From Ignavibacteria bacterium (lineage in GTDB: Bacteria; Bacteroidota; Ignavibacteria; Tepidaquicellales; OLB5): a stretch of 64,000 nucleotides of DNA. The stretch covers positions 1,313,970 to 1,377,969 of the forward strand of contig JAFLBX010000001.1 of the NCBI GenBank assembly GCA_017303675.1, given 5' to 3'. Under the pieces are notes generated by a model. That model made no database searches. It was given only the letters and a program-made list of their open reading frames with translations, and was not told where the DNA came from. The translations under genes were made by a program, and so were the position numbers. Position 1 is the first letter of the stretch, and the number at the start of each line of letters is the position of its first letter. Shown here piece by piece: positions 1 to 64,000 of the stretch.

Positions 1-43
1 ATCAGTTAGATTACCTTTTTTGTTTATACTATTATAGCTAAAA

Positions 44-1399
44 TTGCCTTATAAAACACATAATTTGGATCTCTTCGGAAACGAAAATACAAAAAACCAA
101 AATGTTAAACCACAGGTGAAATTCCAGCCTTTGGCGGAGCGTATGCGGCCCAAAACTCTTGATGATTTTGCAGGGCAGAAGCATCTTATTGGCGACGGCA
201 AGCCCATACGGAAAATGATAGAGAACAATAATGTGTTCTCTATGATCTTCTGGGGGCCGCCGGGTGTAGGGAAAACCACGCTTGCGCTTATTATTGCAAA
301 CAGCGTGAATGCAGAGTTCATTCAGCTCTCAGCAGTATCATCGGGGGTTAAGGATGTACGAACAGCAATAGAAAAAGCTGAATTGAACCGGAAACATCTA
401 TCACGTAAAACCATATTATTCATAGATGAAATTCACCGTTTCAATAAGGCGCAGCAGGATTCACTGCTGCATTCGGTTGAAAGCGGTGTTATAACACTGA
501 TCGGTGCAACCACAGAAAATCCTTCATTCGAAGTGATTTCACCGCTGCTTTCAAGATGCAGGGTATATATACTTGAAGACCTTTCAGAAGATGAGCTTAT
601 GCTTCTTGCTGAAAATGCGCTTACAAAAGATGAAGAGCTTAAACAGCTGAAAATAGATATACAGGATAAAAAACTGCTGCTGCAGTTTTCAGGCGGTGAT
701 GCAAGGAGGCTTCTTAACGGGCTTGACCTTGCGGTAAGATCAACCGCACCGGACTCCAGCGGAATAATAAACATTACAAATGATGTTCTGAAGGAAGCAT
801 ACCAGAAAAATTACATAAGGTATGATAAGGACGCTGAGGAGCATTACAATATTATATCGGCATTCATAAAAAGCATACGTGGCAGTGACCCCGATGCGGC
901 GGTTTACTGGCTGGCAAGAATGTTAAAAGGCGGCGAAGATCCAAAATTCATAGCTCGCAGGATGGTTGTACTTGCATCGGAGGATATTGGCAATGCTGAT
1001 CCGTACGGGCTTATAATGGCAACATCAGCATTTACAGCAATCGATTACATCGGTATGCCTGAAGCGCAGCTTGTGCTGGCACAGGCTGCAACTTACTTAG
1101 CCAGCGCGCCAAAGAGCAATGCTTCTTACCTGGCAATTAGTAAGGCAAAGGAAGATGTTGATTTAACCGGGGAGCTTGGTGTGCCGTTACATCTTCGTAA
1201 TGCTCCCACAAAGCTGATGAAGAACCTGGACTACGGGAAGGAGTATAAATATTCCCATGATTACGAGGGACATTTTACAGAGCAGCAATACCTGCCTGAA
1301 GAATTAAAGGATAAAGTTTATTATAAACCTGCCGGCATTGGTGAAGAAGCAAGGATCCTTGAAAGACTTATAAACTGGTGGAAAAATAAAAAGAGGTGA
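44..1399 (+). CDS. rarA: RarA/MgsA-type AAA+ ATPase (replication-associated recombination)
   Basis: Clamp-loader-like AAA+ ATPase of the RarA (MgsA/WRNIP1) family, which acts at stalled replication forks. Visible motifs are Walker A GPPGVGKTT (residues 71-79), Walker B ILFIDEIHRF (124-133), sensor 1 IGATTENP (153-160) and the arginine-finger segment LLSRCRV (168-174). The C-terminal half carries the family motif DPDAAVYWLARML followed by the tetramerisation region. The length of 451 aa is normal. The only in-frame start after the upstream stop at 35-37 is TTG at 44. A second TTG at 65 would give MDLFG, a common N-terminus in the family and a real alternative. No Shine-Dalgarno is obvious. It is followed after 10 bp by a ROK kinase. 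Confidence 0.93.
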   Translation: MPYKTHNLDLFGNENTKNQNVKPQVKFQPLAERMRPKTLDDFAGQKHLIGDGKPIRKMIENNNVFSMIFWGPPGVGKTTLALIIANSVNAEFIQLSAVSSGVKDVRTAIEKAELNRKHLSRKTILFIDEIHRFNKAQQDSLLHSVESGVITLIGATTENPSFEVISPLLSRCRVYILEDLSEDELMLLAENALTKDEELKQLKIDIQDKKLLLQFSGGDARRLLNGLDLAVRSTAPDSSGIINITNDVLKEAYQKNYIRYDKDAEEHYNIISAFIKSIRGSDPDAAVYWLARMLKGGEDPKFIARRMVVLASEDIGNADPYGLIMATSAFTAIDYIGMPEAQLVLAQAATYLASAPKSNASYLAISKAKEDVDLTGELGVPLHLRNAPTKLMKNLDYGKEYKYSHDYEGHFTEQQYLPEELKDKVYYKPAGIGEEARILERLINWWKNKKR

Positions 1400-1409
1400 C
1401 ATTTATTAA

Positions 1410-2342
1410 ATGATAACACTTGAAACAAAAAGGAAAAAAACAGAATATGCCATTGGTATAGATCTTGGCGGTACTTATATAAAATCAGCTATAGTTGATT
1501 CAGCAGGAAAGATAATTAAGCATTATAAAACAGAAACATATTCTGAAATATCCCCGAAGAAGGTTTTAAGCCAGATAGAAAAATGTATCGACTTCCTTAA
1601 AAAGGATTTTAAGAAAGAAATTGTCGGAATCGGTATCGGAGCACCCGGAATTGTGACTAACGGAGTGATGAAGTATCCCCCAAACTTTAAAGGATGGAAG
1701 GAAGTCAATTTAGCGAAACATTTCGAGAAGAAATATAAGACTGAAGCGATAGCCGATAATGACGCTAATTGCGCGGGACTTGCCGAGCTGAAATTCGGGC
1801 ATGGGGCAAAATATAAAAATTTCATCTTCTTAACGCTTGGCACGGGAATCGGCGGAGCTATGATAATTGACGGCAGGATTTACCGTGGAGAGCAGAACGG
1901 CGCGGGTGAATTTGGTATGATGACGATAAATTATAACGGTCCTGAGTGTCTAGGCGGGAACCGCGGTTCAGTAGAAGCGCATTTGGGCAGAAATTATTTC
2001 CTTGAGCAGAACAAAAAAGAGATTATAAAGCTTGGCAAAAATGTTGATTTCGCTGATATCAGCCGTATGGCTTTAAAGGGTAACAAGACAGCAAAAAAAC
2101 TGTTAAATTTGTACGGATTTTACCTTGGGGTAGCTGTAACAAATTATTTCAATTTGATGGATATCCGCACTGCAATTTTGGGCGGGGGAATTTCGAATGC
2201 ATATAAAAGCTTTATAGGTGAGGTAAATAAAACCATTAAACAAAGAAGTATAAAAACAATAAGGAATAAATTCAGAGTTTTGCGCTCAACAATAAATAAT
2301 AATGCCGGCGTACTTGGAGCGGCGGCTTTGATATTTGAATAA
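1410..2342 (+). CDS. ROK-family sugar kinase (glucokinase-like)
   Basis: Actin-fold sugar kinase of the ROK family. Phosphate 1 loop DLGGT (18-22), GIGAPG (75-80), the catalytic base in DNDAN (116-120) and phosphate 2 loop TLGTGIGG (142-149) are all present, so ATP-dependent phosphorylation of a hexose is likely; the substrate cannot be read from sequence. The normal ROK zinc motif (GExGH then CxCGxxGCxE) is degenerate: His is replaced by Met (GEFGM) and only the first of three Cys remains (CLGGNRGSVE). The loop is probably held without zinc. The stop codon lies 13 bp before the next gene's preferred ATG, so the genes may be co-transcribed. Confidence 0.88.
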   Translation: MITLETKRKKTEYAIGIDLGGTYIKSAIVDSAGKIIKHYKTETYSEISPKKVLSQIEKCIDFLKKDFKKEIVGIGIGAPGIVTNGVMKYPPNFKGWKEVNLAKHFEKKYKTEAIADNDANCAGLAELKFGHGAKYKNFIFLTLGTGIGGAMIIDGRIYRGEQNGAGEFGMMTINYNGPECLGGNRGSVEAHLGRNYFLEQNKKEIIKLGKNVDFADISRMALKGNKTAKKLLNLYGFYLGVAVTNYFNLMDIRTAILGGGISNAYKSFIGEVNKTIKQRSIKTIRNKFRVLRSTINNNAGVLGAAALIFE

Positions 2343-2355
2343 ACAAAATATTATT

Positions 2356-3126
2356 ATGGGATTAAAAAACATACTGTATAAAGTCGAAGGCGGTATCGCC
2401 GAAATTGTGCTTAACCGCCCGGAGAAAATGAATTCACTTGATGAAGAGCTTATCCACGATCTGGGCGATATGCTTAAGGATTTTTCAGTTAACGAAGAAG
2501 TAAAAGTAGTTGTAATTACCGGCGCTGAAGGGAATTTCTGTTCAGGGCTTTACCTTGATTACCTGCAGAAGATATCAGAGTACGATATTCTTCAGAACAA
2601 GGATGATTCCCGTAAGTTCAAGAACATGCTGCTGAATGTTTATAACTGCTCTAAGCCTGTAATTGCAAGGGTACAGGGCTACTGCCTGGCGGGCGGCTGC
2701 GGAATTGCTTCTGCATGTGATATTATTATTGCCGATGAGACCGCGAAATTCGGCTACACCGAAGTTAAGATCGGGTTTATTCCCGCAATTGTGATGCTGT
2801 TTCTTCTTAAACGCGTACCGGAATCACACGCAAAAGACCTTTTGCTGACTGCAAGAATGATAAACGCTGATGATGCATACAGGATGGGTTTTATTAATCA
2901 TTATGTTCACTCCACAGAGCTTGACGCAAAAGTTAATGAAGTTTGCCAGATGCTGATGAAAAACTCCGGGACTTCGCTTAAGCTGACTAAAGAAATGTTC
3001 ACGAACATAAGCGGTATGGATTTTGAAAAAGCACTTGAATATGCATGTGACCTTAATGCTGTTACAAGGATGACACCCGATTGTAAGAACGGGGTAGCGA
3101 AATTTTTGAGTAAGAACAAACAGTAA
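2356..3126 (+). CDS. Enoyl-CoA hydratase/isomerase (crotonase) family, LiuC-like
   Basis: Crotonase-fold acyl-CoA enzyme of 256 aa. The first oxyanion segment GAEGNFCSGL (57-66) and the second, AGGCGIASACD (112-122), are clear. Of the two catalytic glutamates of rat enoyl-CoA hydratase, the first position is Gly116 and the second is kept as Glu136 in TEVKIGFIPA. A Gly at the first site and the SEVRLG-type segment are also seen in methylglutaconyl-CoA hydratases (LiuC) of leucine degradation. That assignment is an inference and a generic hydratase or isomerase remains possible. I prefer the ATG at 2356; an in-frame TTG at 2335 would overlap the kinase gene by 8 nt. A carboxyl-transferase that could belong to the same pathway lies 4 kb downstream. 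Confidence 0.85.
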   Translation: MGLKNILYKVEGGIAEIVLNRPEKMNSLDEELIHDLGDMLKDFSVNEEVKVVVITGAEGNFCSGLYLDYLQKISEYDILQNKDDSRKFKNMLLNVYNCSKPVIARVQGYCLAGGCGIASACDIIIADETAKFGYTEVKIGFIPAIVMLFLLKRVPESHAKDLLLTARMINADDAYRMGFINHYVHSTELDAKVNEVCQMLMKNSGTSLKLTKEMFTNISGMDFEKALEYACDLNAVTRMTPDCKNGVAKFLSKNKQ

Positions 3127-3179
3127 CCATGATTCACCTGATTACCATGATTACCTTGATTCACTTGATTACCTTGATC
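3126..3179. repeat. 9-bp tandem repeat, six degenerate copies
   Basis: Starting at the last base of the hydratase stop codon there are six consecutive 9-nt units of the form (A/C)(C)(C/A)(A/T/C)TGATT: accatgatt, cacctgatt, accatgatt, accttgatt, cacttgatt, accttgatc. They differ at two or three positions only and end before the DUF2461 gene. No function is visible. Confidence 0.85.
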
Positions 3180-3248
3180 AAATAGTTTGACAGAAGGCGG
3201 AATTATGAGAACACAATTTCAGAATCAAAAAAAGATATTATTTAACGT

Positions 3249-3914
3249 ATGTTACACAAAAGTACAATAGATTTTTTAAAGAAGCTTAAGAAAAATAATA
3301 ACCGCGACTGGTTCAACGCGAACAAGAAGTTATATGAAGACGCACGGTATGATTTTGAGGTGTTTGTATTTGAGCTGATACAGAAAATAGCGGAGTTTGA
3401 TGAGACGGTCTCCGGGCTGGAGCCTAAGGACTGTATGTTCAGGATATACAAAGATGTGAGATTTTCAAAGGATAAGACGCCATACAAGACAAACTTCGGT
3501 GCGGCAATAAATAAAGGCGGCAGGAAACTTTCGATCGCAGGGTATTATTTGCATATCAGTCCCGATGAATATTTTTTAGGCAGCGGTTTATATATGCCTT
3601 CCCCTGAAAAACTTTTAGCTGTAAGAAACAGTATTGCTGCAAAATCTGCAAAATTCAAAAGTATAGTTGAAAGCAAAGAGTTTAAGAAGAATTTCGGAAA
3701 ATTATGGGGCGGTGATACTCTTAAGACAGTGCCGAAAGGATTTGATAAAGAGCACCCGATGGCTGAATATCTGAAGCTAAAGAGTTTTATTTGTGATCAT
3801 GTAGTGAAGGAAGATAAAGCGCTTTCAAAAAACTATGGTGATTATATAGCGAAGATATTTAAGGCTGCCAAGCCATTCAATGATTTTTTAAATGATGCGA
3901 TTGGTGCGGGGTAG
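3249..3914 (+). CDS. DUF2461 (TIGR02453) family protein
   Basis: Matches the conserved pattern of the DUF2461 family: an N-terminal FLKKLKKNNNRDWFNANK segment, FRIYKDVRFSKDKTPYKTNF in the middle (residues about 64-83), then GYYLHISPDEYFLGSGLY. The length of 221 aa is usual. It has no signal peptide or membrane segment, so it is cytoplasmic. The biochemical function of the family is not established. The start is ATG at 3249. It stands alone, with tandem repeats upstream and a large imperfect hairpin downstream. Confidence 0.88.
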   Translation: MLHKSTIDFLKKLKKNNNRDWFNANKKLYEDARYDFEVFVFELIQKIAEFDETVSGLEPKDCMFRIYKDVRFSKDKTPYKTNFGAAINKGGRKLSIAGYYLHISPDEYFLGSGLYMPSPEKLLAVRNSIAAKSAKFKSIVESKEFKKNFGKLWGGDTLKTVPKGFDKEHPMAEYLKLKSFICDHVVKEDKALSKNYGDYIAKIFKAAKPFNDFLNDAIGAG

Positions 3915-3937
3915 CTTGTAAATGAAGATTTTACCTC

Positions 3938-3977
3938 GTTGTTGGTCTTGCCTGACTGCCTGCAGTTGCCCAACAAC
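3938..3977. repeat. Nested inverted repeat after DUF2461 gene
   Basis: GTTGTTGG (3938-3945) is complementary to CCAACAAC (3970-3977). Inside sits a second stem, ACTGC/GCAGT. There is no T-run, so it is more like a dispersed palindromic element than an intrinsic terminator. Confidence 0.55.
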
Positions 3978-4034
3978 AATAAATAGATACACAAACCGGA
4001 GTTTGGGTATCAGTTATTAATAATTAAAGGCTGT

Positions 4035-4062
4035 AAAAAAAAGACGTCCCGGCGGGACGTCT
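4035..4062 (-). terminator. Intrinsic terminator of the secreted-protein gene
   Basis: Read on the - strand this is a perfect 9-bp stem (AGACGTCCC/GGGACGTCT) with a 3-nt loop, followed by a run of eight T. It sits 37 bp after the stop of the - strand gene at 4099. Confidence 0.8.
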
Positions 4063-4098
4063 GTACAGTGATAAATATTAAAATTTCTGCTGCGCAAT

Positions 4099-4599
4099 CT
4101 ACATATCCACTTTAATAATTACCTGCTGAATGATTGTACCCTTATCATCGAAATCTTTGAGTGAAGTATAAGCTTTTCCGTTCAGGTTATTTTTTATGTA
4201 ACCAACTACAAGCACATCTGTAATTGTGCCTGATATCGTCATTTCCTTATCAGGTGAAGTGCTCATTAATAAACCGTCACCTTTTTGCGAAGCAAGAATG
4301 AATACACCAAAATACCCGGTTTTGTTGTCAGAAGTAAAAACTTCCTTAGATTTTAATGTGGTTTTATCTTCTTTCCTGTCGTATGTAATTGAGTCAGAAG
4401 TGGTTATCTTAACACTGATATTGGTGCCAATAAGTCCGTTAAGCTTTTTGTAAGCAAGGTTTTCTTTTTTAGCAGGCAGCTCATCTGAATCGTATATCTT
4501 ATACATTTCATCGCACAGCTTTTCCGGGTCAAAGCTTCCCGAAAATAATGTTCCTGTAAATAAAAAAGCGAAAATTATTATTAATATTGAGTATTTCAT
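4099..4599 (-). CDS. Secreted/periplasmic protein of unknown function
   Basis: 166-aa protein with a typical Sec signal peptide (residues 1-20, hydrophobic FAFLFTGTLFSGS) and then a hydrophilic mature part. I do not recognise a domain. The sequence has alternating beta-type stretches (ISVKITTSDSITYD, YFGVFILASQ, GTITDVLVVGYIKNN), which suggest a small beta-rich fold, possibly OB-like; this is only an impression. It is monocistronic, convergent with DUF2461 and divergent from the arginase gene, and has its own terminator. Confidence 0.75.
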   Translation of the reverse strand: MKYSILIIIFAFLFTGTLFSGSFDPEKLCDEMYKIYDSDELPAKKENLAYKKLNGLIGTNISVKITTSDSITYDRKEDKTTLKSKEVFTSDNKTGYFGVFILASQKGDGLLMSTSPDKEMTISGTITDVLVVGYIKNNLNGKAYTSLKDFDDKGTIIQQVIIKVDM

Positions 4600-4720
4600 A
4601 GATATGGTTTATTTATTGTTTAAATTTAAATTATTTGTTCAAAGTATAAAATATAAAAAATGAGTATAGGTTAGTTAATTGGGGGTAATAATCGCCCTCA
4701 AAACTAAGCGGGCAAATCTC

Positions 4721-4728
4721 TATATTTG
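4721..4728 (+). promoter_or_regulatory. Candidate -7 element (TATATTTG) of arginase promoter
   Basis: Exact match to the Bacteroidota -7 consensus TAnnTTTG, 18 bp before the arginase ATG. No good -33 TTTG is present at the usual 19-21 bp distance, so this is a half-supported promoter. Confidence 0.4.
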
Positions 4729-4746
4729 CAGACAAATTATTAAACT

Positions 4747-5700
4747 ATGGCTCTAGTAAATTCATCCAAAAGATTAAAGAAAAAGATCGGAATTGTCGGT
4801 TTTCCCATGGATTTAGGCGCCGATAGGCGCGGTGTTGATATGGGACCTTCGGCTCTCCGTTACGCCCACGTTCAGCAGAAACTTGAAAATATGGGATACA
4901 GCGTCAAGGATTTTGGTGATATTTTCATCGAAGGTTCAGAAACCCAGCGCATCAGAAATCCGAAGCTTAAGTTCCTTCCTGAAATTATCCGTTCATCAAA
5001 AATTCTCTCAAAAAAAGTGGAATCACTTTTGAACAGGAATTATTTCCCGCTGATATTAGGCGGTGACCATGCCTCGGCAATAGGCAGCATTGCTGGTATT
5101 GCGAGTTACTGCCGCAAGAACAAAAAAACTCTCGGGGTAATATGGATTGACGCACATGCAGATATGAACACACCCGAAACAACACCCTCAGGAAATATTC
5201 ACGGAATGCCGCTTGCAGTATCGCTTGGCATCGGTGAAAAAAGGCTGACGCGGCTCGGTGGATTTTCACCGAAAGTGCTTCCTGAAAACACGGCATTGAT
5301 AGGCATCAGGGATGTTGACCCGCTTGAAGCTATTACTGTTAAACAATACAGGGATAGAGGCATGCAGGTATACACTATGACTGATGTTGATAAGCAGGGT
5401 GTTACCAGAATTATTGCCAGGGTACTTAATGATTTTAAAAATGAGGTTGACCATATTCATATCAGCTTTGATCTGGACGGCGTTGACCCCGATTACGCGG
5501 GCGGAGTAGGAACTCCCGTAGAAGGCGGATTGACTTACCGCGAAGCATCGGTAATTATGGAAATGGTTGCAGACTGCGGCTGCATGAGCTCGCTGGAAAT
5601 GCTTGAGGTGAATCCTATACTTGATACAAAGAACGAAACATCAGAGCTTGCGGTTGATTTCATCGAATCAGCCTTGGGTAAATCAATTTTATATGAGTAA
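4747..5700 (+). CDS. rocF: Arginase (ureohydrolase family)
   Basis: Binuclear manganese hydrolase converting arginine to ornithine and urea. The metal ligands are visible: GGDH (His108), DAHAD (Asp135, His137, Asp139) and SFDLDGVDP (Asp242, Asp244). The segment PETTPSGNIHGMPL is the arginase substrate loop and argues for arginase over agmatinase, as does the C-terminal LEVNPILD. At 317 aa it has normal length. It stands as a single gene; no ornithine or urease genes are near. A palindromic terminator or repeat pair follows. Confidence 0.93.
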   Translation: MALVNSSKRLKKKIGIVGFPMDLGADRRGVDMGPSALRYAHVQQKLENMGYSVKDFGDIFIEGSETQRIRNPKLKFLPEIIRSSKILSKKVESLLNRNYFPLILGGDHASAIGSIAGIASYCRKNKKTLGVIWIDAHADMNTPETTPSGNIHGMPLAVSLGIGEKRLTRLGGFSPKVLPENTALIGIRDVDPLEAITVKQYRDRGMQVYTMTDVDKQGVTRIIARVLNDFKNEVDHIHISFDLDGVDPDYAGGVGTPVEGGLTYREASVIMEMVADCGCMSSLEMLEVNPILDTKNETSELAVDFIESALGKSILYE

Positions 5701-5706
5701 TTTTTT

Positions 5707-5727
5707 AAAACCGTTGAAACGGTTTTT
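5707..5727. repeat. Short palindrome (AAAACCGTT-GA-AACGGTTTT)
   Basis: A perfect 9-bp inverted repeat with a 2-nt loop, 6 bp after the arginase stop. It is flanked by T- and A-runs so it could terminate transcription in either direction. It resembles the short dispersed palindromes found elsewhere in the window. Confidence 0.6.
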
Positions 5728-5748
5728 AAAATAGTTGTTATTAGTTAA

Positions 5749-5775
5749 CCCACGACTAAAGTCGTGGGCTTTTAT
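5749..5775 (+). terminator. Hairpin with T-rich tail after arginase
   Basis: CCCACGAC (5749-5756) pairs with GTCGTGGG (5761-5768) around a TAAA loop and is followed by CTTTTATTTT. It is a reasonable terminator for arginase and also fits the dispersed-palindrome class. Confidence 0.65.
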
Positions 5776-5836
5776 TTTACTATTTTAAAGATCCATTTCC
5801 AAATAGTTAATTAAAGAATAACGCGATACATCAAAG

Positions 5837-6886
5837 ATGAAAAATAAGAAACCATTCCTTTTTGACCTTACATTAAATGAGCTGACTGGAATAATTACAG
5901 AGCTTGGCGAGCCCGTTTACAGGGCGAAGCAGGTGTATGAGCAGGTTTACAGCAAGGGTGTAAGCTCATTTGAAAAAATGAACGGGCTTCCAAAAACCTT
6001 ACGCGAAAAACTTACTGAAATAGTTGATACAACGCACTTAACCGTACAGATAGATAAGCTTTCAAGCGATAACCACACACGCAAGATACTTTTCGGGCTG
6101 CCCGACGGCGCACAGGTTGAAACCGTGCTGATGGGCTACAATATCCGAAGAACTGCGTGTATTTCAACCCAGGCAGGATGCGCGCTTGGCTGCACATTCT
6201 GCGCAACGGGACAGGGCGGCCTGCAGCGCAATATTTCATCAGGTGAAATTGTTGAGCAGGTTATGTTCTTTGAGCGCGAGCTTCGCAAAAAGAATGATAA
6301 GCTAACAAACCTGGTGTTTATGGGTATGGGTGAGCCGTTTGCAAACTACAACGAGGTGATGAATGCAGTAGATACGCTTACCGATCCCAATGGTTTTAAT
6401 TTCGGCGCGCGAAGGATTACTATCAGTACAGTCGGCCTTGTACCGTACATAGATAAATTTGCAATGGAGCAAAGCCAGGTAAACCTGGCGGTATCATTGC
6501 ATGCGGCTACTGATGAGCTGAGGGAAACTATGCTTCCTGTAAATAAACGATATCCTATAAAAGAGCTTATAAAATCCTGTAGAAATTATGTGAACAGCAC
6601 ACACCGCAGGATAAGCTTTGAATGGGCATTAATAGAAAATGTTAACGATACGAAGGAGCAGGCAGAAGCGCTGGCGGGATTGCTAAAGGGAATGTTATGC
6701 CATGTGAATTTTATTCCGCTGAATCCGACAAAAGGCTATGGCGGGCATGAATCCAAAAGGATGCGTATATCCAGATTTATGAAGATACTGGATGATGCGG
6801 GTATACCCAACACACTGAGGATAAGACGGGGCATTGATATAAATGCCGGCTGCGGCCAGTTACGGCAGGAAACTGCAGAAAAGTAG
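5837..6886 (+). CDS. rlmN: 23S rRNA (adenine2503-C2) methyltransferase, radical SAM
   Basis: RlmN methylates A2503 of 23S rRNA and A37 of some tRNAs. The radical SAM cluster motif CALGCTFC (Cys115, Cys119, Cys122) is present. MGMGEPFANY is the GGEP-like SAM-binding segment, and the C-terminal GCGQLRQE carries the second catalytic cysteine. The N-terminal HhH-like domain (residues 8-62) is normal and the 349-aa length is typical. The start ATG at 5837 gives the usual N-terminus. A three-copy 16-bp tandem repeat begins directly at the stop codon. Confidence 0.95.
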   Translation: MKNKKPFLFDLTLNELTGIITELGEPVYRAKQVYEQVYSKGVSSFEKMNGLPKTLREKLTEIVDTTHLTVQIDKLSSDNHTRKILFGLPDGAQVETVLMGYNIRRTACISTQAGCALGCTFCATGQGGLQRNISSGEIVEQVMFFERELRKKNDKLTNLVFMGMGEPFANYNEVMNAVDTLTDPNGFNFGARRITISTVGLVPYIDKFAMEQSQVNLAVSLHAATDELRETMLPVNKRYPIKELIKSCRNYVNSTHRRISFEWALIENVNDTKEQAEALAGLLKGMLCHVNFIPLNPTKGYGGHESKRMRISRFMKILDDAGIPNTLRIRRGIDINAGCGQLRQETAEK

Positions 6887-6934
6887 AATTATATCATATT
6901 TTAATTATATCATATTTTAATTATATCATATTGT
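6887..6934. repeat. 16-bp tandem repeat, three copies
   Basis: The unit AATTATATCATATTTT occurs twice exactly, then once with a single change (ending GT). It begins at the first base after the rlmN stop. The remaining 195 bp to the carboxylase gene are AT-rich with no gene that I can support. Confidence 0.9.
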
Positions 6935-7129
6935 AAAGATATCATTTAAACTGTTTAAACACTAAAACCCTAACATAAATCATATTTTCCACTGATATAT
7001 ATTATAGTAATTTCGGCTAAAAAAAGGTATTTTAGAGCATGAAAATTCAGGGTTTTAATCTTTTTATATTAAATATTCATATAAAACCCATATAGATAAT
7101 TTAAGGAAAATTTATAAGGACTAATTTTT

Positions 7130-8797
7130 ATGCCTACAGATAAACGAATTACTGATTTACTGAGACTTCACAATATGCGTGAAAAAGCCAAGCTTGGCGG
7201 CGGTGAAAAAAGAATTAAAGCACAGCATGCCAAAGGCAAATATCTTGCCAGGGAAAGGATCTTCATGCTATTGGATCCCGGCAGCTTTGAAGAATACGAT
7301 GCTTTCGTAACGCATCGTACCACTGATTTCGGCATGCAGGAACAGATCTTTCTGGGTGATGGTGTTATAACAGGCTCAGGTAAAATTGATGGCAGGCTGG
7401 TTTTTGTATTCAGCCAGGATTTCACTGTATTCGGCGGCTCGCTTAGCGGAGCGCATGCTGAGAAGATCTGCAAAATAATGGATATGGCAGAGAAGATGGG
7501 CGCGCCTGTGATAGGGCTCAATGATTCCGGCGGCGCGAGGATACAGGAAGGCGTAATTTCGCTCGGGGGATATGCTGATATATTTTTACGCAACGTGCTG
7601 ATGTCAGGTGTTATTCCGCAGATAAGCGCCATTATGGGACCCTGCGCCGGAGGCGCGGTGTATTCACCGGCAATTACAGATTTTATTTTTATGGTTAAGG
7701 GCAAAAGCCATATGTTCGTAACGGGTCCGAATGTTGTTAAGACCGTTACACATGAAGAAGTATCATTTGAAGATCTTGGCGGTGCCAAAACACACTCAAC
7801 AAAATCAGGGGTAACTCATTTTGCATGCGATGATGAAATGCAGTGCCTGCAGCACATAAGGAAGCTGGTGAGCTACATTCCGCAGAACTGGAAGGAAAAA
7901 ACACCTGAGAAAAAATGCATTGATGACCCTGAGAGAATTGAAATGGAGCTTAACCATGTGATACCCGAGGATAACACAAGGCCATATGATATGAAGAAGA
8001 TCATTAATCTTGTGGTTGACCAGGAAGAAAAGCCAAAGACAGAATTTGACGATGAAATTGATTTGAATAAAAAAGAGAAAAAAACAAAATCATCAAAATC
8101 TCTGCCGGAACTGGTGAAACCGGGAATGGTATCGAGCTTCTTTGAAACACAGGATCTTTTCGCGCCGAATATAATTACCGGCTTTGCAAGGCTTGACGGA
8201 ATTTCTGTCGGTGTAATTGCAAACCAGCCATCTAAAATGGCGGGTGTGCTGGATGTAGATGCATCTGTAAAGGGAGCAAGGTTCGTAAGGTTCTGCGATG
8301 CGTTCAACATCCCGCTGGTAGTATTTGAAGATGTACCGGGCTTTATGCCGGGAACGTTCCAGGAATGGCGCGGAATAATTAAACAGGGCGCGAAGCTGCT
8401 GTACGCTTTCGCGGAAGCAACAGTGCCCAAGTTGACTGTAATTACCCGCAAAGCCTACGGCGGAGCGTATGATGTGATGAACAGCAAGCACATACGCGCT
8501 GACTATAATGTTGCATGGCCGGGAGCTGAAATTGCCGTGATGGGTTCAGCTGGTGCTGCCGAGATTATTTTTAAGAAGGAAATTGACTCAGCAAAAGACC
8601 CGAAGAAGGCATTTGATGAGAAGGTTGAAGAATATAAAGAGAAATTCGCAAATCCTTATGAAGCAGCGAAGTTCGGCTATATTGATGATGTAATTGAGCC
8701 ATCAGAAACACGCATTAAGCTGATAAAGGCGTTGAGGATGCTTCAAACTAAGGAGCAATCAAATCCGAAGAAGCGCCACGGAAATATTCCGTTATAA
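7130..8797 (+). CDS. Acyl-CoA carboxylase carboxyltransferase (beta) subunit, PccB-like
   Basis: Biotin-dependent carboxyl transfer to an acyl-CoA, most like propionyl-CoA carboxylase beta. The two crotonase-type halves are complete: N-domain with oxyanion segment [11 protein letters not shown] (131-141) and [12 protein letters not shown] (169-180), C-domain with GFARLDG, ANQP, VPGFMPG and [14 protein letters not shown]. It is 555 aa against about 515-520 for the family. The surplus is a charged, Lys/Glu/Ser-rich insertion at about 298-334, exactly in the linker between the two halves. The biotin carboxylase/carrier subunit is not in the window, so substrate choice (propionyl, methylcrotonyl, acetyl) is unresolved. 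The start ATG at 7130 has AAGGA upstream. Confidence 0.9.
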
Positions 8798-8814
8798 TTA
8801 AATAGAAAATTAAT

Positions 8815-8857
8815 AAATCCCCCAATAATAGCAATATTTTGGGGGATTTAACTTTTT
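8815..8857 (+). terminator. Strong intrinsic terminator after carboxyltransferase
   Basis: AAATCCCCCAA (8815-8825) pairs with TTGGGGGATTT (8839-8849), an 11-bp perfect stem followed by AACTTTTT. Confidence 0.85.
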
Positions 8858-8912
8858 GAATATTAATACCTTAAAAGATACATTATATTTATCCAAATTC
8901 CCTGGAGGAAAT

Positions 8913-9026
8913 ATGAAGACCTTTTTTGTATTAGCTCAGAATCACCATACACCTGTTTACCCTTATTCAGGATATACACACCGAATGAGTTTTATTAATG
9001 ATTCTATAAACCAGCATTCCTTATGA
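8913..9026 (+). CDS. Short upstream ORF (37 aa), ATGA-coupled to secreted protein gene
   Basis: An ATG at 8913 has a near-perfect Shine-Dalgarno (TGGAGGAAAT) and opens a 37-codon frame, MKTFFVLAQNHHTPVYPYSG at its N-terminus. Its TGA (9024-9026) overlaps the ATG of the next gene as ATGA. The downstream start has no Shine-Dalgarno of its own, so translational coupling is plausible. MKTFFVLA looks like a cut-down signal peptide, so it could equally be the remnant of a broken secreted-protein gene. No homology is claimed. Confidence 0.45.
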   Translation: MKTFFVLAQNHHTPVYPYSGYTHRMSFINDSINQHSL

Positions 9027-10318
9027 ACATAAAAAAAATTTTAATTGTCATAATTTGGTTCAACCTGATTTGTTCAACTTTTTGTCAGTGGATACAATAT
9101 TCTACCGGTTTGGGCTCCGATAAGTACATTTATTCCTTAGCAAACATAGAAAATAATATCATTGCAGGTATTTCAAATATCCCGAGTGGTTTTGGAGGAG
9201 CTTATGTATCAACCAATAATGGTCAAACATGGTCTCAAACCCTGAATAATCGAATGGTATATTGCCTTGCTACGTTGGGAGATTATATTTTCGCAGGTAC
9301 TCACACATATTATTACCCTTCAGGAATTTTTTTTACTACCAATAATGGACTAAATTGGACACAAACAACAATGAATGATGAGGAGGTTTTTTCCTTAGCA
9401 ATTTCAGAAAATAAAATTTATGCAGGTACTCTTAATAACGGAGTATTTTTTTCAACAAATTTTGGTTTAAACTGGATCCAAACTGCATTGAATGACAAAG
9501 ATATATATTCATTGGCAATTTCAGGTAATAATGTGTACGCGGGTACTTATTATCATAGCATTTATGTTTCAACCGATAATGGGGTAAATTGGTCTCAACG
9601 GTTATTATACAATCAGTCGAATATTTATTCAATTGCAGTTTCAGGAAACAATATTTATGCAGGAACAAACGGTAACGGTGTTTATATTTCAACAAATAAT
9701 GGATTAAACTGGTCTCAAACTGCTTTAAATCATCAAGAAATCCGTACTATTGTGATTTACGGGGACTATGTTTTTGCTGGTTCTATTGAAAATGGCGTTT
9801 ATCTCTCAACAAATAATGGTTTAACCTGGTCACAAAAGAATGAAGGTTGGAATTCTATTCCCCCAATAAATACCCTACATATTGCAAATAATTACATTTT
9901 TGCTGGTACAAGATATTCTTCGGTATGGAGACGTCAATTGCATGAAGTGGTTGGAATAAAAAACATATCCATTAGTCTTCCGTTAATTTTTTCTCTTTCC
10001 CAGAACTACCCCAACCCCTTCAATCCGCAAACGAAGATAAAGTTCAGTATTCCCCTCTCGAGAGGGGTGACCGCCGAAGGCGGGCGGGGTGTGTTTGTAT
10101 CATTAATTATTTACGATCTGCTCGGACGGGAAGTTACGACACTTGTAAACGAAGAGCTTAAACCCGGCACTTATGAGGCTGACTGGGACGGCTCGGGTTA
10201 CTCAAGCGGTGTTTATTTTTATAAGCTTGTGGTTGGTGACCCTTGGACAACTGCGGAGGCAGTGAACAGCTCAGGACGGGGGTTTGTTGAAACAAAGAAA
10301 ATGGTTTTGATGAAGTGA
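9023..10318 (+). CDS. Secreted BNR-like repeat protein with T9SS sorting domain
   Basis: 431 aa: signal peptide (1-21, ending CSTFCQ), then about seven repeats of roughly 40 residues with the pattern VYVSTNNGLNWSQT...I(Y/F)AGT, a sialidase-like (BNR) propeller. It ends in a T9SS type A sorting domain beginning SLSQNYPNPFNP and ending ETKKMVLMK. Export by Sec and then T9SS to the surface is expected. Two in-frame insertions lie inside the sorting domain: a palindrome-coded segment after SIP (LSRGVTAEGGRG) and a second one after LVVG (DPWTTAEAVNSSGRG). Both match dispersed repeats. The start overlaps the 37-codon ORF; a terminator follows at 10369. Confidence 0.85.
   Translation: MNIKKILIVIIWFNLICSTFCQWIQYSTGLGSDKYIYSLANIENNIIAGISNIPSGFGGAYVSTNNGQTWSQTLNNRMVYCLATLGDYIFAGTHTYYYPSGIFFTTNNGLNWTQTTMNDEEVFSLAISENKIYAGTLNNGVFFSTNFGLNWIQTALNDKDIYSLAISGNNVYAGTYYHSIYVSTDNGVNWSQRLLYNQSNIYSIAVSGNNIYAGTNGNGVYISTNNGLNWSQTALNHQEIRTIVIYGDYVFAGSIENGVYLSTNNGLTWSQKNEGWNSIPPINTLHIANNYIFAGTRYSSVWRRQLHEVVGIKNISISLPLIFSLSQNYPNPFNPQTKIKFSIPLSRGVTAEGGRGVFVSLIIYDLLGREVTTLVNEELKPGTYEADWDGSGYSSGVYFYKLVVGDPWTTAEAVNSSGRGFVETKKMVLMK
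10051..10091 (+). repeat. Palindromic repeat inserted in frame in sorting-domain codons
   Basis: Perfect 16-bp palindrome CCCCTCTCGAGAGGGG (10052-10067) followed by a hairpin CCGCC-GAA-GGCGG (10071-10083) and GCGGGGTGTGTTT. Variants of the same element sit at the equivalent codon of four other cargo genes on the - strand. Confidence 0.8.
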
Positions 10319-10338
10319 ACGATCTTACAGAAACTAAG

Positions 10339-10362
10339 ATTCCTGCCTGCGCAGGAATGACA
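10339..10362. repeat. Dispersed palindrome (GATTCCTGCCTGCGCAGGAATGAC type)
   Basis: ATTCCTGC and GCAGGAAT form an 8-bp inverted repeat. It lies 20 bp after the stop of the secreted protein gene and has the look of a REP-type element. Confidence 0.55.
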
Positions 10363-10368
10363 AAATAG

Positions 10369-10396
10369 AAAAAGGCATTCAAATGAATGCCTTTTT
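10369..10396 (+). terminator. Bidirectional intrinsic terminator
   Basis: AAAAAGGCATTCA (10369-10381) and TGAATGCCTTTTT (10384-10396) form a 13-bp stem with a 2-nt loop and an A-run before and T-run after. It can serve the + strand gene ending at 10318 and the - strand gene ending at 10430. Confidence 0.85.
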
Positions 10397-10400
10397 TATA

Positions 10401-10418
10401 CGCAGCCTGAAGGCTGCG
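10401..10418. repeat. Dispersed palindrome (CGCAGCC-TGAA-GGCTGCG)
   Basis: Perfect 7-bp inverted repeat with a 4-nt loop directly behind the terminator, between convergent genes. Confidence 0.55.
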
Positions 10419-10429
10419 GCTACTTATGC

Positions 10430-11233
10430 TCAACTCTTAAACCCGGGTTCGAAAATTCGTTTTATGCCAACTGATTTGCCGGTTTGTGTATCTATATTCA
10501 CTACAACGGCGCTTATTTTTACATCGCCTGTTGCGACATCGGTTTTGTGGGGAGTCTGGTAGTAAAATCTTGCTATGGATGCTTCCTTATTGCCGCCTAT
10601 GACTCCGTCAAAAGCGCCGGTCATACCTACATCAGAAATGAAAGCAGTTCCCTGCGGGAGTATACGCTCATCGGCTGTCTGCACATGAGTGTGCGTGCCG
10701 ACTACGGCACTGACCTTGCCATCCATATACCACCCGAATGCAATTTTTTCAGCGGTTGCTTCACCGTGGAAATCAACAAATATCAGGTTTGTATCTTTTT
10801 TGACTTTTTCAGCAATTTTATTCGCAGTTCTGAACGGACAGTTCAATGTTGAAATATAAACCCTGCCCATAACATTAATTACACAAAGATTAAAAAGCCC
10901 GCCATCTATCGATACCGGATATAGCTGGTAACCCCTGCCGTAAACATCTTCATGGTGGTTAGCGGGTCTCAGCATACGGGCATCATCTTTTAATATATGC
11001 ACCGATTGCAGCTTGCTGAACGTGTGGTTGCCGCCTGTCATACAATGAATGCCTGCATCATATGCGCGCTTTACATCCTTATCAAGAAAACCTTTACCGC
11101 CGGATAAATTCTCGCCGTTTGCTATTACAAAATGTATGTGATGTTTTTCAACAAGCTTTTTTAAGTTGTCTTCAACATACTTTAAGCCCGGCTCGCCGAT
11201 TATATCTCCTATGAATAATATATTTAAATTCAA
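10430..11233 (-). CDS. YmdB-family metallophosphoesterase (2',3'-cAMP phosphodiesterase)
   Basis: Calcineurin-like phosphoesterase of the YmdB/TIGR00282 family. Motifs: NILFIGDIIGEPG (first metal Asp), IANGENLSGGKG, GGNHTF, VDFHGEATAEK, VVGTHTHVQTAD, then the family hallmark DVGMTGAFDGVIGGNKE. In Bacillus the homologue hydrolyses 2',3'-cyclic nucleotides. I chose the TTG at 11233 (MNLNILFIGD, 267 aa), which matches the family N-terminus; an in-frame TTG at 11254 would add seven residues. The 94 bp upstream, before panB, hold several imperfect CAATTG/TTCATTG repeats and no Shine-Dalgarno. Confidence 0.88.
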   Translation of the reverse strand: MNLNILFIGDIIGEPGLKYVEDNLKKLVEKHHIHFVIANGENLSGGKGFLDKDVKRAYDAGIHCMTGGNHTFSKLQSVHILKDDARMLRPANHHEDVYGRGYQLYPVSIDGGLFNLCVINVMGRVYISTLNCPFRTANKIAEKVKKDTNLIFVDFHGEATAEKIAFGWYMDGKVSAVVGTHTHVQTADERILPQGTAFISDVGMTGAFDGVIGGNKEASIARFYYQTPHKTDVATGDVKISAVVVNIDTQTGKSVGIKRIFEPGFKS

Positions 11234-11327
11234 TTTACAATTATCAATTAACAATTACCAATTATTTTGTTGGGTTAAAGCTAAGCAATAACTATTGTTC
11301 ATTGACAATTGTTGATTGCTCATTGAA

Positions 11328-12161
11328 TCAGTAGCTCTCTGACTTATTTGGAAACTTTTTATGCTTTACATCTTTAATATAATTCCTGAAAGCATTTTTA
11401 GACTGCTCCGCGATATTCAGGTATTTCCTCACAAACCTGGGGTGGAACATCTCAGTCATACCCAGCATATCATGAGTAACAAGTATCTGCCCGTCGCAAT
11501 TTACTCCCGCGCCAATGCCAATTGTAGGAATCTTCAGCGAAGCTGTAACTTTTTTGGCAAGCGAAGCGGGAATTTTTTCAAGCACAACCCCGAAACATCC
11601 TGCATCCTGCAGGATCTTTGCGTCACGCTGTATCATTCTGGCTTCTTTGGGATCTGTACCGCGGGTAACATAAGTTCCGAAAATATTTATTGATTGCGGT
11701 GTTAAGCCTAAGTGTCCCATAACCGGAATGCCTACTTTTACAAGGTGTTTAACTACTTCAGCTATTCTCTCGCCGCCTTCGAGCTTAACAGCATCAGCGC
11801 CGGTTTCCTTCATAACCCTGCCGCAGTTGCGTACAGATTCACGCAGGTCAACATGGTAGCTCATGAACGGAAGATCGACAACCAGTAAAGCCGTTTTAAC
11901 GGCTTTTTTAACAATTTTTGCGTGGTAAATAATTTCATCAAGAGTAACGGTAAGCGTTGTTGCATTGCCCTGAATAACGTTGCCTAAAGAATCACCTACG
12001 AGTATAAAATCGATCCCTGCTTCATCAAGATATTTAGCCATAAGGTAGTCATACGCTGTGAGAGCTGTAATTTTCTCACCCCGTTCTTTCATAGTTACCA
12101 GTGTTTTAGTGGTTATTTTTTTCCGTTCTTTAACAGCTTTTACCTTATCGCTTTCAGACAT
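11328..12161 (-). CDS. panB: 3-methyl-2-oxobutanoate hydroxymethyltransferase
   Basis: Ketopantoate hydroxymethyltransferase, first committed step of pantothenate/CoA synthesis, using 5,10-methylene-THF. It has the TIM-barrel motifs TALTAYDYLMAKYLDEAGID, LVGDSLGNV (Mg and substrate binding), DLPFMSY, AVKLEGG, GHLGLTPQS and GIGAG. The 277-aa length is normal. It lies 15 bp behind the LipM-like gene on the same strand, probably one transcript with lpxA and the LipM-like gene. coaD, a later CoA step, lies at 56.7 kb in the same window. Confidence 0.95.
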   Translation of the reverse strand: MSESDKVKAVKERKKITTKTLVTMKERGEKITALTAYDYLMAKYLDEAGIDFILVGDSLGNVIQGNATTLTVTLDEIIYHAKIVKKAVKTALLVVDLPFMSYHVDLRESVRNCGRVMKETGADAVKLEGGERIAEVVKHLVKVGIPVMGHLGLTPQSINIFGTYVTRGTDPKEARMIQRDAKILQDAGCFGVVLEKIPASLAKKVTASLKIPTIGIGAGVNCDGQILVTHDMLGMTEMFHPRFVRKYLNIAEQSKNAFRNYIKDVKHKKFPNKSESY

Positions 12162-12176
12162 TTTCTTATAAATTAA

Positions 12177-13049
12177 TTAATTCATTATGAAGCGGGTTTT
12201 CATGCGGGGTTCAACAAATTCAGCAACCCTGTTAATACTTTTAAAATTAAGCCCGAAAGTATTTTTAAACCCATCGAAAACCGCTTCTGAAGTATTTCTG
12301 TAATCTATTTTCTTACCGGTGATATGCTCGAGGCATTCGGTTTTATCTTCAATCTCGCGCAGCATTTTAATGCGCTCTTCACCGGTTATATTCAGATAAT
12401 TTACAATATTTTTATGATGGCTGCCTATTAAAATTGAACCGTGCTGCAGAACAATATCACCGAACTTTCTCTGTGCGCTGCCTACTAGCTTTTTGCCTTT
12501 GAAGTTGATCTCATTTTTAATTGCGCTGTTAAAACACAGATTATACATACCTGTGCGGATAAGTTTTAGCAGGTCAGGGGTGGATTTAGTAAATGAGAGC
12601 TTTTCTAAAACAGGATCAAGCAGCTTTAAGCCGTTAAGTATGGCAATGGATATATCTTTGTAAAGCTCATGAACAGGCTTTTGTGAACGGAAGATCACGG
12701 AATATGTAAGCTCTTCGGAGTGAAGTACAGCTCTTCCGCCGGTCGGGCGGGTAACAACATCCAGCCCTTCAGCCCGGCATTTATTGATATCAATATATGC
12801 AGTTTTTGAAAGCCTTGCCTGGTTATATCCAAGAGAAATTGCGTAGGGTTTCCAGCGGTAGAATCTTAAAAAAGCTGTATCTTCCTTTTTGCAGCGCTCA
12901 ACAAGCTTCATATCAAGCTCCATATTGAATACGCCTGAACGAATTCCTGTATCAAGGAATTCCCATTTTTTGTTTTCAGCAAGCGGAATTACAGCAGGGT
13001 TTCCGCCTGTTGAACTATTTTCTGATGATCCCGCGCTCACTTTGCTCAA
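12177..13049 (-). CDS. Lipoate/octanoate transferase, LipM/LplA family
   Basis: BPL/LplA/LipB-fold protein of 290 aa. Signature segments are RPTGGRAVLH (101-110), GKKLVGSAQRK (185-195) and LQHGSIL (201-207). A cysteine at 172 (LCFNSA) occupies the place of the catalytic Cys of LipM octanoyltransferases, so octanoyl transfer from ACP to a lipoyl domain is more likely than ATP-dependent lipoate ligation; the assignment stays tentative. The frame begins with TTG at 13049 (or GTG at 13040), overlapping the 3' end of lpxA by 35 or 26 nt. The first 25 residues are low-complexity Ser/Gly and may be dispensable. Confidence 0.82.
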   Translation of the reverse strand: MSKVSAGSSENSSTGGNPAVIPLAENKKWEFLDTGIRSGVFNMELDMKLVERCKKEDTAFLRFYRWKPYAISLGYNQARLSKTAYIDINKCRAEGLDVVTRPTGGRAVLHSEELTYSVIFRSQKPVHELYKDISIAILNGLKLLDPVLEKLSFTKSTPDLLKLIRTGMYNLCFNSAIKNEINFKGKKLVGSAQRKFGDIVLQHGSILIGSHHKNIVNYLNITGEERIKMLREIEDKTECLEHITGKKIDYRNTSEAVFDGFKNTFGLNFKSINRVAEFVEPRMKTRFIMN

Positions 13050-13791
13050 TAAAAGAAATTATATTTTGAACTTCTTCAGTCATTTCAACAGTATCTTTTA
13101 CTGCTTTTATAGCGTCACTTATATTGTATTCCGGGCCGTAAATAAGGTTATAGGTATTTTTAATGTTTCTTATCTTATCATCTGTAAAACCGCGGCGCTT
13201 CAGGCCAACAACATTAAGGCCTTTATATCCAAGCGGCGAGCCGCCCGCAAGAATATAGGGCGGAACGTCCATTGTTACCCTTGCGCTGAAGGCAATAAAA
13301 CAATGTGCGCCTATGTGAACAAACTGGTGTACTCCAACCATTCCGCCTATTATAGCCCAGTCATCAACAACAACATGCCCGCCCATATTAATTGCGTTAG
13401 AAAGTATCACGTTATTGCCAATGATAGAATCATGCGGAATGTGTACATAGCTCATAACATAACAATTTGAGCCAATTACGGTTTTATTGCGTGCTTTGGT
13501 CCCGCGGCTGATAGTTGCAAACTCTCTTATAACGGTATTTTCACCTATTTCAACAGTTGTTTTTTCACCTTCAAACTTCAGGTCCTGCGGTTCATTGCCA
13601 ACAATTGCTGAGTGAAATACCCTCACACCTTTTGCAAGCGATGTACCTGAATGTATAAGCACGTTTGAATGAACTTCGGCATTATCGGCAATATTAACGC
13701 CATCTTCAATTATGGAAAACGGACCGATTGAAACATTATTTCCAATGGCTGCATTAGGTGAAACAATTGCTCTTTCGCTGATATTGCTCAT
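13015..13791 (-). CDS. lpxA: UDP-N-acetylglucosamine O-acyltransferase
   Basis: First step of lipid A synthesis. It is a left-handed beta-helix built of hexapeptide repeats, with the catalytic HIPHD (His117, His120, equal to E. coli His122/His125), NAINMGGHV, DDWAIIGGMVGVHQF, and the C-terminal helical segment GLKRRGFTDDKIRNIKNTYNLIY. I chose ATG at 13791 (MSNISERAIV, 258 aa, the family length); an in-frame start at 13866 would add a 25-residue leader unlike other LpxA. Its presence shows that the organism makes lipid A. The remaining lpx genes are not in the window. Confidence 0.94.
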   Translation of the reverse strand: MSNISERAIVSPNAAIGNNVSIGPFSIIEDGVNIADNAEVHSNVLIHSGTSLAKGVRVFHSAIVGNEPQDLKFEGEKTTVEIGENTVIREFATISRGTKARNKTVIGSNCYVMSYVHIPHDSIIGNNVILSNAINMGGHVVVDDWAIIGGMVGVHQFVHIGAHCFIAFSARVTMDVPPYILAGGSPLGYKGLNVVGLKRRGFTDDKIRNIKNTYNLIYGPEYNISDAIKAVKDTVEMTEEVQNIISFIEQSERGIIRK

Positions 13792-13915
13792 ATGTATATT
13801 AAAACGGGCTGTTAAATTGTGAATTAAAATTGAATTTAAACTGCTGCAATAATTTAAAAATACCAATCAAAAATGTAATGCTTAAACAGAAAAAATTTAA
13901 TACGGGAATAATTTA

Positions 13916-15253
13916 TCAGGAGCCCATGCCCAGGGTTTTATCAATAATTACATTATCATTTTCAACTGTTGTTTTGGTGATCATTTCACCTATCAGCCCT
14001 ATTGAAAAGAACTGAACACCTACAATAGCCATCAGAATTCCGACAAAGAACAGTGGCCTGCCGCTTATCGGGGTAGCTTCGAAAAATTTTAGAATAGTCA
14101 GGTATAACAGAATGCCGGTACCGGCCAGGAAACTTAGAACACCGATAAATCCGAACAGGTGCAGAGGTCTTTTGATATACTTGGTAGTAAAAAGTACTGT
14201 TATCAGGTCAAACAATCCGTTAAAAAACCTGGAAAGTCCGTATTTTGTTTTGCCGTATTTTCGTTCATGGTGTGTTACGGCTATTTCAGTAACCCTGAAA
14301 CCGGATAAATGAGCGAGAGCGGGAATATACCGGTGCATTTCACCGTAAACTTTAACATTTTTTACAACATCCCTTACATAGCCCTTTAAACCGCAGTTGT
14401 AATCATGCAGCTTAAGTCCCACCATCATGCTGGTAACACCGTTAAAGATCTTAGATGTATGTTTTTTTATGAACGGGTCATGGCGGACTTTTTTCCAGCC
14501 GGAAACAAGATCATAACCTTCATTCAGCTTAGCGATAAGCGCCGGAATTTCTTCAGGGTCATCCTGTAAGTCAGCATCCATTGTGATGACGTAGTCGCCT
14601 TTGGCGGCTTTAAAGCCTTCCTGCAGTGCAGATGATTTGCCGTAGTTGCGTTTGAACTTCAGGCATTTGAAGCGGCTGTTCACACGGTTTATTTCCTGCA
14701 GCTTTTGGAAAGACCTGTCAGTGGAACCGTCATCTATAAATAGAACTTCCCAGCTGCATCTTAAGCCATCAAGAACTTTTTTTAATGCAACAGAAAGCTC
14801 TACCAATGAATCTTCTTCATTGTACAGAGGTACAACAACGCTTATCATTTTACTTGAAAGATTCAGCTGCTGTGACTGGTTTTGGTTTCTATCACGGTCA
14901 CGGTTAAAGAAACGCCTTTGTCCGGGGTTCTTCCTGAAGTACTTTTTATTTTGCGGTTTTTGTTCCTGCGTAGTTTCTTTCTTTTGCTGGTTTACAGTTG
15001 TTTTTTTACCGTTGCCGCCGTTTTTTTTCCTGAAATTTGGAGCTGTATGTTTACCGTTCTTGCGGGATACTGCTCCGTTAATATTCTGCTGTTCTGCGGG
15101 TACTTCGTTTATACTGTTTACTTTACCTGAATCTTCGCTGTATTGTTCGTCAAAAACACTTTTTGAACCGGTTTTTTCATTACCGTTTAAAACATTGGGG
15201 TTAACCTGTACTTTGCCATCGGCCGTACTTTCGGGGTTTTGAAGCTCTTCCAC
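13916..15253 (-). CDS. Membrane-bound family 2 glycosyltransferase with disordered N-terminal tail
   Basis: Residues about 136-350 form a GT-A glycosyltransferase of the DPM1/GtrB/ArnC type: ISVVVPLYNEEDSLVEL, FIDDGSTDRS, MDADLQDDPEEIP (DxD), GWKKVRHDPFIKK and HERKYGKTKYGLSRF. Two C-terminal membrane segments follow (about 365-390 and 400-425). Such enzymes usually move a sugar or aminosugar onto a polyprenyl phosphate at the inner membrane. The first 135 residues are unusual: Asn/Gln/Lys/Arg-rich and predicted disordered, basic toward the end (KYFRKNPGQRRFFNRDRDR). The Met at 136 could be an internal start giving a standard-length enzyme. No glycan operon surrounds it. Confidence 0.85.
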   Translation of the reverse strand: MEELQNPESTADGKVQVNPNVLNGNEKTGSKSVFDEQYSEDSGKVNSINEVPAEQQNINGAVSRKNGKHTAPNFRKKNGGNGKKTTVNQQKKETTQEQKPQNKKYFRKNPGQRRFFNRDRDRNQNQSQQLNLSSKMISVVVPLYNEEDSLVELSVALKKVLDGLRCSWEVLFIDDGSTDRSFQKLQEINRVNSRFKCLKFKRNYGKSSALQEGFKAAKGDYVITMDADLQDDPEEIPALIAKLNEGYDLVSGWKKVRHDPFIKKHTSKIFNGVTSMMVGLKLHDYNCGLKGYVRDVVKNVKVYGEMHRYIPALAHLSGFRVTEIAVTHHERKYGKTKYGLSRFFNGLFDLITVLFTTKYIKRPLHLFGFIGVLSFLAGTGILLYLTILKFFEATPISGRPLFFVGILMAIVGVQFFSIGLIGEMITKTTVENDNVIIDKTLGMGS

Positions 15254-15294
15254 GAAATCCTTTCAAAATTATAGACTTTCATAAAAATATCATA

Positions 15295-15325
15295 CAAAAT
15301 TAACCATTAATGTTTGCAAAAACAA
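15295..15325 (-). promoter_or_regulatory. Candidate promoter of glycosyltransferase gene
   Basis: On the - strand: TTG (15325-15323), 20 bp, TAATTTTG (15302-15295), 41 bp before the start codon. Good -7, partial -33. Confidence 0.45.
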
Positions 15326-15438
15326 TTGTAAAACCAAAAATAAGGCGTAAATTGTGCTTTTTTCGGCATTTTGTTAGTGGTAATCCTGATTAAAAAGCCT
15401 TTTATCCGGCAACTATAAATAAATTCTGCGGGATACAT

Positions 15439-15477
15439 AAAAAAAAGCCGCAATGTAATTTGGGTTACTATTGCGGC
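15439..15477 (-). terminator. Intrinsic terminator for the small periplasmic protein gene
   Basis: GCCGCAA (15447-15453) and TTGCGGC (15471-15477) with inner GTAA/TTAC pairing. On the - strand it is followed by eight T. Confidence 0.75.
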
Positions 15478-15634
15478 ACAGAGGATATTGGTGAGTTTGA
15501 AGAATTGTGCAACACTTCGTTTATGTGTATATCAGTGTTAGTATTTTTATATTACACTTTTGATCCTGTTGTTTTGTTCCGGCTTTGAATTTTATTTAGT
15601 TCTGTTAATTAACCAATTTTGCCGGATATAAATT

Positions 15635-16147
15635 TTATCTTACGGGCTTATCATCATGTTCGTGATGGTGATGAGCATTTCTATCCGGTCCGTTTTTAAT
15701 GAACTCACGGTATTTTACGATCTGCTCATTTGTCAAAACTTTTTCAATTTTCAGGTCAAGCTCACTGTGATCGAAATTTGATCTGTTATGAGTTGACGCA
15801 TAATCCAACACAGCATCATACACACCTGATCTTTGTTCTCCTGATAAGCTTAATCTTTCACTAAGCAAACTGCTAATATCTTCAGCCAAAATCTGCGGTT
15901 CTGTTTTTACTTCAGGCGGCGGACCCGGGCGTTTACCCATTGGATCATCATCATTCTGAGAGCCGTGCTGGTTAATGCCGGGTTCTTCGTAGCTGCCGTT
16001 TTTTTCAGGGGCATCTTCATTTTGAGCATGAAGCTTTGAGCCTGCTATCATAGAAGCAACGAACATTACTGCAAAAACCAGTACTTTTGGTACTCTGAAA
16101 AACGGCTGTGTTATTATTGCCTGTGGTTTTGTTGCTGAAATTTTCAA
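15635..16147 (-). CDS. Small periplasmic protein, Spy/LTXXQ-like, His-rich tail
   Basis: 170 aa. A hydrophobic segment (about 22-36, VLVFAVMFVASMIAG) then LHAQ looks like a signal peptide with a long n-region. The mature part has a Pro/Asp-rich linker and then a helical C-terminal half with LTNEQIVKYREF, reminiscent of the LTxxQ repeats of Spy/CpxP-type chaperones. The protein ends in a His/Asp-rich tail (HHHHEHDDK) that could bind metal. The family link is weak and is an inference from the motif only. It is monocistronic, with a terminator downstream and a possible -7 element TATGTTTG at 16188-16181. Confidence 0.65.
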   Translation of the reverse strand: MKISATKPQAIITQPFFRVPKVLVFAVMFVASMIAGSKLHAQNEDAPEKNGSYEEPGINQHGSQNDDDPMGKRPGPPPEVKTEPQILAEDISSLLSERLSLSGEQRSGVYDAVLDYASTHNRSNFDHSELDLKIEKVLTNEQIVKYREFIKNGPDRNAHHHHEHDDKPVR

Positions 16148-16302
16148 ATTATATAGTACTCCATTAAATTTTAACTAGTACAAACATACTAAGCTGATTG
16201 TAATTCCGTTTGTATAGAATGTAACAAGATGTAAAAGGCAAAAGTAAAAAGGCAAAAGGCAAAAATGAATTGACAAAGCGCGCCAAATTATAATAGTTAA
16301 AT

Positions 16303-16325
16303 AAAAAACCCCTCTGAAAGAGGGG
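16303..16325 (-). terminator. Intrinsic terminator of yqaA-type gene
   Basis: CCCCTCT/AGAGGGG stem (16309-16315 with 16319-16325), GAA loop, six T on the - strand, 35 bp after the stop. Confidence 0.8.
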
Positions 16326-16359
16326 TGTGAATAATGCTTAATATATATAAAATATAACT

Positions 16360-16974
16360 TTATATTGCATATTTGACGAGCACAAAGCCGCCAATCAGCA
16401 AGGCTGTAAAAACAAGTGCCAGAATATTGAAGTATTTATCGATGAAATTCCTTATTTTTTCGCCGAACTTCCATATCAGAAATGCAACAAGGAAAAACCT
16501 GGCGCCGCGGCTGACAATTGAAGCTATAATAAACATGGGGATATTAATATTAAATATTCCCGATGTAATAGTAAAAAGCTTGTACGGAATAGGTGTAAAT
16601 CCGGCAGTAAAGATGATCCAGAAATCCCACTTTTTATACTGAGTTTCAATTTCAGCGAATGCCTGCTGTGTAAAGCCCGGTATATGATCAAAGAAAAAAT
16701 TAGCAATCCATGTAAACTGTCCCGCTGAATTATACCAGAGGTAATGACCAATTGCGTATCCGCCAAGAGCACCGAGAACTGAAGCAATTGTGCAATACAA
16801 AGCGAATTTAAATGAAAGCTTTCTGCTGCCCAGGCAAAGCGCTATTAATAGCGCATCAGGGGGGATAGGGAAAAATGATGATTCAATGAAAGAAAGTATA
16901 AATAACGCGGTTACTCCATACGGTGTTTCAGCCCAATGCAGAACCCAGTCATACAGTTTTCTAAGTGGTTTCAA
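16360..16974 (-). CDS. YqaA-family membrane protein (VTT/DedA superfamily)
   Basis: 204-aa inner-membrane protein with about five hydrophobic segments. The N-terminal LRKLYDWVLHWAETPYG and ESSFFPIPPDALLIAL are hallmarks of the YqaA branch of the DedA/VTT superfamily, as is GFTPIPYKLFTITSG. DedA-superfamily proteins are linked to lipid scrambling or carrier recycling; the precise role of YqaA is unknown. The start is TTG at 16974, the only start after the upstream stop. It is divergent from a DedA gene 112 bp away. Confidence 0.88.
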   Translation of the reverse strand: MKPLRKLYDWVLHWAETPYGVTALFILSFIESSFFPIPPDALLIALCLGSRKLSFKFALYCTIASVLGALGGYAIGHYLWYNSAGQFTWIANFFFDHIPGFTQQAFAEIETQYKKWDFWIIFTAGFTPIPYKLFTITSGIFNINIPMFIIASIVSRGARFFLVAFLIWKFGEKIRNFIDKYFNILALVFTALLIGGFVLVKYAI

Positions 16975-17086
16975 ATATTATTTGATTGTTTAAATTGAAA
17001 AGTAATTTTCAGATTACAATAATATAAAATTAATTCATAATATGTAAGTTATCTATCATTGCGGGTTCTTAATAAAATAGGTAATT

Positions 17087-17755
17087 TTGCTACTTCATTT
17101 GGAATTAATTAAAGAAATACTACATCAGATATACGATGTTAAATCGCTGGTAGTTTGGGCGGGTTACGTTGGGATGGCAATAATAATATTTGCTGAAACA
17201 GGCCTTCTGGCGGGCTTTTTCCTGCCGGGTGATTCACTGCTTGTTACTGCCGGTCTTTTTGCTGCCACACCGGATCCTGTAACAGGCCAGCCGCTGCTGA
17301 ATATCTGGTATTTAAACCTCATTTTAATACCCTGCGCTATAATTGGTGATGCAACCGGGTACTGGATCGGTTCAAAAACGGGTCCAAGGCTTTTCAAGAA
17401 GGAAAAATCGTTCTTTTTCCGAAAGGATTACCTGATAAAAACTCAGGAATTTTATGAAAAACACGGTGGAATCACAATAATTATTGCCCGTTTTATGCCG
17501 ATAATCAGGACATTTGCGCCAACTGTTGCAGGTATTGCTCAAATGCAGTATATAAAATTTGCGCAATATAATGTGATCGGAGGCTTTACATGGGTTTTAA
17601 GTATGACTCTTCTGGGGTATTACCTAGGAAGGCTTATACCCGGCATTGAAAATCACATAGATAAAGTTATTATTATTATAGTATTTCTTTCAATTTCTCC
17701 GGGTATATATAAGTACATAAAACATTATATCCGGAAAAGAAGATCTGCAGCTTAG
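17087..17755 (+). CDS. DedA-family membrane protein
   Basis: 222-aa polytopic protein with the two DedA re-entrant motifs: AETGLLAGFFLPGDSLLVTAG (residues about 36-56) and ARFMPIIRTFAPTVAG (134-149). It is likely a polyprenyl-phosphate or phospholipid transporter as known for DedA/UptA proteins. The frame opens with TTG at 17087, but that codon is part of a TAATTTTG sequence (17082-17089) that looks like a -7 promoter element. If so the true start would be the TTG at 17099 (MELIKEILHQ) on a very short leader. The C-terminus is basic (KHYIRKRRSAA), cytoplasmic by the positive-inside rule. Confidence 0.88.
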   Translation: MLLHLELIKEILHQIYDVKSLVVWAGYVGMAIIIFAETGLLAGFFLPGDSLLVTAGLFAATPDPVTGQPLLNIWYLNLILIPCAIIGDATGYWIGSKTGPRLFKKEKSFFFRKDYLIKTQEFYEKHGGITIIIARFMPIIRTFAPTVAGIAQMQYIKFAQYNVIGGFTWVLSMTLLGYYLGRLIPGIENHIDKVIIIIVFLSISPGIYKYIKHYIRKRRSAA

Positions 17756-17876
17756 CTGCAATAATTGGTTTCAGCTTAAATGAATACCCTTTTGTAAAAA
17801 ACATCACAAAAATTTATATTGATAAAACCCTTTAAAACAGGTAAATTTAAAGAATTATTTCAAAAAATTTCACATT

Positions 17877-19553
17877 ATGCCTACATTTTTTCTTGACGGA
17901 AAAGAACTTGAATACTCTCAGGGTCAAACTATAATAGAAGCTGCCAAGGCAGCAGGAATAGAAATACCTCATTTTTGCTGGCACCCATCATTAAGCGTGG
18001 CGGGCAACTGCCGTGTTTGCCTGGTGGAAGTTGAAAAAGCGCCAAAGGGTATGATAGCATGCGCTACACATTGTACTGAAGGAATGGTGGTTCATACAAA
18101 CTCACCAAAGGCAATTCATATGCGCAATGCTGTAATGGAATTCCTGCTTATAAACCATCCGCTTGATTGCCCAATTTGCGATGAAGCAGGTGAGTGCAAG
18201 CTCCAGGATTATGCATACAAATACAGCATAGGCAAATCAAGGTTTGATGAAGAGAAAAATCATAAAGATAAACGCGTTGAGCTGGGTCCGCATGTTATGT
18301 TTGACCAGGAACGATGCATAAGCTGCTCGAGATGTATAAGATACTGCGAAGAAGTAGTAGGCGATCCGCAGCTTACATTTGTGAACCGCGGTGAAAAAGT
18401 TACAATTGAAACTTTCCCTGGCAAACAGCTTGATAACCCGTATTCAATGAACGTTATAGAACTTTGTCCGGTTGGCGCATTGACCTCACGTGATTTCCGT
18501 TTCCGCGCAAGGGTTTGGGATATGAGCCATACAGATAGTGTTTGCTCAGGCTGCGCAAGGGGCTGCAATGATGAGATATGGGTAAGGGATAATGTAATTA
18601 AAAGATTAACACCCAGGGAAAATATGGATGTGAACCAGTACTGGATGTGCGACTACGGCAGGCTTAATACATATAAGTTCGTAAATGATGAAGCAACAAG
18701 GGTGAACTCACCAATGATGCGTGAAGAGGATGTTTCGCAGGAATCAGGCGGACTTAAGGAATGTGACTGGGATGACGCGATTGCAAGGGTAATTTCTGAA
18801 ATTAAGAATTACAAAGCAGAAGAGCTGGCATTCATTGCATCGCCGTACTCAACACTTGAAGATAACTTTGTGCTTCAGAGATTTGCAAAAGAAATTGCAG
18901 GCTGCGATAATATTGCATATATACCTCACATAGAAGGAGAAGATGATAAGCTTCTATTAAGGGCAGATAAAACCCCGAATGCGGCAGGATTAAAGCTGCT
19001 GGGTATAAATCCAATTGATATGAAGTTCATTGATAAGATACTTAACAGGCAGTTCAAGATGGTATATATTTTGAATGACAGCCTTGGCAGGCTTGAAAGA
19101 ACTGACGATATCGCAAAGGCAATTGAAATTGCCGTGCTGCATATAAGCAATTTTTACGAGCAGAGCCATAAGGCTACAGTGGTTCTGCCTGCATCAACAT
19201 ACGCTGAAATTAACGGAACATTCGTTAATTTCCAGAACAGGGTTCAGCGCATAAGGCCCGCTGTTGCAACACTTGAGCAGGAAAGGCTTCCGGGTGAATT
19301 TGCGGTAAGCAGGCTAGATAAGTTCGGCTCTCACAATGACAGGTGGACAAAAGGTACAAGGTTCAACGCAAGACCGGCATGGAAGGTAATTTCTCAGATG
19401 GCAAAAGTGCTTGGCAGTGATTTTGGATACGATAACACAGAAGAAGTATTTGATGATATTGCTGCAAAAGTACCTGCTTTAAACGGTATGAGCTATGAGG
19501 TTATAGGTAAGCTTGGCGCAGTTGTTGGGCAGACCGAAGAAGTTGCAGCTTAG
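17877..19553 (+). CDS. nuoG: NADH-quinone oxidoreductase subunit G
   Basis: Iron-sulfur subunit of respiratory complex I. N-terminal [2Fe-2S] ferredoxin domain (Cys34, Cys45, Cys48 and Cys62 or Cys66), HxxxCxxCxxxxxC cluster (His94, Cys98, Cys101, Cys107), a [4Fe-4S] set (Cys147, Cys150, Cys153, Cys197), and the additional molybdopterin-type CxxCxxxC...C cluster (Cys223, Cys226, Cys230, Cys258). The C-terminal molybdopterin-like domain is present but short (558 aa in total) and should not bind the cofactor. No other nuo gene is adjacent: DedA precedes it and argS follows after a terminator. The ATG is at 17877. Confidence 0.9.
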   Translation: MPTFFLDGKELEYSQGQTIIEAAKAAGIEIPHFCWHPSLSVAGNCRVCLVEVEKAPKGMIACATHCTEGMVVHTNSPKAIHMRNAVMEFLLINHPLDCPICDEAGECKLQDYAYKYSIGKSRFDEEKNHKDKRVELGPHVMFDQERCISCSRCIRYCEEVVGDPQLTFVNRGEKVTIETFPGKQLDNPYSMNVIELCPVGALTSRDFRFRARVWDMSHTDSVCSGCARGCNDEIWVRDNVIKRLTPRENMDVNQYWMCDYGRLNTYKFVNDEATRVNSPMMREEDVSQESGGLKECDWDDAIARVISEIKNYKAEELAFIASPYSTLEDNFVLQRFAKEIAGCDNIAYIPHIEGEDDKLLLRADKTPNAAGLKLLGINPIDMKFIDKILNRQFKMVYILNDSLGRLERTDDIAKAIEIAVLHISNFYEQSHKATVVLPASTYAEINGTFVNFQNRVQRIRPAVATLEQERLPGEFAVSRLDKFGSHNDRWTKGTRFNARPAWKVISQMAKVLGSDFGYDNTEEVFDDIAAKVPALNGMSYEVIGKLGAVVGQTEEVAA

Positions 19554-19590
19554 TTTACAGGCAGGAATAGAGGCTTAGAGAGTTAACATA

Positions 19591-19620
19591 GAAGGGTTCA
19601 TTATGAACCCTTCTTGATTT
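19591..19620 (+). terminator. Intrinsic terminator of nuoG
   Basis: GAAGGGTTCA (19591-19600) and TGAACCCTTC (19604-19613) with a 3-nt loop, then TTGATTT. Confidence 0.75.
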
Positions 19621-19707
19621 AAAAAGTGTGCAGAACCCCCATTTGTGTCTTTGGGTTATTTTGAGTTTCGGTTAATCTTCGATTGTAAAAATACTCAATA
19701 CTATCGT

Positions 19708-19728
19708 CCCCCCTTTGGCAAAGGGGGG
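19708..19728. repeat. Dispersed palindrome (CCCCCCTTT-GGC-AAAGGGGGG)
   Basis: Perfect 9-bp inverted repeat with 3-nt loop in the nuoG-argS gap. A shorter relative of it occurs at 38902-38921 upstream of a cargo gene. Nothing else is visible in this 265-bp gap besides the nuoG terminator. Confidence 0.7.
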
Positions 19729-19818
19729 ATTAAATTTCTGAATGATATGGGTACAATGTTTAATCTAATTGCTATAAACAAGAATGAATAGTGATGGGGG
19801 TTTTTCAAAGGAAAAAAA

Positions 19819-21471
19819 ATGGATATAAAACAATACGTATCGGATAAGTTTAAAAATGCGCTCTGCTCACTTGGGGTTGATGGTGCATCCGTTATTCTTG
19901 AAAGGCCTAAAGATGCTGCCCATGGTGATATTTCATGCAATGCGGCAATGATGTATGCCAAAAAGCTCGGCAAAAATCCGAAGGATTTTGCGCTGTCAAT
20001 AATTGAAGAGCTTGCCCTGCCGGATGAGTATATAACAAAAGCATCAGTTGCAGGTCCCGGATTTATAAATCTTTTTATTGCAGATAAATTTTACGCAGCA
20101 AAGCTTGCAGAAATAAATGAGCTAAAAGGTAATTTTGGCAGGTTAAATGAAAATGCAGGTAAAACCGCAGATATTGAATGGGTGAGCGCGAATCCCACCG
20201 GTGAGCTGCATACCGGCCACGGCAGGCAGACTGCACTTGGTAAAGCTATAGCTAATCTGCTTGAGTGGACAGGGTATAAAGTAACACGCGAATATTACTA
20301 TAATAATGCCGGTAAGCAGATGGATAATCTTGCGAGATCTGTATATGCCCGTTACAGGCAGATATATGAGCCGGAATATGAATTCCCTGAAGACGGTTAC
20401 GCAGGTGATTACGTAAAAGAAATTGCCGCAATACTTGATAAGGAACACGGGGACACACTTATAGATTCAGATGATAAAATTTTCCGCGAAGCCGGCGAGA
20501 ACTGGTGTTTTAAATCAATCAGACAAACACTGCATAATTTTAGCATCACTCATGATATATTCTTCAATGAAAGCTCTTTATATGAATCAGGTAAGATCAC
20601 CGAAACGCTTGAAGAATTCAAAAAGCGCGGCTTATCATACGAAAAGGACGGGGCTGTTTGGCTGAAAACAAGTGAGCTACTGAAGAATAAAAAAGATGCC
20701 GCCGATAAAGTGATCGTTAAAGCTACCGGTGAGCCAACGTACAGGCTGCCTGATATGGCATACCATATTGATAAATTAAAACGCGGGTATGACCTTATAA
20801 TTGATATTTTCGGTGCAGATCACGGTGATACTTATAAGGAAGTATTGGCCGGAATTGAAGGCCTTGGATATGATACATCAAAAATTAAGGTGATAATTCA
20901 CCAGATGGTTACCTTTGTGCAGGACGGCAAACCTGTAAAAATGAGCAAACGCGCTGATAATGTGTATACCCTCAATGACCTGATCGAAGATATTGGTGTT
21001 GATGTTACGCAATTCTTTTTTGTGATGAGAAGCGCTAATACACATTTGGAATTTGATATTGCACTTGCTCGCGAGCAGTCTGATAAAAACCCGGTTTTCT
21101 ACCTGCAGTACGCGCATGCAAGGATTTGCAGCATCTTAAGGAACGCTGCTGAAGTATTCCCCGAATACAGCTCTAAAGGTAATATAAATTACAGTTTGCT
21201 TGATTCCCCAGAGGCATTAAGCCTGATGAAGATACTCAGCGCTTTTCCGGAAACAGTAGCATCAGCCGCAGCGACATTTGAGCCGCATAAAGTAATTACA
21301 TACCTGAACGAAGTTGCGGAGAATTATCACAGGTTCTACCATAACAACCGCGTAATTGATGCCGAAGCAAAGGAGCTTTCATATGCAAGGTTAAAGCTTT
21401 GCGAAGCTGCGCGGATTGTGCTGAAAAACGGGTTTGATATAATCGGGATCTCTGCGCCGGAGAGAATGTGA
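19819..21471 (+). CDS. argS: Arginyl-tRNA synthetase
   Basis: Class I aminoacyl-tRNA synthetase charging tRNA-Arg. The HIGH motif appears as HTGH (131-134, in ANPTGELHTGHGR) and the KMSKS loop as KMSKR (374-378). The N-terminal Add1 domain and C-terminal DALR anticodon-binding domain (YLNEVAENYHRFYHNNRV) are complete. 550 aa is normal. ATG at 19819, 14 bp after a GGG-rich stretch but without a clear Shine-Dalgarno. Confidence 0.96.
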   Translation: MDIKQYVSDKFKNALCSLGVDGASVILERPKDAAHGDISCNAAMMYAKKLGKNPKDFALSIIEELALPDEYITKASVAGPGFINLFIADKFYAAKLAEINELKGNFGRLNENAGKTADIEWVSANPTGELHTGHGRQTALGKAIANLLEWTGYKVTREYYYNNAGKQMDNLARSVYARYRQIYEPEYEFPEDGYAGDYVKEIAAILDKEHGDTLIDSDDKIFREAGENWCFKSIRQTLHNFSITHDIFFNESSLYESGKITETLEEFKKRGLSYEKDGAVWLKTSELLKNKKDAADKVIVKATGEPTYRLPDMAYHIDKLKRGYDLIIDIFGADHGDTYKEVLAGIEGLGYDTSKIKVIIHQMVTFVQDGKPVKMSKRADNVYTLNDLIEDIGVDVTQFFFVMRSANTHLEFDIALAREQSDKNPVFYLQYAHARICSILRNAAEVFPEYSSKGNINYSLLDSPEALSLMKILSAFPETVASAAATFEPHKVITYLNEVAENYHRFYHNNRVIDAEAKELSYARLKLCEAARIVLKNGFDIIGISAPERM

Positions 21472-21582
21472 TCGCAGATTAAGCGGATTCATCAGAGTTA
21501 ATATTTTGCAGATTAACAAATTTAAAAGAATGTCTTAATTTTTTAATTACATTTTCTATAAAAACCCCTTATTTTTGTAATT

Positions 21583-22419
21583 ATGAAAACAAAAATATCC
21601 TTTCTCCTAATGCTCTTCTTACTTATTATAAGTTCAAGTTTATTTTCTCAGGAGAATAAACTGACTCTAAAATTAAGTTTTGAAAAAACCGTTTATAATT
21701 ATTCAGAACTTATTGTAGCAAGAGTTAAATATATCAATAATGATACAATACCTTATAAATTAATATATAATTGTTCCCTTGAAGATGATATTTCAAATAA
21801 GTTAATTTTTAAAGATGATCATGGGGTGCCAAATAGAGTGCAAGGACTTATTATTGATTGTATCGGAAATCCTATATTAATTAAACCAGGCAGCACATAT
21901 GAATCTTACGGAGCTCCGATATTTTCGGACAAATATTTAGGATATTCAACTTATTTCGAACCCGGAACATATTCTGTTTATATGAAAGGGTCAGATACAG
22001 TGAAATTAAGAATAGGGTATGATGAAAATGATGACATCTATAATCGTTGCAAGGAATATTCAGCAATTAAAGATAAATATGAAAGATTCTTAAAATGGAG
22101 AGAATTTTTATATGACAGCAGAAATAAATCATATTTAAATCTTGCATATTATGAATTAACATCACTGAATAAATATTATGAAGGTGATTATAAACTTATG
22201 AATAAAGACATGTCATATTTATTTGGAGTTAATCCGAATGCATGGTATACCGATGTACATCTTTTCCACTTTTCTTTTTTTCTTAGAGATTATCTAAAAG
22301 AAGAAAAATTGATGATTCAGTTCCTCGAAAAATTAGCAAAGAAAAATCCTGGTACAAGGGTTAGCTATATTGCAAACAAAATATTGAAGTACAAAAGAAT
22401 TCCTGATTTTTCATATTGA
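21583..22419 (+). CDS. Secreted protein of unknown function
   Basis: 278 aa with a signal peptide (1-22, ending SSSLFSQ). The first 130 residues look like a small beta-sandwich (KLTLKLSFEKTVYNYSELIVARVKYINND, PGTYSVYMKG); the rest is helical (YERFLKWREFLYD, LMIQFLEKLAKKNPGTRVSYIANKIL). I do not recognise the family and there is no sorting domain. A TATTTTTG element at 21570-21577 leaves only about 5 bp to the ATG, suggesting a very short 5' leader. The gene is visibly more AT-rich than argS next to it. It has its own terminator. Confidence 0.7.
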   Translation: MKTKISFLLMLFLLIISSSLFSQENKLTLKLSFEKTVYNYSELIVARVKYINNDTIPYKLIYNCSLEDDISNKLIFKDDHGVPNRVQGLIIDCIGNPILIKPGSTYESYGAPIFSDKYLGYSTYFEPGTYSVYMKGSDTVKLRIGYDENDDIYNRCKEYSAIKDKYERFLKWREFLYDSRNKSYLNLAYYELTSLNKYYEGDYKLMNKDMSYLFGVNPNAWYTDVHLFHFSFFLRDYLKEEKLMIQFLEKLAKKNPGTRVSYIANKILKYKRIPDFSY

Positions 22420-22448
22420 TTATCATTCATTTTTTTCTTCAAAAGACA

Positions 22449-22471
22449 AAGGCAGCCTTTTAGGCTGCCTT
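22449..22471. terminator. Intrinsic terminator between convergent genes
   Basis: AAGGCAGCC (22449-22457) and GGCTGCCTT (22463-22471) with a TTTTA loop. The T-tail on the + strand is interrupted (ATGTTTTG). Confidence 0.65.
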
Positions 22472-22563
22472 ATGTTTTGGGGTAATATTGAAGAGAACGA
22501 TTGATGCTGTATTTTTGGTTTTAGAGGTTATGTTGAAATGTCTGAAACGGGGGTTTGTAAATT

Positions 22564-22992
22564 TTAAGCTGATTCATCGCTGAACCACTGGGTATCCATT
22601 GCTGCAACCGGGTGGATGTTCACAGTTTTTACTTTTTTATCTGATTTATTGCTGAACTCATGCCATTTACCGGCAGGTACCACCATAATATTGCCTTCTT
22701 TGACAATGTATGTTGTGCCTTCAACAATTGCTTCCATTTCACCTTCAAGCACTATGAAGGTTTCTTCATACGGATGGCGGTGTTTTTTTGGACCGATGCC
22801 CGGTGAAAAATCACAAAGGAAAAATGATACGTTTGAATTATTCTCAAACCCGTTGAATATCGCAACTTCTTTGCCGTATGGCATGATACTTTTTATTTCA
22901 ACAAAGGTTACATCTTTGTTATTGATATAAGGAAAACCTGATTTTGCTTCCCTGTATGAATATTTTAAAACTTCAGTTAATTGGTTATTCAT
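22564..22992 (-). CDS. Cupin-domain protein
   Basis: Small beta-barrel cupin of 142 aa. Motif 1 is seen as KKHRHPYEETFIVLEGEME (metal ligands His, His, Glu) and motif 2 as VPAGKWHEF. Single-domain cupins of this kind are metal-dependent but their substrate cannot be predicted. I chose the ATG at 22992 (MNNQLTEVLK); the reading frame extends 13 more codons to a TTG at 23031, giving a Lys-rich leader that is not needed for the fold. It is on the same strand as the barrel protein upstream, 76 bp away. Confidence 0.82.
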   Translation of the reverse strand: MNNQLTEVLKYSYREAKSGFPYINNKDVTFVEIKSIMPYGKEVAIFNGFENNSNVSFFLCDFSPGIGPKKHRHPYEETFIVLEGEMEAIVEGTTYIVKEGNIMVVPAGKWHEFSNKSDKKVKTVNIHPVAAMDTQWFSDESA

Positions 22993-23068
22993 TTTTTTAA
23001 TTTTTATTTTTTTGCGTTGTTGGTGGTGCATTGCTTGTGTTTAAGTTCACCAGCAACATATTTATAGT

Positions 23069-23629
23069 TTAGAAATTAATTGTTGCGCCTGCTTTTATTG
23101 GCAGGTAATTAGCAGTGCCTTCCCCAAAGATAATATTAAAGCTTGTTTCACCAAAAAGTGAGAGTCTGGGTGATACTTTGAAAGCAGCACCGCCGCCAAT
23201 TTTCATACCGAAATTGGTTTCGCTCGAGCCGCGATAGTAAGTTACTCCCTGGTATTTCATATCGCTTACGCTGTTCAGGTAAAGACCCATACCAACTAAG
23301 CCGTATGGCTTAATATCTGCATCCTTATCAAACATACCGACCATTACATCACCCATGATTGAAGTTGATTTGAGGCTGTAGCCTGAATAGTCTCCTGATT
23401 CTTTATACGGAAAAGTATTATACTGCAGGTCTACCCTTGCGGCTACATTTTTATGAAATACATATCCTGCATTGCCGTGAACATTGAATCCAACGCCCCA
23501 TGCAACTGAAATATCACCTACGGGAATTGAAATAACTCCGCCAAGTGAAGCGAAAGATTTCTGGTAGGTTTGTGAATATGTTGTTACGCCGATAAATATT
23601 AGTGCTGCTAAAAATAAAAGCATTTTCAT
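23069..23629 (-). CDS. Outer-membrane beta-barrel protein
   Basis: 186 aa: a signal peptide (1-19, ending GVTTYSQ) and then alternating amphipathic strands with turns rich in Gly/Asp/Asn (NAGYVFHKNVAARVDLQYN, YGLVGMGLYLN, NFGMKIGGGAAFKVS). It ends in an aromatic residue (ATINF) as barrels recognised by BamA do. It fits the small 8-stranded OmpA/OmpX-like barrels (outer membrane protein beta-barrel domain). No ligand can be inferred. Confidence 0.8.
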   Translation of the reverse strand: MKMLLFLAALIFIGVTTYSQTYQKSFASLGGVISIPVGDISVAWGVGFNVHGNAGYVFHKNVAARVDLQYNTFPYKESGDYSGYSLKSTSIMGDVMVGMFDKDADIKPYGLVGMGLYLNSVSDMKYQGVTYYRGSSETNFGMKIGGGAAFKVSPRLSLFGETSFNIIFGEGTANYLPIKAGATINF

Positions 23630-23767
23630 TTTTTGGTTCCTTTTAAAATAGTTAGTTTGTTAATTGTTCATTAATCTGATTTCAATGTTGTAATATTGCT
23701 GTGAAAAAGCAGCAGGAAAAAACGAAATTCGCCATAAATTAACAGGTGAAAGGGGATTTTTGTAATA

Positions 23768-23801
23768 AAAAAAGCTGAAAATAATTGAATTTTCAGCTTT
23801 T
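23768..23801 (-). terminator. Terminator after the protease gene
   Basis: AAAAGCTGAAAA (23770-23781) and TTTTCAGCTTTT (23790-23801), T-rich on the - strand, 48 bp beyond the end of the protease reading frame. Confidence 0.75.
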
Positions 23802-23848
23802 TGAAGTTTTAAGCCCTCTTTAAATTAAAAGGCGGAGATGTAAAAATT

Positions 23849-25039
23849 TTATTTTACCAGTACAAGTTTTTTAACTGAAGTGAAGCTCAATTCATTACCC
23901 GTTACCATTATGCGGTATATGTATATACCGCTTGCAATATTTGTACCGTCAAATGTTGCTGTGTAGTAGCCTGCATCCATTTTGGAATTTATCAAAGTGC
24001 TGACAAGTCTTCCGGTCAGGTCATATACAGAAATATTAACTGAAGCGTCAACCGGCAGCTGGTAATCAATTTTAGAAACAGGGTTTGAAGGATTGGGGTA
24101 GTTCTGTGATAGATCAAAATTAACGGGTCTGCCGATATCAACAGGGTAAGCTGCGTTAAAAATTTCGTAATTACCGTTCAGGTCAATTTGTTTTAAGCGG
24201 TAATTGAACTTTCCATTTCCGGGTTTAATATCTGTAAAAGTATAGAATTTCTGTTCGCCGGTTGTACCGCTTCCTTCAATAAATCCGGCTTTAACCCATG
24301 TGGAAAGATTCCCGTTCTTATCAATTGACTGGCGGTGTATTTCAAAGCCGGCATTATTTATTTCACCCATAGTGCTCCATTCAAGCTTCACATCTTTTTT
24401 CTGCACGAAAAGTTCGAACGAAGCAAGGCTGACAGGAAGCGCGTAATCTGTAATAAGCGTTACGCTTAAGTTTGGTTTTGAGGGATCGTTGGTAGTTAAG
24501 ACCATATTTCCGTTAGGCGCATCAAGCTGCGGCGTATTACCGCTTTTTGACATACCTATGGCATTGGTTGCCCTTACTGTAAATAAGCCGCTATCACCGG
24601 GTGCTATTGCACCGGGAAGTGAAGTGAGCAATTGAAAATCAGCCGCATATGAGCCTGTATAATTAACCGCGCTTACGCTTAAGTTTGCTGTTCCTGAATT
24701 TTTAATATAAAAATCTTTATCAACAAAAGAGCTTTGTGGAATAACACCGAAATCAATTGTTGTATCAGCGGAGCTGTTAACCCTGGCAGCAGAGCTGGTT
24801 GTGCCTAAAGTTCTTACGAATGTAATTCTGATGCTGTCATAAGTTGGCGCATCGCCTGATGCGACATCATAATTTAAAAATCTCCAGTTACCTGAAGCAG
24901 ATGTACCGTTATAACCGCGCATAGTGATTTCAGGGTAAAATGTACCGTTGGTATACGGTGGTGATACCTGGTACCAGAATTGCGATGCAGAGTCGCTGAC
25001 ATATGCACCGGTGATATTATCTGATGTAGAACCGTTTTT
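23849..25039 (-). pseudogene. C-terminal part of the subtilisin-like protease, behind an in-frame amber codon
   Basis: This stretch continues the reading frame of the protease at 25040-27265. Only one TAG (25042-25040) separates them, and 39 codons of clear coding character lie between that TAG and the first ATG at 24922. The content is the second half of a P-like domain (NGSTSDNITGAYVSDSA, SGNWRFLNYD), an ASPM-type Ig-like domain (IDFGVIPQSSFVDKDFYIKN) and a T9SS sorting domain (LSQNYPNPSNP...VKKLVLVK). Without readthrough these are lost, together with the export signal. A late start at 24922 would give a product with no signal peptide. Confidence 0.75.
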
Positions 25040-27265
25040 CTAAAACAGGCACTTTCTGTTATTATTATTATCTGAAATTGGTGACCATATATATAAAATA
25101 TTATCGCTTACCCAAGTATGACGAAGATAAATCCGTACTTTTGTACTCAGTATCTTAAAATCACTGAAGTTCACTGATCCGGAAACACCGGCACCTCCAT
25201 CAGGGGGTGACCAGGCGGAAAGCTTGTTGGTAGATTCAGTTAAGCTGCCAACGGCAAAATAGCAAAGCCAGAAAGTATTTGGAGCGCCTTTTGGGAAGTA
25301 TGCTATGTTGCCGGAAAAATCTACGGCTTTAATGTAATACTGTACTTCGGTTTCCCATCCGAAGCAGGGAATATTAAAGTAAAAATTATTTCCTGAATTT
25401 GATGAAGCGTAAAGTGAATCAAATGAGCTCCATCCCGCATTATTTTTATTTGAGCGGTAAATAACCATGGGCATTGAAGTGCCGGATGTTGGAACACTTG
25501 CTCCGTCATGATCTGTAATATTTGCTGTAAGCAAAGTCTGGTAGGTGCTGTTATGGCTTGCAGCGTTAGTATGATTTATTGATGGCGGGATTACATCTGT
25601 ACCTGCAGCAAGTCTGACAGAATTATATGCATTTATTCTGCCATAACCATAATAATCATTCCACTTGCCGTATGTTTTGGATGATGAGTAGGGAACATTA
25701 TCTATTTTATCACAACCATATAATAAGTTCTGCGTTACCTGCAGCCTGGTTTGTGAGGTATTTACTGAAAGCACAAGCGCTGCAACTCCTGCTGCATTTG
25801 GGCAGGAGCATGATGTCCCGTTGAACACATCGTAGTAATCACCGGATGTGCCTGCTGCTGTGTTGTAGCCGCTGGATCCCTGCCTGTCAATAGTATAACA
25901 GACAGTTGGCGCAACGCATTCTATATCACCGGTAGAAACTGATTCACCGTAATTTCCGCCCCACCAGTACTGGTTGCCGGTACCCGGCGCTTTTTTCTGA
26001 TCATGAGTTGTAGAAGCTCCGACGCAAATTACATTTGCCAGATATGATGGATAGGAAGGAGGGTTTCTTCCATCATTACCTGATGAGAACAGTATTATAC
26101 AACCAAGTCCGCCTCTGCCTGATGTTGCCGCACTATTTATAGCATTAGTCATTGTGGCATTTACAGAACCGCCTCCCCAGCTATTGCTCAGAACATCGAT
26201 TCCGCGAACGCGCGCAGTATCAAATGATCTTGCGATACCTGTTGTTGTAGAGCTTCCTGCAGCATTGAAAATCCTTAGCGCCATCAGCTTGCAGTTTGGT
26301 GCAATTCCTGAAATGCCAAGCGAATTATTTGTTACTGCGCCTATCAGTCCTGCTGTACAGGTTCCGTGGCTGCCTGAATCACGGGGAACTGTGTTTGTAT
26401 TGTAATAACCGTCATAACCGGGAAGCAAGTGGCCTGATGATTGAAAATCAGGGTGGGTGGAATCAATACCGGTATCGAAAACGCCAACTTCGATAGAAGA
26501 AGAGCCCATGGTGTAATCCCATGCCTGGGTTAAGCGCATATCTGCGCCTGCTAAACCGTTTACGGTTGTGCCGTCGCCGGCACCGGATACACCGCCTGTT
26601 GTAACATTTTGCGCTGTATTGTTAACCGCCCATTGTGAAGAAAAGTACGTATCATTTGGTGTATAATGCAGTAAACAGAATTCAGGATATAAGAAGTTAG
26701 GCTCGGCATACTCAAATATTGACGAAGAATAATAAATATCAGAAAGCTCAAGCGCATTTTTATTGACGCCGGGAAGTGATCTTATCAGAAATCCTTTTTT
26801 ATCGCCAACATTCCCTAAAATTATGCAGCGGTTTTCAGCATTAAGCCTGTTTAGTGCTTCCAGGTGTTTTTCGTCCTTAATTCTTACAATAAATTCATCT
26901 GTTGGCACCTGTATCACTCTTTGTGAAGAGCCGTAATAAGTTTTTGTAATGAATTTAATTCCCGGAATTCCCACCAGCGACTGCAAGGCAGAATTTACTC
27001 TTGAAAATACTTTGCTTCCGGATAATGTTATAATAATAACTTTTTCATCCGCAATTTTTACGGTATCAGAAGCAGAAAGCCGGTTTTTAATTCTTTCTGA
27101 AATATTCTGAACGGTAAAGGAAGTGTTATCTGTAATAACTGCCAGCTTATCATCTCTTTGTTCAAGCATTACCGGGAGGCCATTATAAAAATAATAATTC
27201 ACCTCAGCATAGGCAGAATGCAGTGAAAACAAACAGATGAAAACAGCAGTTAACAGTAATTTCAT
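25040..27265 (-). CDS. Subtilisin-like (S8) serine protease, truncated by an amber codon
   Basis: 741 aa: signal peptide (1-20, ending LHSAYA), a pro-region (about 21-200), and a peptidase S8 domain with the catalytic triad Asp264 (VGVFDTGID), His300 (SGSHGTCTAG) and Ser485 (NGTSCSCPNAAG), plus the oxyanion Asn397 (SSGNDG). The Ser motif is unusual: GTSMSAPH is replaced by GTSCSCPN. After the catalytic domain comes a beta-domain and the first half of a P-like domain, which stops at TAG within the run DNNNNRKCLF. The rest of the domain follows in the same frame. The gene begins 12 bp behind parB and is likely the last gene of the UPF0173-parA-parB transcript. Confidence 0.85.
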   Translation of the reverse strand: MKLLLTAVFICLFSLHSAYAEVNYYFYNGLPVMLEQRDDKLAVITDNTSFTVQNISERIKNRLSASDTVKIADEKVIIITLSGSKVFSRVNSALQSLVGIPGIKFITKTYYGSSQRVIQVPTDEFIVRIKDEKHLEALNRLNAENRCIILGNVGDKKGFLIRSLPGVNKNALELSDIYYSSSIFEYAEPNFLYPEFCLLHYTPNDTYFSSQWAVNNTAQNVTTGGVSGAGDGTTVNGLAGADMRLTQAWDYTMGSSSIEVGVFDTGIDSTHPDFQSSGHLLPGYDGYYNTNTVPRDSGSHGTCTAGLIGAVTNNSLGISGIAPNCKLMALRIFNAAGSSTTTGIARSFDTARVRGIDVLSNSWGGGSVNATMTNAINSAATSGRGGLGCIILFSSGNDGRNPPSYPSYLANVICVGASTTHDQKKAPGTGNQYWWGGNYGESVSTGDIECVAPTVCYTIDRQGSSGYNTAAGTSGDYYDVFNGTSCSCPNAAGVAALVLSVNTSQTRLQVTQNLLYGCDKIDNVPYSSSKTYGKWNDYYGYGRINAYNSVRLAAGTDVIPPSINHTNAASHNSTYQTLLTANITDHDGASVPTSGTSMPMVIYRSNKNNAGWSSFDSLYASSNSGNNFYFNIPCFGWETEVQYYIKAVDFSGNIAYFPKGAPNTFWLCYFAVGSLTESTNKLSAWSPPDGGAGVSGSVNFSDFKILSTKVRIYLRHTWVSDNILYIWSPISDNNNNRKCLF

Positions 27266-27277
27266 ATATTTAAAAAA

Positions 27278-28210
27278 TTATTTTTTACAGAGATCTATTA
27301 TCCGCTCAAGATCTTCAGCGGTGTAATATTCAATAACAATTGTACCTGTTGTGGGTGAGGAAGGGCTTAAACGTACCCTGGTGCCGAAATGCTCCATGAA
27401 CTTTTCTTCGAGAAATTTTATAGCAGCCTTATTCTGGTCGGTAATTTCGTAGATCTTCTTTTCTCGCGGAGCTGTTTTTGATTTTTTCTTTTTTGTCAGC
27501 TCTTCGGTCCTGCGGACGCTTAGATTTTCAGATGTAATTCTTTTCCATAGGAGCATTTTATCAACATCATTATCAAGCGCAAGTATAGACCTTGCATGAC
27601 CCTCGGATATTTCTCCTTTTTTGATGCTGAGCTTAATTTCTTCGGGAAGCGTTAAAAGCCTTAGTGTGTTGGCAACAGCGCTCCTGGATTTGCCTACTTT
27701 AACGGCTACATCTTCCTGCCTGAGGGCGCATTCATCTATAAGTCTTTTGTAACCTTCGGCAACTTCAATTGAATTCAGGTTAGCGCGCTGAATGTTCTCA
27801 ATAAGCGCGATTTCAAGCAAATCTTCTTTGGAAGAAACATCAATCACAAATGCAGGGATCTTTTCTATGCCGGCAAGCTTTGAGGCACGGAGTCTTCTTT
27901 CACCTGAAATAAGCTCGTACGTGCCGTCTTCCATTTTTCTGACAGTAATAGCCTGGATAACGCCTTTTTGTTTAATGGATTCAGCCAGGTCATTCAGCTC
28001 AGAACTGTCAAATTCTTTACGGGGCTGGTATGGATTAGCTTTAATATTTTCCAGTTCAATAAAAAGGATCTGTTCGTCACTTTTTGGATTAAGCTCTGTA
28101 ATGTTTCTGTGAAATTCAGGGACGCTCTGAGATTGTTCTGCTGATTCAGAGCCTCCGAAGAGCACATCAAGACCTTTTCCGAGTCCGCCTTTTGGTTTAT
28201 CTTTAGACAT
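27278..28210 (-). CDS. parB: Chromosome-partitioning protein ParB
   Basis: CTP-dependent DNA clamp that loads at parS. Features are the N-terminal ParA-stimulating GLGKGLDVLFGG (9-20), the CTPase/DNA-binding core with GERRLRASKLAG (103-114), IENIQRANLNSIEVAEGY, a helix-turn-helix (RQEDVAVKVGKSRSAVANTLRLL), and a C-terminal dimerisation segment. 310 aa is normal. It lies 16 bp behind parA. I found no perfect parS palindrome (TGTTTCACGTGAAACA) by eye in the window. Confidence 0.95.
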   Translation of the reverse strand: MSKDKPKGGLGKGLDVLFGGSESAEQSQSVPEFHRNITELNPKSDEQILFIELENIKANPYQPRKEFDSSELNDLAESIKQKGVIQAITVRKMEDGTYELISGERRLRASKLAGIEKIPAFVIDVSSKEDLLEIALIENIQRANLNSIEVAEGYKRLIDECALRQEDVAVKVGKSRSAVANTLRLLTLPEEIKLSIKKGEISEGHARSILALDNDVDKMLLWKRITSENLSVRRTEELTKKKKSKTAPREKKIYEITDQNKAAIKFLEEKFMEHFGTRVRLSPSSPTTGTIVIEYYTAEDLERIIDLCKK

Positions 28211-28226
28211 AATAATTCAATTATTG

Positions 28227-29114
28227 TTACCTTATATTTTGGTTAACATTACTGCTTTCACCGCCTGTTGGCGGGTCATTTTCTTTGTTGACAACTTCAA
28301 ATTTCGGCGCATCGTAAGTGAGGATATTATCGAACTTCTGCATTTGTTCTTTGCCGTTCCGGCGGAGGAACTCATTTGCAAGCTCAGTGTAATTTTTTGC
28401 GCCAACAGATAGCGGATCATATACAACAACGGGCTTTCCGAAGGAAGGGGATTCGCTGATCTTAACATTACGCATAACTTTTACAGGGTACAGCTTATCC
28501 TGGAAATATTTTTCCAGCTCACTTGCAACCTGGTTTGAAAGCCTTAACCTTGCATCAAACATAGTAAGAAGGTATCCTTCAATTTCGATCTCAGGGTTCA
28601 GGCGTGATTTTATCATTTTTATTGTATTTAGCAGAAGCGTTAAGCCTTCTAGCGCGTAATATTCGCTTTGCACAGGTATTAATACAGAATCTGACGCTAC
28701 AAGTGAATTCAACGTAATTAAGCTGAGCGATGGAGGGCAATCAATAAAAATGAAATCAAAATACTCTTTGATTTCATCAAGCCTTTTTTTAAGTATGAAC
28801 TCACGCTCAGGCATTGATACTATTTCTATTTCTATGCCAACAAGATTTATGTTGGAACAGATTATAAACAGGTTTGGAACCTCGGTCTGCTGAACGCATT
28901 CTTTAGGGGCGGTAACGCCGGTCAACAGCTCATATACCGAGCCTTTCATTGAATTGGTGGAAAAGCCGAGGCCTGATGTGGCGTTTGACTGCGGGTCAAT
29001 ATCAACAAGCAGAACTTTGCAGCCGCAGGATGCAAGAGCAGCGCACAGGTTCACTGCTGTCGTTGTTTTGCCAACACCGCCTTTTTGATTAGCTATTGAA
29101 ATTATCTTTGACAA
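28227..29114 (-). CDS. parA: Chromosome-partitioning ATPase ParA (Soj)
   Basis: Deviant Walker A ATPase KGGVGKTT (11-18), Walker A' DIDPQSNATSGLG, Walker B FIFIDCPPSLSLIT, and the Soj-type MFDARLRLSNQV segment. 295 aa; the last 40 residues after the conserved FLRR are a family-atypical tail. It works with ParB to separate replicated origins and forms one transcription unit with UPF0173 upstream (9 bp) and parB downstream (16 bp). Confidence 0.95.
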   Translation of the reverse strand: MSKIISIANQKGGVGKTTTAVNLCAALASCGCKVLLVDIDPQSNATSGLGFSTNSMKGSVYELLTGVTAPKECVQQTEVPNLFIICSNINLVGIEIEIVSMPEREFILKKRLDEIKEYFDFIFIDCPPSLSLITLNSLVASDSVLIPVQSEYYALEGLTLLLNTIKMIKSRLNPEIEIEGYLLTMFDARLRLSNQVASELEKYFQDKLYPVKVMRNVKISESPSFGKPVVVYDPLSVGAKNYTELANEFLRRNGKEQMQKFDNILTYDAPKFEVVNKENDPPTGGESSNVNQNIR

Positions 29115-29123
29115 ATTTTCTCT

Positions 29124-29804
29124 TTAAATTTCTAATGGTTCACCATAAGGCATAATAACACATTTTTTGCCGATGGATTCCACTTTTCTTTTGAATTCTT
29201 CAGGGTTGGTATCAATTACATCAAATGTACCGTAATGCATCGGGGTAACTGACTTGCAGTTCAGGAAATCCGCAGCCTTAACGGCATCATCAATACCCAT
29301 AGTGTAATTATCACCAATGGGAAGCAGAGCGAGATCTATATTATGCATTTCTCCAATTAGCTTCATATCAAGGAATAAACCGGTATCGCCTGCATGATAA
29401 ATGATCTTATCTCCGATAGTAATGATCAGACCGGCAGGTTCACCCATATACAGGTTTTCACTTTCAATTGATGAGCTGTGGTGCGCAATTGTGAGCTTAA
29501 CTTTTCCGAAAGGGAATTCACGCTGCCCGCCAATGCCCATACCGTGTGTTTTTAATCCTTTGGTATTCAGATATTCAGAAAGCTCATGGGCAGCAATTAC
29601 TGTCAGTTCGTTATTTTTAGCGATTTCAAGGGTATCTCCCAAATGATCGGCATGCGCGTGTGAAAGCAGAATAAAGTCAGCTTTAATATCAGAAGGCTTT
29701 ACTTTTGCATTTTTATTATAAGTGAAAAACGGGTCTATAAGAATTTTATAAGTACCGGTATTAATTTCAAAGGCAGAGTGCCCGTGATAGGTAATTTTCA
29801 GCAT
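29124..29804 (-). CDS. UPF0173 metal-dependent hydrolase (metallo-beta-lactamase fold)
   Basis: 226 aa with the MBL metal motif SHAHADHLGD (His49, His51, Asp53, His54), AHHSSS, YHAGDTGLF and PMHYGTF, which together define the UPF0173 (YtkL-like) family. Substrate unknown. First gene of the probable operon with parA, parB and the protease. A TAACTTTG/TTG promoter is placed suitably upstream. Confidence 0.9.
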   Translation of the reverse strand: MLKITYHGHSAFEINTGTYKILIDPFFTYNKNAKVKPSDIKADFILLSHAHADHLGDTLEIAKNNELTVIAAHELSEYLNTKGLKTHGMGIGGQREFPFGKVKLTIAHHSSSIESENLYMGEPAGLIITIGDKIIYHAGDTGLFLDMKLIGEMHNIDLALLPIGDNYTMGIDDAVKAADFLNCKSVTPMHYGTFDVIDTNPEEFKRKVESIGKKCVIMPYGEPLEI

Positions 29805-29832
29805 GATTCTATGTATTTAATAGGAAATTAAG

Positions 29833-29863
29833 CAAAGTTAGGGTATTTAAAATTGTAATTCAA
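29833..29863 (-). promoter_or_regulatory. Candidate promoter of UPF0173-parAB-protease operon
   Basis: On the - strand: TTG (29863-29861), 20 bp, TAACTTTG (29840-29833), 28 bp before the start codon. The -7 matches TAnnTTTG exactly; the -33 is three of four. Confidence 0.5.
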
Positions 29864-29870
29864 TTATATA

Positions 29871-29896
29871 AAAAAGGCAGGTAAAAACCTGCCTTT
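29871..29896 (-). terminator. Intrinsic terminator of Ig-like protein gene
   Basis: AAAGGCAGGT/ACCTGCCTTT stem, AAAA loop, T-run on the - strand; 20 bp after the stop. A near-identical stem recurs at 31576-31599. Confidence 0.8.
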
Positions 29897-29915
29897 TACA
29901 TTCTGAAATTATATA

Positions 29916-30338
29916 TTATTTGCTTCCTTCGCTGGAAACAACGGATACTTTTTTTGAGCGGGAACCAATTTTTTTATCGCCGTTATTTACGATGATCTTC
30001 ATCCTGTAAGTTCCTGGTTTTTCAGGTGCTTTTACCTGATATTGCAGGTCTTTTGACTGACCGGGCTCAAGGGTCCATACCACATCATTCAGCTTTGATA
30101 TTTCAAACTGTCCCAGTTCTTTTGTTGTTAAATTCGCGTTTGTCCAGGTTGTAGTACCCGTATTTGTTATTGTAACAGTGATGGTAATAGTTTCTCCGGC
30201 ATTCATTTTATCGGGCATGTTGCTAAGAGCAGCTTTAACTTTATCATGAGGTGTCCCGTCATTTTGTGAAAAAGAAACAGAATTAAAAACGAACATGATC
30301 AGAAAAATTGCAGCAGTTTTTACAGTAAATTGTAACAT
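29916..30338 (-). CDS. Secreted single Ig-like domain protein
   Basis: 140 aa: signal peptide (1-24, ending SVSFSQ), then one beta-sandwich with the pattern MNAGETITITVTITNTGTTTWT, VWTLEPGQSKDLQYQVKAPEKPGTYRM. This resembles CARDB or the four-tryptophan (NBR1-like) Ig fold that is common in extracellular Bacteroidota proteins. No sorting domain. Partner and function unknown. It is monocistronic. Confidence 0.72.
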   Translation of the reverse strand: MLQFTVKTAAIFLIMFVFNSVSFSQNDGTPHDKVKAALSNMPDKMNAGETITITVTITNTGTTTWTNANLTTKELGQFEISKLNDVVWTLEPGQSKDLQYQVKAPEKPGTYRMKIIVNNGDKKIGSRSKKVSVVSSEGSK

Positions 30339-30411
30339 TTTTTTTGTTTTCTCCTTAATTTTAATAATAATTTTCCTGTATGAAATTTAGACAGAAAATA
30401 AATAAAAAAGT

Positions 30412-30750
30412 TTAATCTATAAATTTGAAAAACTGGTAATTAAGCATGGTGAAGATATAAAGAGCAAAGGCAGCAGTGGAAATTATCCTGTGGTAAATAC
30501 CCCCTTTTGAACCGTATGTAAGAAATAAAAGAAATAAAAACGAAATCAGATAAAGAAGGAATTTATTTGATAAAAAATCGAGTGAAAACAGCAATAAAAA
30601 TATATTCAGCAGCAATAATATATAGATAAGCTTATGATGAAGCTTAGTTATATTTAAAATTTTAAAACCGGCTATCCAGCCTACTGAATAGTTATATATA
30701 AACAGTAAAAGTCCTGTTACAGTAACAATGCTTACAATATCAGTATTCAT
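30412..30750 (-). CDS. Small integral membrane protein (about four helices)
   Basis: 112 aa, almost entirely hydrophobic, with helices near 5-20, 36-52, 56-78 and 90-108. I do not recognise it. The ATG (30750-30748) overlaps the TGA of the nitroreductase gene as ATGA, so translation is coupled and the two may act together; a frame six codons longer starts upstream of the overlap and is less likely. AT-rich. Confidence 0.68.
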   Translation of the reverse strand: MNTDIVSIVTVTGLLLFIYNYSVGWIAGFKILNITKLHHKLIYILLLLNIFLLLFSLDFLSNKFLLYLISFLFLLFLTYGSKGGIYHRIISTAAFALYIFTMLNYQFFKFID

Positions 30751-31526
30751 TTTATCGGAACCCCCCATTTATCTTTGTAAGAAAGCTCTTCAATAGGTTT
30801 CCTCTGGCTTGAGCGCCAGTCTATAGTGGGGCGCTTAATACCGGGATCAACATATCCCATTCTGAAAATTGCGCACATTTCAAATTCATCAGGAATATTC
30901 AGCATATCAGAAATAGCTTTCCAGTTCTCCGGGATCTCACCAGGCGTAGATATAAACTGCATACCCATCCCGATTGATGTTGTAACAAGCCAGAGAGTCT
31001 GAATAACAGCGCCCATTGATATAACGGAATAGAATCCCGAAAGCTCTTCTTTTTTGTATTCATCTCTGGTTAAACAAATCACAAAAAGCAGGGGAGATGA
31101 TGCAACAAGCTTTTCTTCATCATTTCCAAGTATCCTTGGTACTTTGAACTTAGCCATAACCTTTCCGCCGGTTTCTGAAAAGATCGTTCTAACAAAAGGC
31201 TTTAAAACTGCGGGAAGGTGATCAACATGAATGCCATCCTTAGTTTTTTCTATTTCCTCATCAGAAAACCTGAAATACTTCCGGTATTGCTTCCAGAATC
31301 TTCCGTCTTCCATCAACTGAACCATTGAATCACCTGCAATTTTGGCAATGTTACCTATTACATTTTCATCAGTTACTGCTATAAACCGCCATGGCTGGCT
31401 GTTGAAGTGGCTTGGGCTGTGGGATGACATTTTGATAAGAAGCTCGATATGTTCATCAGATACTTTTTTTTCCGCAAACTTAGAATTCGCGGTTTTTCGG
31501 TTAACAATTGCTTCCAGAAGATCCAT
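30747..31526 (-). CDS. Nitroreductase-family flavoprotein
   Basis: 259 aa. FMN-binding and dimer motifs of the nitroreductase fold: the N-terminal IVNRKTANSKF, then SSHSPSHFNSQPWRFIAV (FMN contact), and C-terminal MGAVIQTLWLVTTSIGMGMQFIS with GYVDPGIKRP. It would reduce nitro-aromatics, quinones or an unknown substrate with NAD(P)H. An insertion of about 50 residues (EDGRFWKQYRKYFRFSDEE and on) between the FMN motif and the C-terminal half is longer than in short nitroreductases. Coupled by ATGA to a small membrane protein. Confidence 0.86.
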   Translation of the reverse strand: MDLLEAIVNRKTANSKFAEKKVSDEHIELLIKMSSHSPSHFNSQPWRFIAVTDENVIGNIAKIAGDSMVQLMEDGRFWKQYRKYFRFSDEEIEKTKDGIHVDHLPAVLKPFVRTIFSETGGKVMAKFKVPRILGNDEEKLVASSPLLFVICLTRDEYKKEELSGFYSVISMGAVIQTLWLVTTSIGMGMQFISTPGEIPENWKAISDMLNIPDEFEMCAIFRMGYVDPGIKRPTIDWRSSQRKPIEELSYKDKWGVPIK

Positions 31527-31571
31527 AATTTTAGCTGTTATTTTAACTATACTATAAGATAAACACTAAAT

Positions 31572-31599
31572 AAAAAAGGCAGGTTTTTAGACCTGCCTT
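31572..31599 (-). terminator. Intrinsic terminator, - strand
   Basis: AAGGCAGGT (31576-31584) and ACCTGCCTT (31591-31599) followed on the - strand by six T. It lies 135 bp beyond the FnIII gene. Confidence 0.7.
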
Positions 31600-31679
31600 A
31601 GCTTAAACAATATTATTAAAATTATTTGGAGGTATTTCAATAACAAAGCAAATATGCTGTATATATTGATAAAATATTC

Positions 31680-31695
31680 TACCGTGAACACGGTA
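31680..31695. repeat. Perfect short palindrome (TACCGTG-AA-CACGGTA)
   Basis: A 7-bp inverted repeat with 2-nt spacer in the 135-bp stretch between the FnIII gene and its terminator. It could be an operator or an RNA hairpin; nothing decides. Confidence 0.45.
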
Positions 31696-31733
31696 ATATC
31701 TTGGTCCTCTGAATTTACTTTTAATTAGAAAGT

Positions 31734-32069
31734 TCAGGGTGCTTTTTTTACAACAGGTCTGCTCCATGAACATTTGCCCGATTCATTTACGGAGCCAATC
31801 CTGAAAATATAATTTTTATTGCTCTTTAAATTTGAAACAGTATATTTTACTGTAGAAACTATATCTTCAATTTTCCACCTGTATGGTTTCTTCACGGAAG
31901 TGGATCTCTGAACAAGATAATATTTAGCGCTTAGATCGGGCTCCCATATCAAATTGATCTCACCTTTTAAATCACCCCCGGCGGCATTCAGAACTATGGG
32001 GGAGTCACTTCTGCACGTAATTGATCTTTGCCGCCGATTATTATTTTCAGTTCCGTGGGATGATCTCAT
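31734..32069 (-). CDS. Small single fibronectin type III domain protein
   Basis: 111 aa. Residues about 22-108 form one FnIII domain (PIVLNAAGGDLKGEINLIWEP, YYLVQRSTS, YTVSNLKSNKNYIFRIGSVNESG). No signal peptide is visible and the first 20 residues are polar and Arg/Asn-rich, so either the protein is cytoplasmic or the start is not where it seems. A promoter match lies immediately upstream. It is the closest - strand neighbour of the first helical-family gene, 294 bp away. Confidence 0.65.
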   Translation of the reverse strand: MRSSHGTENNNRRQRSITCRSDSPIVLNAAGGDLKGEINLIWEPDLSAKYYLVQRSTSVKKPYRWKIEDIVSTVKYTVSNLKSNKNYIFRIGSVNESGKCSWSRPVVKKAP

Positions 32070-32088
32070 TTTAATCTTTTCTTTAAAA

Positions 32089-32120
32089 CAAAAATATCCT
32101 GTTATAAACTAAATATTCAA
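32089..32120 (-). promoter_or_regulatory. Candidate promoter of FnIII gene
   Basis: On the - strand: TTG (32120-32118), 21 bp, TATTTTTG (32096-32089), 19 bp before the start codon. Confidence 0.5.
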
Positions 32121-32363
32121 TGAAACTATTATATGTAAGTTATATTGTTTTTTGTACCGAATTTGCGGTTTTTGTATATTATTTTGCGAATATCTGACCT
32201 AATCAATTGTTAAAATCTGAAACAATTAATTATAAGTTTAAGATAACGCTGTTTATGAATATTTTTTTGATTTGTTTGGTAAGTTTAAGAAAATATTATC
32301 GATAATAATTACGGCTATACTTTTTTTTGATCCTTCAATTTCTGTGTAACAAGGAGCAATACT

Positions 32364-33803
32364 ATGAAGAAAAGTATATTAATTGAGATCCTCTCCACAT
32401 TTTCCCGGAAAGAGATACGGGAATTCAGCGAATATGTAAGCTCACCTTTTTTCAATAAAAATCAAAGTATTATTAAGCTAAGCAATTACCTAAGGATAAG
32501 ACACCCTGCATTTGAAAAATCAGAAGTAGAAAAAAAAGCGGTATTTGCTGCGATTTTTCCGGGCGTTAAATATAATGACGGTTTCATGCGGACGCTTATA
32601 TCCGGACTTTCAGCCATAGCTGAAAATTATCTTTCATTCACACGTTATAAAAGCTCATTTTATAAAGATAAAACATTTTTGCTGTATGAACTGAATGACA
32701 GACAGCTTGACCGGCAGATCGAGAAAAATCTAAAAAATATCGAAAGGAAACTTGATGCAGAAAAAGTGAAGGATTATGAATATTACCTGGATAAATATAA
32801 TCTGGAAAATGAAAAGTACCTGTATTATATCAGGAAAAAGCCTGATGTGTATGAAAAAATAGTAAAAAAAACCGGGCTAAAGGAAATGACAGATTATCTT
32901 TCAATTTTTTATTTCAGCAGTATTGCCGGTGATTATACAAGGCTGTATAATCTTAAAGCCATTTATAACTATGATTTTGATACATCAAGAATAAATAAAT
33001 TCATCGAAATTTTTTCCGAAGATACTCTAAAGGAAGTTCCGGCTGCACTGATAAGCTATTATGAGCTGTTGCTGTTCATTAATAAAGATGATCTTGCAAA
33101 TTATTACAGAATAAAAGAACAGCTTGAGCTGTATGAAGATACTCTGGACAGGGACCACGTTTATAATATTTACATAAACCTGATAAATTTTTGCAGCAGA
33201 AAGGCTGCATCGGGTCATGATGAGCTTGAATCAGAGGTATTTGAGCTTTATAAAAGAGGAATTGAAAAAAACATACTGCCGTATCACGGCACATCTCATT
33301 TCCGGTTTTTTACCACGGTTACAGAAACTGCTCTAAAGCTTAAAGAATTTGAATGGACAAAAAATTTCATAACAGATTATAAAAACAGGCTGCCTGAAGG
33401 ATTGCGGGAAAATGCATTTAACTACGCCAGAGCCCTTTATGAATTTGAATCAGGGAATTACAGCTTATCACTGGAAATTTTAGCAAAAGTAAAGTATAAC
33501 GATGTTTATCATAAGCTTAAATGCAAATGTTTAACTGCAATGCTGTATTTCGAGCTAGGTTACTCAGTTCAGTTAATGGCACACATAGATGCTTTTAACC
33601 ATTTCATTATTAATGATATTCTGCTTAACAGTGAAAGGAAAAAAACATATTCAGCTTTTATAAAATACCTGAAGAAAATTGAGAGGAATAAACTTTTCTT
33701 AAACAAAAAAAATTATACAGCACTGTTTTCAAAAATTACTGCAGAAAGTGACGTATATAACAAAAAGTGGCTGCTGAAAAAAATGGGAGAGCTTGCGCTG
33801 TGA
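32364..33803 (+). CDS. Helical protein of unknown function, copy 1 of a three-member local family
   Basis: 479 aa, no signal peptide or membrane segment, almost wholly alpha-helical. N-terminal family signature: LSTFSRKEIREF, SSPFFN, HPAF, then FPGVKYND and AENYL (residues 10-90). The C-terminal third has TPR-like helix pairs (NYARALYEFESGNYSLSLEILAKVKYND) and ends in a NKKWLLKKMGEL motif. I know similar proteins as uncharacterised entries in Bacteroidota, without a function. AAGGAG lies 8 bp before the ATG. The gene converges on the SBBP cargo gene across a shared 15-bp-stem terminator and is AT-rich. Confidence 0.8.
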   Translation: MKKSILIEILSTFSRKEIREFSEYVSSPFFNKNQSIIKLSNYLRIRHPAFEKSEVEKKAVFAAIFPGVKYNDGFMRTLISGLSAIAENYLSFTRYKSSFYKDKTFLLYELNDRQLDRQIEKNLKNIERKLDAEKVKDYEYYLDKYNLENEKYLYYIRKKPDVYEKIVKKTGLKEMTDYLSIFYFSSIAGDYTRLYNLKAIYNYDFDTSRINKFIEIFSEDTLKEVPAALISYYELLLFINKDDLANYYRIKEQLELYEDTLDRDHVYNIYINLINFCSRKAASGHDELESEVFELYKRGIEKNILPYHGTSHFRFFTTVTETALKLKEFEWTKNFITDYKNRLPEGLRENAFNYARALYEFESGNYSLSLEILAKVKYNDVYHKLKCKCLTAMLYFELGYSVQLMAHIDAFNHFIINDILLNSERKKTYSAFIKYLKKIERNKLFLNKKNYTALFSKITAESDVYNKKWLLKKMGELAL

Positions 33804-33804
33804 A

Positions 33805-33834
33805 AAAAGCCTGCTTTTTAAAAAGCAGGCTTTT
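33805..33834. terminator. Bidirectional terminator between helical gene 1 and SBBP cargo
   Basis: Perfect 15-bp inverted repeat AAAAGCCTGCTTTTT/AAAAAGCAGGCTTTT. A-run and T-run ends serve both converging genes. Confidence 0.85.
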
Positions 33835-33851
33835 GAAAAGAAATGTTCATT

Positions 33852-35492
33852 TTATTTAACCAGGATCATTTTTTTTGTTTCAGAAAAGCTTCCCGCACTT
33901 AACCTGTAAAAATACACTCCGCTAGGGAAGTCAGATGCGTTCCAGTCAGCTTTATAAATGCCGGGTTTAAGTTCGCCTTCGTGCAGTGTTTCAACAGTTC
34001 TGCCCATAACATCGTAAATTGTCAGGTTAACAAACACACCCCGACTGCCTACGGCGGTCACATCTTTTGAGAGTGGAATTGAAAATTTGATCTTTGTTGA
34101 AGGGTTGAATGGGTTGGGGTAGTTCTGAGATAGAAAGAATTTATCAGGCACTTCATTTGAAACAGGGTTGATCCCGATAGTGCCCGGTGCAAATTTTATT
34201 GTACACATATTGTTGAATCCGCTGACATTACTGCCGCCGGTAACATATACATTCCCTGAACCATCCATCCCGATCGCATTTCCGAAATCATTGTGATTGC
34301 CGTTGCCGTTATATGAGGCTCGCCATTGAGTATTGCCGGCAGGATCGATCTTTTCCGCAATCAGATCAAAGTATGTACCAGCCGCTACTTTACCTGTAAT
34401 GTAAATATCATTCATTGCATCTGTATGGATCTTGTTAACTATCTCATTTCCGCCTGTACCTGTAATTAATTTATTCCATAACAATGTACCTGCACTGTTT
34501 AATTTTGCAATAAATCCATTTGCACCGGCTGAACCGCAGAAAATAACATTGCCTCCCTGATCAATTGTGATATCTTTAGCATTGTTAAAAAAGTTTGATG
34601 TATATATATATACCCATTGCTGTGCACCTGAAGAGTTGTATTTTAAAACAGCAAGATTGCCATCACTAAGCTCTCCTATGCAATAAATATTTCCTGAATT
34701 ATCCAGTGCTATTGCAACACCGTATTCGGTAGTATTGTTAAAAGGCCCTGAATAATCCCTTGTAAACTGTACAGCACCGGAGGAATTATATTTTATTAGG
34801 AACAGATCATACCATGTAACCAGCTTAGTACTGTGCCCGAAAATATAAATATTTCCCTGCGAATCCAGAACCATATCTCTGCCGGAATCCTGTTCAGGAG
34901 TCTCCGCGCTTCCATCATGAAATACCAGCCATTGCTGAGTGCCGTCTGGGGAATATTTAATTGTAACTATATCATCGTTCCGCTGGGCATCAATATATGA
35001 CTGTCCGGTAACTACAACATTACCCTGCGCATCAACGGCTACTTTGAAAGGAATATCTCTTCCGGCAGCATTGCCGCTGTATATTTTTGCCCACTGCTGC
35101 TGACCGGATGAATTATATTTTATAGTGCAATAGTCTCCTGTCCATACTGTGTTGTTATAATCTATATTTGCTGTTCCGGTAACAAAAATATTCCCCTGGT
35201 TATCCAAAGCAATTGAGGTTGCTTCATCACCAAGATTTGCTGAACCATTATATGTAACAGTCCATTGCTGAATGCCGGAGCTGTTGTATTTGATTGTGCA
35301 GAAATCATTGGATGAGCCGGCATATGTGACACCTGTTATATATATATTTCCTGAATTATCAATTACCATATCTTTTGACTGACCGGAAATATTATCTCTG
35401 ACCCAGGAAACCGGAGGAGCCGGCTGTGCGTAAATGTAAACTGAAACCAAAAGTGTTAAAAAAGCGATGAGTTTGTTTGTGATTGTTTTCAT
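33852..35492 (-). CDS. Secreted SBBP-repeat beta-propeller protein with T9SS sorting domain
   Basis: 546 aa: signal peptide (1-23, ending VYIYAQ); about eight SBBP units of roughly 50 residues (pattern D.SGNIYITG...YCTIKYNSSG.QQW), forming a beta-propeller; sorting domain from FFLSQNYPNPFNP to ETKKMILVK. Inside the sorting domain, after SIP, lies the in-frame insertion LSKDVTAVGSRG that is coded by a palindromic repeat (about 34035-34079). AAGGAG precedes the ATG. It is divergently transcribed from helical gene 2 with back-to-back promoters in 218 bp. Confidence 0.88.
   Translation of the reverse strand: MKTITNKLIAFLTLLVSVYIYAQPAPPVSWVRDNISGQSKDMVIDNSGNIYITGVTYAGSSNDFCTIKYNSSGIQQWTVTYNGSANLGDEATSIALDNQGNIFVTGTANIDYNNTVWTGDYCTIKYNSSGQQQWAKIYSGNAAGRDIPFKVAVDAQGNVVVTGQSYIDAQRNDDIVTIKYSPDGTQQWLVFHDGSAETPEQDSGRDMVLDSQGNIYIFGHSTKLVTWYDLFLIKYNSSGAVQFTRDYSGPFNNTTEYGVAIALDNSGNIYCIGELSDGNLAVLKYNSSGAQQWVYIYTSNFFNNAKDITIDQGGNVIFCGSAGANGFIAKLNSAGTLLWNKLITGTGGNEIVNKIHTDAMNDIYITGKVAAGTYFDLIAEKIDPAGNTQWRASYNGNGNHNDFGNAIGMDGSGNVYVTGGSNVSGFNNMCTIKFAPGTIGINPVSNEVPDKFFLSQNYPNPFNPSTKIKFSIPLSKDVTAVGSRGVFVNLTIYDVMGRTVETLHEGELKPGIYKADWNASDFPSGVYFYRLSAGSFSETKKMILVK
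34035..34079. repeat. Palindromic element inside sorting-domain codons (SBBP cargo)
   Basis: Decayed copy: ACACACCCCG, then hairpin-like GACTGCCTACGGCGGTC, then CTTTTGAGAGTGG. It lies at the same codon position as the copies at 10051, 44252, 45213 and 46553. Confidence 0.65.
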
Positions 35493-35526
35493 TTTTTACT
35501 CCTTTTCTTTGAGTTATTATTTTAAT

Positions 35527-35558
35527 CAAAGATAATTTTATGTAATCAGTTCGGCAAA
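35527..35558 (-). promoter_or_regulatory. Promoter of SBBP cargo gene (TTTG-N20-TATCTTTG)
   Basis: On the - strand, TTTG (35558-35555), 20 bp, TATCTTTG (35534-35527); both elements match the Bacteroidota consensus. The start codon is 34 bp downstream with AAGGAG in between. Confidence 0.65.
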
Positions 35559-35656
35559 GAAACTTTATTGAATTATGCACCATAGAGCATAAGGTGTATT
35601 CCAATATTACATAATATAAATTATTGAAATAACAATAGTTGTGATATTTGCATCAT

Positions 35657-35687
35657 TTTGAAATGTCATAAGAAAACAGTAATTTTG
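35657..35687 (+). promoter_or_regulatory. Promoter of helical gene 2 (TTTG-N19-TAATTTTG)
   Basis: TTTG (35657-35660), 19 bp, TAATTTTG (35680-35687), an exact match to the Bacteroidota pattern, 23 bp before the ATG. It is back to back with the cargo promoter, with 98 bp between the two -33 boxes. Confidence 0.7.
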
Positions 35688-35710
35688 TCTAACAAAATGC
35701 ACTATTAATT

Positions 35711-37165
35711 ATGATCTCGAGCAAAGCAATTGATCTCATTAGTACATTCAGTGAAACTGAATTCAAAGAATTCGGTCTATTTACAGCATCCCCTTTTTTT
35801 AACAGGGAAGCAATCCAGTTAAAATTTTATGAAATATTAAAAAAATATTATCCTTCGTTCGAAAGTAAGAACTTTGATAAAGAAAAAGTGTTTGCCAGGC
35901 TATATCCCGGTAAAAAATATAATGACGGGGTTATGAGGAACATACTTTCTAAAACCCTTGAACTGGCGGAAAGCTATTTGACTGTGAAAAGGCAGCAGCT
36001 TAATGAATTTGAATCAACTGCTGCGCTTATGAGGGAGTTGAGCGAACGCAAGATGGTAAAACTGTTTGAACGCGCTGAGTTAAATGCAATGGAATTGCTT
36101 GATAACAGCTCGGCAAAAAACGAAGAGTACTTTTACCGCAACTTTGTTTTGTTAAATGAAAAACGGAAATTTATAAGCAATCTAAAAAGCTCGCTTTATA
36201 GCTCAAATGATCTTCTGAAGAAGGGAGCTGAAAATCTGACTATATCATTCCTGATCTCCATGCTACGCAGTGAAACTAATATTGCCAATTCAAACCTCAG
36301 TATGTTCAGGTTTGAGCGGGACTCAGCATTAAGCGAGCTTGAGGTTTATATTGATAAAGAGATCGTAAAATTCCCTGATGTAATATACCTTCAGTATTAT
36401 TATAATGCCTTTAAACTTTCGAGGACACAGGATGAGAAGTATTTCTATGAATTAAAATCCATAGTATACCAATCATACGATAAGTTCAGGGATGAAGACA
36501 GAAAAGACATATTTACAATACTGACAAATTATTGCTATTTCAAAGTAAATAAAGGTGATCTTAATTTCAGGAAAGAACAATTTTTGTTGTTTAAGGAAAA
36601 CATTGAGCGCGGGTATTATAAAGGCAGCAGGAAATATCTTGATCACATTCAGTATCTGAACGTTGTGGTTACCGGACTTGAAGCAGGTGAGTCGCTCTGG
36701 GTAGAAGGGTTTATTGAAAAATATAAACCGGAGCTTGATGAAACGAACCGCGAGAACTCCTATAATTTCAGCAGAGCGCTGGTGTTCTATCATAAAGCAC
36801 AGTTTAATGAAGCCTTGAACATGGCTGCAAAAGTAAAAACTGACGATCTTTCTTATAAACACCAGCTTAAATCGATTTATTTGAAGATATACTACGATAT
36901 GAATGAAATTGAACCCTTTTACAGTCACGTTGACAGCTACAGGCACTTCCTTCTTAATGAAAAACATATCCCCGAGCTTACGCGGAGCGTTATTAACAGC
37001 TATGTTAATTACACAAAGAAACTGTTCGATATAAAGAACCGTATTGAGGAAAAAGATTTTGACCTTTATAAAATAAGAAAGGAAATATCTGATAACAGAT
37101 CAATGATAAACAAATCATGGTTACTTGAAAGAATTGACAGAATAGAAAAAAGCCTGCACAAATAA
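35711..37165 (+). CDS. Helical protein of unknown function, copy 2 of a three-member local family
   Basis: 484 aa, cytoplasmic, helical. It shares with copies 1 and 3 the N-terminal signature (ISTFSETEFKEFG, ASPFFNR, YYPSFES, YPGKKYNDG, LAESYL) and the C-terminal TPR-like part (FSRALVFYHKAQFNEALNMAAKVKTDD, LKIYYDMNEIEPF, then KSWLLERIDRIEK). No known domain recognised. The ATG at 35711 has no Shine-Dalgarno and a leader of only about 15-20 nt from the predicted promoter. The 3' end of the coding region forms half of a terminator stem with the downstream gap. Convergent with a second SBBP cargo gene. Confidence 0.8.
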   Translation: MISSKAIDLISTFSETEFKEFGLFTASPFFNREAIQLKFYEILKKYYPSFESKNFDKEKVFARLYPGKKYNDGVMRNILSKTLELAESYLTVKRQQLNEFESTAALMRELSERKMVKLFERAELNAMELLDNSSAKNEEYFYRNFVLLNEKRKFISNLKSSLYSSNDLLKKGAENLTISFLISMLRSETNIANSNLSMFRFERDSALSELEVYIDKEIVKFPDVIYLQYYYNAFKLSRTQDEKYFYELKSIVYQSYDKFRDEDRKDIFTILTNYCYFKVNKGDLNFRKEQFLLFKENIERGYYKGSRKYLDHIQYLNVVVTGLEAGESLWVEGFIEKYKPELDETNRENSYNFSRALVFYHKAQFNEALNMAAKVKTDDLSYKHQLKSIYLKIYYDMNEIEPFYSHVDSYRHFLLNEKHIPELTRSVINSYVNYTKKLFDIKNRIEEKDFDLYKIRKEISDNRSMINKSWLLERIDRIEKSLHK

Positions 37166-37179
37166 CTGCGCAGGCTTTT
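37148..37179. terminator. Terminator overlapping the 3' end of helical gene 2
   Basis: AAAAGCCTGC (37148-37157, last codons of the gene) pairs with GCAGGCTTTT (37170-37179). A- and T-runs on both sides make it bidirectional for the convergent pair. Confidence 0.75.
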
Positions 37180-37195
37180 GATCGATGCGATTGTA

Positions 37196-38827
37196 TTATT
37201 TTGTGAGCATCATCTTTTTTACATCAGTAAACTCACCTGCTGTAATTTTGCAGAAATAGACACCGCTTGTTAATTTAGAAGCATTAAAATCCACTTCAAA
37301 TGATCCTGCACTCAGGTTTTCATTTACCAATACTTCAACTTCCTTACCTGTGATATCATATACAGCCATTTTTACGAAAGTTGCCTTAGCAATACTGAAT
37401 TCGATCTTTGTGCTTGGATTAAAAGGATTCGGGTAATTCTGTTTCAGGCTGAAGTCTGCGGGAATTTGAGAATTGGAAGAGTTAATCCCAGTTAATGAAC
37501 CTGTAAGCTTAACGGTAATGAATTCAGGATTATTCCCACTGACAAAGGTAAATCCGCAGGCATAAATTTTACCATATTGATCAGTTTCCAAAGATTTAAA
37601 GTAATCCATACCGAAACCGGTACCGTTATAGTTGTATGCAAATTGAAGTGTGCCTGTTGTATTGTATTTCAATATCATAGCATCAAAACTTGTAGAGTGG
37701 CTACCCGATACTCCGGCTGTGTAAATATTTCCGAAGTTATCAGCTTTTATGCAAAATGCGCTGTTAAGACCATTGGTAGATGTATCTCTTGAATAGCTAT
37801 GGCTCCAAAGAATAGTGCCGTTGAAATCATATGCAACAGTCATAGCATAGGTACGATTACCATTAGAAGTTCCGCCTGTTGCGTAAATTATTCCGCCTGA
37901 AATTGTTAAATCATTGGCAGAAGCTGCTTCGTACTGGAAATTGTTTGCATTCATCCATTCATACGATAAATTGTTAGTAAGCTTAATGATTGTAAAGTCA
38001 GAAGAAATGGCAGTATTTTGTGTTACACCTGCTACAACTATCCCGCCCGCCGGATGTAATACAGCCGAGTTAGAATAATCAGCCAGATTTACATATCCTG
38101 AATATACATACATATTCTGATATTGAAAAAGTGAACTGTATTTTAAAACAAGCAAATTCTGGTTACCGTTTGTTGTAGTTGACCCGATAATAAATATTTC
38201 ATTGTTACTGTTTATAAGCAGTTTTCTTGCGTATTCAACTGAACCGGACTGATTAAATGACTGCCACTGCTGAACAACACACATATTGTTGTATTTCATT
38301 ATAATGATATCTTCATCGGTACTGAGAGAGGTTGTTTTACCTGAAACCACAACAACTATATTACCATTATTATCAAAACATGCATCGTTAAAACCTTCAT
38401 CAGAGCCTGTTAGACCGTACCTGGCAGAACTAATTACATTTCCGCTAGGATCATACTTTATGATATAAAAATCATAATCCTGTCCGAAACCGTATATAGA
38501 GCTGAAAACGAAAATATTACCCTGGGGATCGATCAACAGTTTTAGTCCCATGCCATGCCCGGAACCGGCTCCATCAAAGGTTCTTTGCCAAACAATATTC
38601 CCTGATGGATCATATTTGATGAGCGTAGATTTCATGGTGACTGAACCGCCTAAGCCAGTAACATATACGTTTCCGGAGTTATCAATTGCCGTATAGTTTG
38701 CGATATCAACTCCCTGTGAGCCATGTACCTTAACCCAATCACTGGCATGTACTGAACAAAGTTGAATAATTAATAATACTATCCAGATTGCTAACTTGAT
38801 CCATGTTGAAGTTGTGAATGTTTTCAT
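37196..38827 (-). CDS. Secreted SBBP-like beta-propeller protein with T9SS sorting domain
   Basis: 543 aa from ATG 38827 (MKTFTTSTWIKL), which has AAGGAA upstream and starts a proper signal peptide ending CSVHA. A longer frame from 38878 adds 17 polar residues before the signal peptide and is unlikely. It has repeats with DNSGNVYVTG / DPQGNIFVFS / YDPSGN patterns, about eight units, then a sorting domain (SLKQNYPNPFNP...VKKMMLTK) that lacks the palindromic insertion (SIAKATFVKMAVYD). Preceded by a TTTG/TAACTTTG promoter. Confidence 0.87.
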   Translation of the reverse strand: MKTFTTSTWIKLAIWIVLLIIQLCSVHASDWVKVHGSQGVDIANYTAIDNSGNVYVTGLGGSVTMKSTLIKYDPSGNIVWQRTFDGAGSGHGMGLKLLIDPQGNIFVFSSIYGFGQDYDFYIIKYDPSGNVISSARYGLTGSDEGFNDACFDNNGNIVVVVSGKTTSLSTDEDIIIMKYNNMCVVQQWQSFNQSGSVEYARKLLINSNNEIFIIGSTTTNGNQNLLVLKYSSLFQYQNMYVYSGYVNLADYSNSAVLHPAGGIVVAGVTQNTAISSDFTIIKLTNNLSYEWMNANNFQYEAASANDLTISGGIIYATGGTSNGNRTYAMTVAYDFNGTILWSHSYSRDTSTNGLNSAFCIKADNFGNIYTAGVSGSHSTSFDAMILKYNTTGTLQFAYNYNGTGFGMDYFKSLETDQYGKIYACGFTFVSGNNPEFITVKLTGSLTGINSSNSQIPADFSLKQNYPNPFNPSTKIEFSIAKATFVKMAVYDITGKEVEVLVNENLSAGSFEVDFNASKLTSGVYFCKITAGEFTDVKKMMLTK

Positions 38828-38884
38828 TGTTGTAATTCCTTTCTTTGTTTTATTGTTTTTTATTTGTGAATCATTCAACTGCTA

Positions 38885-38917
38885 CAAAGTTAGGAAACCA
38901 ACACCCCCTTTGACAAA
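38885..38917 (-). promoter_or_regulatory. Promoter of second SBBP cargo gene (TTTG-N21-TAACTTTG)
   Basis: On the - strand, TTTG (38917-38914), 21 bp, TAACTTTG (38892-38885), 57 bp before the ATG. The -33 box lies inside the palindromic repeat at 38902-38921. Confidence 0.6.
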
Positions 38918-38921
38918 GAGA
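38902..38921. repeat. Decayed dispersed palindrome (ACCCCCTTTGACAAAGAGAG)
   Basis: A relative of the perfect CCCCCCTTT/AAAGGGGGG element at 19708. The right arm is mutated. The remaining gap to 39060 is AT-rich without a gene. Confidence 0.55.
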
Positions 38922-39060
38922 GAAATTTGAAATTGCATTGTAAAAAGTACCAAGATTTTTACACTGAGGAATTCCACAGAATAGCAAAAAATGTTAAAAC
39001 ATTACAAAAACAGTGTTTTTCCAATGATAAAAAAATCGATATGTCATGACGAAATGACAT

Positions 39061-39086
39061 AAAAAAAGCAGGCTTGTGCCTGCTTT
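39061..39086 (-). terminator. Intrinsic terminator of the BNR cargo pair
   Basis: AAAGCAGGC (39065-39073) and GCCTGCTTT (39078-39086), TTGT loop, seven T on the - strand, 25 bp past the stop. Confidence 0.8.
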
Positions 39087-39111
39087 TGGTGAAACCGTGG
39101 TGTTCCAATAG

Positions 39112-40560
39112 TTATTTTAGCAGAATCATTTTTTTAGTTTCAGTGAAACTGCCTGAAGTTAGTTTGTAAAAATAAACTCCGCTTGGATAGTTAGAAGCGT
39201 TCCAGTCAGCTTTGTAAGTACCCGGTTTCAGCATACCATTTTGTAATGATTCTACATTTCTGCCCATAGCGTCGTAAATTGTGAGGTTGACAAATTCCGC
39301 CTGCGGAATACTGAACTCGAAATTAGTTGTTGGGTTGAAGGGATTGGGGTAGTTTTGTGAAAGCGAAAATTCATCGGGAATTTCAGTATTCATGCCTGAA
39401 ATTCCCACCGGATTGCCTGTTGGATTCCTTTTGTAGTAAATTTCAGGATTGCCATCCCTGCTGTCTTCCCATGCTAAATGAACTACCTGATCTGAAATGT
39501 TAACAGAGGGCTGCCTGGCTGTCAAAACTGTGTTAACAAGCCTGAGTTCTGTATCCCATGATTCCCCGTAGTTTGATGATTTTCTGTAATACAGCTGGAC
39601 ATTGCCTGTCCTGTCATCATCCCAGACCAAATGAACATAATTACCGGAGGCTGAAATGTTGGGCTGGGACGAATTGCCTGTACTTGCTGTCATTCTTGTA
39701 TCTGCCTGCCAAGTAGAACCATTATCAGTAGAGCGTTTATAATAGATCTCGTAATCGGAATCTCTGAAATCTGCCCAGCAAACGTGAACATATGTACCGG
39801 ATGCGTCAACTGAAATATTTTCGGCTTCTGTAGTTGTATTAATAATGCGGGTATCCGCTGACCAGTTTAAACCGCTATTGGTTGAACGTTTATAATACAC
39901 CTGCGGCGGACCCTGCCTCAGATCACGCCAAACAATGTGCCATGCTGAAGAAGTAATAGCCATATCGGGATAGTCTGAAATGGCGTTGTTGTTTGTGATA
40001 CGTGTTTCAGTACCCCAGTTCAGACCCGCATCGGTTGAGTGGATCATGTAAATTTCCTGGTTGCCGTCTCTCTGGTCATCCCACACAATAACAACAGTTG
40101 AATTAAAGAGTGTTATACTTGGTTTTTCAGAAACTGAAGAGTTATTGCTTAACCTGATATCATTGCTCCAGTTTATTCCGGCATCTCCGGACCTTTTATA
40201 ATATATTTCATAATTGCCGTCACGGCCATCCACCCAGGCAGTATGTATTGTAGCTCCCGAGACTTCGACCGATGGATATTCTGATGAGAAAGTATTGTTT
40301 GTCAATCTTGCGTCATTGCTCCAGCTAATACCGGCATTAGTTGAACGTTTAGCGTAAATTTCACTGTTACCATCCCTTGAATCCTGCCAGACAGTTACGA
40401 CCAATTGACCTGATGAGGATATACACCTTGCATTGTTAAGGGGTACGGTAGATAAAGCAGTATTGTTCGTCAGCCGGGTATCTGCTGACCATTGGGAAAT
40501 TAACGGCAATGCATAGAGCATTGCCGTTAAGATATAGATGTATTTTATAGTTCTTTTCAT
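39112..40560 (-). CDS. Secreted sialidase-like (BNR) repeat protein with T9SS sorting domain, tandem copy 2
   Basis: 482 aa: signal peptide (1-22, ending ALPLISQ), seven repeats of about 50 residues with W(S/Q)ADTRLTNN...VWQD(S/D)RDGN.EIYYKRSTNAG, a sialidase/BNR-type propeller with Asp-box-like turns, and a sorting domain SLSQNYPNPFNP...ETKKMILLK without palindromic insertion (SIPQAEFVNLTIYD). The ATG is 4 bp behind the stop of the paralogous gene at 40565, so the two form an operon and arose by tandem duplication. Function unknown; probably surface adhesion or carbohydrate binding. Confidence 0.87.
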   Translation of the reverse strand: MKRTIKYIYILTAMLYALPLISQWSADTRLTNNTALSTVPLNNARCISSSGQLVVTVWQDSRDGNSEIYAKRSTNAGISWSNDARLTNNTFSSEYPSVEVSGATIHTAWVDGRDGNYEIYYKRSGDAGINWSNDIRLSNNSSVSEKPSITLFNSTVVIVWDDQRDGNQEIYMIHSTDAGLNWGTETRITNNNAISDYPDMAITSSAWHIVWRDLRQGPPQVYYKRSTNSGLNWSADTRIINTTTEAENISVDASGTYVHVCWADFRDSDYEIYYKRSTDNGSTWQADTRMTASTGNSSQPNISASGNYVHLVWDDDRTGNVQLYYRKSSNYGESWDTELRLVNTVLTARQPSVNISDQVVHLAWEDSRDGNPEIYYKRNPTGNPVGISGMNTEIPDEFSLSQNYPNPFNPTTNFEFSIPQAEFVNLTIYDAMGRNVESLQNGMLKPGTYKADWNASNYPSGVYFYKLTSGSFTETKKMILLK

Positions 40561-40564
40561 AATT

Positions 40565-42046
40565 TTATTTCACTAATATCATTTTCTTTGTTTCGGTGAA
40601 GCTGCCTGATGTAAGCCTGTAAAAATATACACCGCTGTTGTAACCCGATGCATCCCAGGCAGCATTATATGTTCCGGGATTCAGTTCGTCATTTACCAGT
40701 GTTTCAATTTCTCTGCCCAAAGCGTCATAAACAGCAATGTTTACTAAACCGGAATGAGGAACGCTGAATTCAATATTTGTAACCGGATTAAACGGATTGG
40801 GATAATTCTGTGATAAAGAGAATTTATCAGGTTCCTGGCTGTTTATGTTTGTAATGCCTGTCGGGTTGCCTGTTGGATTCTGTTTATAATATATCTCATA
40901 GTCACTGTCACGCAGGTCAGACCATAAAGCATATACTTTATTAACTGAAAATCCTGCTAAGGGGTATCGGGCAACTGCCGTACCTGTGTTTAATTTCAGG
41001 TCAGATGCCCAGCTGACACCCGAATTGGAAGAAACGTTGTAATATATCCCGTAGGTACCTGTCCTGTTATCTTCCCACACAAGGTGTATATGTGTTGGCG
41101 AAACCGAAAGAGCCGGAGCATAAGAATTACCGGTACTGTTTGTAATTCTCTGAATTGCTTCCCATGTTGAGCCGTTGTTTGTTGATCGTTTGAGGTATAT
41201 TTCATAGTTGCCATCCCTGTCATCTTCCCAAACAACATTCAGGCTTCCTACACCGCTGGTATAAAACCGCTGTATACAAGGTTTTCTTGAAGCTGCGGAA
41301 TTGGTTGTGAACCTGCTTTCAGCAGCCCATGTAAGCCCTGAGTTGGTGGAGCTGATGTAATATATCTCATCATTGCCGTCCCTGTTATCCTGCCAGACGA
41401 TGTGCGTGTTTTCACCCGAATCGGTTGTTATTGATGGCGATATTGAACTTCCGGAATTATTTGTCAGTCTTACAATTGGCTCCCATGTAATACCGTTATC
41501 GAGCGAGCGCTTAAAATATATTTCGTTGTTTCCGTCCCTGTCATCCTGCCAAACCACCTGGATAACATTCAGGCGCAAACTTATGGATGGGTTTACTGAA
41601 GTTGCGCCGTTCGTGGTAAGCCTTTCATCACCGCTCCACGAAGCGCCATGATTAGTTGAGAGCTTATAGTAAATTTCAAAGTTTCCGTCTCTTTGGTCCT
41701 GCCATACAACATGTATATTGCTTCCAGAAGCTGCAATTGAGGGCATTTCAGATGCGCCTGCATTGTTGGTGAGTCTTACAACCGCTTCCCATGTAGCGCC
41801 GTTATCGGTGGAGCGTTTGTACATTATTTCAGTATCCCCGAACCTAGCATCATACCAAACGGTATGAACATTTGATGTACCTGAAAATTCTATATTCTTT
41901 GCATTGTTGCCGGAAGTGAACGATAATCCGGCATTGTTTGTGTGTCTTATATCTGCAGACCACTGGGCAAAGCCGGTTGAGGCTGCAAATACTGAAACAA
42001 TAGATAAGATGATGCAGATTAAATTTGAAAATTTTGTAAGTTTCAT
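40565..42046 (-). CDS. Secreted sialidase-like (BNR) repeat protein with T9SS sorting domain, tandem copy 1
   Basis: 493 aa from the ATG at 42046, which has a strong AAGGAG Shine-Dalgarno 7 bp upstream and begins a signal peptide (MKLTKFSNLICIILS...STGFAQ). Seven BNR-like units (VWQDQRDGNFEIYYKLSTNHG type) and a sorting domain SLSQNYPNPFNPVTNIEFSVP...ETKKMILVK follow. The same reading frame stays open for 73 further codons upstream, to 42265, and that extension encodes a ribbon-helix-helix-like domain. The extended product would be 566 aa with an internal signal peptide. Near-copy of the next gene. Confidence 0.85.
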   Translation of the reverse strand: MKLTKFSNLICIILSIVSVFAASTGFAQWSADIRHTNNAGLSFTSGNNAKNIEFSGTSNVHTVWYDARFGDTEIMYKRSTDNGATWEAVVRLTNNAGASEMPSIAASGSNIHVVWQDQRDGNFEIYYKLSTNHGASWSGDERLTTNGATSVNPSISLRLNVIQVVWQDDRDGNNEIYFKRSLDNGITWEPIVRLTNNSGSSISPSITTDSGENTHIVWQDNRDGNDEIYYISSTNSGLTWAAESRFTTNSAASRKPCIQRFYTSGVGSLNVVWEDDRDGNYEIYLKRSTNNGSTWEAIQRITNSTGNSYAPALSVSPTHIHLVWEDNRTGTYGIYYNVSSNSGVSWASDLKLNTGTAVARYPLAGFSVNKVYALWSDLRDSDYEIYYKQNPTGNPTGITNINSQEPDKFSLSQNYPNPFNPVTNIEFSVPHSGLVNIAVYDALGREIETLVNDELNPGTYNAAWDASGYNSGVYFYRLTSGSFTETKKMILVK

Positions 42047-42265
42047 TTTTTTCTCCTTATGGTTTGAGTTTATATATGATTTGTTTTTACCCCTGTTGCT
42101 CTTGCATGATAAATTGTTTAATTCTTCGAAATATTGACTGCATGCTTTATTGATCACTTCATCCGCGCTTGCTTTCATGATCTTTTGTATTCTTGCTATC
42201 AGTTTATGCGTTCCCGGTTTAAGCCTGTATCCTCTTGCAACTGTTTTGGTCCGTTTTATCCTCAT
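42047..42265 (-). CDS. Ribbon-helix-helix-like domain encoded in frame ahead of the BNR cargo
   Basis: 73 codons from ATG 42265 with no stop before the cargo ATG at 42046. Residues 12-50 read as beta-strand (GYRLK), helix (PGTHKLIARIQKIM) and helix (ADEVINKACSQYFEEL), the layout of RHH DNA-binding proteins; a polar Lys/Asn-rich linker follows. The Shine-Dalgarno of the cargo gene lies inside the last codons (K-E-K). The predicted promoter and a direct repeat GTGCACT..CT lie just upstream. Either this is an autoregulator that has lost its stop codon, or a genuine fusion whose domain would be left in the cytoplasm after signal-peptide cleavage. Domain call by pattern only. Confidence 0.5.
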
Positions 42266-42300
42266 CCGCAGATTTTTTTATATCTTTTTATCAGTTGACC

Positions 42301-42322
42301 GTGCACTTCTTGTGCACTAGCT
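42301..42322. promoter_or_regulatory. Two 11-bp direct repeats, candidate RHH operator
   Basis: GTGCACTTCTT and GTGCACTAGCT lie head to tail, eight of eleven positions equal, with each core GTGCAC itself a palindrome. They sit between the predicted transcription start (about 42328) and the RHH-like ORF start. One helical-turn spacing is typical for RHH operators. Confidence 0.45.
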
Positions 42323-42334
42323 AAGTATCGTTGA

Positions 42335-42367
42335 CAAAAATACGTGCAGCGGGCAGCCTGAAACAAA
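42335..42367 (-). promoter_or_regulatory. Promoter of RHH/BNR cargo operon (TTTG-N21-TATTTTTG)
   Basis: On the - strand, TTTG (42367-42364), 21 bp, TATTTTTG (42342-42335), 69 bp before ATG 42265. The predicted transcript therefore includes the RHH-like codons. Confidence 0.6.
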
Positions 42368-42501
42368 TAGAAATATCAGGTTGAATGACGGGTGAGTTTT
42401 ATGGTAACCTTATAAAATACTTGTATTTTGAGGATTTTTTGGGTTTATTTGGTGAACTTTTGTGACGATAAAGCTCACTGAATTTGCGGAGAAATATATC
42501 A

Positions 42502-43983
42502 ATGAACTCAGAAATTACTTTAAAACAATTCAAACTTTTTGATGTTCTGTCTACATTTTCCGTGAAAGAATATGCAGAGTTCGGGAAACTTGTGCTTTCA
42601 CCGTTTTTCAGTTTAGGCAGAAATCTTTATCCCCTTTATGAACTGCTGGGGAAATATCACCCTGATTTCAGCAGCAGCAGGGCAAAGGAAAATCTGACAA
42701 AAGAGAAGATCTATGGGGTACTTAATCCCGGTAAAAAATATGATGAAAAGAAAGCGGATGTTATATTAAGGAGATTGTTTTCAGATCTGAATAAGCTGGC
42801 TGAGCAATACCTGCTTTTGCTCTCATTAAAAAAGAACACAATTGAAGGCGAGTTTATTCTGATTCCTGAATTGATAAGAAGAAATCTTGATGCTTCATAC
42901 TATAAACATATCAAAAAAGTAGAAGATCATCTAAGGACCCGGAAAATAGATGAATTTTACTTCAGACAAATGGCTGATGCTGAAAATCTGAAATATTTTT
43001 ATAACCTTTCAAGGATCGACCACCAGGAGTCAGTAATTGATAATGTGATAAGAAAAGGTGAGTATAACATTATTTATACATTACAAATGCTTGGTGAGGC
43101 AATGCAGAATGCAGGTGCTAATCACAGGGTATTTAACGCTCCTTATGAAGATACGATTATTTACCGGTTCGCTGAAAAAATAGATTATGCGGGCTTTTTG
43201 GATTCTGTTTTGAAAAACCCCGGTGACCTTAAAGATAACCTGAAATTAAACTGCTTCAGGCTGATGAATATTCTGAATCCCGGAAATATAGAACTGGTTA
43301 TCAAATTCAGGGATATGATAATAGCGGACCTTGATAAATACAGTGCAGAGGAACAGAATATACTGCTTATTGGCGCGCTGAATTTAATGAGGAAAGCCGG
43401 GCTTGGAAAAGAATGTTTTGAGCTAAACCGGTTTATACTTGAAAAAGGTTTGTATCACCTTGATAAGACCAAACCTTTTCCGCTGATAATTTACAGGGAT
43501 CTGTTCAGGGGCGCGTTATTTTACAATGAACTTGGTTGGGCGGAGAGCTTCATTGAAACTTACCACAAAAAACTTTCAACTGAATACCGTAAAGATATGC
43601 TGCATTACAGCAACGCATACCTGGAGTGGAGCAGAGGTAATTATGAAAATGTGCTGCTGCATTGCTCAAAGCTCAAATCAAAAGATGCCCGTGTTGTAAC
43701 TGACCTGAAATTGCTGACATTAAGGGCTTATTATGAGCTGGAGGCATTTGAGCCTGCATTATCACTGATAGATTCATTGATCCTTTATCTTAAACAGAAT
43801 AAAAAAATTTCGAGGGAAATAGGAATCTTCTACAGTGATTTTGCAAAAATAATCAAAACTCTTCTAATGTACAGGCTGGGGGAGCGTAAAGTAACATTAG
43901 ATAAAATTAAAACGAAAATTGAAGGCTCAAAAAATATTTACGCTATAGACTGGCTGCGTAAAAAAACCGCGGAGCTTGACTAA
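42502..43983 (+). CDS. Helical protein of unknown function, copy 3 of a three-member local family
   Basis: 493 aa from ATG 42502, which has GGAG about 11 bp upstream; an in-frame TTG at 42484 would add six residues. Cytoplasmic and helical, with the family signature FDVLSTFSVKEYAEFG, LSPFFS, YHPDFSS, NPGKKYDEK and LAEQYL, the TPR-like C-terminal part (YSNAYLEWSRGNYENVLLHCSKLKSKD, LRAYYELEAFEPALSLIDS), and a final AIDWLRKKTAELD. It is the most divergent of the three copies, with a longer region between HPDF and NPGKKY. Divergent from the RHH/BNR operon and convergent with the next cargo cluster. Confidence 0.8.
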   Translation: MNSEITLKQFKLFDVLSTFSVKEYAEFGKLVLSPFFSLGRNLYPLYELLGKYHPDFSSSRAKENLTKEKIYGVLNPGKKYDEKKADVILRRLFSDLNKLAEQYLLLLSLKKNTIEGEFILIPELIRRNLDASYYKHIKKVEDHLRTRKIDEFYFRQMADAENLKYFYNLSRIDHQESVIDNVIRKGEYNIIYTLQMLGEAMQNAGANHRVFNAPYEDTIIYRFAEKIDYAGFLDSVLKNPGDLKDNLKLNCFRLMNILNPGNIELVIKFRDMIIADLDKYSAEEQNILLIGALNLMRKAGLGKECFELNRFILEKGLYHLDKTKPFPLIIYRDLFRGALFYNELGWAESFIETYHKKLSTEYRKDMLHYSNAYLEWSRGNYENVLLHCSKLKSKDARVVTDLKLLTLRAYYELEAFEPALSLIDSLILYLKQNKKISREIGIFYSDFAKIIKTLLMYRLGERKVTLDKIKTKIEGSKNIYAIDWLRKKTAELD

Positions 43984-44068
43984 CGGGCTGGATTATTAAG
44001 TGGTGTAAATTTTGATTATATCTGAATAAAAGTAATAAAAAATCAGTACTGATACAGGTAAACAGTAG

Positions 44069-45019
44069 TTACTTTATTAAGATCATCTTTTTTGTTTCAG
44101 TAAAATTTCCGGCAGTTAGATTGTAAAAATATACTCCACTGGGGAAGTTAGAAGCGTTCCAGTCGGCTTTGTAAATGCCGGACTTTAGTTCACCGTAATG
44201 CAGTGTCTCAACAACTCTTCCCATAACATCGTAGATTTTTAGGTTAACAAACACACCCCGACTGCCTTCTGCAGTCACCTCTTTAGAGAGGGGAATTGAA
44301 AATTTGATCTTTGTTGAAGGGTTGAAGGGGTTTGGGTAGTTTTGAGAAAGCGAAAATCTTTCAGGTACATTGCTTGAAATTATACTTATCCCGATCACTG
44401 ATGACGTATCTCCGTAGACAATTCCATTTAACACAAATCCACGCAGTTCTGCAATACGACCATATATTCCCTGATTCCCTGTGCTCGTTCTTGAGATGTA
44501 ATGCAGGCCTATATTCTTTAAGAAATTATGATGATAGGAAGCAGTATTATGACCATTAATAAAGTATCCAAAAGCTTTTACATTAGTTGGTTGATTAAAA
44601 AGGAAAGTATCGCTGATATTCAGGCATGTGTATTGCCAGTCTGAATAACATACACCGGTTGTATCTCCTATTTGTGAAGAGAGTCTGAATAGTATACTTT
44701 CATAGTTACAGGGTGCCCATATTGTTGATTGTTTCAGCAAACCGTTAACAGAATCATACCTGATCAATATAATATTCGTGTCACCTATATTACTGAATGG
44801 ATAACCCTTTACTTTAAAATACTTTTTACTGTTAACAATGGTATCATTGAGAACTCTAAGGGTTTTAATATTGTAAGTTGGCGAAGGATAGCCAAGTTCT
44901 GTAACATAGTAGAACCATTTATTCCCTGTTTTTAAGGGGAAATACTTTGCTGAATTAGTATCCTGAGAGCAGATATTTATCGACATTAATACAATGATAA
45001 TAGTTAAGATTTTTTTCAT
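44069..45019 (-). CDS. Secreted protein of unknown function with T9SS sorting domain
   Basis: 316 aa: signal peptide (1-18, ending NICSQ), a 200-residue N-terminal part starting YFPLKTGNKWFYYV that I do not recognise beyond its beta-rich look, then a sorting domain (SLSQNYPNPFNPSTKIKFSIP...ETKKMILIK) carrying the in-frame palindrome-coded insertion LSKEVTAEGSRG. Last gene of a three-gene run (spacings 13 and 8 bp) with two YCF48-like cargo genes upstream. The 85 bp to helical gene 3 hold no convincing terminator, only a TCAGTACTGA palindrome. Confidence 0.82.
   Translation of the reverse strand: MKKILTIIIVLMSINICSQDTNSAKYFPLKTGNKWFYYVTELGYPSPTYNIKTLRVLNDTIVNSKKYFKVKGYPFSNIGDTNIILIRYDSVNGLLKQSTIWAPCNYESILFRLSSQIGDTTGVCYSDWQYTCLNISDTFLFNQPTNVKAFGYFINGHNTASYHHNFLKNIGLHYISRTSTGNQGIYGRIAELRGFVLNGIVYGDTSSVIGISIISSNVPERFSLSQNYPNPFNPSTKIKFSIPLSKEVTAEGSRGVFVNLKIYDVMGRVVETLHYGELKSGIYKADWNASNFPSGVYFYNLTAGNFTETKKMILIK
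44252..44293. repeat. Palindromic element inside sorting-domain codons (third cargo of run)
   Basis: ACACACCCCG, hairpin GACTGCCTTCTGCAGTC, then CCTCTTTAGAGAGGGG (CCTCT/AGAGG arms). Same codon position as the other copies. Confidence 0.7.
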
Positions 45020-45032
45020 TGAGTATTCTTTG

Positions 45033-46364
45033 TTATTTAGTAAGAATCATTTTTTTAGTTTCTGAAAAGCTTACTGCACTTAACCTGTAGAAATAAACTC
45101 CGCTTGGGAAGTTTGATGCGTTCCAGTCGGCTTTGTAAATGCCGGACTTTAGTTCACCGTTATGCAGTGTCTCAACAACTCTTCCCATTGCATCGTAGAT
45201 TGTGAGGTTGACAAACACACCCCGTCCTTCGGACACCCCTCTCAAGAGGGGAATACTGAATTCGAAATTAGTAGTTGGGTTGAAAGGGTTGGGGTAATTT
45301 TGTGAGAGTGAGAAACTTTCGGGAATTTCAGTTGAAATATAATTTATTCCAGTGCTCCTTATAAATTTGGAAATTCCTCCATTATTTCTTACAGCCCAAA
45401 TATTGGACATTGTATTTTTGTTGTTAGAAATATGTGTATAATTTCCACCAGGTGCTGTGTACTGTAAATTCCAGTTCACTCCATTAGTCCCTTCAAAAAT
45501 TTTGTTATCAATGCAATACCAATTTTTGTTTGGCTGACTTGGTAAACCTGAAATTCCTGTTATTTCACCTGAAGGAAGTGTAAAAACCGGCTGCCAGCTT
45601 GCACCAAGATCATTTGTTTTTAATATTGCATTACTTCCTGATAAACCATATCCTACTGCACGTTCTGTAAGTAAAAACTGAAACCAAATATTTGTTGAAT
45701 TAACAACAGGATAAGTTGATTGCATTATCCAGTTATATCCAATATTACTTGAATAATAAATACGGGAATTATTTGTACCAAACCAAACTTTCATTTCTAA
45801 ACAAAATACTGAATTGTTGAATCCGGTTTCTGAACCGGTTTGAGGCATATATAGGCCGCTGGAATCCCAGGTAATACCTTCGTTGGTAGAACGCCAAATT
45901 GTCCACCTTCCCCCTACAGGTTTACCGATTAACAGCATGTTTTGTGGAAACGGAGATAATTCAGCGAACCCGTATATATTTCCGTTAGGCTGAATAAATG
46001 TATTTTGCCATGTTTGCCCACCGTTGGAAGTGCGGTAAATTACAGCCTGGCCGCTGTTATTAACTCCTGATGTAACAGCACGGGAATAATCATTAGTAAA
46101 ACCGTAAATTGTTGTCAAATTAACCGAAACCGGTATTCCGGAAGAAACATTATTCCAGTTTGTTCCGCCGTTTGTTGTGCTCAATACTGTACCGTTATTA
46201 CCGCATATCCAGCCATGCACTGCAGGAGGTGAAGAGTAAAATGATGTAGCACAATTTAAAGATACATTTACTCCTGATTGCTGTTCAATCCAGGTATCCT
46301 GAGAATAAAATTGATTAACCAGTATGATAAATTCAAACAAAATTACTATTGCTTTGAATTTCAT
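45033..46364 (-). CDS. Secreted YCF48-like propeller protein with T9SS sorting domain
   Basis: 443 aa: signal peptide (1-21, ending VNQFYSQ), repeats of the GNNGTVLSTTNGGTNW / VIYRTSNGGQTW type that resemble YCF48/BNR beta-propellers, and a sorting domain SLSQNYPNPFNPTTNFEFSIP...ETKKMILTK with the insertion LLRGVSEGRG. Its last 194 nt before the SIP codons are identical, as read by eye, to those of the neighbouring gene at 46373. Only 8 bp separate it from that gene. Confidence 0.85.
   Translation of the reverse strand: MKFKAIVILFEFIILVNQFYSQDTWIEQQSGVNVSLNCATSFYSSPPAVHGWICGNNGTVLSTTNGGTNWNNVSSGIPVSVNLTTIYGFTNDYSRAVTSGVNNSGQAVIYRTSNGGQTWQNTFIQPNGNIYGFAELSPFPQNMLLIGKPVGGRWTIWRSTNEGITWDSSGLYMPQTGSETGFNNSVFCLEMKVWFGTNNSRIYYSSNIGYNWIMQSTYPVVNSTNIWFQFLLTERAVGYGLSGSNAILKTNDLGASWQPVFTLPSGEITGISGLPSQPNKNWYCIDNKIFEGTNGVNWNLQYTAPGGNYTHISNNKNTMSNIWAVRNNGGISKFIRSTGINYISTEIPESFSLSQNYPNPFNPTTNFEFSIPLLRGVSEGRGVFVNLTIYDAMGRVVETLHNGELKSGIYKADWNASNFPSGVYFYRLSAVSFSETKKMILTK
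45213..45253. repeat. Palindromic element inside sorting-domain codons (YCF48-like cargo 1)
   Basis: ACACACCCC, hairpin GTCC-TTC-GGAC, then ACCCCTCTCAAGAGGGG (CCCCTCT/AGAGGGG arms). Six nt shorter than the copies at 10051 and 44252, keeping the frame. Confidence 0.8.
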
Positions 46365-46372
46365 AATTTACC

Positions 46373-47611
46373 TCATTTTATTAAAACCATCTTCTTTGTT
46401 TCTGTGAAATTACCCGCACTTAACCTGTAGAAATAAACTCCGCTTGGGAAGTTTGATGCGTTCCAGTCGGCTTTGTAAATGCCGGACTTTAGTTCACCGT
46501 TATGCAGTGTCTCAACAACTCTTCCCATTGCATCGTAGATTGTGAGGTTGACAAACACACCCCGTCCTTCGGACACCCCTCTCAAGAGGGGAATACTGAA
46601 TTCGAAATTTGTTGTTGGGTTGAATGGATTGGGGTAATTCTGTGTTAAAGAAAATCTTTCCGGTACTTCGCTGCTAATAGGTTCAATTCCGATAGGGTCG
46701 CCGCCTGTTGTAGTATATAAAATTTTTCCTGCTCCGCCGACTATAACACCTGTGAGCGGGGAAGTTAGCTGAACGCCGAACCATGTGGTATTGCTTACCG
46801 GTGAAGCCTGCTGGTACCAAAGATCTCCGCCATTTGTTGTGCGCAGTATTACAGAAGAATACCCGACTGCATTTCCTGTCATAGCGTTTGCAAATGAAAT
46901 TCCGTTGAGAGTGTTTGCAACAGGGGTGGTTTGCGGGATCCAGCTTATACCGCCATCAATAGTTTTAAGAATTGTACCATTGGAACCTGAAACATAACCA
47001 GTATTATTATCCACAAATGAAATACCATACAAGTCAGCGGTTGTACCGCTTGAAAGATTATTAAATGTCGCTCCGGCATCTGTTGTATAAAGCATCAGCC
47101 CGTAAAATCCAAGAACAATGGCTCTATCACCTCCGATAAATTTAACGGTGTTCAGGCTTACCTGCGGTGCACCTGATACCTGAACCCAGGTCTGCCCGCC
47201 ATTGGTCGTTCTAAGCAGTGTGCCAACATATCCGCTTATAAGGCCGGTATTAGCATCTTTAAAGCTTACTGAATAATATGGAATAAAATTAGAGCCTCCC
47301 TGCTGAGACCATGAACCGCCTGTATTGGTTGTTCGCAGAATTTTCTGCGGATAACCAACGGCGCTTGCTGTATTGTTATCTATCATGTGAATACCGCCGA
47401 GCCAGTAAGTATTGTTCTGGTTGACCTGGCTCCACGTTAAGCCGCCATTAACGGTTTTGAGAATTCTTCCGGCTTCACCGCATGCCATGCCGGTATTGAT
47501 ATCGGAAAATGATACACCGTAAATTATATCTGTATGACCTGAAGGTCTGACCTGCCATTGTGAAAATATTACTGCAGGCATAATTAATAGAAAAAGAATT
47601 ATTTTTTTCAT
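46373..47611 (-). CDS. Secreted YCF48-like propeller protein with T9SS sorting domain
   Basis: 412 aa: signal peptide (1-17, ending AVIFSQ), about seven repeats with ILKTVNGGLTW / ILRTTNGG..W and GVSFSDINTGMACG, matching YCF48-type photosystem assembly factor-like propellers (the name reflects fold, not function). Sorting domain SLTQNYPNPFNP...ETKKMVLIK with the palindromic insertion LLRGVSEGRG. First gene of the three-gene run 46373-45033-44069. It has no clear promoter motif in the 200 bp upstream. Confidence 0.87.
   Translation of the reverse strand: MKKIILFLLIMPAVIFSQWQVRPSGHTDIIYGVSFSDINTGMACGEAGRILKTVNGGLTWSQVNQNNTYWLGGIHMIDNNTASAVGYPQKILRTTNTGGSWSQQGGSNFIPYYSVSFKDANTGLISGYVGTLLRTTNGGQTWVQVSGAPQVSLNTVKFIGGDRAIVLGFYGLMLYTTDAGATFNNLSSGTTADLYGISFVDNNTGYVSGSNGTILKTIDGGISWIPQTTPVANTLNGISFANAMTGNAVGYSSVILRTTNGGDLWYQQASPVSNTTWFGVQLTSPLTGVIVGGAGKILYTTTGGDPIGIEPISSEVPERFSLTQNYPNPFNPTTNFEFSIPLLRGVSEGRGVFVNLTIYDAMGRVVETLHNGELKSGIYKADWNASNFPSGVYFYRLSAGNFTETKKMVLIK
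46553..46593. repeat. Palindromic element inside sorting-domain codons (YCF48-like cargo 2)
   Basis: Identical to the copy at 45213-45253. Confidence 0.8.
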
Positions 47612-47713
47612 AGCTGATAAATTGATTATTCCCTGTATCTAAAAATAATACAATTTATTTGGAATTTATAAGTGAAATTTTATCAATACCTTAAAATATG
47701 CAGAAAAAGGGCA

Positions 47714-47750
47714 AAAAATGCAAAAGGCAGAATCATTTTCTGCCTTTTGC
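47714..47750 (-). terminator. Intrinsic terminator of beta-helix cargo gene
   Basis: GCAAAAGGCAGAA (47720-47732) and TTCTGCCTTTTGC (47738-47750), 13-bp perfect stem with a T-run on the - strand, 61 bp beyond the stop. Confidence 0.85.
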
Positions 47751-47810
47751 GGGGGATATGTAACTGTTTCCTCTAATTGAGAAACAACATCCTTGATTAA
47801 AATTTGTCTG

Positions 47811-50800
47811 TTACTTAACCAGTATCAGCTTCATTGTTTTACTGAATGAATTTCCATCGTTTGAATTAGCTACCAGTCTGTAGAAGTATACTCCGCTTGA
47901 AAGATTTGCACCATTAAAATCTGCAGTGTAAAATCCGCCATCAAGCTCTTTATCTACCAATGAAGCTACTTCTTTACCGGTTATATCATAAACCTTCAAT
48001 GTAACTTTTGAGCTGAAAGGTATCTGGAAATCAACCTTTGAGGTCGGGTTTGATGGATTAGGATAATTCTGGAAAAGGTCCGCAGCTTTTGGTGTACCTA
48101 TTAATACTTCTGAAGGAGAGCCCAGGTCATGATATTCAAAGTTACCGTTGAAATCAACCTGTTTTAACCTGTACTGGTATTTTCCTGTGTTAAGCTTGGT
48201 ATCAGAATACCTGTAGCTTTGCTGCTGGGTAGTTGTTCCTTTACCCTGAACAAAACCGATCTTTGACCATGAGCTGTAATCTGATGAAGCCGGGTTATAA
48301 GCTCTTCTTTCAATTTCAAATCCACTGTTATTAATTTCTGAACATGTTGTCCATAAAAGATCAGCCTGCCTGTTTATTACATTTGCAGTAAAAGAGCACA
48401 GCTCAACCGGCAGGGGATTGGTATGATCTGTTAAAGCATAATCAGAAAAGCTGTTCATTCCTCTTGTTCTGATAATTTCTGAAGCCCAGTCAAGCTCAGT
48501 CTGCCATGTTCCGGTTCCCGGTGTTGAAAACACTTCCCAGGTTCCGTTATATTTTGCAAGCCTTGTATTGGATGACGGGGTAGAAATTGTGTAAATTTCG
48601 TTCTGTCCGAAGTTAACTGTAATGTTATAAGTTGCGCCGGTTAATGTACCTACCGGATTAATTGACCAGTATGAGTTAGAATATCCTCCGCCAACTACTC
48701 CTGAGTGGTTTACACCTGAATAATACTGTACGTTCACGCTTGAAGGATATGAAGAACCGCCGGTTCCCCAGTTAATTGTGATTATAGTTCTTCCCCAAAG
48801 AGTATAATTAGATGTCACTCCGCTTCCGGGAGCATTATCAACAGTAGCGCTTGGATTTGAAGGCGGTGTAGCAGTAAATTCATGGCTTCCGATATCAGTG
48901 CATCCGCCTGTTACATCAGTTGGTCTTGAATTTCCGCTGTAATCTGAACCGCTGCCGGAAATTGCTATTCCTTTACCGGAAACTATCCATGCCTGCCAGT
49001 TACCTGTATTTATTGAAAGATTTCCGGTTGAAACACTGTTGAATAAACCTGCCGGCGATATTACTGATGTTGTTGTGCTCCATGTGTGTTTATCGCCCAG
49101 GCATGAATCTCTCCATTGGTAGATTGTCTGGTTTGTAGCTCCCCAGATCGCAATGGCATTAACATTTGAAGCAATATAAACATTATAGTCAGCTGATGTA
49201 TTAGTCCAGTTATCATAACCAACTTCATTACCAATGGCGTAATGGAATCCAGTGCCGCCTGTTCTTGCATTATAGAAAAGATTGTTTCTCAAGGCAGCAT
49301 CTGTTGCCCATGCTAACAGAGGTCTGTCATATGCCCATGAGCCTGCTGAACCGCCGGAAGCTGACCCGCCGATATAAATTGTGTTGTAATAGTATGCACT
49401 TACAAATTCTGCTTCATCATGAATACCTTTAATTTCAACACCGTTAGTTGAAAAATCCTCTTCGGGAATGCTGTTCTTATCAATTGCTGTTTTTACCAGC
49501 TGCTGATCTTTTACGAAATTATTCGCAACTTCATCGCTGACCGGGCCAGATTGATCTGTATTGCCGGTTAATTGCCTTGGCTGAACAGTAACGCCTGAGT
49601 TATAACTATCTGAAGCTTCGCCGTTAGTTATGCTGATCTGGTTATTATAAATATTCCAGCTTCCCCAGAATGCATTTATACCCCAAATTTTTGCAGCACC
49701 AGTTGTTGATGAATGATTCAGGTTATAAATTCTGTTCTTTTCAAAAGTACCTTTAGCAACATTGCTGTAATACCCAAATCCCATTACATATGAATCTGAA
49801 TTATCTGTACCATAAAGACTATGGATGGTATTTCCTGAAAAATTCTGTGTTGTGCTGCTTGAACCTGTAAATAAAGCTATTAATGAAGTATTATCAGGAT
49901 ACCTGTTATCGAATGTGCTGGCTGAGCTGGCACAATACAGGTTTGAAATAACATTATTATTCACAGAAAGTGATGGTGATGTACTTCTTGCCTGGTAAAT
50001 ACCTCTTATTCTTGATGAAGATGAATTGTTTGTAACCCTTAAGTTAGAAACAGTATTTGAATTCATTGTGATGAGCACACCTGTAGCCTGGGTGTGAATA
50101 CCTGTCAGCTGAAATTCAAAAGTTGAGGAGGTTTGCTGCAAGCTGTTTGATTGTGTAGTGCTTCCTATGGTATTATTGTTTATTGTTATATCAGAAGAAA
50201 GTGTACCTGACCTGTATATAGCTTCAAGTCTTACGGTCTGATTATTATTACCCGCTAAAGTAATTGAGCCAATAGTGTTATTATTAATGTTTCCTGCTGA
50301 AGTATGAACAATTCCTCTGGTTATGATATTATCAACAGTACCATTTATTGTTAAGGTAATATTTCCGTTTGAAGTTGTATTGCCAATAATATTTCCTGAT
50401 GAGGTACCAACATTCACAAGACCTGATTCAACAACTATGCCTGCAAAGTATAAAACGCCGTTTGAAGAAGGAGTTGTTGTGAAGCTTAAATTTCCCATTG
50501 TGTTTCCGTTCACTGATGATGCAGTAGTTGAACCGGCTGACTGGAAACGGATAAAGTAAATCGCGTTTGACTGTGAACCGGAAACCGTCCAGGCTGTACC
50601 GCCGCAGCTTGCTGCCGTTCCGCCTAAATAGTTATTGGAAACATTAATATTGTTTGCAGAAGAAGTGTTAATGTAAATCAAATTCCAAACAGTTGCGCTT
50701 GTGGGTGTTCTTGTTGCTGTCTGGAAAATGCTGTTTCCTGTTATTGTAAAATCTGTTGAACCGTTCAGCAAAAGCACAGCTGAGCATGTTTGCCCGTTAC

Positions 50801-51488
50801 GGTAAACATCACTGATCTCATTATTGCTGATCGTAATTCCGCTGTTATTTCTGGCTGTGGTTGTAGTTGTTCCGTTGGATACAATTGCGTTCTGAAGAGT
50901 ACCGCCTGATGCATCTTTTATAGTGCAATAAGAAATTGTGTTATTATCATTACCGTTTGAACCTGTAGTAGTGCTGAAATCAATAATACCGCTGGTTGAA
51001 GATACTCTCATACCGTCAACTGCGCAGTAAGTAATTGTATTGTTTGTGGCATCATTGATAAAGCGGAAGGTCTGTCCGCCGGTATTTGAATTTACGAACC
51101 TTAAATATCTTCCTGTTCCTCCTACGCGTCCGTCAATTGTAAGATTATCTGCGCCGTTTATATTGAAAAGCGGCGCGGCAACATTGCCTGATAAATTTTT
51201 TACAGAAGCGCTTGAAGATACTATGGTAATAGTATAAGCTCCGGCCCACTGATTAAGTGATACACTGCCTGATTCTGTAATATTAGAAGTTATTGAAAGT
51301 GTAACATTTCCGCTTAAGCCCCTGGTATTTACCGCATTGAAAAAGCCTGCAGCACCAGTCCCTGTAAGTGAAGTAAATGTTTGTCCCGTTCCGCAATTAT
51401 AATTTCCGCTTAACGGCTGCGCAAGCGATAGACTTGTAAGTATCATCAATAAGAAGACACTGATTGTTACCCTAGTATAGGTAATCAT
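47811..51488 (-). CDS. Large secreted parallel beta-helix protein with T9SS sorting domain
   Basis: 1225 aa from ATG 51488 (MITYTRVTISVFLL), which has TGGAGG 5-6 bp upstream and opens a signal peptide ending SLSLAQ; a longer frame from 51527 adds 13 residues. Residues about 90-700 are Asn/Ser/Thr-rich coils with repeating NNTI, ISNNEIS, ITGNSI, VNGNTMGN motifs, typical of right-handed parallel beta-helices (PbH1), as in pectate-lyase-like or adhesin folds. A 60-residue segment near 660-730 is more charged. Then come Ig-like domains and a sorting domain LFQNYPNPSNP...MKLILVK. The substrate or ligand is unknown. Confidence 0.87.
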   Translation of the reverse strand: MITYTRVTISVFLLMILTSLSLAQPLSGNYNCGTGQTFTSLTGTGAAGFFNAVNTRGLSGNVTLSITSNITESGSVSLNQWAGAYTITIVSSSASVKNLSGNVAAPLFNINGADNLTIDGRVGGTGRYLRFVNSNTGGQTFRFINDATNNTITYCAVDGMRVSSTSGIIDFSTTTGSNGNDNNTISYCTIKDASGGTLQNAIVSNGTTTTTARNNSGITISNNEISDVYRNGQTCSAVLLLNGSTDFTITGNSIFQTATRTPTSATVWNLIYINTSSANNINVSNNYLGGTAASCGGTAWTVSGSQSNAIYFIRFQSAGSTTASSVNGNTMGNLSFTTTPSSNGVLYFAGIVVESGLVNVGTSSGNIIGNTTSNGNITLTINGTVDNIITRGIVHTSAGNINNNTIGSITLAGNNNQTVRLEAIYRSGTLSSDITINNNTIGSTTQSNSLQQTSSTFEFQLTGIHTQATGVLITMNSNTVSNLRVTNNSSSSRIRGIYQARSTSPSLSVNNNVISNLYCASSASTFDNRYPDNTSLIALFTGSSSTTQNFSGNTIHSLYGTDNSDSYVMGFGYYSNVAKGTFEKNRIYNLNHSSTTGAAKIWGINAFWGSWNIYNNQISITNGEASDSYNSGVTVQPRQLTGNTDQSGPVSDEVANNFVKDQQLVKTAIDKNSIPEEDFSTNGVEIKGIHDEAEFVSAYYYNTIYIGGSASGGSAGSWAYDRPLLAWATDAALRNNLFYNARTGGTGFHYAIGNEVGYDNWTNTSADYNVYIASNVNAIAIWGATNQTIYQWRDSCLGDKHTWSTTTSVISPAGLFNSVSTGNLSINTGNWQAWIVSGKGIAISGSGSDYSGNSRPTDVTGGCTDIGSHEFTATPPSNPSATVDNAPGSGVTSNYTLWGRTIITINWGTGGSSYPSSVNVQYYSGVNHSGVVGGGYSNSYWSINPVGTLTGATYNITVNFGQNEIYTISTPSSNTRLAKYNGTWEVFSTPGTGTWQTELDWASEIIRTRGMNSFSDYALTDHTNPLPVELCSFTANVINRQADLLWTTCSEINNSGFEIERRAYNPASSDYSSWSKIGFVQGKGTTTQQQSYRYSDTKLNTGKYQYRLKQVDFNGNFEYHDLGSPSEVLIGTPKAADLFQNYPNPSNPTSKVDFQIPFSSKVTLKVYDITGKEVASLVDKELDGGFYTADFNGANLSSGVYFYRLVANSNDGNSFSKTMKLILVK

Positions 51489-51801
51489 AAATCCTCCAGT
51501 TTTTATTAATATATCCCCGTGACTCATTAATAATAGTTTTAGTTAATTAGATTTTCAAATTTAACTAATAGAATGTAGTTAGGTAATACCGTAAATATGG
51601 TAGTAGATATACTTTATTTAGAATACTAACAATACGTTATCAAAATTCCCTATTATAGTATAAATTACTGAAATACAGAATCTACTGTAAATAAGTGATT
51701 TTTATAAAATGTATATTGAAGAATTATCAATTTTTGAGTAATATTGTATTAGGAACTTATAACTTTTGTTAGCAATTTATCTATATTAGTGCTAAAAGAT
51801 C
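51489..51801. other. Intergenic region between beta-helix cargo and hrcA
   Basis: 313 bp, very AT-rich, with no gene I can support. It contains the hrcA operator near its right end. No exact TAnnTTTG element on either strand; AACTTTTG at 51761-51768 is a near match for the hrcA side. Confidence 0.6.
51769..51795 (+). promoter_or_regulatory. Degenerate CIRCE operator upstream of hrcA
   Basis: TTAGCAATT (51769-51777), 9 bp, TAGTGCTAA (51787-51795). The canonical CIRCE is TTAGCACTC-N9-GAGTGCTAA: the right arm differs at one position, the left at three, and the spacer is exact. It ends 6 bp before the hrcA ATG, so HrcA would repress its own operon. Confidence 0.75.
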
Positions 51802-52827
51802 ATGGATGACCTATCCTATAGAGAAAAAGTAATATTACGCTGTATAATTGAAGAATTTATACATACAGCCAACCCTGTTGGCTCAAGGTATATTTCCAAA
51901 AATTCAGATATTAAGCTTTCGCCGGCAACAATAAGAAATGTGATGAGTGACCTGGAAGAATTAAATTATCTTACACACAATCATACTTCTGGCGGTAGAG
52001 TTCCGACCGATAAGGGTTACAGGTACTTTGTAAACGAGCTTATGGAAGCTGAACATCTTGTACAGAATGAAAAAGACCTGCTTACCTCACAGATAAGTGA
52101 AGCTGACCCGGTAAAGGATGAGGTATATAAAGAAGTATCAAAAATTCTAGGCAGGCTTTCAAAAGAAATAAGTATAGTCTCTCAGCCGTATTTATCAGGC
52201 GGAATTTTTGAAAAGCTTGAACTTGTAAATCTTTCTTCAACTAAGCTGCTGGTTGTGGTATCAATAAAATCGGGACTTGTAAGGACCCTGCTTTTTGATA
52301 TTGAATCCGGAATTTCCCGGGATAAAATTGAAAGAGTAACAGGACTTCTGAATCAAAAGCTTGCCGGGTTATCATTGACCGAAATACGCAGCACTTTCAG
52401 GGAAAGATTCAAAGATATAGAAAGTGGTTCAGGGGATATTGTTAAGGTGTTTATAGATTCCATTGATAAGATATTCCAGGATGAAAAAGAAGGAATGACT
52501 TTATATATTGGCGGTACCACAGAGATCCTTTCGCAGCCTGAATTTGGCGATACAAAAAACTATAAAAATATAATTGAGCTTACCGATGAAAAGGATATTG
52601 TTGTGCATGTACTTAACAATATGCCGGCAGATGAAAAAGGAATTTCAATTTCTATAGGCTCTGAAAATAAGGATGAAAAACTGAAAGATTACAGTATTAT
52701 TTCATCGGAATATAATGTGGGGGATGTTAAGGGAAGAATTGCTTTAATAGGCCCTAAACGAATGAACTATTCAAAAATGGTTTCAATGCTTGATTTTACA
52801 TCAAAAATAATTACCGAAAGATTATAA
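51802..52827 (+). CDS. hrcA: Heat-inducible transcription repressor HrcA
   Basis: 341 aa. N-terminal winged helix (LSYREKVILRCIIEEFIHTANPVGSRYISK; LSPATIRNVMSDLEELNYL) then HTSGGRVPTDKGYRYFV, the HrcA hallmark; GAF-like middle domain; and a C-terminal segment ending in GPKRMNYSKMVSMLDFTS. It represses chaperone operons through CIRCE. It is the first gene of hrcA-grpE-dnaJ, with a degenerate CIRCE just upstream. dnaK and groESL are not in the window. Confidence 0.96.
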   Translation: MDDLSYREKVILRCIIEEFIHTANPVGSRYISKNSDIKLSPATIRNVMSDLEELNYLTHNHTSGGRVPTDKGYRYFVNELMEAEHLVQNEKDLLTSQISEADPVKDEVYKEVSKILGRLSKEISIVSQPYLSGGIFEKLELVNLSSTKLLVVVSIKSGLVRTLLFDIESGISRDKIERVTGLLNQKLAGLSLTEIRSTFRERFKDIESGSGDIVKVFIDSIDKIFQDEKEGMTLYIGGTTEILSQPEFGDTKNYKNIIELTDEKDIVVHVLNNMPADEKGISISIGSENKDEKLKDYSIISSEYNVGDVKGRIALIGPKRMNYSKMVSMLDFTSKIITERL

Positions 52828-52898
52828 AACGATTCACGCTGCATTTAACATTTTAGTGGAATAAGAATCTTAGAACGGAAAAAAGCTTACCGATAAAT

Positions 52899-53465
52899 AT
52901 GACAAAGAATAAAAAGGAAAAACAGGAAAAACCTTCAGAACAGCCGAAGGAAAAGGAAATTAAAATCAACGGGGCAGAAGAGCAGCCTGAAGAAAATTCA
53001 GGACCAGAAAGCGCTAATGCAGAGCTTGAAAAGCAGGCTGCGCAGTATAAAGACCTGTACTTAAGAACAGCTGCTGAGTTTGAAAACTATAAAAGAAGAA
53101 CAGATGCAGAGCGCGCAGAATTTTTTGCTTACGCAGGAGAAAAAGTTCTTTCTGATATGCTTCCTGTTCTTGATGATTTTGACAGGACAATGAATTCATT
53201 TGAGCAAAGCCATGATAAGGATGCTTTAAAAAAAGGTATAGATCTGGTTTATGCCAAGTTCAGGGCTGTGCTTGAAAAACAGGGCTTAAAGCCAATGGAT
53301 TCAGACGGCAAAAAATTTGACGTGAATCTGCATGAAGCTATATTACAGCAGCCTGATGAAACTAAAGAGCCTGAAACTGTTCTGACAACAGTAGAAAAGG
53401 GATATCACCTTAAGGATAAAGTTTTAAGGCATGCAAAGGTTGTAGTATCATCAAAACCGGAGTAA
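52899..53465 (+). CDS. grpE: Nucleotide exchange factor GrpE
   Basis: 188 aa. A long charged N-terminal tail (Lys/Glu-rich, 1-45), then the coiled coil ([26 protein letters not shown]), [11 protein letters not shown] and the C-terminal beta-domain ([32 protein letters not shown]). It releases ADP from DnaK. Second gene of the operon, 71 bp behind hrcA and 7 bp before dnaJ. Confidence 0.95.
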
Positions 53466-53472
53466 AATAATT

Positions 53473-54642
53473 TTGGCAAAAAGAGATTATTACGAAATAC
53501 TGGGCGTTCATAAACAGGCAACTGAAATAGAAATTAAAACTTCATACAGGAAGCTTGCAATGAAGTATCACCCTGACAGGAATCCGGGTAATACTGAAGC
53601 AGAAGAAAAATTCAAAGAAGCCGCCGAAGCATACGAAGTTTTGAGTGACCCCAACAAACGCGCCAGGTATGACCAGTTTGGACATGCCGGTATGCGCGGA
53701 AGCGGATTTGAACAGGGCTTTGGCAATGTGAACGATATTTTCAGCCACTTCAGTGATATTTTCGGCGGCGGAAGCATCTTTGATGAGATATTCGGTTCCG
53801 GCGGACAAAGAAGGCACAGCGGAAGGCATAAACAGCCGGGTATCCAGGGCAATGACCTCAGAATTAATCTGAAGCTTACACTTGAAGAAATTGCAGCCGG
53901 TGTTGAAAAAACTCTGAAGGTAAAAAGATTTGAAAAGTGTGAGCACTGCCATGGTAGCGGGGCTAAAGCTTCATCAGGTACTTCTGAATGTACAACATGT
54001 AACGGCAGCGGAGAAGTGAGAACAGTATCACGTTCCATGTTCGGGCAGTTTGTGAACATTCAGGTATGTCCAACTTGCGGCGGCGAAGGAAGGGTCATAA
54101 AAGAAAAATGCCAGCATTGCCACGGCGAAGGAAGGGAACGCAGGGAAGCAACCATAAAAGTTAACATTCCGGCAGGAGTTTCCTCAGGTAACTATATTCC
54201 GCTGCGCGGTGAAGGAGATGCCGGTATCAGGGGCGGAAATTCAGGCGACCTGATTGTACTTATTGAAGAAGCAGAACATAAACATTTTATCCGTGAACAG
54301 GATGATATTCTTCTTGATCTGACTATAAGCATAACAGATGCTGTGCTTGGAACAGAAGCAGAGATCCCGGTGCTTGGCGGAACAGTAATGCTTAAAATAG
54401 ATCCGGGCACCCAGCCGGGTAAAATATTACGTCTTCGTGATAAAGGTATTAAGCATCTTAACCATTCAGGCAAAGGCGATCAGCTGGTACATATCAACAT
54501 TTACATTCCGACGAAATTAACTTCCAAAGAAAAAGATATGTTCAAAGAGCTTGGCCGCTCAGAGCATCTTAAGCCAAAAGGCAAGCAGTCTGAAAAAGGT
54601 TCAAAGGGATTTTTCAGTAAAGTAAAAGATTCATTTTCATAA
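53473..54642 (+). CDS. dnaJ: Chaperone DnaJ
   Basis: 389 aa, full type I DnaJ: J-domain with HPD (33-35), a Gly/Phe region (about 74-115), four zinc-binding CxxCxGxG repeats from Cys156 on ([32 protein letters not shown]), and the C-terminal substrate-binding domains. The start is TTG at 53473, giving the normal [12 protein letters not shown]. It works with DnaK and GrpE. Confidence 0.96.
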
Positions 54643-54657
54643 CTTTTCATTCCCCTT

Positions 54658-55164
54658 ATGAAAAATCTATTAAAGCGGACCGGGCTTAACACAAAGGAAC
54701 TTTCGGTAATAGGATTTTTACTGATCACATTTGCAGCAGGATTAGTAATAAAATACTCCGGATTAAAAGCGCCTAATGAATATGATTACAGCCAAACGGA
54801 TAAAAATTTTGAAAGCCGGCTAAAAAGCTCATTTGAAGAGCTTAAACAGACTGATTCTTCGCGTGACAGTAGCGCTTTAATAAGGGCAGAGGAAATAAAA
54901 TCACTTGCCGATAGCCTGGGAATTGTAGTAGAGCAAAATGATAAGAGCAAAAGATCTTTAAAGCCGGGCACAAGGATAAATATTAACACCTCACTTGCTG
55001 CAGAGCTTGAAATGCTTCCCGGAATTGGCAAGGTAATGGCTGAAAGGATAGTAGAATACAGGGAAACTCATGGGCTGTTTGGTTCAGTGAATGCAATTAA
55101 AAGGGTCCCCGGGATCGGAGAAAAAAAATTTGCCGATATAAAGGATTTTATAGTAACTGAATAA
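54658..55164 (+). CDS. ComEA-like helix-hairpin-helix protein
   Basis: 168 aa. One N-terminal membrane segment (about 16-33, LSVIGFLLITFAAGLVI), a helical charged linker, and a C-terminal double HhH domain (about 108-166: ININTSLAAELEMLPGIGKVMAERI, GSVNAIKRVPGIGEKKFADI). This is the layout of ComEA, the membrane-anchored DNA receptor of natural transformation. It starts 15 bp behind dnaJ and is followed by a PilM-like gene, which together hint at DNA uptake. Smaller HhH proteins of unknown role have the same motif. Confidence 0.8.
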   Translation: MKNLLKRTGLNTKELSVIGFLLITFAAGLVIKYSGLKAPNEYDYSQTDKNFESRLKSSFEELKQTDSSRDSSALIRAEEIKSLADSLGIVVEQNDKSKRSLKPGTRININTSLAAELEMLPGIGKVMAERIVEYRETHGLFGSVNAIKRVPGIGEKKFADIKDFIVTE

Positions 55165-55183
55165 AACGGTAAATTTAAATTGA

Positions 55184-55214
55184 TTGATTGCAACAACAAT
55201 TACCCTTAATTTTG
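55184..55214 (+). promoter_or_regulatory. Candidate internal promoter before pilM-like gene
   Basis: TTG (55184-55186), 20 bp, TAATTTTG (55207-55214), 19 bp before the TTG start at 55234. It would separate pilM-rsmD-coaD from the heat-shock operon. Confidence 0.5.
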
Positions 55215-55233
55215 AAAAATTAAATATTATTAA

Positions 55234-56169
55234 TTGAGCAAAACATTAGGAATAGGATTTTCCGGCAGCAGGATAAATTTTACGGAGTTATCGGGTAACT
55301 CAAAAAATCCGAAAGTTGACCATATTGAATCAGCCCGGGTGGATTTTAACTTTGAAGAAGAGCTGGGAAAATTTAAAAGCAGCCAGAAAGATCTTACGAA
55401 CATTTCCAGTGAAATAAGCACATATATTACAAAAAGGAACCTGGATATAAAAAAGGCAGGGCTTACAATCAGCTCATCCCAGGCATTTATGATAATTCTG
55501 CCGGTAGATTATTCAGAAGGCAAACAGTCAATAAACTCAAAAATTTATTGGGAGCTTTCAAACTACTTCCCGGATACTTACAATGATTACCTGATAAATA
55601 CATACAGGCTTAATAATGTGCTGCCCTGCAAAAACAGCGATGACTTCCTGATAATAGCAGTACCAAAAAATACAGTCGAGTTCATTAAACGTATATTCAA
55701 GATCTGTTCACTCGAGCTGAGCGTTATTGATATAGATCATTTTTCGGCGGAAAATACCATCAGGCTTAATTACGAAGAAAAGATGAAGGGTAAAAATATA
55801 ATGCTTATAGGGCTTAAAAACGGGCGGATAGATTACGGCTTCATTGAAAATATGAAGTATAAATTCTATACTCATTCCAGGTATTACAACGATACTGAGT
55901 TTAATCTAAGCCTAACAAGAAAGCTTAACAGCCTGATAAAAGACGAGCCGGTAATGAGTACTACGGATGAGCTTTTCTTTTACGGGGATGACATAAAAGA
56001 AGATACAATAGAGGCTGTTGAAAAGCTTGGATACCCCGTAAACATAATTAATCCTTTTGAAAGCTTCAGCGCTTCTGATGTTTTCCTCAAGAATGAAAAG
56101 CTTCGCAAGATATCTTACAGGTATTCAGCAAGCTGCGGAATTGCATTAAGAAATATTGAACATACTTAA
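55234..56169 (+). CDS. PilM-like actin-fold protein (type IV pilus / competence)
   Basis: 311 aa, TTG start (MSKTLGIGFSGSRINFTELSG). The N-terminal strand-loop GIGFSGSRI, the central ISSSQAFMIILPVDYSEGKQSINSKIYWELSNYFP, and the C-terminal YSASCGIALRNIE follow the pattern of PilM/ComM-type actin-like proteins that sit under the type IV pilus platform. Similarity is weak in between, and no pilN, pilO or pilQ follows, so this is a moderate call. The stop codon directly abuts the rsmD ATG. Confidence 0.65.
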   Translation: MSKTLGIGFSGSRINFTELSGNSKNPKVDHIESARVDFNFEEELGKFKSSQKDLTNISSEISTYITKRNLDIKKAGLTISSSQAFMIILPVDYSEGKQSINSKIYWELSNYFPDTYNDYLINTYRLNNVLPCKNSDDFLIIAVPKNTVEFIKRIFKICSLELSVIDIDHFSAENTIRLNYEEKMKGKNIMLIGLKNGRIDYGFIENMKYKFYTHSRYYNDTEFNLSLTRKLNSLIKDEPVMSTTDELFFYGDDIKEDTIEAVEKLGYPVNIINPFESFSASDVFLKNEKLRKISYRYSASCGIALRNIEHT

Positions 56170-56739
56170 ATGAGGATCATAGGCGGTAAGTTCAGATCGA
56201 GAAAAGTTCATTCAGCCCACGAACCAAACAGCTGTATTAAAGGAAATATTTCGGGTTACAGACCCACAACAGACAGAGCAAGAGAAACCCTTTTTAATGT
56301 TTTAAATAATATAATTGATTTTGATAAGACCGTTTGTCTGGATCTTTTTGCAGGCTCAGGAGCAATTGGGTTTGAGCTTATCAGCCGCGGAGCAGAAAGC
56401 TGTGATATGGTTGAAAATTCAGTTAAACAGGTAAACAATATCAAAAAAACAGCAATGGAGCTTGGATGCGCTGAAAAAATCAGCATTTATGAAGAGAATG
56501 TTCTGACATTTTTAAAGCGCCACAATAATAAGTTTTACGATATAATTTTTGCTGACCCGCCGTATAATTACGAATTCTACAATGAGCTGACCAAAGAAAT
56601 ACTGAACACTCAGTTTACAATTTTTATCCTGGAACATGCCGGCGAAAGCGCCGGTATGTTTAACCTGAATGATTTTGAAGTAAAACACAGAAATGTGGGA
56701 ATGACGAATTTTACAATTCTAATTAAAAAAGAGCAATGA
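56170..56739 (+). CDS. rsmD: 16S rRNA (guanine966-N2) methyltransferase
   Basis: 189 aa SAM-dependent methyltransferase: MRIIGGKFRSRKV, RPTTDRARETLFNVL, motif I LDLFAGSGAIGFEL (57-70) and the catalytic ADPPY (128-132). The order of motifs is that of RsmD. A short insertion (HEPNSCIKGNISGY) lies between the first two motifs. Its ATG follows the pilM-like stop without gap; its TGA overlaps the coaD ATG as ATGA. Confidence 0.93.
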   Translation: MRIIGGKFRSRKVHSAHEPNSCIKGNISGYRPTTDRARETLFNVLNNIIDFDKTVCLDLFAGSGAIGFELISRGAESCDMVENSVKQVNNIKKTAMELGCAEKISIYEENVLTFLKRHNNKFYDIIFADPPYNYEFYNELTKEILNTQFTIFILEHAGESAGMFNLNDFEVKHRNVGMTNFTILIKKEQ

Positions 56740-57239
56740 GCAAACCAAATACTGCAGAAAGTCTGATATCAGTTTACCCCGGAACTTTTGATCCTTTAAC
56801 TTACGGACACCTGGATGTTATTGAAAGGGCGGCAAAGTTATTCAGCACTGTAATAATTGCTGCAGCTGAAAGCACTTCAAAGAACACAGTTCTGGATATT
56901 AATGAGAGGATCTCTGTAATTGAAGGTTCAGTAAAGCATATTTCAAACTGCAGGGTAGAAAAATTCAGCGGTTTGCTGGTTGATTTTGCAAAACAGAAAA
57001 ATGCTTCTGTATTGATCCGCGGGTTAAGGGCTGTATCAGATTTTGAATATGAGTTTCAGATGGCATTGACCAACAGAAAAATTTCGCCTGAAACTGAAAC
57101 AGTTTTCCTGATGCCTTCAGAAAAATATTCTTACATAAGCTCAACACTTGTCAGGGAAATTGCCAGGTTTGGCGGTGATATTACTGATTTTGTGCCGGCT
57201 CCGGCATTAAAGATGATGCAAAGTAAGTTTAAAAAGTGA
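56736..57239 (+). CDS. coaD: Phosphopantetheine adenylyltransferase
   Basis: 167 aa. Penultimate step of CoA synthesis. YPGTFDPLTYGHLDVI (14-29) carries the T/HxGH nucleotidyltransferase motif as TYGH (22-25). LIRGLRAVSDFEYEFQMA and the C-terminal SEKYSYISSTLVREIARFGGD are family hallmarks. The pairing rsmD-coaD is common in bacteria. Coupled to rsmD by ATGA overlap. Confidence 0.96.
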   Translation: MSKPNTAESLISVYPGTFDPLTYGHLDVIERAAKLFSTVIIAAAESTSKNTVLDINERISVIEGSVKHISNCRVEKFSGLLVDFAKQKNASVLIRGLRAVSDFEYEFQMALTNRKISPETETVFLMPSEKYSYISSTLVREIARFGGDITDFVPAPALKMMQSKFKK

Positions 57240-57245
57240 TATTGG

Positions 57246-57350
57246 TGAGGACCCTTCGACAAGCTCAGGGTGAGGACCCTTCGACAAGCTCAGGGTGAGG
57301 ACCCTTCGACAAAGTTTATCCCGCAAGGTTTTTTCCGGGACTCAGGGCGA
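57246..57350. repeat. 25-bp tandem repeat with internal insertion in the last copy
   Basis: Two exact copies of a 25-bp unit (TGAGGACCCTTCGACAAGCT then CAGGG; 57246-57270, 57271-57295), then a third copy from 57296 in which about 27-28 bp (starting AGTTTATCCCGCAAGG) interrupt the unit between TTCGACAA and CTCAGGG. The core CCTTCGACAAGCTCAGGG is a widespread dispersed repeat; a decayed version lies inside the coding region at about 10232-10277. Confidence 0.85.
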
Positions 57351-57401
57351 CAGAGTAACTACCCTGCGATATATTAAGTGTGAGGACAATCAATAGATTT
57401 G

Positions 57402-58262
57402 TTACAGTTTCTTTTTAAAAAAATCTGATGTTGTATCGATCACTTCTTCAAAAGCATTTGTTGTACCTTTAAATGGATGTTCCACACCGAAAGTATGTCC
57501 GGTATTTTCTAGATTTTTTAATTCCGTTTTCTGTTTATCTGATGCTGCGAATAATTTTTCAGCGTCTGTGAATTTAACAGCAAGGTCTTCTTTGCCGTGA
57601 ATGATGAGCCAGGGAATTTGCAGCTTTGCTGCTGCATTAACAATGCTTAGTCTTTCTGAATTATTTTCTATATCATCAAGAAGAGATATATTCATTCTCA
57701 TCATCTGGTTGGTTCTTGTATTGGGAATTTCTATGAACCCTTTTTCACGCCAGCGTTTTTTCTGCTCTGCGGTATAACGGTCAAAATCACCAACAGCAGC
57801 CAGTGTAACAAGTGCTTTAATGCCCGGATGTTCAGCTGCAGCTACTACTGAAAGCCCTCCGCCGCGAGAGTGTCCAATAAGCCCCATTTTATCAATATCA
57901 AATTTACCGGGATATTTTTCTGATAGCTGCGGCAGAAAATTTATAACCGCATCCAGGTCGCTTAATTCTATAGAGTGGGTATTTTCGGCAAACAGATCAA
58001 GCCTTGTAAACTCCATTGGCGCAGTTGCTTCAACGCCATTATGTGAGAAATTAAAGCTCAATACAGCAAAACCCTGTTCAGCCAGTTTTTCACAAAAATA
58101 CGGAAAACCGCCCCAGTCTTTGAATCCTTTAAAGCCATGTGCGAAAATTAATAATGGCAAACCGTTATAGATATTAGTATTTATTATATCGCCAAAATAT
58201 AGTGAAGAGTTAATTAATCCGTAATCTCCGGGAATTTTCAGGTCATTAATTAATTTTATCAT
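57402..58262 (-). CDS. Alpha/beta hydrolase
   Basis: 286 aa, cytoplasmic, no signal peptide. Nucleophile elbow GHSRGGG (Ser132), Asp226 (IHGKEDLAV) and His256 (TGHTFGVEHPF) form a plausible triad; the oxyanion region is FAHGFKGFKDWGG. It is similar in layout to dienelactone-hydrolase/prolyl-oligopeptidase-like esterases. Substrate unknown. It is a single gene, convergent with coaD across the tandem repeat. Confidence 0.85.
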   Translation of the reverse strand: MIKLINDLKIPGDYGLINSSLYFGDIINTNIYNGLPLLIFAHGFKGFKDWGGFPYFCEKLAEQGFAVLSFNFSHNGVEATAPMEFTRLDLFAENTHSIELSDLDAVINFLPQLSEKYPGKFDIDKMGLIGHSRGGGLSVVAAAEHPGIKALVTLAAVGDFDRYTAEQKKRWREKGFIEIPNTRTNQMMRMNISLLDDIENNSERLSIVNAAAKLQIPWLIIHGKEDLAVKFTDAEKLFAASDKQKTELKNLENTGHTFGVEHPFKGTTNAFEEVIDTTSDFFKKKL

Positions 58263-58371
58263 GAATTTAAGTAAAAATTAAAAAATCTTAAATTTTTTAG
58301 GTATTGTTATTCAATAATGTTAAAAATTTAATAAAATCGCAATGTTTTCTTAGAAAAATATTAATTTTGGC

Positions 58372-58400
58372 TTGTTTTAGAAGCTCAAAATAGATATTAT
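58372..58400 (+). promoter_or_regulatory. Promoter candidate of first P-domain cargo (TTGTTT-N17-TATTAT)
   Basis: TTGTTT (58372-58377), 17 bp, TATTAT (58395-58400), then GCTGTATTCAATTAACTA. The same layout and leader occur before the paralogous gene at 60351. A separate TAATTTTG at 58362-58369 overlaps the upstream edge. Confidence 0.55.
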
Positions 58401-58441
58401 GCTGTATTCAATTAACTAAATTTCATAATTTACGGAGAAAT

Positions 58442-59872
58442 ATGAAGAAATTTAATTCCGCTTTAGGTGTTTTTATGCTGGCTATTATGCTGTTTGCAGG
58501 CAGTGTTAATGCTCAGTTAAGACTTTCAGGAAACCAGACAGACAATAATAATTATATTGAACCTGTTAACTTCCTCCCAAATTCAGTTTTATTCAACCAG
58601 ATGGATTCAGTTGGTGGTACAGGTACCGCTTCACAGCAGTTCCCTGACTTCTCAAACAACGTTATTGAATCTGCTGAAGATTTTATCGTTCCTGCCGGCG
58701 TAAGCTGGAGAATTGACAGTATCGATGTTGGCGGCCAGTGGAGCATTGCAGGTCCAATGGTAACAATAAGATATAACATTTATTCAGATTCAGGTAATGC
58801 AGGTATCAGACCCGGAACATTATTATTCGCAGATTCAATGATCGTTCCTATCACTGCATTGAACAATGCAAGTCCTACTTTCAGACTGCCAACACCGCGT
58901 ACATTAACAGGCGGAGCTAGCGGAACAAAATACTGGATCTCAGTTATGACAGTTCATTCATTTGCAGCAACAGGGCAGTGGTTCTGGTCAACAAGACGCA
59001 CAAGATTATCACCATGTGTATTAAGAGATCCGGGTAACCTGCTTGCAGGCGGAACTGCATGGAGAATTACAACAACAACACCTAACCAGGGCGTACAGAT
59101 AAGATTAAGAGGCGAAGTTTTAACTCCCCCGGCTCCGGGACCGCAGACAACTATTTGCAGAAGCGTAAACTTACCAATTAATGACAACCAGTGGACCAGG
59201 GATTCAATCCAGGTTCTTCTTGGTTCAGGTTGCGTTATCACAGATGTAAATGTAAGAATTGATACAGTTATACATACTTGGGATGCTGATCTTTCATTCT
59301 ACTTAAACAAAGGCGCAGTTACATCATTACTTATTAATAAAAGAGGCTCTTCAGGTGATAACTTCATCGGAACTATACTTAATGATTCAGCAGCAAATCC
59401 AATTTCAGGCGGTACAGCTCCTTTCACAGGATCATTCAGACCTGAAACCCCGCTTGCACCGTTCAACTTCGGCGCTGGCCAGGGCGATGGTTACTGGAGA
59501 CTTTCAATCAGTGATACAGCAAATGGCGATACCGGTGCTTTAAGAAGATGGTGTCTGGTTATTTCCTATACCTGTCCAACAGGCGGAATTCAGACCGTAG
59601 AGATCCCGAATTACTACAGCTTAAGCCAGAACTATCCGAATCCGTTCAACCCCTCAACATCAATTAAGTTCACAATGCCTAAAGGCGATAACGTGAAATT
59701 AGTTGTATTTGATGTATTGGGCAGAGAAGTAACAACTTTGGTAAATGAATTCAGAAATTCAGGAACATATGAAGTTAATTTTGATGCATCAATGTTTTCA
59801 TCAGGCGTTTACTTCTACAGAATTGACACAGGTGAGTTTACTGATACAAAGAGAATGCTTTTAGTGAAATAA
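58442..59872 (+). CDS. Secreted P-domain protein with T9SS sorting domain
   Basis: 476 aa: signal peptide (1-24, ending GSVNAQ), an N-terminal beta-sandwich of unknown type (about 40-225), then a proprotein-convertase-like P domain (about 240-385: GCVITDVNVRIDTVIHTWDADL, GSSGDNFIGT, GQGDGYWRLSISDTANGDTG, RRWCLVISY), and a sorting domain (SLSQNYPNPFNP...TKRMLLVK). P domains usually accompany subtilisin-type proteases, but no catalytic domain is present here. ACGGAG lies 6-7 bp before the ATG. The last 240 codons are nearly the same as in the gene at 60351. Confidence 0.87.
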   Translation: MKKFNSALGVFMLAIMLFAGSVNAQLRLSGNQTDNNNYIEPVNFLPNSVLFNQMDSVGGTGTASQQFPDFSNNVIESAEDFIVPAGVSWRIDSIDVGGQWSIAGPMVTIRYNIYSDSGNAGIRPGTLLFADSMIVPITALNNASPTFRLPTPRTLTGGASGTKYWISVMTVHSFAATGQWFWSTRRTRLSPCVLRDPGNLLAGGTAWRITTTTPNQGVQIRLRGEVLTPPAPGPQTTICRSVNLPINDNQWTRDSIQVLLGSGCVITDVNVRIDTVIHTWDADLSFYLNKGAVTSLLINKRGSSGDNFIGTILNDSAANPISGGTAPFTGSFRPETPLAPFNFGAGQGDGYWRLSISDTANGDTGALRRWCLVISYTCPTGGIQTVEIPNYYSLSQNYPNPFNPSTSIKFTMPKGDNVKLVVFDVLGREVTTLVNEFRNSGTYEVNFDASMFSSGVYFYRIDTGEFTDTKRMLLVK

Positions 59873-59902
59873 TTTTCTGCAAAAAATTATTTGTTTTACA
59901 AA

Positions 59903-59936
59903 AAACCCGGGTTAGTTATAACCCGGGGTTTTTTAT
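59903..59936 (+). terminator. Intrinsic terminator of first P-domain cargo
   Basis: AACCCGGGTTA and TAACCCGGGGTT arms (one bulged G) followed by TTTTTTATTT. Confidence 0.8.
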
Positions 59937-60278
59937 TTATCTAAATTTCCTTTTCAGGCATGAATCATTAATGAATTATACCGATTTCAATCTGAAGCTA
60001 GAAAAGTAACGTATTTAACGTAATTGTTTTAAGGATAGAGGAAATTTTCTTAATTGCATTTAATAGATACCACAAATATTTTGTTGAGAGTCTAACGTTT
60101 AAAGAGGAATAGCTGCAGAATATTTTTTTAATTAGACTTTTATAAAAATTATAAATATATGCGGGAAAACAGCAAAAATAGTGTTTGGAAATGATATTAT
60201 AAGAATTTTAGTTTGCAAAGATGCTTAAAAAAATTTTAAAAGACAATAGCCCAAACTACCATTTATCAAAAATTTCAC
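59937..60278. other. Gene-free AT-rich stretch
   Basis: About 340 bp between the terminator of the first P-domain gene and the promoter of the second. I see no ORF, RNA gene or repeat that I can support in it. Confidence 0.6.
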
Positions 60279-60307
60279 TTGACATCTCAATTTTAATTTA
60301 ATATTAT
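60279..60307 (+). promoter_or_regulatory. Promoter candidate of kelch/P-domain cargo (TTGACA-N17-TATTAT)
   Basis: TTGACA (60279-60284), 17 bp, TATTAT (60302-60307), then GCAATATTCAATTAACTA. Classical sigma-70 spacing, unlike the TTTG/TAnnTTTG promoters elsewhere in the window. Confidence 0.6.
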
Positions 60308-60350
60308 GCAATATTCAATTAACTATTTTTTAACAAACGGAGAACATAAA

Positions 60351-62144
60351 ATGAAGAATCGGTTATTATTCTTTTTTTCAGTTATCGTTGTTTTTGCGGT
60401 AGTTCTCGGCTTTTATTATGGCGGAGATAACCGTAATGATTCAGCTCCTTTAACAGGTAACACTGTTACAGTTGAAGGTGATATGGTAGGCGGATGGTCA
60501 GCTGGCGCTAACATCCCTTCAAGCCATACATTCGGAGCTGCAGGCACATTTGTAAGAAATGATACTGCATGGCTGTTCTGCTACTCAAACAGTCCCGCTT
60601 CAACACTTCTTCAGAGATATAATTCCAGAACCAACACTTGGTCAACAATGGCTCCTGCTCCAAATACACTTGACAGAGCAGCAGGCGTGGTTCTTGGCGA
60701 TACTCTTTATATTTTCGGCGGAGCAAACGCAAGCAGCGTTTACCAGTCATCAGTAATGAGATATCACATTCCTTCAAACACATGGTCAGCAGGTAACCCG
60801 ATGCCGGTTGCAAAAGGCTGGGGAAAAGCTGTTGCTTACCAGGATAGCTTGATATTTATTGCCGGCGGTTATGACGGAACCAATGTTGCCAATACACCGC
60901 TTCTTTATAACAGGATAACAGGCCAGTACAGAAACTGTACAAACATGCCCGGAACAAGGTTCGGAGGCGGTTTTGCAGTAACAGGCGATACTTTAGTATA
61001 TATCGGCGGAGCTGATGCAACATTACTGTATAACCAGACATATGTTGGTGTTATCAGCCAGTCAAACAGAAGCACAATTACCTGGACAACAGGTATTCCT
61101 GCTCCTGCACCGTTCTCACCGGCTATCTTCAGAACAGATGCAATGAACTGGGGATGCAGAGGCGTTATATTAGTACACGGAAGTACAACAACAGCATTTA
61201 CAGGCGTTAACGGCTGCGCAGTTTACAGCCCGGGCGCAAACACGTATACCCCACAGGCTAACATGTTAACCGGCGCTTTATATGCAGGTGTTGGAAGCGC
61301 AAGATTTACAGGCAATATTTACAGGCTTTTTGTTGCAGGCGGTTATAACAACGCTTATTTAACTAACACACAGATCTTCACAGATACTCTTTGCCCCGCA
61401 CCGCCTCCGGGACCGCAGACAACGATCTGCAGAAGCGTAAATCTGCCAATAATTGATAATGCATGGACAAGAGATTCAATCCAGGTAACTTTAGGTTCAG
61501 GCTGCGTTATCACAGATGTAAATGTAAGAATTGATACAGTTATTCATACATGGGATTCTGACCTTTCATTCTATTTAAACAAAGGCGCAGTATCATCATT
61601 AATAATAGATAACGTTGGAAGCTCCGGCGATAATTTCATTGGTACCGTTCTTAACGATTCAGCATCAACACCAATTGCATCAGGAACAGCTCCTTTCACA
61701 GGACAGTTCAGACCTTCTAACCCGCTTGCACCATTCAATTTCGGCGCTGGCCAGGGCGATGGTTACTGGAGACTTTCTATCAGTGATACAGCAAACGGTG
61801 ATACAGGTTCATTAAGAAGATGGTGTTTGGTTATTTCCTATAACTGCCCGGTAGGCGGAATTCAGACTGTTGAAATCCCGAACTACTACAGTTTAAGCCA
61901 GAACTATCCGAATCCGTTCAACCCGTCAACATCAATTAAGTTCACAATGCCCCAGGGCGATAACGTGAAATTAGTTATATTTGATATTCTCGGAAGAGAA
62001 GTTAAAACTCTGGTAAATGAATTCAGAAATTCAGGTACCTACGAAGTTAATTTTGACGCTTCACTTCTTGCATCGGGTGTTTATTTCTACAGGCTTGAAG
62101 CCGGTGAGTTCACCGATACAAAGAGAATGTTACTCGTAAAATAA
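60351..62144 (+). CDS. Secreted kelch-propeller and P-domain protein with T9SS sorting domain
   Basis: 597 aa from ATG 60351, with ACGGAG 7-9 bp upstream and a hydrophobic export signal (RLLFFFSVIVVFAVVLGFYY). The longer frame from 60306 begins inside the predicted -10 box and is rejected. Residues about 50-345 form six kelch units (YNSRTNTWSTMAPAPN, LYIFGGAN, YHIPSNTWSAGNPMP, IFIAGGYDGT), a kelch/galactose-oxidase-like propeller. A P domain (about 355-505) and sorting domain (515-597) follow, nearly the same as in the gene at 58442. It looks like a domain-swapped paralogue. Confidence 0.87.
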   Translation: MKNRLLFFFSVIVVFAVVLGFYYGGDNRNDSAPLTGNTVTVEGDMVGGWSAGANIPSSHTFGAAGTFVRNDTAWLFCYSNSPASTLLQRYNSRTNTWSTMAPAPNTLDRAAGVVLGDTLYIFGGANASSVYQSSVMRYHIPSNTWSAGNPMPVAKGWGKAVAYQDSLIFIAGGYDGTNVANTPLLYNRITGQYRNCTNMPGTRFGGGFAVTGDTLVYIGGADATLLYNQTYVGVISQSNRSTITWTTGIPAPAPFSPAIFRTDAMNWGCRGVILVHGSTTTAFTGVNGCAVYSPGANTYTPQANMLTGALYAGVGSARFTGNIYRLFVAGGYNNAYLTNTQIFTDTLCPAPPPGPQTTICRSVNLPIIDNAWTRDSIQVTLGSGCVITDVNVRIDTVIHTWDSDLSFYLNKGAVSSLIIDNVGSSGDNFIGTVLNDSASTPIASGTAPFTGQFRPSNPLAPFNFGAGQGDGYWRLSISDTANGDTGSLRRWCLVISYNCPVGGIQTVEIPNYYSLSQNYPNPFNPSTSIKFTMPQGDNVKLVIFDILGREVKTLVNEFRNSGTYEVNFDASLLASGVYFYRLEAGEFTDTKRMLLVK

Positions 62145-62180
62145 TCATAACTGAAAAGTTCTGATCATTTAAAAATTTCA

Positions 62181-62213
62181 AAACCCGGAAATAGAAATAT
62201 TTCCGGGTTTTTT
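62181..62213 (+). terminator. Intrinsic terminator of kelch/P-domain cargo
   Basis: AAACCCGGAAATA (62181-62193) and TATTTCCGGGTTT (62198-62210), 13-bp stem with a GAAA tetraloop, then TTTATT. Confidence 0.85.
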
Positions 62214-62247
62214 ATTAACCTGTTTTCATAAAAAGTAAATTTTTAAA

Positions 62248-62278
62248 TTGAAAATAGTATAAAATATCCATAACCTTG
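62248..62278 (+). promoter_or_regulatory. Candidate promoter of kelch cargo (TTG-N20-TAACCTTG)
   Basis: TTG (62248-62250), 20 bp, TAACCTTG (62271-62278), one mismatch to TAnnTTTG; 6 bp before the ATG, implying a very short leader. Confidence 0.35.
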
Positions 62279-62284
62279 TATTAT

Positions 62285-63682
62285 ATGAAACAGCTAACTA
62301 TCCTTTTTTTATTACTATCAGGCTTAATATTCAGCGCATTTTCGCAGGAAAACCCTATTTTTATCGGATCCAAAACCGGTTTACAGGAAAACAGGAATTT
62401 ATCATTCAACCCCGGTGATACGAACCTGTATGTAAACGGAGTATGGAGCAGGCTGAATGATATGCCGCAATCATTACTTGGAACAAATACATATTATGAT
62501 TCTCTATCAGGACGGATATTAATTTGCGGCGGTTCAAATTCATCGGGAGTTCCGACTGATACATGCCGGTGGTATGATCTGAACAGCGGTACATATACAC
62601 AGGCAGCTTCGCTGCCGGAGCCCAGATGGTCAGGTAAGCTGGTAAAAGTAAAGGATGCACTTTATCTTGTTGGCTCAATTGATTCAACCTTTACATCTGC
62701 AGACGGACTGATATTTAAATTTTCACTCTTAACCGGCACATGGTCAATAGCAGATACTTTACCGGCGCCGTTTGTTCACGAAGCTGCTGTGAGTGTTATC
62801 AATGACAGTCTTATTGCTGTTATCGGCGGCTCAGTATCCGGATTTTCAGGGGCAATAAACCTGGTTCGAATTTATAATCCTGCTTTCAATACATGGATCA
62901 ATTCAAATGTTTATCCCATAAATATCACAACTGCGCATTCAGAGTTCAACAAAACAGAATTTGATACTTCGCTTTTTGTAGCCGGCGGTTACAGTGCCGG
63001 TTTTGTAAATTCTGTTTTTAAAGGAAATGTGAATTTATACAGCGCAGATACTATTAAAATTACCTGGCAGCTTTTTTCCAATTTACCGTTCAGCGTGCCT
63101 GTTTACCGGGTTTGCGGAGCCAGGTGGCAGGATTTTATGCTGATAGGTCCGGGGATGAACGGTTCTGCTTCTGTGAATGAGATATGGGGATTAAGGTTTC
63201 AGGATACTATAGGGGTGTGGACCGGATTTCTTCCGGTTTCAGGAGATACTACGGCTAATATATCATCGTTTGCACCGGTAACAGGTTTAGACTCGAATTA
63301 TTTTTATTTATTTGGCGGGTTTAAAAATCCCAATGCGCTTAATATAGCGCAGAAATATTCTTTTATTACCCCGCCGCCAATTGGCATAAATAACATATCA
63401 TCAAATATTCCGTCAGAGTTCAGGCTTTACCAGAATTATCCAAACCCGTTCAATCCGGTTACAAAAGTAAGATTTGATTATGTTAAAACGGATGATAACA
63501 ATATTAGCTTTGATGTATTTGATATTACAGGCAGGCAGGTATATTCATACAAATTTACAGCTCTTAGCAGCGGAACATATGAACTTGAGTTTGACGGTAA
63601 AGATCTTGCAAGCGGTTTGTATATTTACAGAATAAGTAATAATGTACATTCTATTGCAAAAAAGATGATATTATTAAAATAA
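62285..63682 (+). CDS. Secreted kelch-repeat protein with T9SS sorting domain
   Basis: 465 aa from ATG 62285 (MKQLTILFLLLSG, signal peptide ending SAFSQ); a frame three codons longer starts with TTG at 62276. Kelch units (WSRLNDMPQSLLG, GRILICGGSN, YDLNSGTYTQAASLPEPRWSG, FKFSLLTGTWSIADTLPAPF, VIGGSVSGF) build a propeller of about 330 residues; sorting domain RLYQNYPNPFNPVTKVRF...AKKMILLK. The sorting domain lacks the palindromic insertion. No Shine-Dalgarno. Confidence 0.85.
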   Translation: MKQLTILFLLLSGLIFSAFSQENPIFIGSKTGLQENRNLSFNPGDTNLYVNGVWSRLNDMPQSLLGTNTYYDSLSGRILICGGSNSSGVPTDTCRWYDLNSGTYTQAASLPEPRWSGKLVKVKDALYLVGSIDSTFTSADGLIFKFSLLTGTWSIADTLPAPFVHEAAVSVINDSLIAVIGGSVSGFSGAINLVRIYNPAFNTWINSNVYPINITTAHSEFNKTEFDTSLFVAGGYSAGFVNSVFKGNVNLYSADTIKITWQLFSNLPFSVPVYRVCGARWQDFMLIGPGMNGSASVNEIWGLRFQDTIGVWTGFLPVSGDTTANISSFAPVTGLDSNYFYLFGGFKNPNALNIAQKYSFITPPPIGINNISSNIPSEFRLYQNYPNPFNPVTKVRFDYVKTDDNNISFDVFDITGRQVYSYKFTALSSGTYELEFDGKDLASGLYIYRISNNVHSIAKKMILLK

Positions 63683-63783
63683 TAGCGTTTACAGTTAACT
63701 AATACCCTTATTGATTTAACCTCTTTAATTACCTATTTTAAGGTATAGAAAATTACAATTCAAATTTTCCAGGGGGTGGAATC

Positions 63784-64000
63784 ATGAAAAAATATATTTC
63801 TCTTTTTCTTCTATTATCCACAGTTTCAATCCTTTCTCAAAGACAGCCAAATCAGTGGTGCGGGAATTTTCCGGTAATGCCCGGAACGGGTACTATCTGG
63901 GGCCACGCCTCGGTTGTATTAGGCGATACAATTTATGTAGCGGGCGGCTCATCATCAGGAGCGCCAACAACAAATTTTTATAAATATTCAATCAGCTCAA
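63784..64000 (+). CDS. Secreted kelch-repeat protein, 5' part only (cut by window end)
   Basis: ATG at 63784 with a strong purine-rich Shine-Dalgarno (CAGGGGGTGGAATC) upstream. The 72 visible codons give a signal peptide (MKKYISLFLLLSTVSILSQ) and the beginning of a kelch propeller (FPVMPGTGTIWGHASVVLGDTIYVAGGSSSG). It is open to the window edge. By analogy with the gene before it, a T9SS sorting domain is expected but not seen. Confidence 0.75.
   Translation, partial: MKKYISLFLLLSTVSILSQRQPNQWCGNFPVMPGTGTIWGHASVVLGDTIYVAGGSSSGAPTTNFYKYSISS

Follow-up and report, generated by a model that had tools for sequence, protein, structure and literature searches.

Organization of the interrupted gene

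The window, a 64,000-nucleotide stretch from a 3.65-Mb, two-contig Ignavibacteria genome, carries on its minus strand a frame encoding a subtilase (S8) with P-like and Ig-like domains and a sorting tail for type IX secretion. The frame runs from 27265 to 23849 and consists of 1138 codons plus the final stop. Translation confirmed the original prediction that it is open throughout except for a single TAG at 25042-25040, which is codon 742. The open reading frames on either side of this codon span 25040..27265 (741 residues) and, starting from the next ATG, 23849..24922 (357 residues). The features of the locus are as follows.

28227-29114, minus strand: parA, of the chromosomal parAB pair, upstream of the protease
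27278-28210, minus strand: parB, adjoining the protease, whose start comes 12 bases after
25040..27265, minus strand: upstream part of the frame, with an N-terminal hydrophobic signal-peptide-like segment, pro-region, subtilase domain, Ig-like region, and first portion of the P-like domain; ends at the TAG
25640..26497, minus strand: Peptidase_S8 (subtilase) domain, residues 257-542 (Pfam PF00082, E 1.5e-37)
24800..25186, minus strand: P-like beta domain holding the TAG, residues 694-822 (limits approximate), assigned from the sequence pattern and from related domains elsewhere in the genome
25040..25042, minus strand: in-frame TAG, codon 742; serine (TCC/TCT) in 6/6 genus orthologues
23849..25039, minus strand: downstream part in the same frame, with the remaining P-like domain, a HYDIN/VesB-like Ig region, and the sorting tail
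about 24766-24575, minus strand: HYDIN/VesB-like Ig region, within the downstream part
23894..24100, minus strand: Por_Secre_tail, type IX secretion C-terminal sorting domain (PF18962, E 8.7e-9)

The catalytic motifs of the S8 family were all found, namely those of Asp (VFDTGID), His (SHGTC), and Ser (NGTSCS), and the Por_Secre_tail match bears out the earlier assignment of a sorting domain to the downstream part. The P-like domain fell below the Pfam threshold, also when an intact orthologue was scored, and the structure model obtained for the orthologous region was poor (mean pLDDT of 49). Taken whole, the gene has the attributes of a type IX-secreted subtilase, with PF00082 and PF18962 in one frame and the gene for the SprA translocon in the same genome; the tail is missing from the predicted product of 741 residues. 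The whole genome holds at least 150 matches to the sorting-tail region of the protease, giving a very large predicted secreted set.

The codon at the stop in related genomes

Orthologues were drawn from the same genus, family, and order, and 39 genomes were covered. Intact orthologues, 75-85% identical to the protease, were found within the genus in G001, G002, G005, G008, and G012, the copy in G005 being spread over two contigs and that in G001 being truncated by the end of a contig. In the tree, G002 is the sister of the window's genome. The nearest orthologues run gap-free through the TAG with 83-85% identity over residues 690-860, in agreement with the earlier reading that the codons after the stop continue the same protein. 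The motifs NNNNRKCLF before the TAG and DNITGA after it are common to the genus orthologues, and their conservation indicates that the reading frame is correct before and after the stop.

The codon aligned with the TAG is TCC or TCT (Ser) in the genus orthologues, whose next codon is GAA, GAG, or CAA against AAA in the window, and serine also occupies this position in most of the order-level relatives. The parental codon was therefore most likely a serine codon rather than the Tyr, Gln, or Trp codon originally proposed. Apart from the window's own genome, no stop at this position was found in any orthologue among the 39 genomes. The TAG may have arisen by substitutions at the Ser codon or by a pair of slips within the A/T run that offset each other.

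Accuracy of the assembly

The main rival to a genuine mutation is a base-calling or assembly error, the organism itself having a sense codon and an intact gene. Such an error would account for the rest of the frame being intact and strongly constrained. Moreover, the TAG lies within an A/T-rich run, TTTTAGAAAAAC, in which homopolymer miscalls are plausible, and two compensating single-base slips would also yield the observed sequence. The AAT repeat, which had been suggested to promote a local error, was discounted, as it encodes NNNNRKCLF and this is the same in every genus orthologue. When 115 frames of G002 (44,629 residues) were compared with a 400-kb sample of the window's genome, no clear internal lesion was observed and one ambiguous case was seen near a 5' end; an error at the TAG would itself have required a substitution or two cancelling slips. 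Among the genes compared in the window, the protease alone carries a lesion. The assembly therefore looks accurate, which lowers, without removing, the chance of a sequencing error at the TAG. An error was deemed unlikely, and we infer that the mutation is real.

A complex mutation or a patchy misassembly around the TAG was rejected on the basis of a scan statistic, which detected no local cluster of changes. Gene conversion from a paralogue was likewise not supported, the nearest P-like domains in the genome being just 32-37% identical. Opposite positions 260671-261234 and 206837-207415 of the same 400-kb sample, two genes on contig C1 of G002 look broken (one frame change and one internal stop), and both are intact in the window's genome.

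Decoding of TAG

TAG is an ordinary working stop in this organism. C-terminal ends were checked against a relative for 87 genes, from the 400-kb sample taken as stretches; 16 of the 87 end in TAG, and for all 16 the relative's gene stops no more than 12 codons away. Release factor 1 (RF1, prfA) is present in the genome. The search for a suppressor tRNA proposed in the original prediction gave a negative result, since none of the 43 tRNAs (loci located by Rfam model and all typed with ARAGORN) has a CUA anticodon. Genome-wide reassignment of TAG was rejected from these data.

The same data bear on readthrough, in which some ribosomes would pass the TAG to give a long secreted form beside a short periplasmic one. 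This explanation is favored by the purifying selection that still acts on the downstream half (see below) and by the wide reporting of bacterial in-frame stops with maintained constraint (PMC7918605). It is opposed by the decoding of TAG as a normal stop with RF1 and without a CUA tRNA, and by the failure of the stop to be conserved in any relative. The RNA following the stop is also not unusual: no stimulatory structure was found 3' of the TAG, where the fold was slightly better than that of shuffled sequences (z of -1.5). Furthermore, among the genome's matches listed for the subtilase, P-like domain, and sorting tail, this was the only internal stop. Readthrough was consequently considered highly improbable. 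Of the three origins initially put forward, the alternative of a very recent mutation or an assembly error stands as the best interpretation, and it is readthrough that the decoding and conservation data do not support.

A different subtilase, on contig C225 of G001, also has one in-frame TAG, at codon 12 of frame 2 and near the contig end.

Selection on the two halves of the gene

Purifying selection was found to be strong on both halves of the gene and equally so (dN/dS about 0.05). The dN/dS relative to G002 was 0.047 upstream of the TAG and 0.059 downstream, with synonymous sites near saturation, and residues unique to the window at genus-invariant sites amounted to 3.3% before the TAG and 3.4% after it. 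Neither measure gave any sign of relaxed selection downstream of the TAG. The downstream half shows no excess change, although relaxation following a recent mutation would be undetectable by these measures. The equal constraint on both halves suggests that the mutation is recent and that the gene is not a long-established pseudogene. The downstream half was thus under selection along almost the entire branch, as would be expected of a recent mutation. Readthrough would explain this as well, but the other tests argue against it. The branch to the nearest relative compared is long and dS is saturated, so that the age of the mutation is not datable.

Loss of the gene within the genus

The distribution of the protease in the genus is patchy and includes at least one clean deletion. 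The orthologue in G003 is disrupted by a single-base frameshift at about residue 700, some 40-50 codons before the TAG site. G010 (99% complete) has cleanly lost the protease: the outer-membrane-protein and cupin genes, which in the window lie beside the protease, come immediately after parB, and on contig C218 (5693-5857) the 3.4-kb protease gene is missing between parB and the outer-membrane-protein gene, with the flanking order kept. No orthologue was found anywhere in G004, G006, G009, or G011 (94-99% complete); in these genomes parB is next to the counterpart of the window gene at 19819. Since the gene is frameshifted in G003, cleanly deleted in G010, and absent from four more near-complete genomes, it is dispensable. 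The original prediction had taken further decay among orthologues as the mark of a plain pseudogene; such decay was found in part, as a frameshift in G003 and a complete deletion in G010. The parB-protease order is common to G002, G012, G008, G003, and G005.

Within the genus, 2 of 7 copies (those of the window and G003) have a lesion near the point where the P-like domain begins. The proximity of the G003 lesion, about 40-50 codons upstream, and the outcome of both lesions, a catalytic domain without the tail, could point to adaptive truncation, in which a useful 741-residue form would uncouple the protease from type IX secretion. The lack of any extra amino acid change in the upstream half is also in keeping with this. 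However, two nearby lesions can be due to chance, neither coincides with a clean domain end (each truncates the protein within the P-like domain or shortly ahead of it), and whole-gene loss in other members of the genus is better explained by dispensability. Adaptive truncation was thus deemed very unlikely. A combined scheme, in which the TAG would act as a leaky switch, low-level readthrough splitting the output between a tail-less periplasmic protease and a full-length type IX-secreted one and the G003 frameshift providing a second route to the short form, was regarded as highly improbable.

Interpretation and comparison with known systems

The explanation that we favor, and consider probable, is a recent and real nonsense mutation that converted a conserved serine codon to TAG in a type IX-secreted subtilase now entering pseudogene decay. 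Translation would stop after 741 residues. The predicted product would keep the signal-peptide-like start and the catalytic domain but break off within the P-like domain, short of the sorting tail. Since the genome has SprA and many sorting-tail proteins, a product without the tail should no longer be secreted, as judged from the families concerned. On the same grounds the product would reach the periplasm at most, to be trapped or degraded there, and it is therefore described as probably periplasmic or degraded. The downstream part has no export signal and would not be made in useful quantity. The open reading frame from the next ATG (24922) starts MRGYNGTSASGNWRF and, having no signal peptide, could not provide an extracellular tail in trans.

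The feature is real and was described correctly, but it is ordinary, being most likely a nonsense allele of recent origin in a dispensable secreted protease; its main rival is sequencing error. It cleanly illustrates the initial stage in the loss of a secreted protease, in a genus in which other species have already frameshifted or deleted the gene, and it illustrates that a single in-frame stop in the genome of an uncultured organism need not imply recoding. Its wider weight is small.

The case resembles the bacterial nonsense pseudogenes and in-frame stop alleles described previously (PMC7918605) in having a single stop in an otherwise intact, constrained gene within a narrow lineage. As for such alleles, the orthologues have a sense codon at the site and TAG is decoded as a stop. 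To limit artefacts, Belinky et al. 2021 (PMC7918605) required at least two species to share a stop, whereas the TAG of the protease occurs in one genome only. The features of a readthrough gene were not observed, the stop being confined to one species and accompanied by neither a suppressor tRNA nor a stimulatory RNA structure. An in-frame UAG within a protein-coding frame is also seen in pyrrolysine and other UAG recoding, but here there is no CUA tRNA, the UAG is not conserved, and the genus orthologues have serine and no special residue. Compared with Bacteroidota subtilases (MEROPS S8, PF00082) that have a P-like domain and a type IX tail, the protease has the same domains and catalytic motifs together with SprA; it differs in that its P-like domain goes unrecognized by Pfam at threshold and in that the window copy is interrupted.

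Follow-up and report, generated by a model that had tools for sequence, protein, structure and literature searches.

A 194-bp identity between the sorting domains of two adjacent predicted T9SS cargo genes of an Ignavibacteria bacterium, a probable trace of recent gene conversion

Two adjacent cargo genes with the same sorting-domain core

The window analyzed here is a stretch of 64,000 nucleotides from the genome of an Ignavibacteria bacterium (G000; sister genomes are designated G002, G005, G008, G010 and G012), for which the assembly that is the source of the identity described below consists of 2 contigs. Two co-oriented genes lie side by side on its reverse strand, gene 1 (45033..46364, (-), 443 aa) and gene 2 (46373..47611, (-), 412 aa). 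Each encodes a YCF48/BNR-like propeller and a T9SS type A C-terminal sorting domain (CTD), and gene 2 has orthologs in sister genomes. A third cargo gene (44069..45019, (-)) is their neighbor. Its CTD has exact runs of 43 bp and 27 bp in common with genes 1 and 2, which we label as older or partial exchange.

Sequence profiles support the assignment of the two proteins. Their CTDs score 37.6 and 44.9 bits with TIGR04183 (cut-off 23), and the Pfam family Por_Secre_tail (PF18962) also matches above its cut-off at the C terminus of both. The T9SS machinery was checked through the PorU sortase (917 bits, cut-off 420) and the SprA translocon (910 bits over its frame, cut-off 200), both of which are present in the genome. 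In addition, the N-termini of genes 1 and 2 look like signal peptides by eye. Both genes are thus predicted, from sequence, to encode T9SS type A cargo. At least 150 T9SS sorting domains exceed the family cut-off in each of G000 and G002. An AlphaFold2 model of the CTD has a mean pLDDT of 85.5. The best PDB match of the gene 2 CTD model is the T9SS CTD of T. forsythia mirolase (E 1.3e-3, TM 0.56), and no PDB match of this model reached E 0.001.

The first-pass annotation had read two stretches of about 194 bp in these genes as identical by eye, including a palindromic insertion. Exact alignment bears this out: 45076..45269 in gene 1 equals 46416..46609 in gene 2 (both (-)) at 194/194 positions, the run neither extends nor shrinks in the assembled sequence, and the insertion lies within both copies. 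The tract covers the CTD core NFEF...YFYRLS, and its two copies are 1.34 kb apart. Among direct exact repeats of 25 bp or more, none in the window is longer, and the runner-up measures 44 bp. Over the 294 nt of the CTD tails, which align without gaps, 30 mismatches are found, none of them within the run: in gene sense, 14 precede it and 16 follow it. Shuffling the mismatch positions never yielded such a run (0/200,000; analytic bound 3e-14). All codons inside the tract are identical (64/64). On its two sides the CTDs are homologous and diverged: among codons for the same residue, 7/16 are identical in the 5' part of the gene 1 CTD (45270..45341, (-); IPESFSLSQNYPNPFNPTT) and 3/9 in its 3' end (45033..45075, (-)). 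The propellers are clearly diverged, as had been noted, with 32% protein identity over 298 aligned residues, 46% matching codons at identical residues and a longest exact DNA match of 10 bp.

Age of the tract and direction of the probable exchange

The first-pass annotation had proposed comparison with the gene in sister genomes, and this comparison dates the tract. Six sister genomes have an ortholog of gene 2 that is 80-89% identical along its full length or the greater part of it. In the orthologs of five sister genomes, the body of the protein is 81-88% identical and only 46-54% of the codons for the same residue are conserved. Since synonymous sites are so strongly diverged between species, a run of 194 bases without a single difference is unlikely to be of great age, and the perfect match within one genome must be much younger. 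On this codon evidence, the tract postdates the split from the sister species. By comparison, the best match of the gene 1 body in any sister genome, among the matches listed, is 58%.

Two observations bear on donor and recipient, and both rest on comparisons of short stretches. The palindromic insertion is present in the gene 2 orthologs of 2/8 sister genomes (G002 and G008) and absent in the other six, which suggests gene 2 as the donor. The core of the gene 1 CTD is 93% identical to that of a G010 gene located beside a block shared with G000, which suggests gene 1 as the donor. The G010 comparison led us to withdraw an initial reading in which gene 1 had received the sequence from gene 2.

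Recurrence among neighboring sorting domains

The survey of G000 comprised 204 CTD genes (20,706 pairs), with pairs within 5 kb of each other counted as near; these CTDs were drawn from 170 listed places and scoring covered 150/338 candidates, so that the genome may hold further CTDs. Of the near pairs, 8/189 have an exact CTD tract of at least 60 bp, versus 0/20,517 others. By distance, such tracts are found in 4/80 pairs closer than 0.5 kb, 4/109 at 0.5-5 kb, 0/213 at 5-20 kb, 0/10,924 farther than 20 kb on the same contig and 0/9,380 on different contigs. Runs of at least 30 bp number 12, 7, 4, 6 and 9 across these five classes, from near to far. Nine of the 15 distant ones (6 on the same contig, 9 between contigs) lie wholly within the palindromic element described below, and one (57 bp) belongs to a recently duplicated gene pair. 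No shuffle of the gene positions reached 8 near pairs (0/20,000; maximum 2). It should be noted that the 8 near pairs occupy 5 loci, 4 of them lying in a single locus, and they are therefore not 8 independent events.

The same pattern is seen in G002, where 150/304 candidates were scored and 14/33 stretches for single CTDs were left out. Tracts of at least 60 bp were found in 6/131 near and 1/11,804 far pairs among 155 CTDs. The addition of two CTDs brought one more near pair, without a long tract, and the counts became 6/132 and 1/12,114. The single far pair is on one strand and only 7.2 kb apart. Position shuffles never attained 6 (0/20,000; maximum 3). Moreover, an adjacent pair in G012 has 201 identical CTD bases and bodies that are 33% identical. 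Taken from assembled sequences, these counts indicate that conversion prefers nearby copies. By strand, the near G000 pairs with such a tract are 8/172 of the same-strand and 0/17 of the opposite-strand pairs, the latter being few. Bodies are more similar in some tract-sharing pairs, namely 60% identical in one G000 pair (1034470/1037956, one of the 5 loci) and 66-68% in 2/6 near G002 pairs, so that younger duplication may contribute there.

Homologous exchange predicts that tract endpoints vary, and they do differ among the 10 tracts examined. Starts are scattered between a point ahead of the YPNPFNP motif and the later CTD, ends between the first CTD half and the stop codon. A fixed CTD cassette moved by a site-specific system was ruled out on this ground.

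Exact tracts beyond the sorting domain and decoupling of bodies and CTDs

Conversion had been described as limited to the sorting domain. Among near pairs in general it is not so limited: the bodies of 7/189 in G000 and of 2/131 in G002 also have an exact tract of 60 bp or more in common, and the idea that conversion is exclusive to the CTD was accordingly ruled out. Six of the 7 G000 pairs come from one array of four tandem genes, of which the first parts are nearly identical and the CTDs different. Cargo bodies are about 4 times as long as CTDs. Given these body tracts, the CTD would be no special cassette, only the homology that otherwise dissimilar neighbors have in common.

Comparison with G010 (L086) shows how bodies and CTDs part company between species. 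The window from about 39400 to 45060 is 85-100% identical to G010 per 100 bp, mostly 92-99% in cargo bodies, with the exception of the surroundings of the CTD of gene 44069, where identity is 80-88% with gaps. For gene 2 and the adjoining gene 47811, nucleotide identity of the bodies to the G010 orthologs is 72-75%. Genes 39112 and 44069 have bodies that match G010, but their CTD cores (the part after the insertion) are only 59% and 62% identical. Gene 40565 matches its G010 counterpart over its whole length. Conversely, after the insertion the CTD core of gene 1 is 93% identical (128/138 nt) to that of a G010 gene with only 27% body identity, located next to a block in which G010 closely resembles G000. 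On the two sides of the core, coding CTD identity between gene 1 and this G010 gene is down to 77% and 74%. Within G000, the genes C1:1384 and C2:221956 have bodies that are 87% identical, with 90% identical codons, and CTDs that are only 52% identical. Apparent CTD replacement decouples the body from the CTD across species too.

A palindromic element in one loop of the domain

The insertion carried by genes 1 and 2 (PLLRGVSEGRGV) is one copy of a dispersed element. It forms two hairpins and lies at 45216..45250 (-) in gene 1 (G000:C1:1359185-1359219) and at 46556..46590 (-) in gene 2 (G000:C1:1360525-1360559). A copy with a different hairpin lies at 10053..10093 (+) (G000:C1:1324022-1324062), in the CTD loop of the cargo gene 9002-10318. 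The element is laid out as ATTCCCCTCTTGAGAGGGGTG, a second hairpin of variable sequence, and CGGGGTGTGTT. One pattern for it was run against 13 genomes of the genus and matched in every one, with 0 matches for the control, and a stricter pattern is present in 9/395 genomes sampled from the phylum, two of the 9 belonging to this genus.

In G000, G002 and G012 together, 62 copies were counted by a single pattern, a census that misses variants outside it; 23 of them are in CTDs, all at one loop. The central hairpins comprise 50 distinct sequences among the 62, and 65% of them form a stem of at least 5 (G-T allowed) versus 11% of shuffles. The central length is 1 mod 3 in 23/23 CTD copies versus 8/39 elsewhere (Fisher p 2.6e-10), which argues that the CTD copies were filtered by reading frame. 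Of the 39 non-CTD copies, three are deep within other open reading frames, namely two related frames of 867 aa in G002 and a single frame of 573 aa in G012; the remaining non-CTD frames of at least 140 aa carry the element near an end. The notion that coding copies are restricted to CTD loops was dropped because of these three copies. In the three genomes, 23/26 copies in coding frames are thus in one loop of one domain family.

In the AlphaFold2 model, the 8-codon insertion falls in the predicted loop between CTD strands 1 and 2 (loop 31-41, strands 23-30 and 42-50). The inserted stretch is modeled less confidently, with a mean pLDDT of 69 over residues 31-40. One CTD of G010 is the same domain without the insertion. 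As DNA, the insertion folds only mildly more stably than shuffled sequences (z -1.87). By inspection, CTDs of different genes and genomes have further palindromic inserts in this loop, VETTRWVVF and PASLNPSKGGTFVS among them.

A role of RAYT proteins in mobilizing the element was considered and found unsupported, no Y1 transposase gene being flanked by the element. G000 has 9 Y1_Tnp genes, none of them within 1.5 kb of any of the 21 element places compared. The palindromes that flank these genes are unlike the element, with the exception of L201, where an upstream CCCCTCC...GGAGGGG resembles its first hairpin. As for the palindrome of genes 1 and 2, it simply travelled within the converted tract.

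Origin of the identity

A recent homologous gene conversion is very probably what made the CTDs of these two adjacent, co-oriented cargo genes identical over the tract. The suggestion of the first-pass annotation that recent conversion is the simplest explanation is thus supported by the diverged CTD flanks, by the low codon match of the sister orthologs and by the local recurrence of such tracts. The CTD would be the longest well-conserved DNA that neighboring cargo genes have in common, and repair by homologous recombination, presumably RecA-dependent, would find its partner there. A patch of one CTD would then be overwritten with the sequence of the neighbor and the exported propeller left untouched. 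Whatever the patch contains would be carried along, in the present case the palindrome inserted into the loop that joins strands 1 and 2. Repeated over time, such events would homogenize CTDs locally and uncouple the sorting domain from the cargo. Module shuffling, the other possibility raised at the outset, would instead have put gene 1 together from another propeller and a newly made copy of the neighbor's CTD, by illegitimate joining or by integration of a circle through a CTD crossover. The best relatives of the gene 1 body (50-58% identical, in five sister genomes) do carry different CTD cores and, where their location is known, sit on contigs other than those of the gene 2 orthologs. The mismatched CTD cores of genes 39112 and 44069, the gene 1 core found in a G010 gene of dissimilar body and the pair C1:1384/C2:221956 point the same way. 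However, diverged homologous CTD sequence is found on both sides of the tract, so that the junctions are within the domain and not at its edges. This argues for an exchange inside two CTDs that already existed. Tract endpoints also differ from case to case. Shuffling is therefore improbable as the origin of this tract; given the decoupling between species, it is partly right as a long-term outcome. Recent tandem duplication of a whole gene followed by fast divergence of the propeller would fit two adjacent genes on one strand with the same general fold, yet the CTD cores are 100% identical next to bodies with 32% identity and a 46% codon match. Gene 2 has orthologs at 80-89% in six sister genomes, and the best listed match of the gene 1 body is 58%. 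This scenario was rejected, the bodies being too diverged.

A further proposal, compatible with conversion between neighbors, is that the palindrome drives the exchange, its hairpins stalling replication or being nicked so that repair copies the neighboring CTD. The element is indeed inside the tract, and among near G000 pairs, 6/24 of those with a stem of at least 7 in both CTDs have a tract of at least 60 bp, versus 2/165 others (Fisher p 5.4e-5). This test is confounded, since the stem criterion also catches chance stems (75/204 CTDs), 4/6 pairs form one cluster, and a shared palindrome by itself lengthens exact matches. In addition, long tracts without the element exist, of 72 bp in G000 (655255/657181) and of 198 bp in G002. 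A stimulating role of the palindrome is only suggestive, and we regard the proposal as unlikely, if somewhat less so than shuffling. An assembly artefact, by which the two loci would have received the sequence of a single CTD, is as far-fetched as whole-gene duplication, because the tract is short, its flanks are unique and diverged, and it has counterparts in the assemblies of two other species. Least probable of all is that strong selection on codon usage or on RNA or DNA structure holds the same DNA in both genes. Codon agreement is higher in the CTD than in the body in the orthologs of G012 (64 versus 46%), G002 (69 versus 50%) and G008 (58 versus 46%), but not in G005 (48 versus 47%) or G010 (39 versus 54%). 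Within the tract, sister orthologs encode the same residues with different codons, those that are identical being 37/53 (G002), 34/50 (G012) and 34/56 (G008), and this contradicts the proposal.

Relation to known systems and significance

Concerted evolution of tandem paralogs by gene conversion is known, with examples in rice, mammals and M. tuberculosis. There as here, patchy identity between paralogs is ascribed to conversion; unlike in those cases, exchange here mostly concerns one short domain common to otherwise dissimilar proteins. Gene conversion and domain rearrangement have been described for surface proteins of P. gingivalis, including T9SS cargo (Dashper 2017, PMC5266723). In both systems, recombination reshuffles domains of surface proteins and a conserved C-terminal domain is kept. 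The P. gingivalis modules described there are adhesin and catalytic ones, discussed in terms of antigenic variation, whereas here the sorting domain itself would be exchanged, between neighbors with dissimilar exported parts (PMC5266723).

The element has two partial parallels. Rickettsia palindromic elements (RPE) are in-frame palindromic insertions of about 150 bp in unrelated genes (PMC10969869). The present element is RPE-like in being a dispersed palindromic repeat with copies in and outside genes, those in protein-coding genes being in frame. It differs from RPE as described there by its length of about 41-60 bp, its hypervariable second hairpin and the concentration of its coding copies in one CTD loop (PMC10969869). 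CGTC-tagged REPs are short palindromes reported also in Chlorobi and Bacteroidetes (PMC3733652). By inspection, CGTC on the reverse strand likewise borders the variable hairpin of many element copies. Unlike these REPs as presented in that text, the element has a conserved first hairpin, a GGGGTGTGTT tail and stems that vary in length and sequence, and the stem start with complementary A and T given for the CGTC families was not seen in it (PMC3733652). We therefore keep it outside those families. Among the titles and abstract starts listed by searches of the open PMC literature, none described CTD conversion between neighboring cargo genes or a hotspot of palindromic insertion in this CTD loop. 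In our assessment, the locus represents a known process, gene conversion, in a new setting, together with a notable hotspot of in-frame palindromic insertion.

A broader reading can be put forward tentatively. In this lineage, the CTD may do more than direct sorting and also act as a handle for recombination, through which neighboring and incoming cargo genes would exchange because every cargo gene ends in one. Bodies and CTDs would then reassort within a few per cent of divergence, and palindromic repeats of several unrelated families may have landed again and again, in frame, in the loop between strands 1 and 2, with conversion spreading them among genes. CTDs would also offer a natural assay for in-frame palindromic insertion, with one loop, many copies and several kinds of repeat, in which the reading-frame filter separates coding from non-coding copies. 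Sorting domains sit on proteins that can otherwise be quite dissimilar. If the CTD is a recombination site, trees of sorting domains would be unusable as trees of cargo genes, and this would explain how the cargo repertoire diversifies with exportability kept.

Palindromic inserts in the sorting-domain loop

The two-hairpin palindromic element is found genus-wide, with conserved outer parts and a central hairpin that is hypervariable yet palindromic. Across three genomes, 62 copies were read, and 23 of these lie in one and the same loop of the C-terminal T9SS type A sorting domain (CTD), between strands 1 and 2; the window carries copies at 10053-10093, 45216-45250 and 46556-46590. Three other copies occur within open frames not recognised as CTD loops, at loci L398 and L470 (both in sister genome G002) and L484 (sister genome G012), the frames being 867, 867 and 573 aa long, respectively. 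The same CTD loop also hosts other palindromic inserts (of the VETTR, CCCTCC...GGAGGG and GAGCGA...TCGCTC types), at loci L169, L179, L180, L184, L231, L302, L303 and others. The source genome (G000) has nine Y1_Tnp (TnpA_REP-like) genes (L197-L205), several of which are bordered on both sides by similar hairpin palindromes, unlike the CTD element. Within the window, a 25-bp-period tandem repeat was also observed (57244-57312).

A sorting-domain swap, related cargo genes and a probable block exchange

The exported bodies of two G000 cargo genes, C1:1384 (L099) and C2:221956 (L096), share 87% amino acid identity and 90% of their codons, which indicates recent duplicates. Their CTDs are clearly unlike (52% amino acid identity), which marks a sorting-domain swap. 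Four cargo genes stand in tandem at L168 (G000:C2:1158034-1168719); their first parts are nearly identical, with exact runs up to 503 bp, their second parts mostly differ and their CTDs differ. Separately, a related cargo gene pair in the window (59231-59763 and 61503-62035) has several exact runs of 25-41 bp in common.

Finally, window positions 39400-45060 match a block of about 5.6 kb in sister genome G010 (L086:2570-8190), mostly at 85-99% identity per 100 bp, whereas the bodies of adjoining orthologs are only about 72-75% identical between the two genomes. Both edges of the block fall within or beside CTDs. This block probably reflects a recent between-species exchange.
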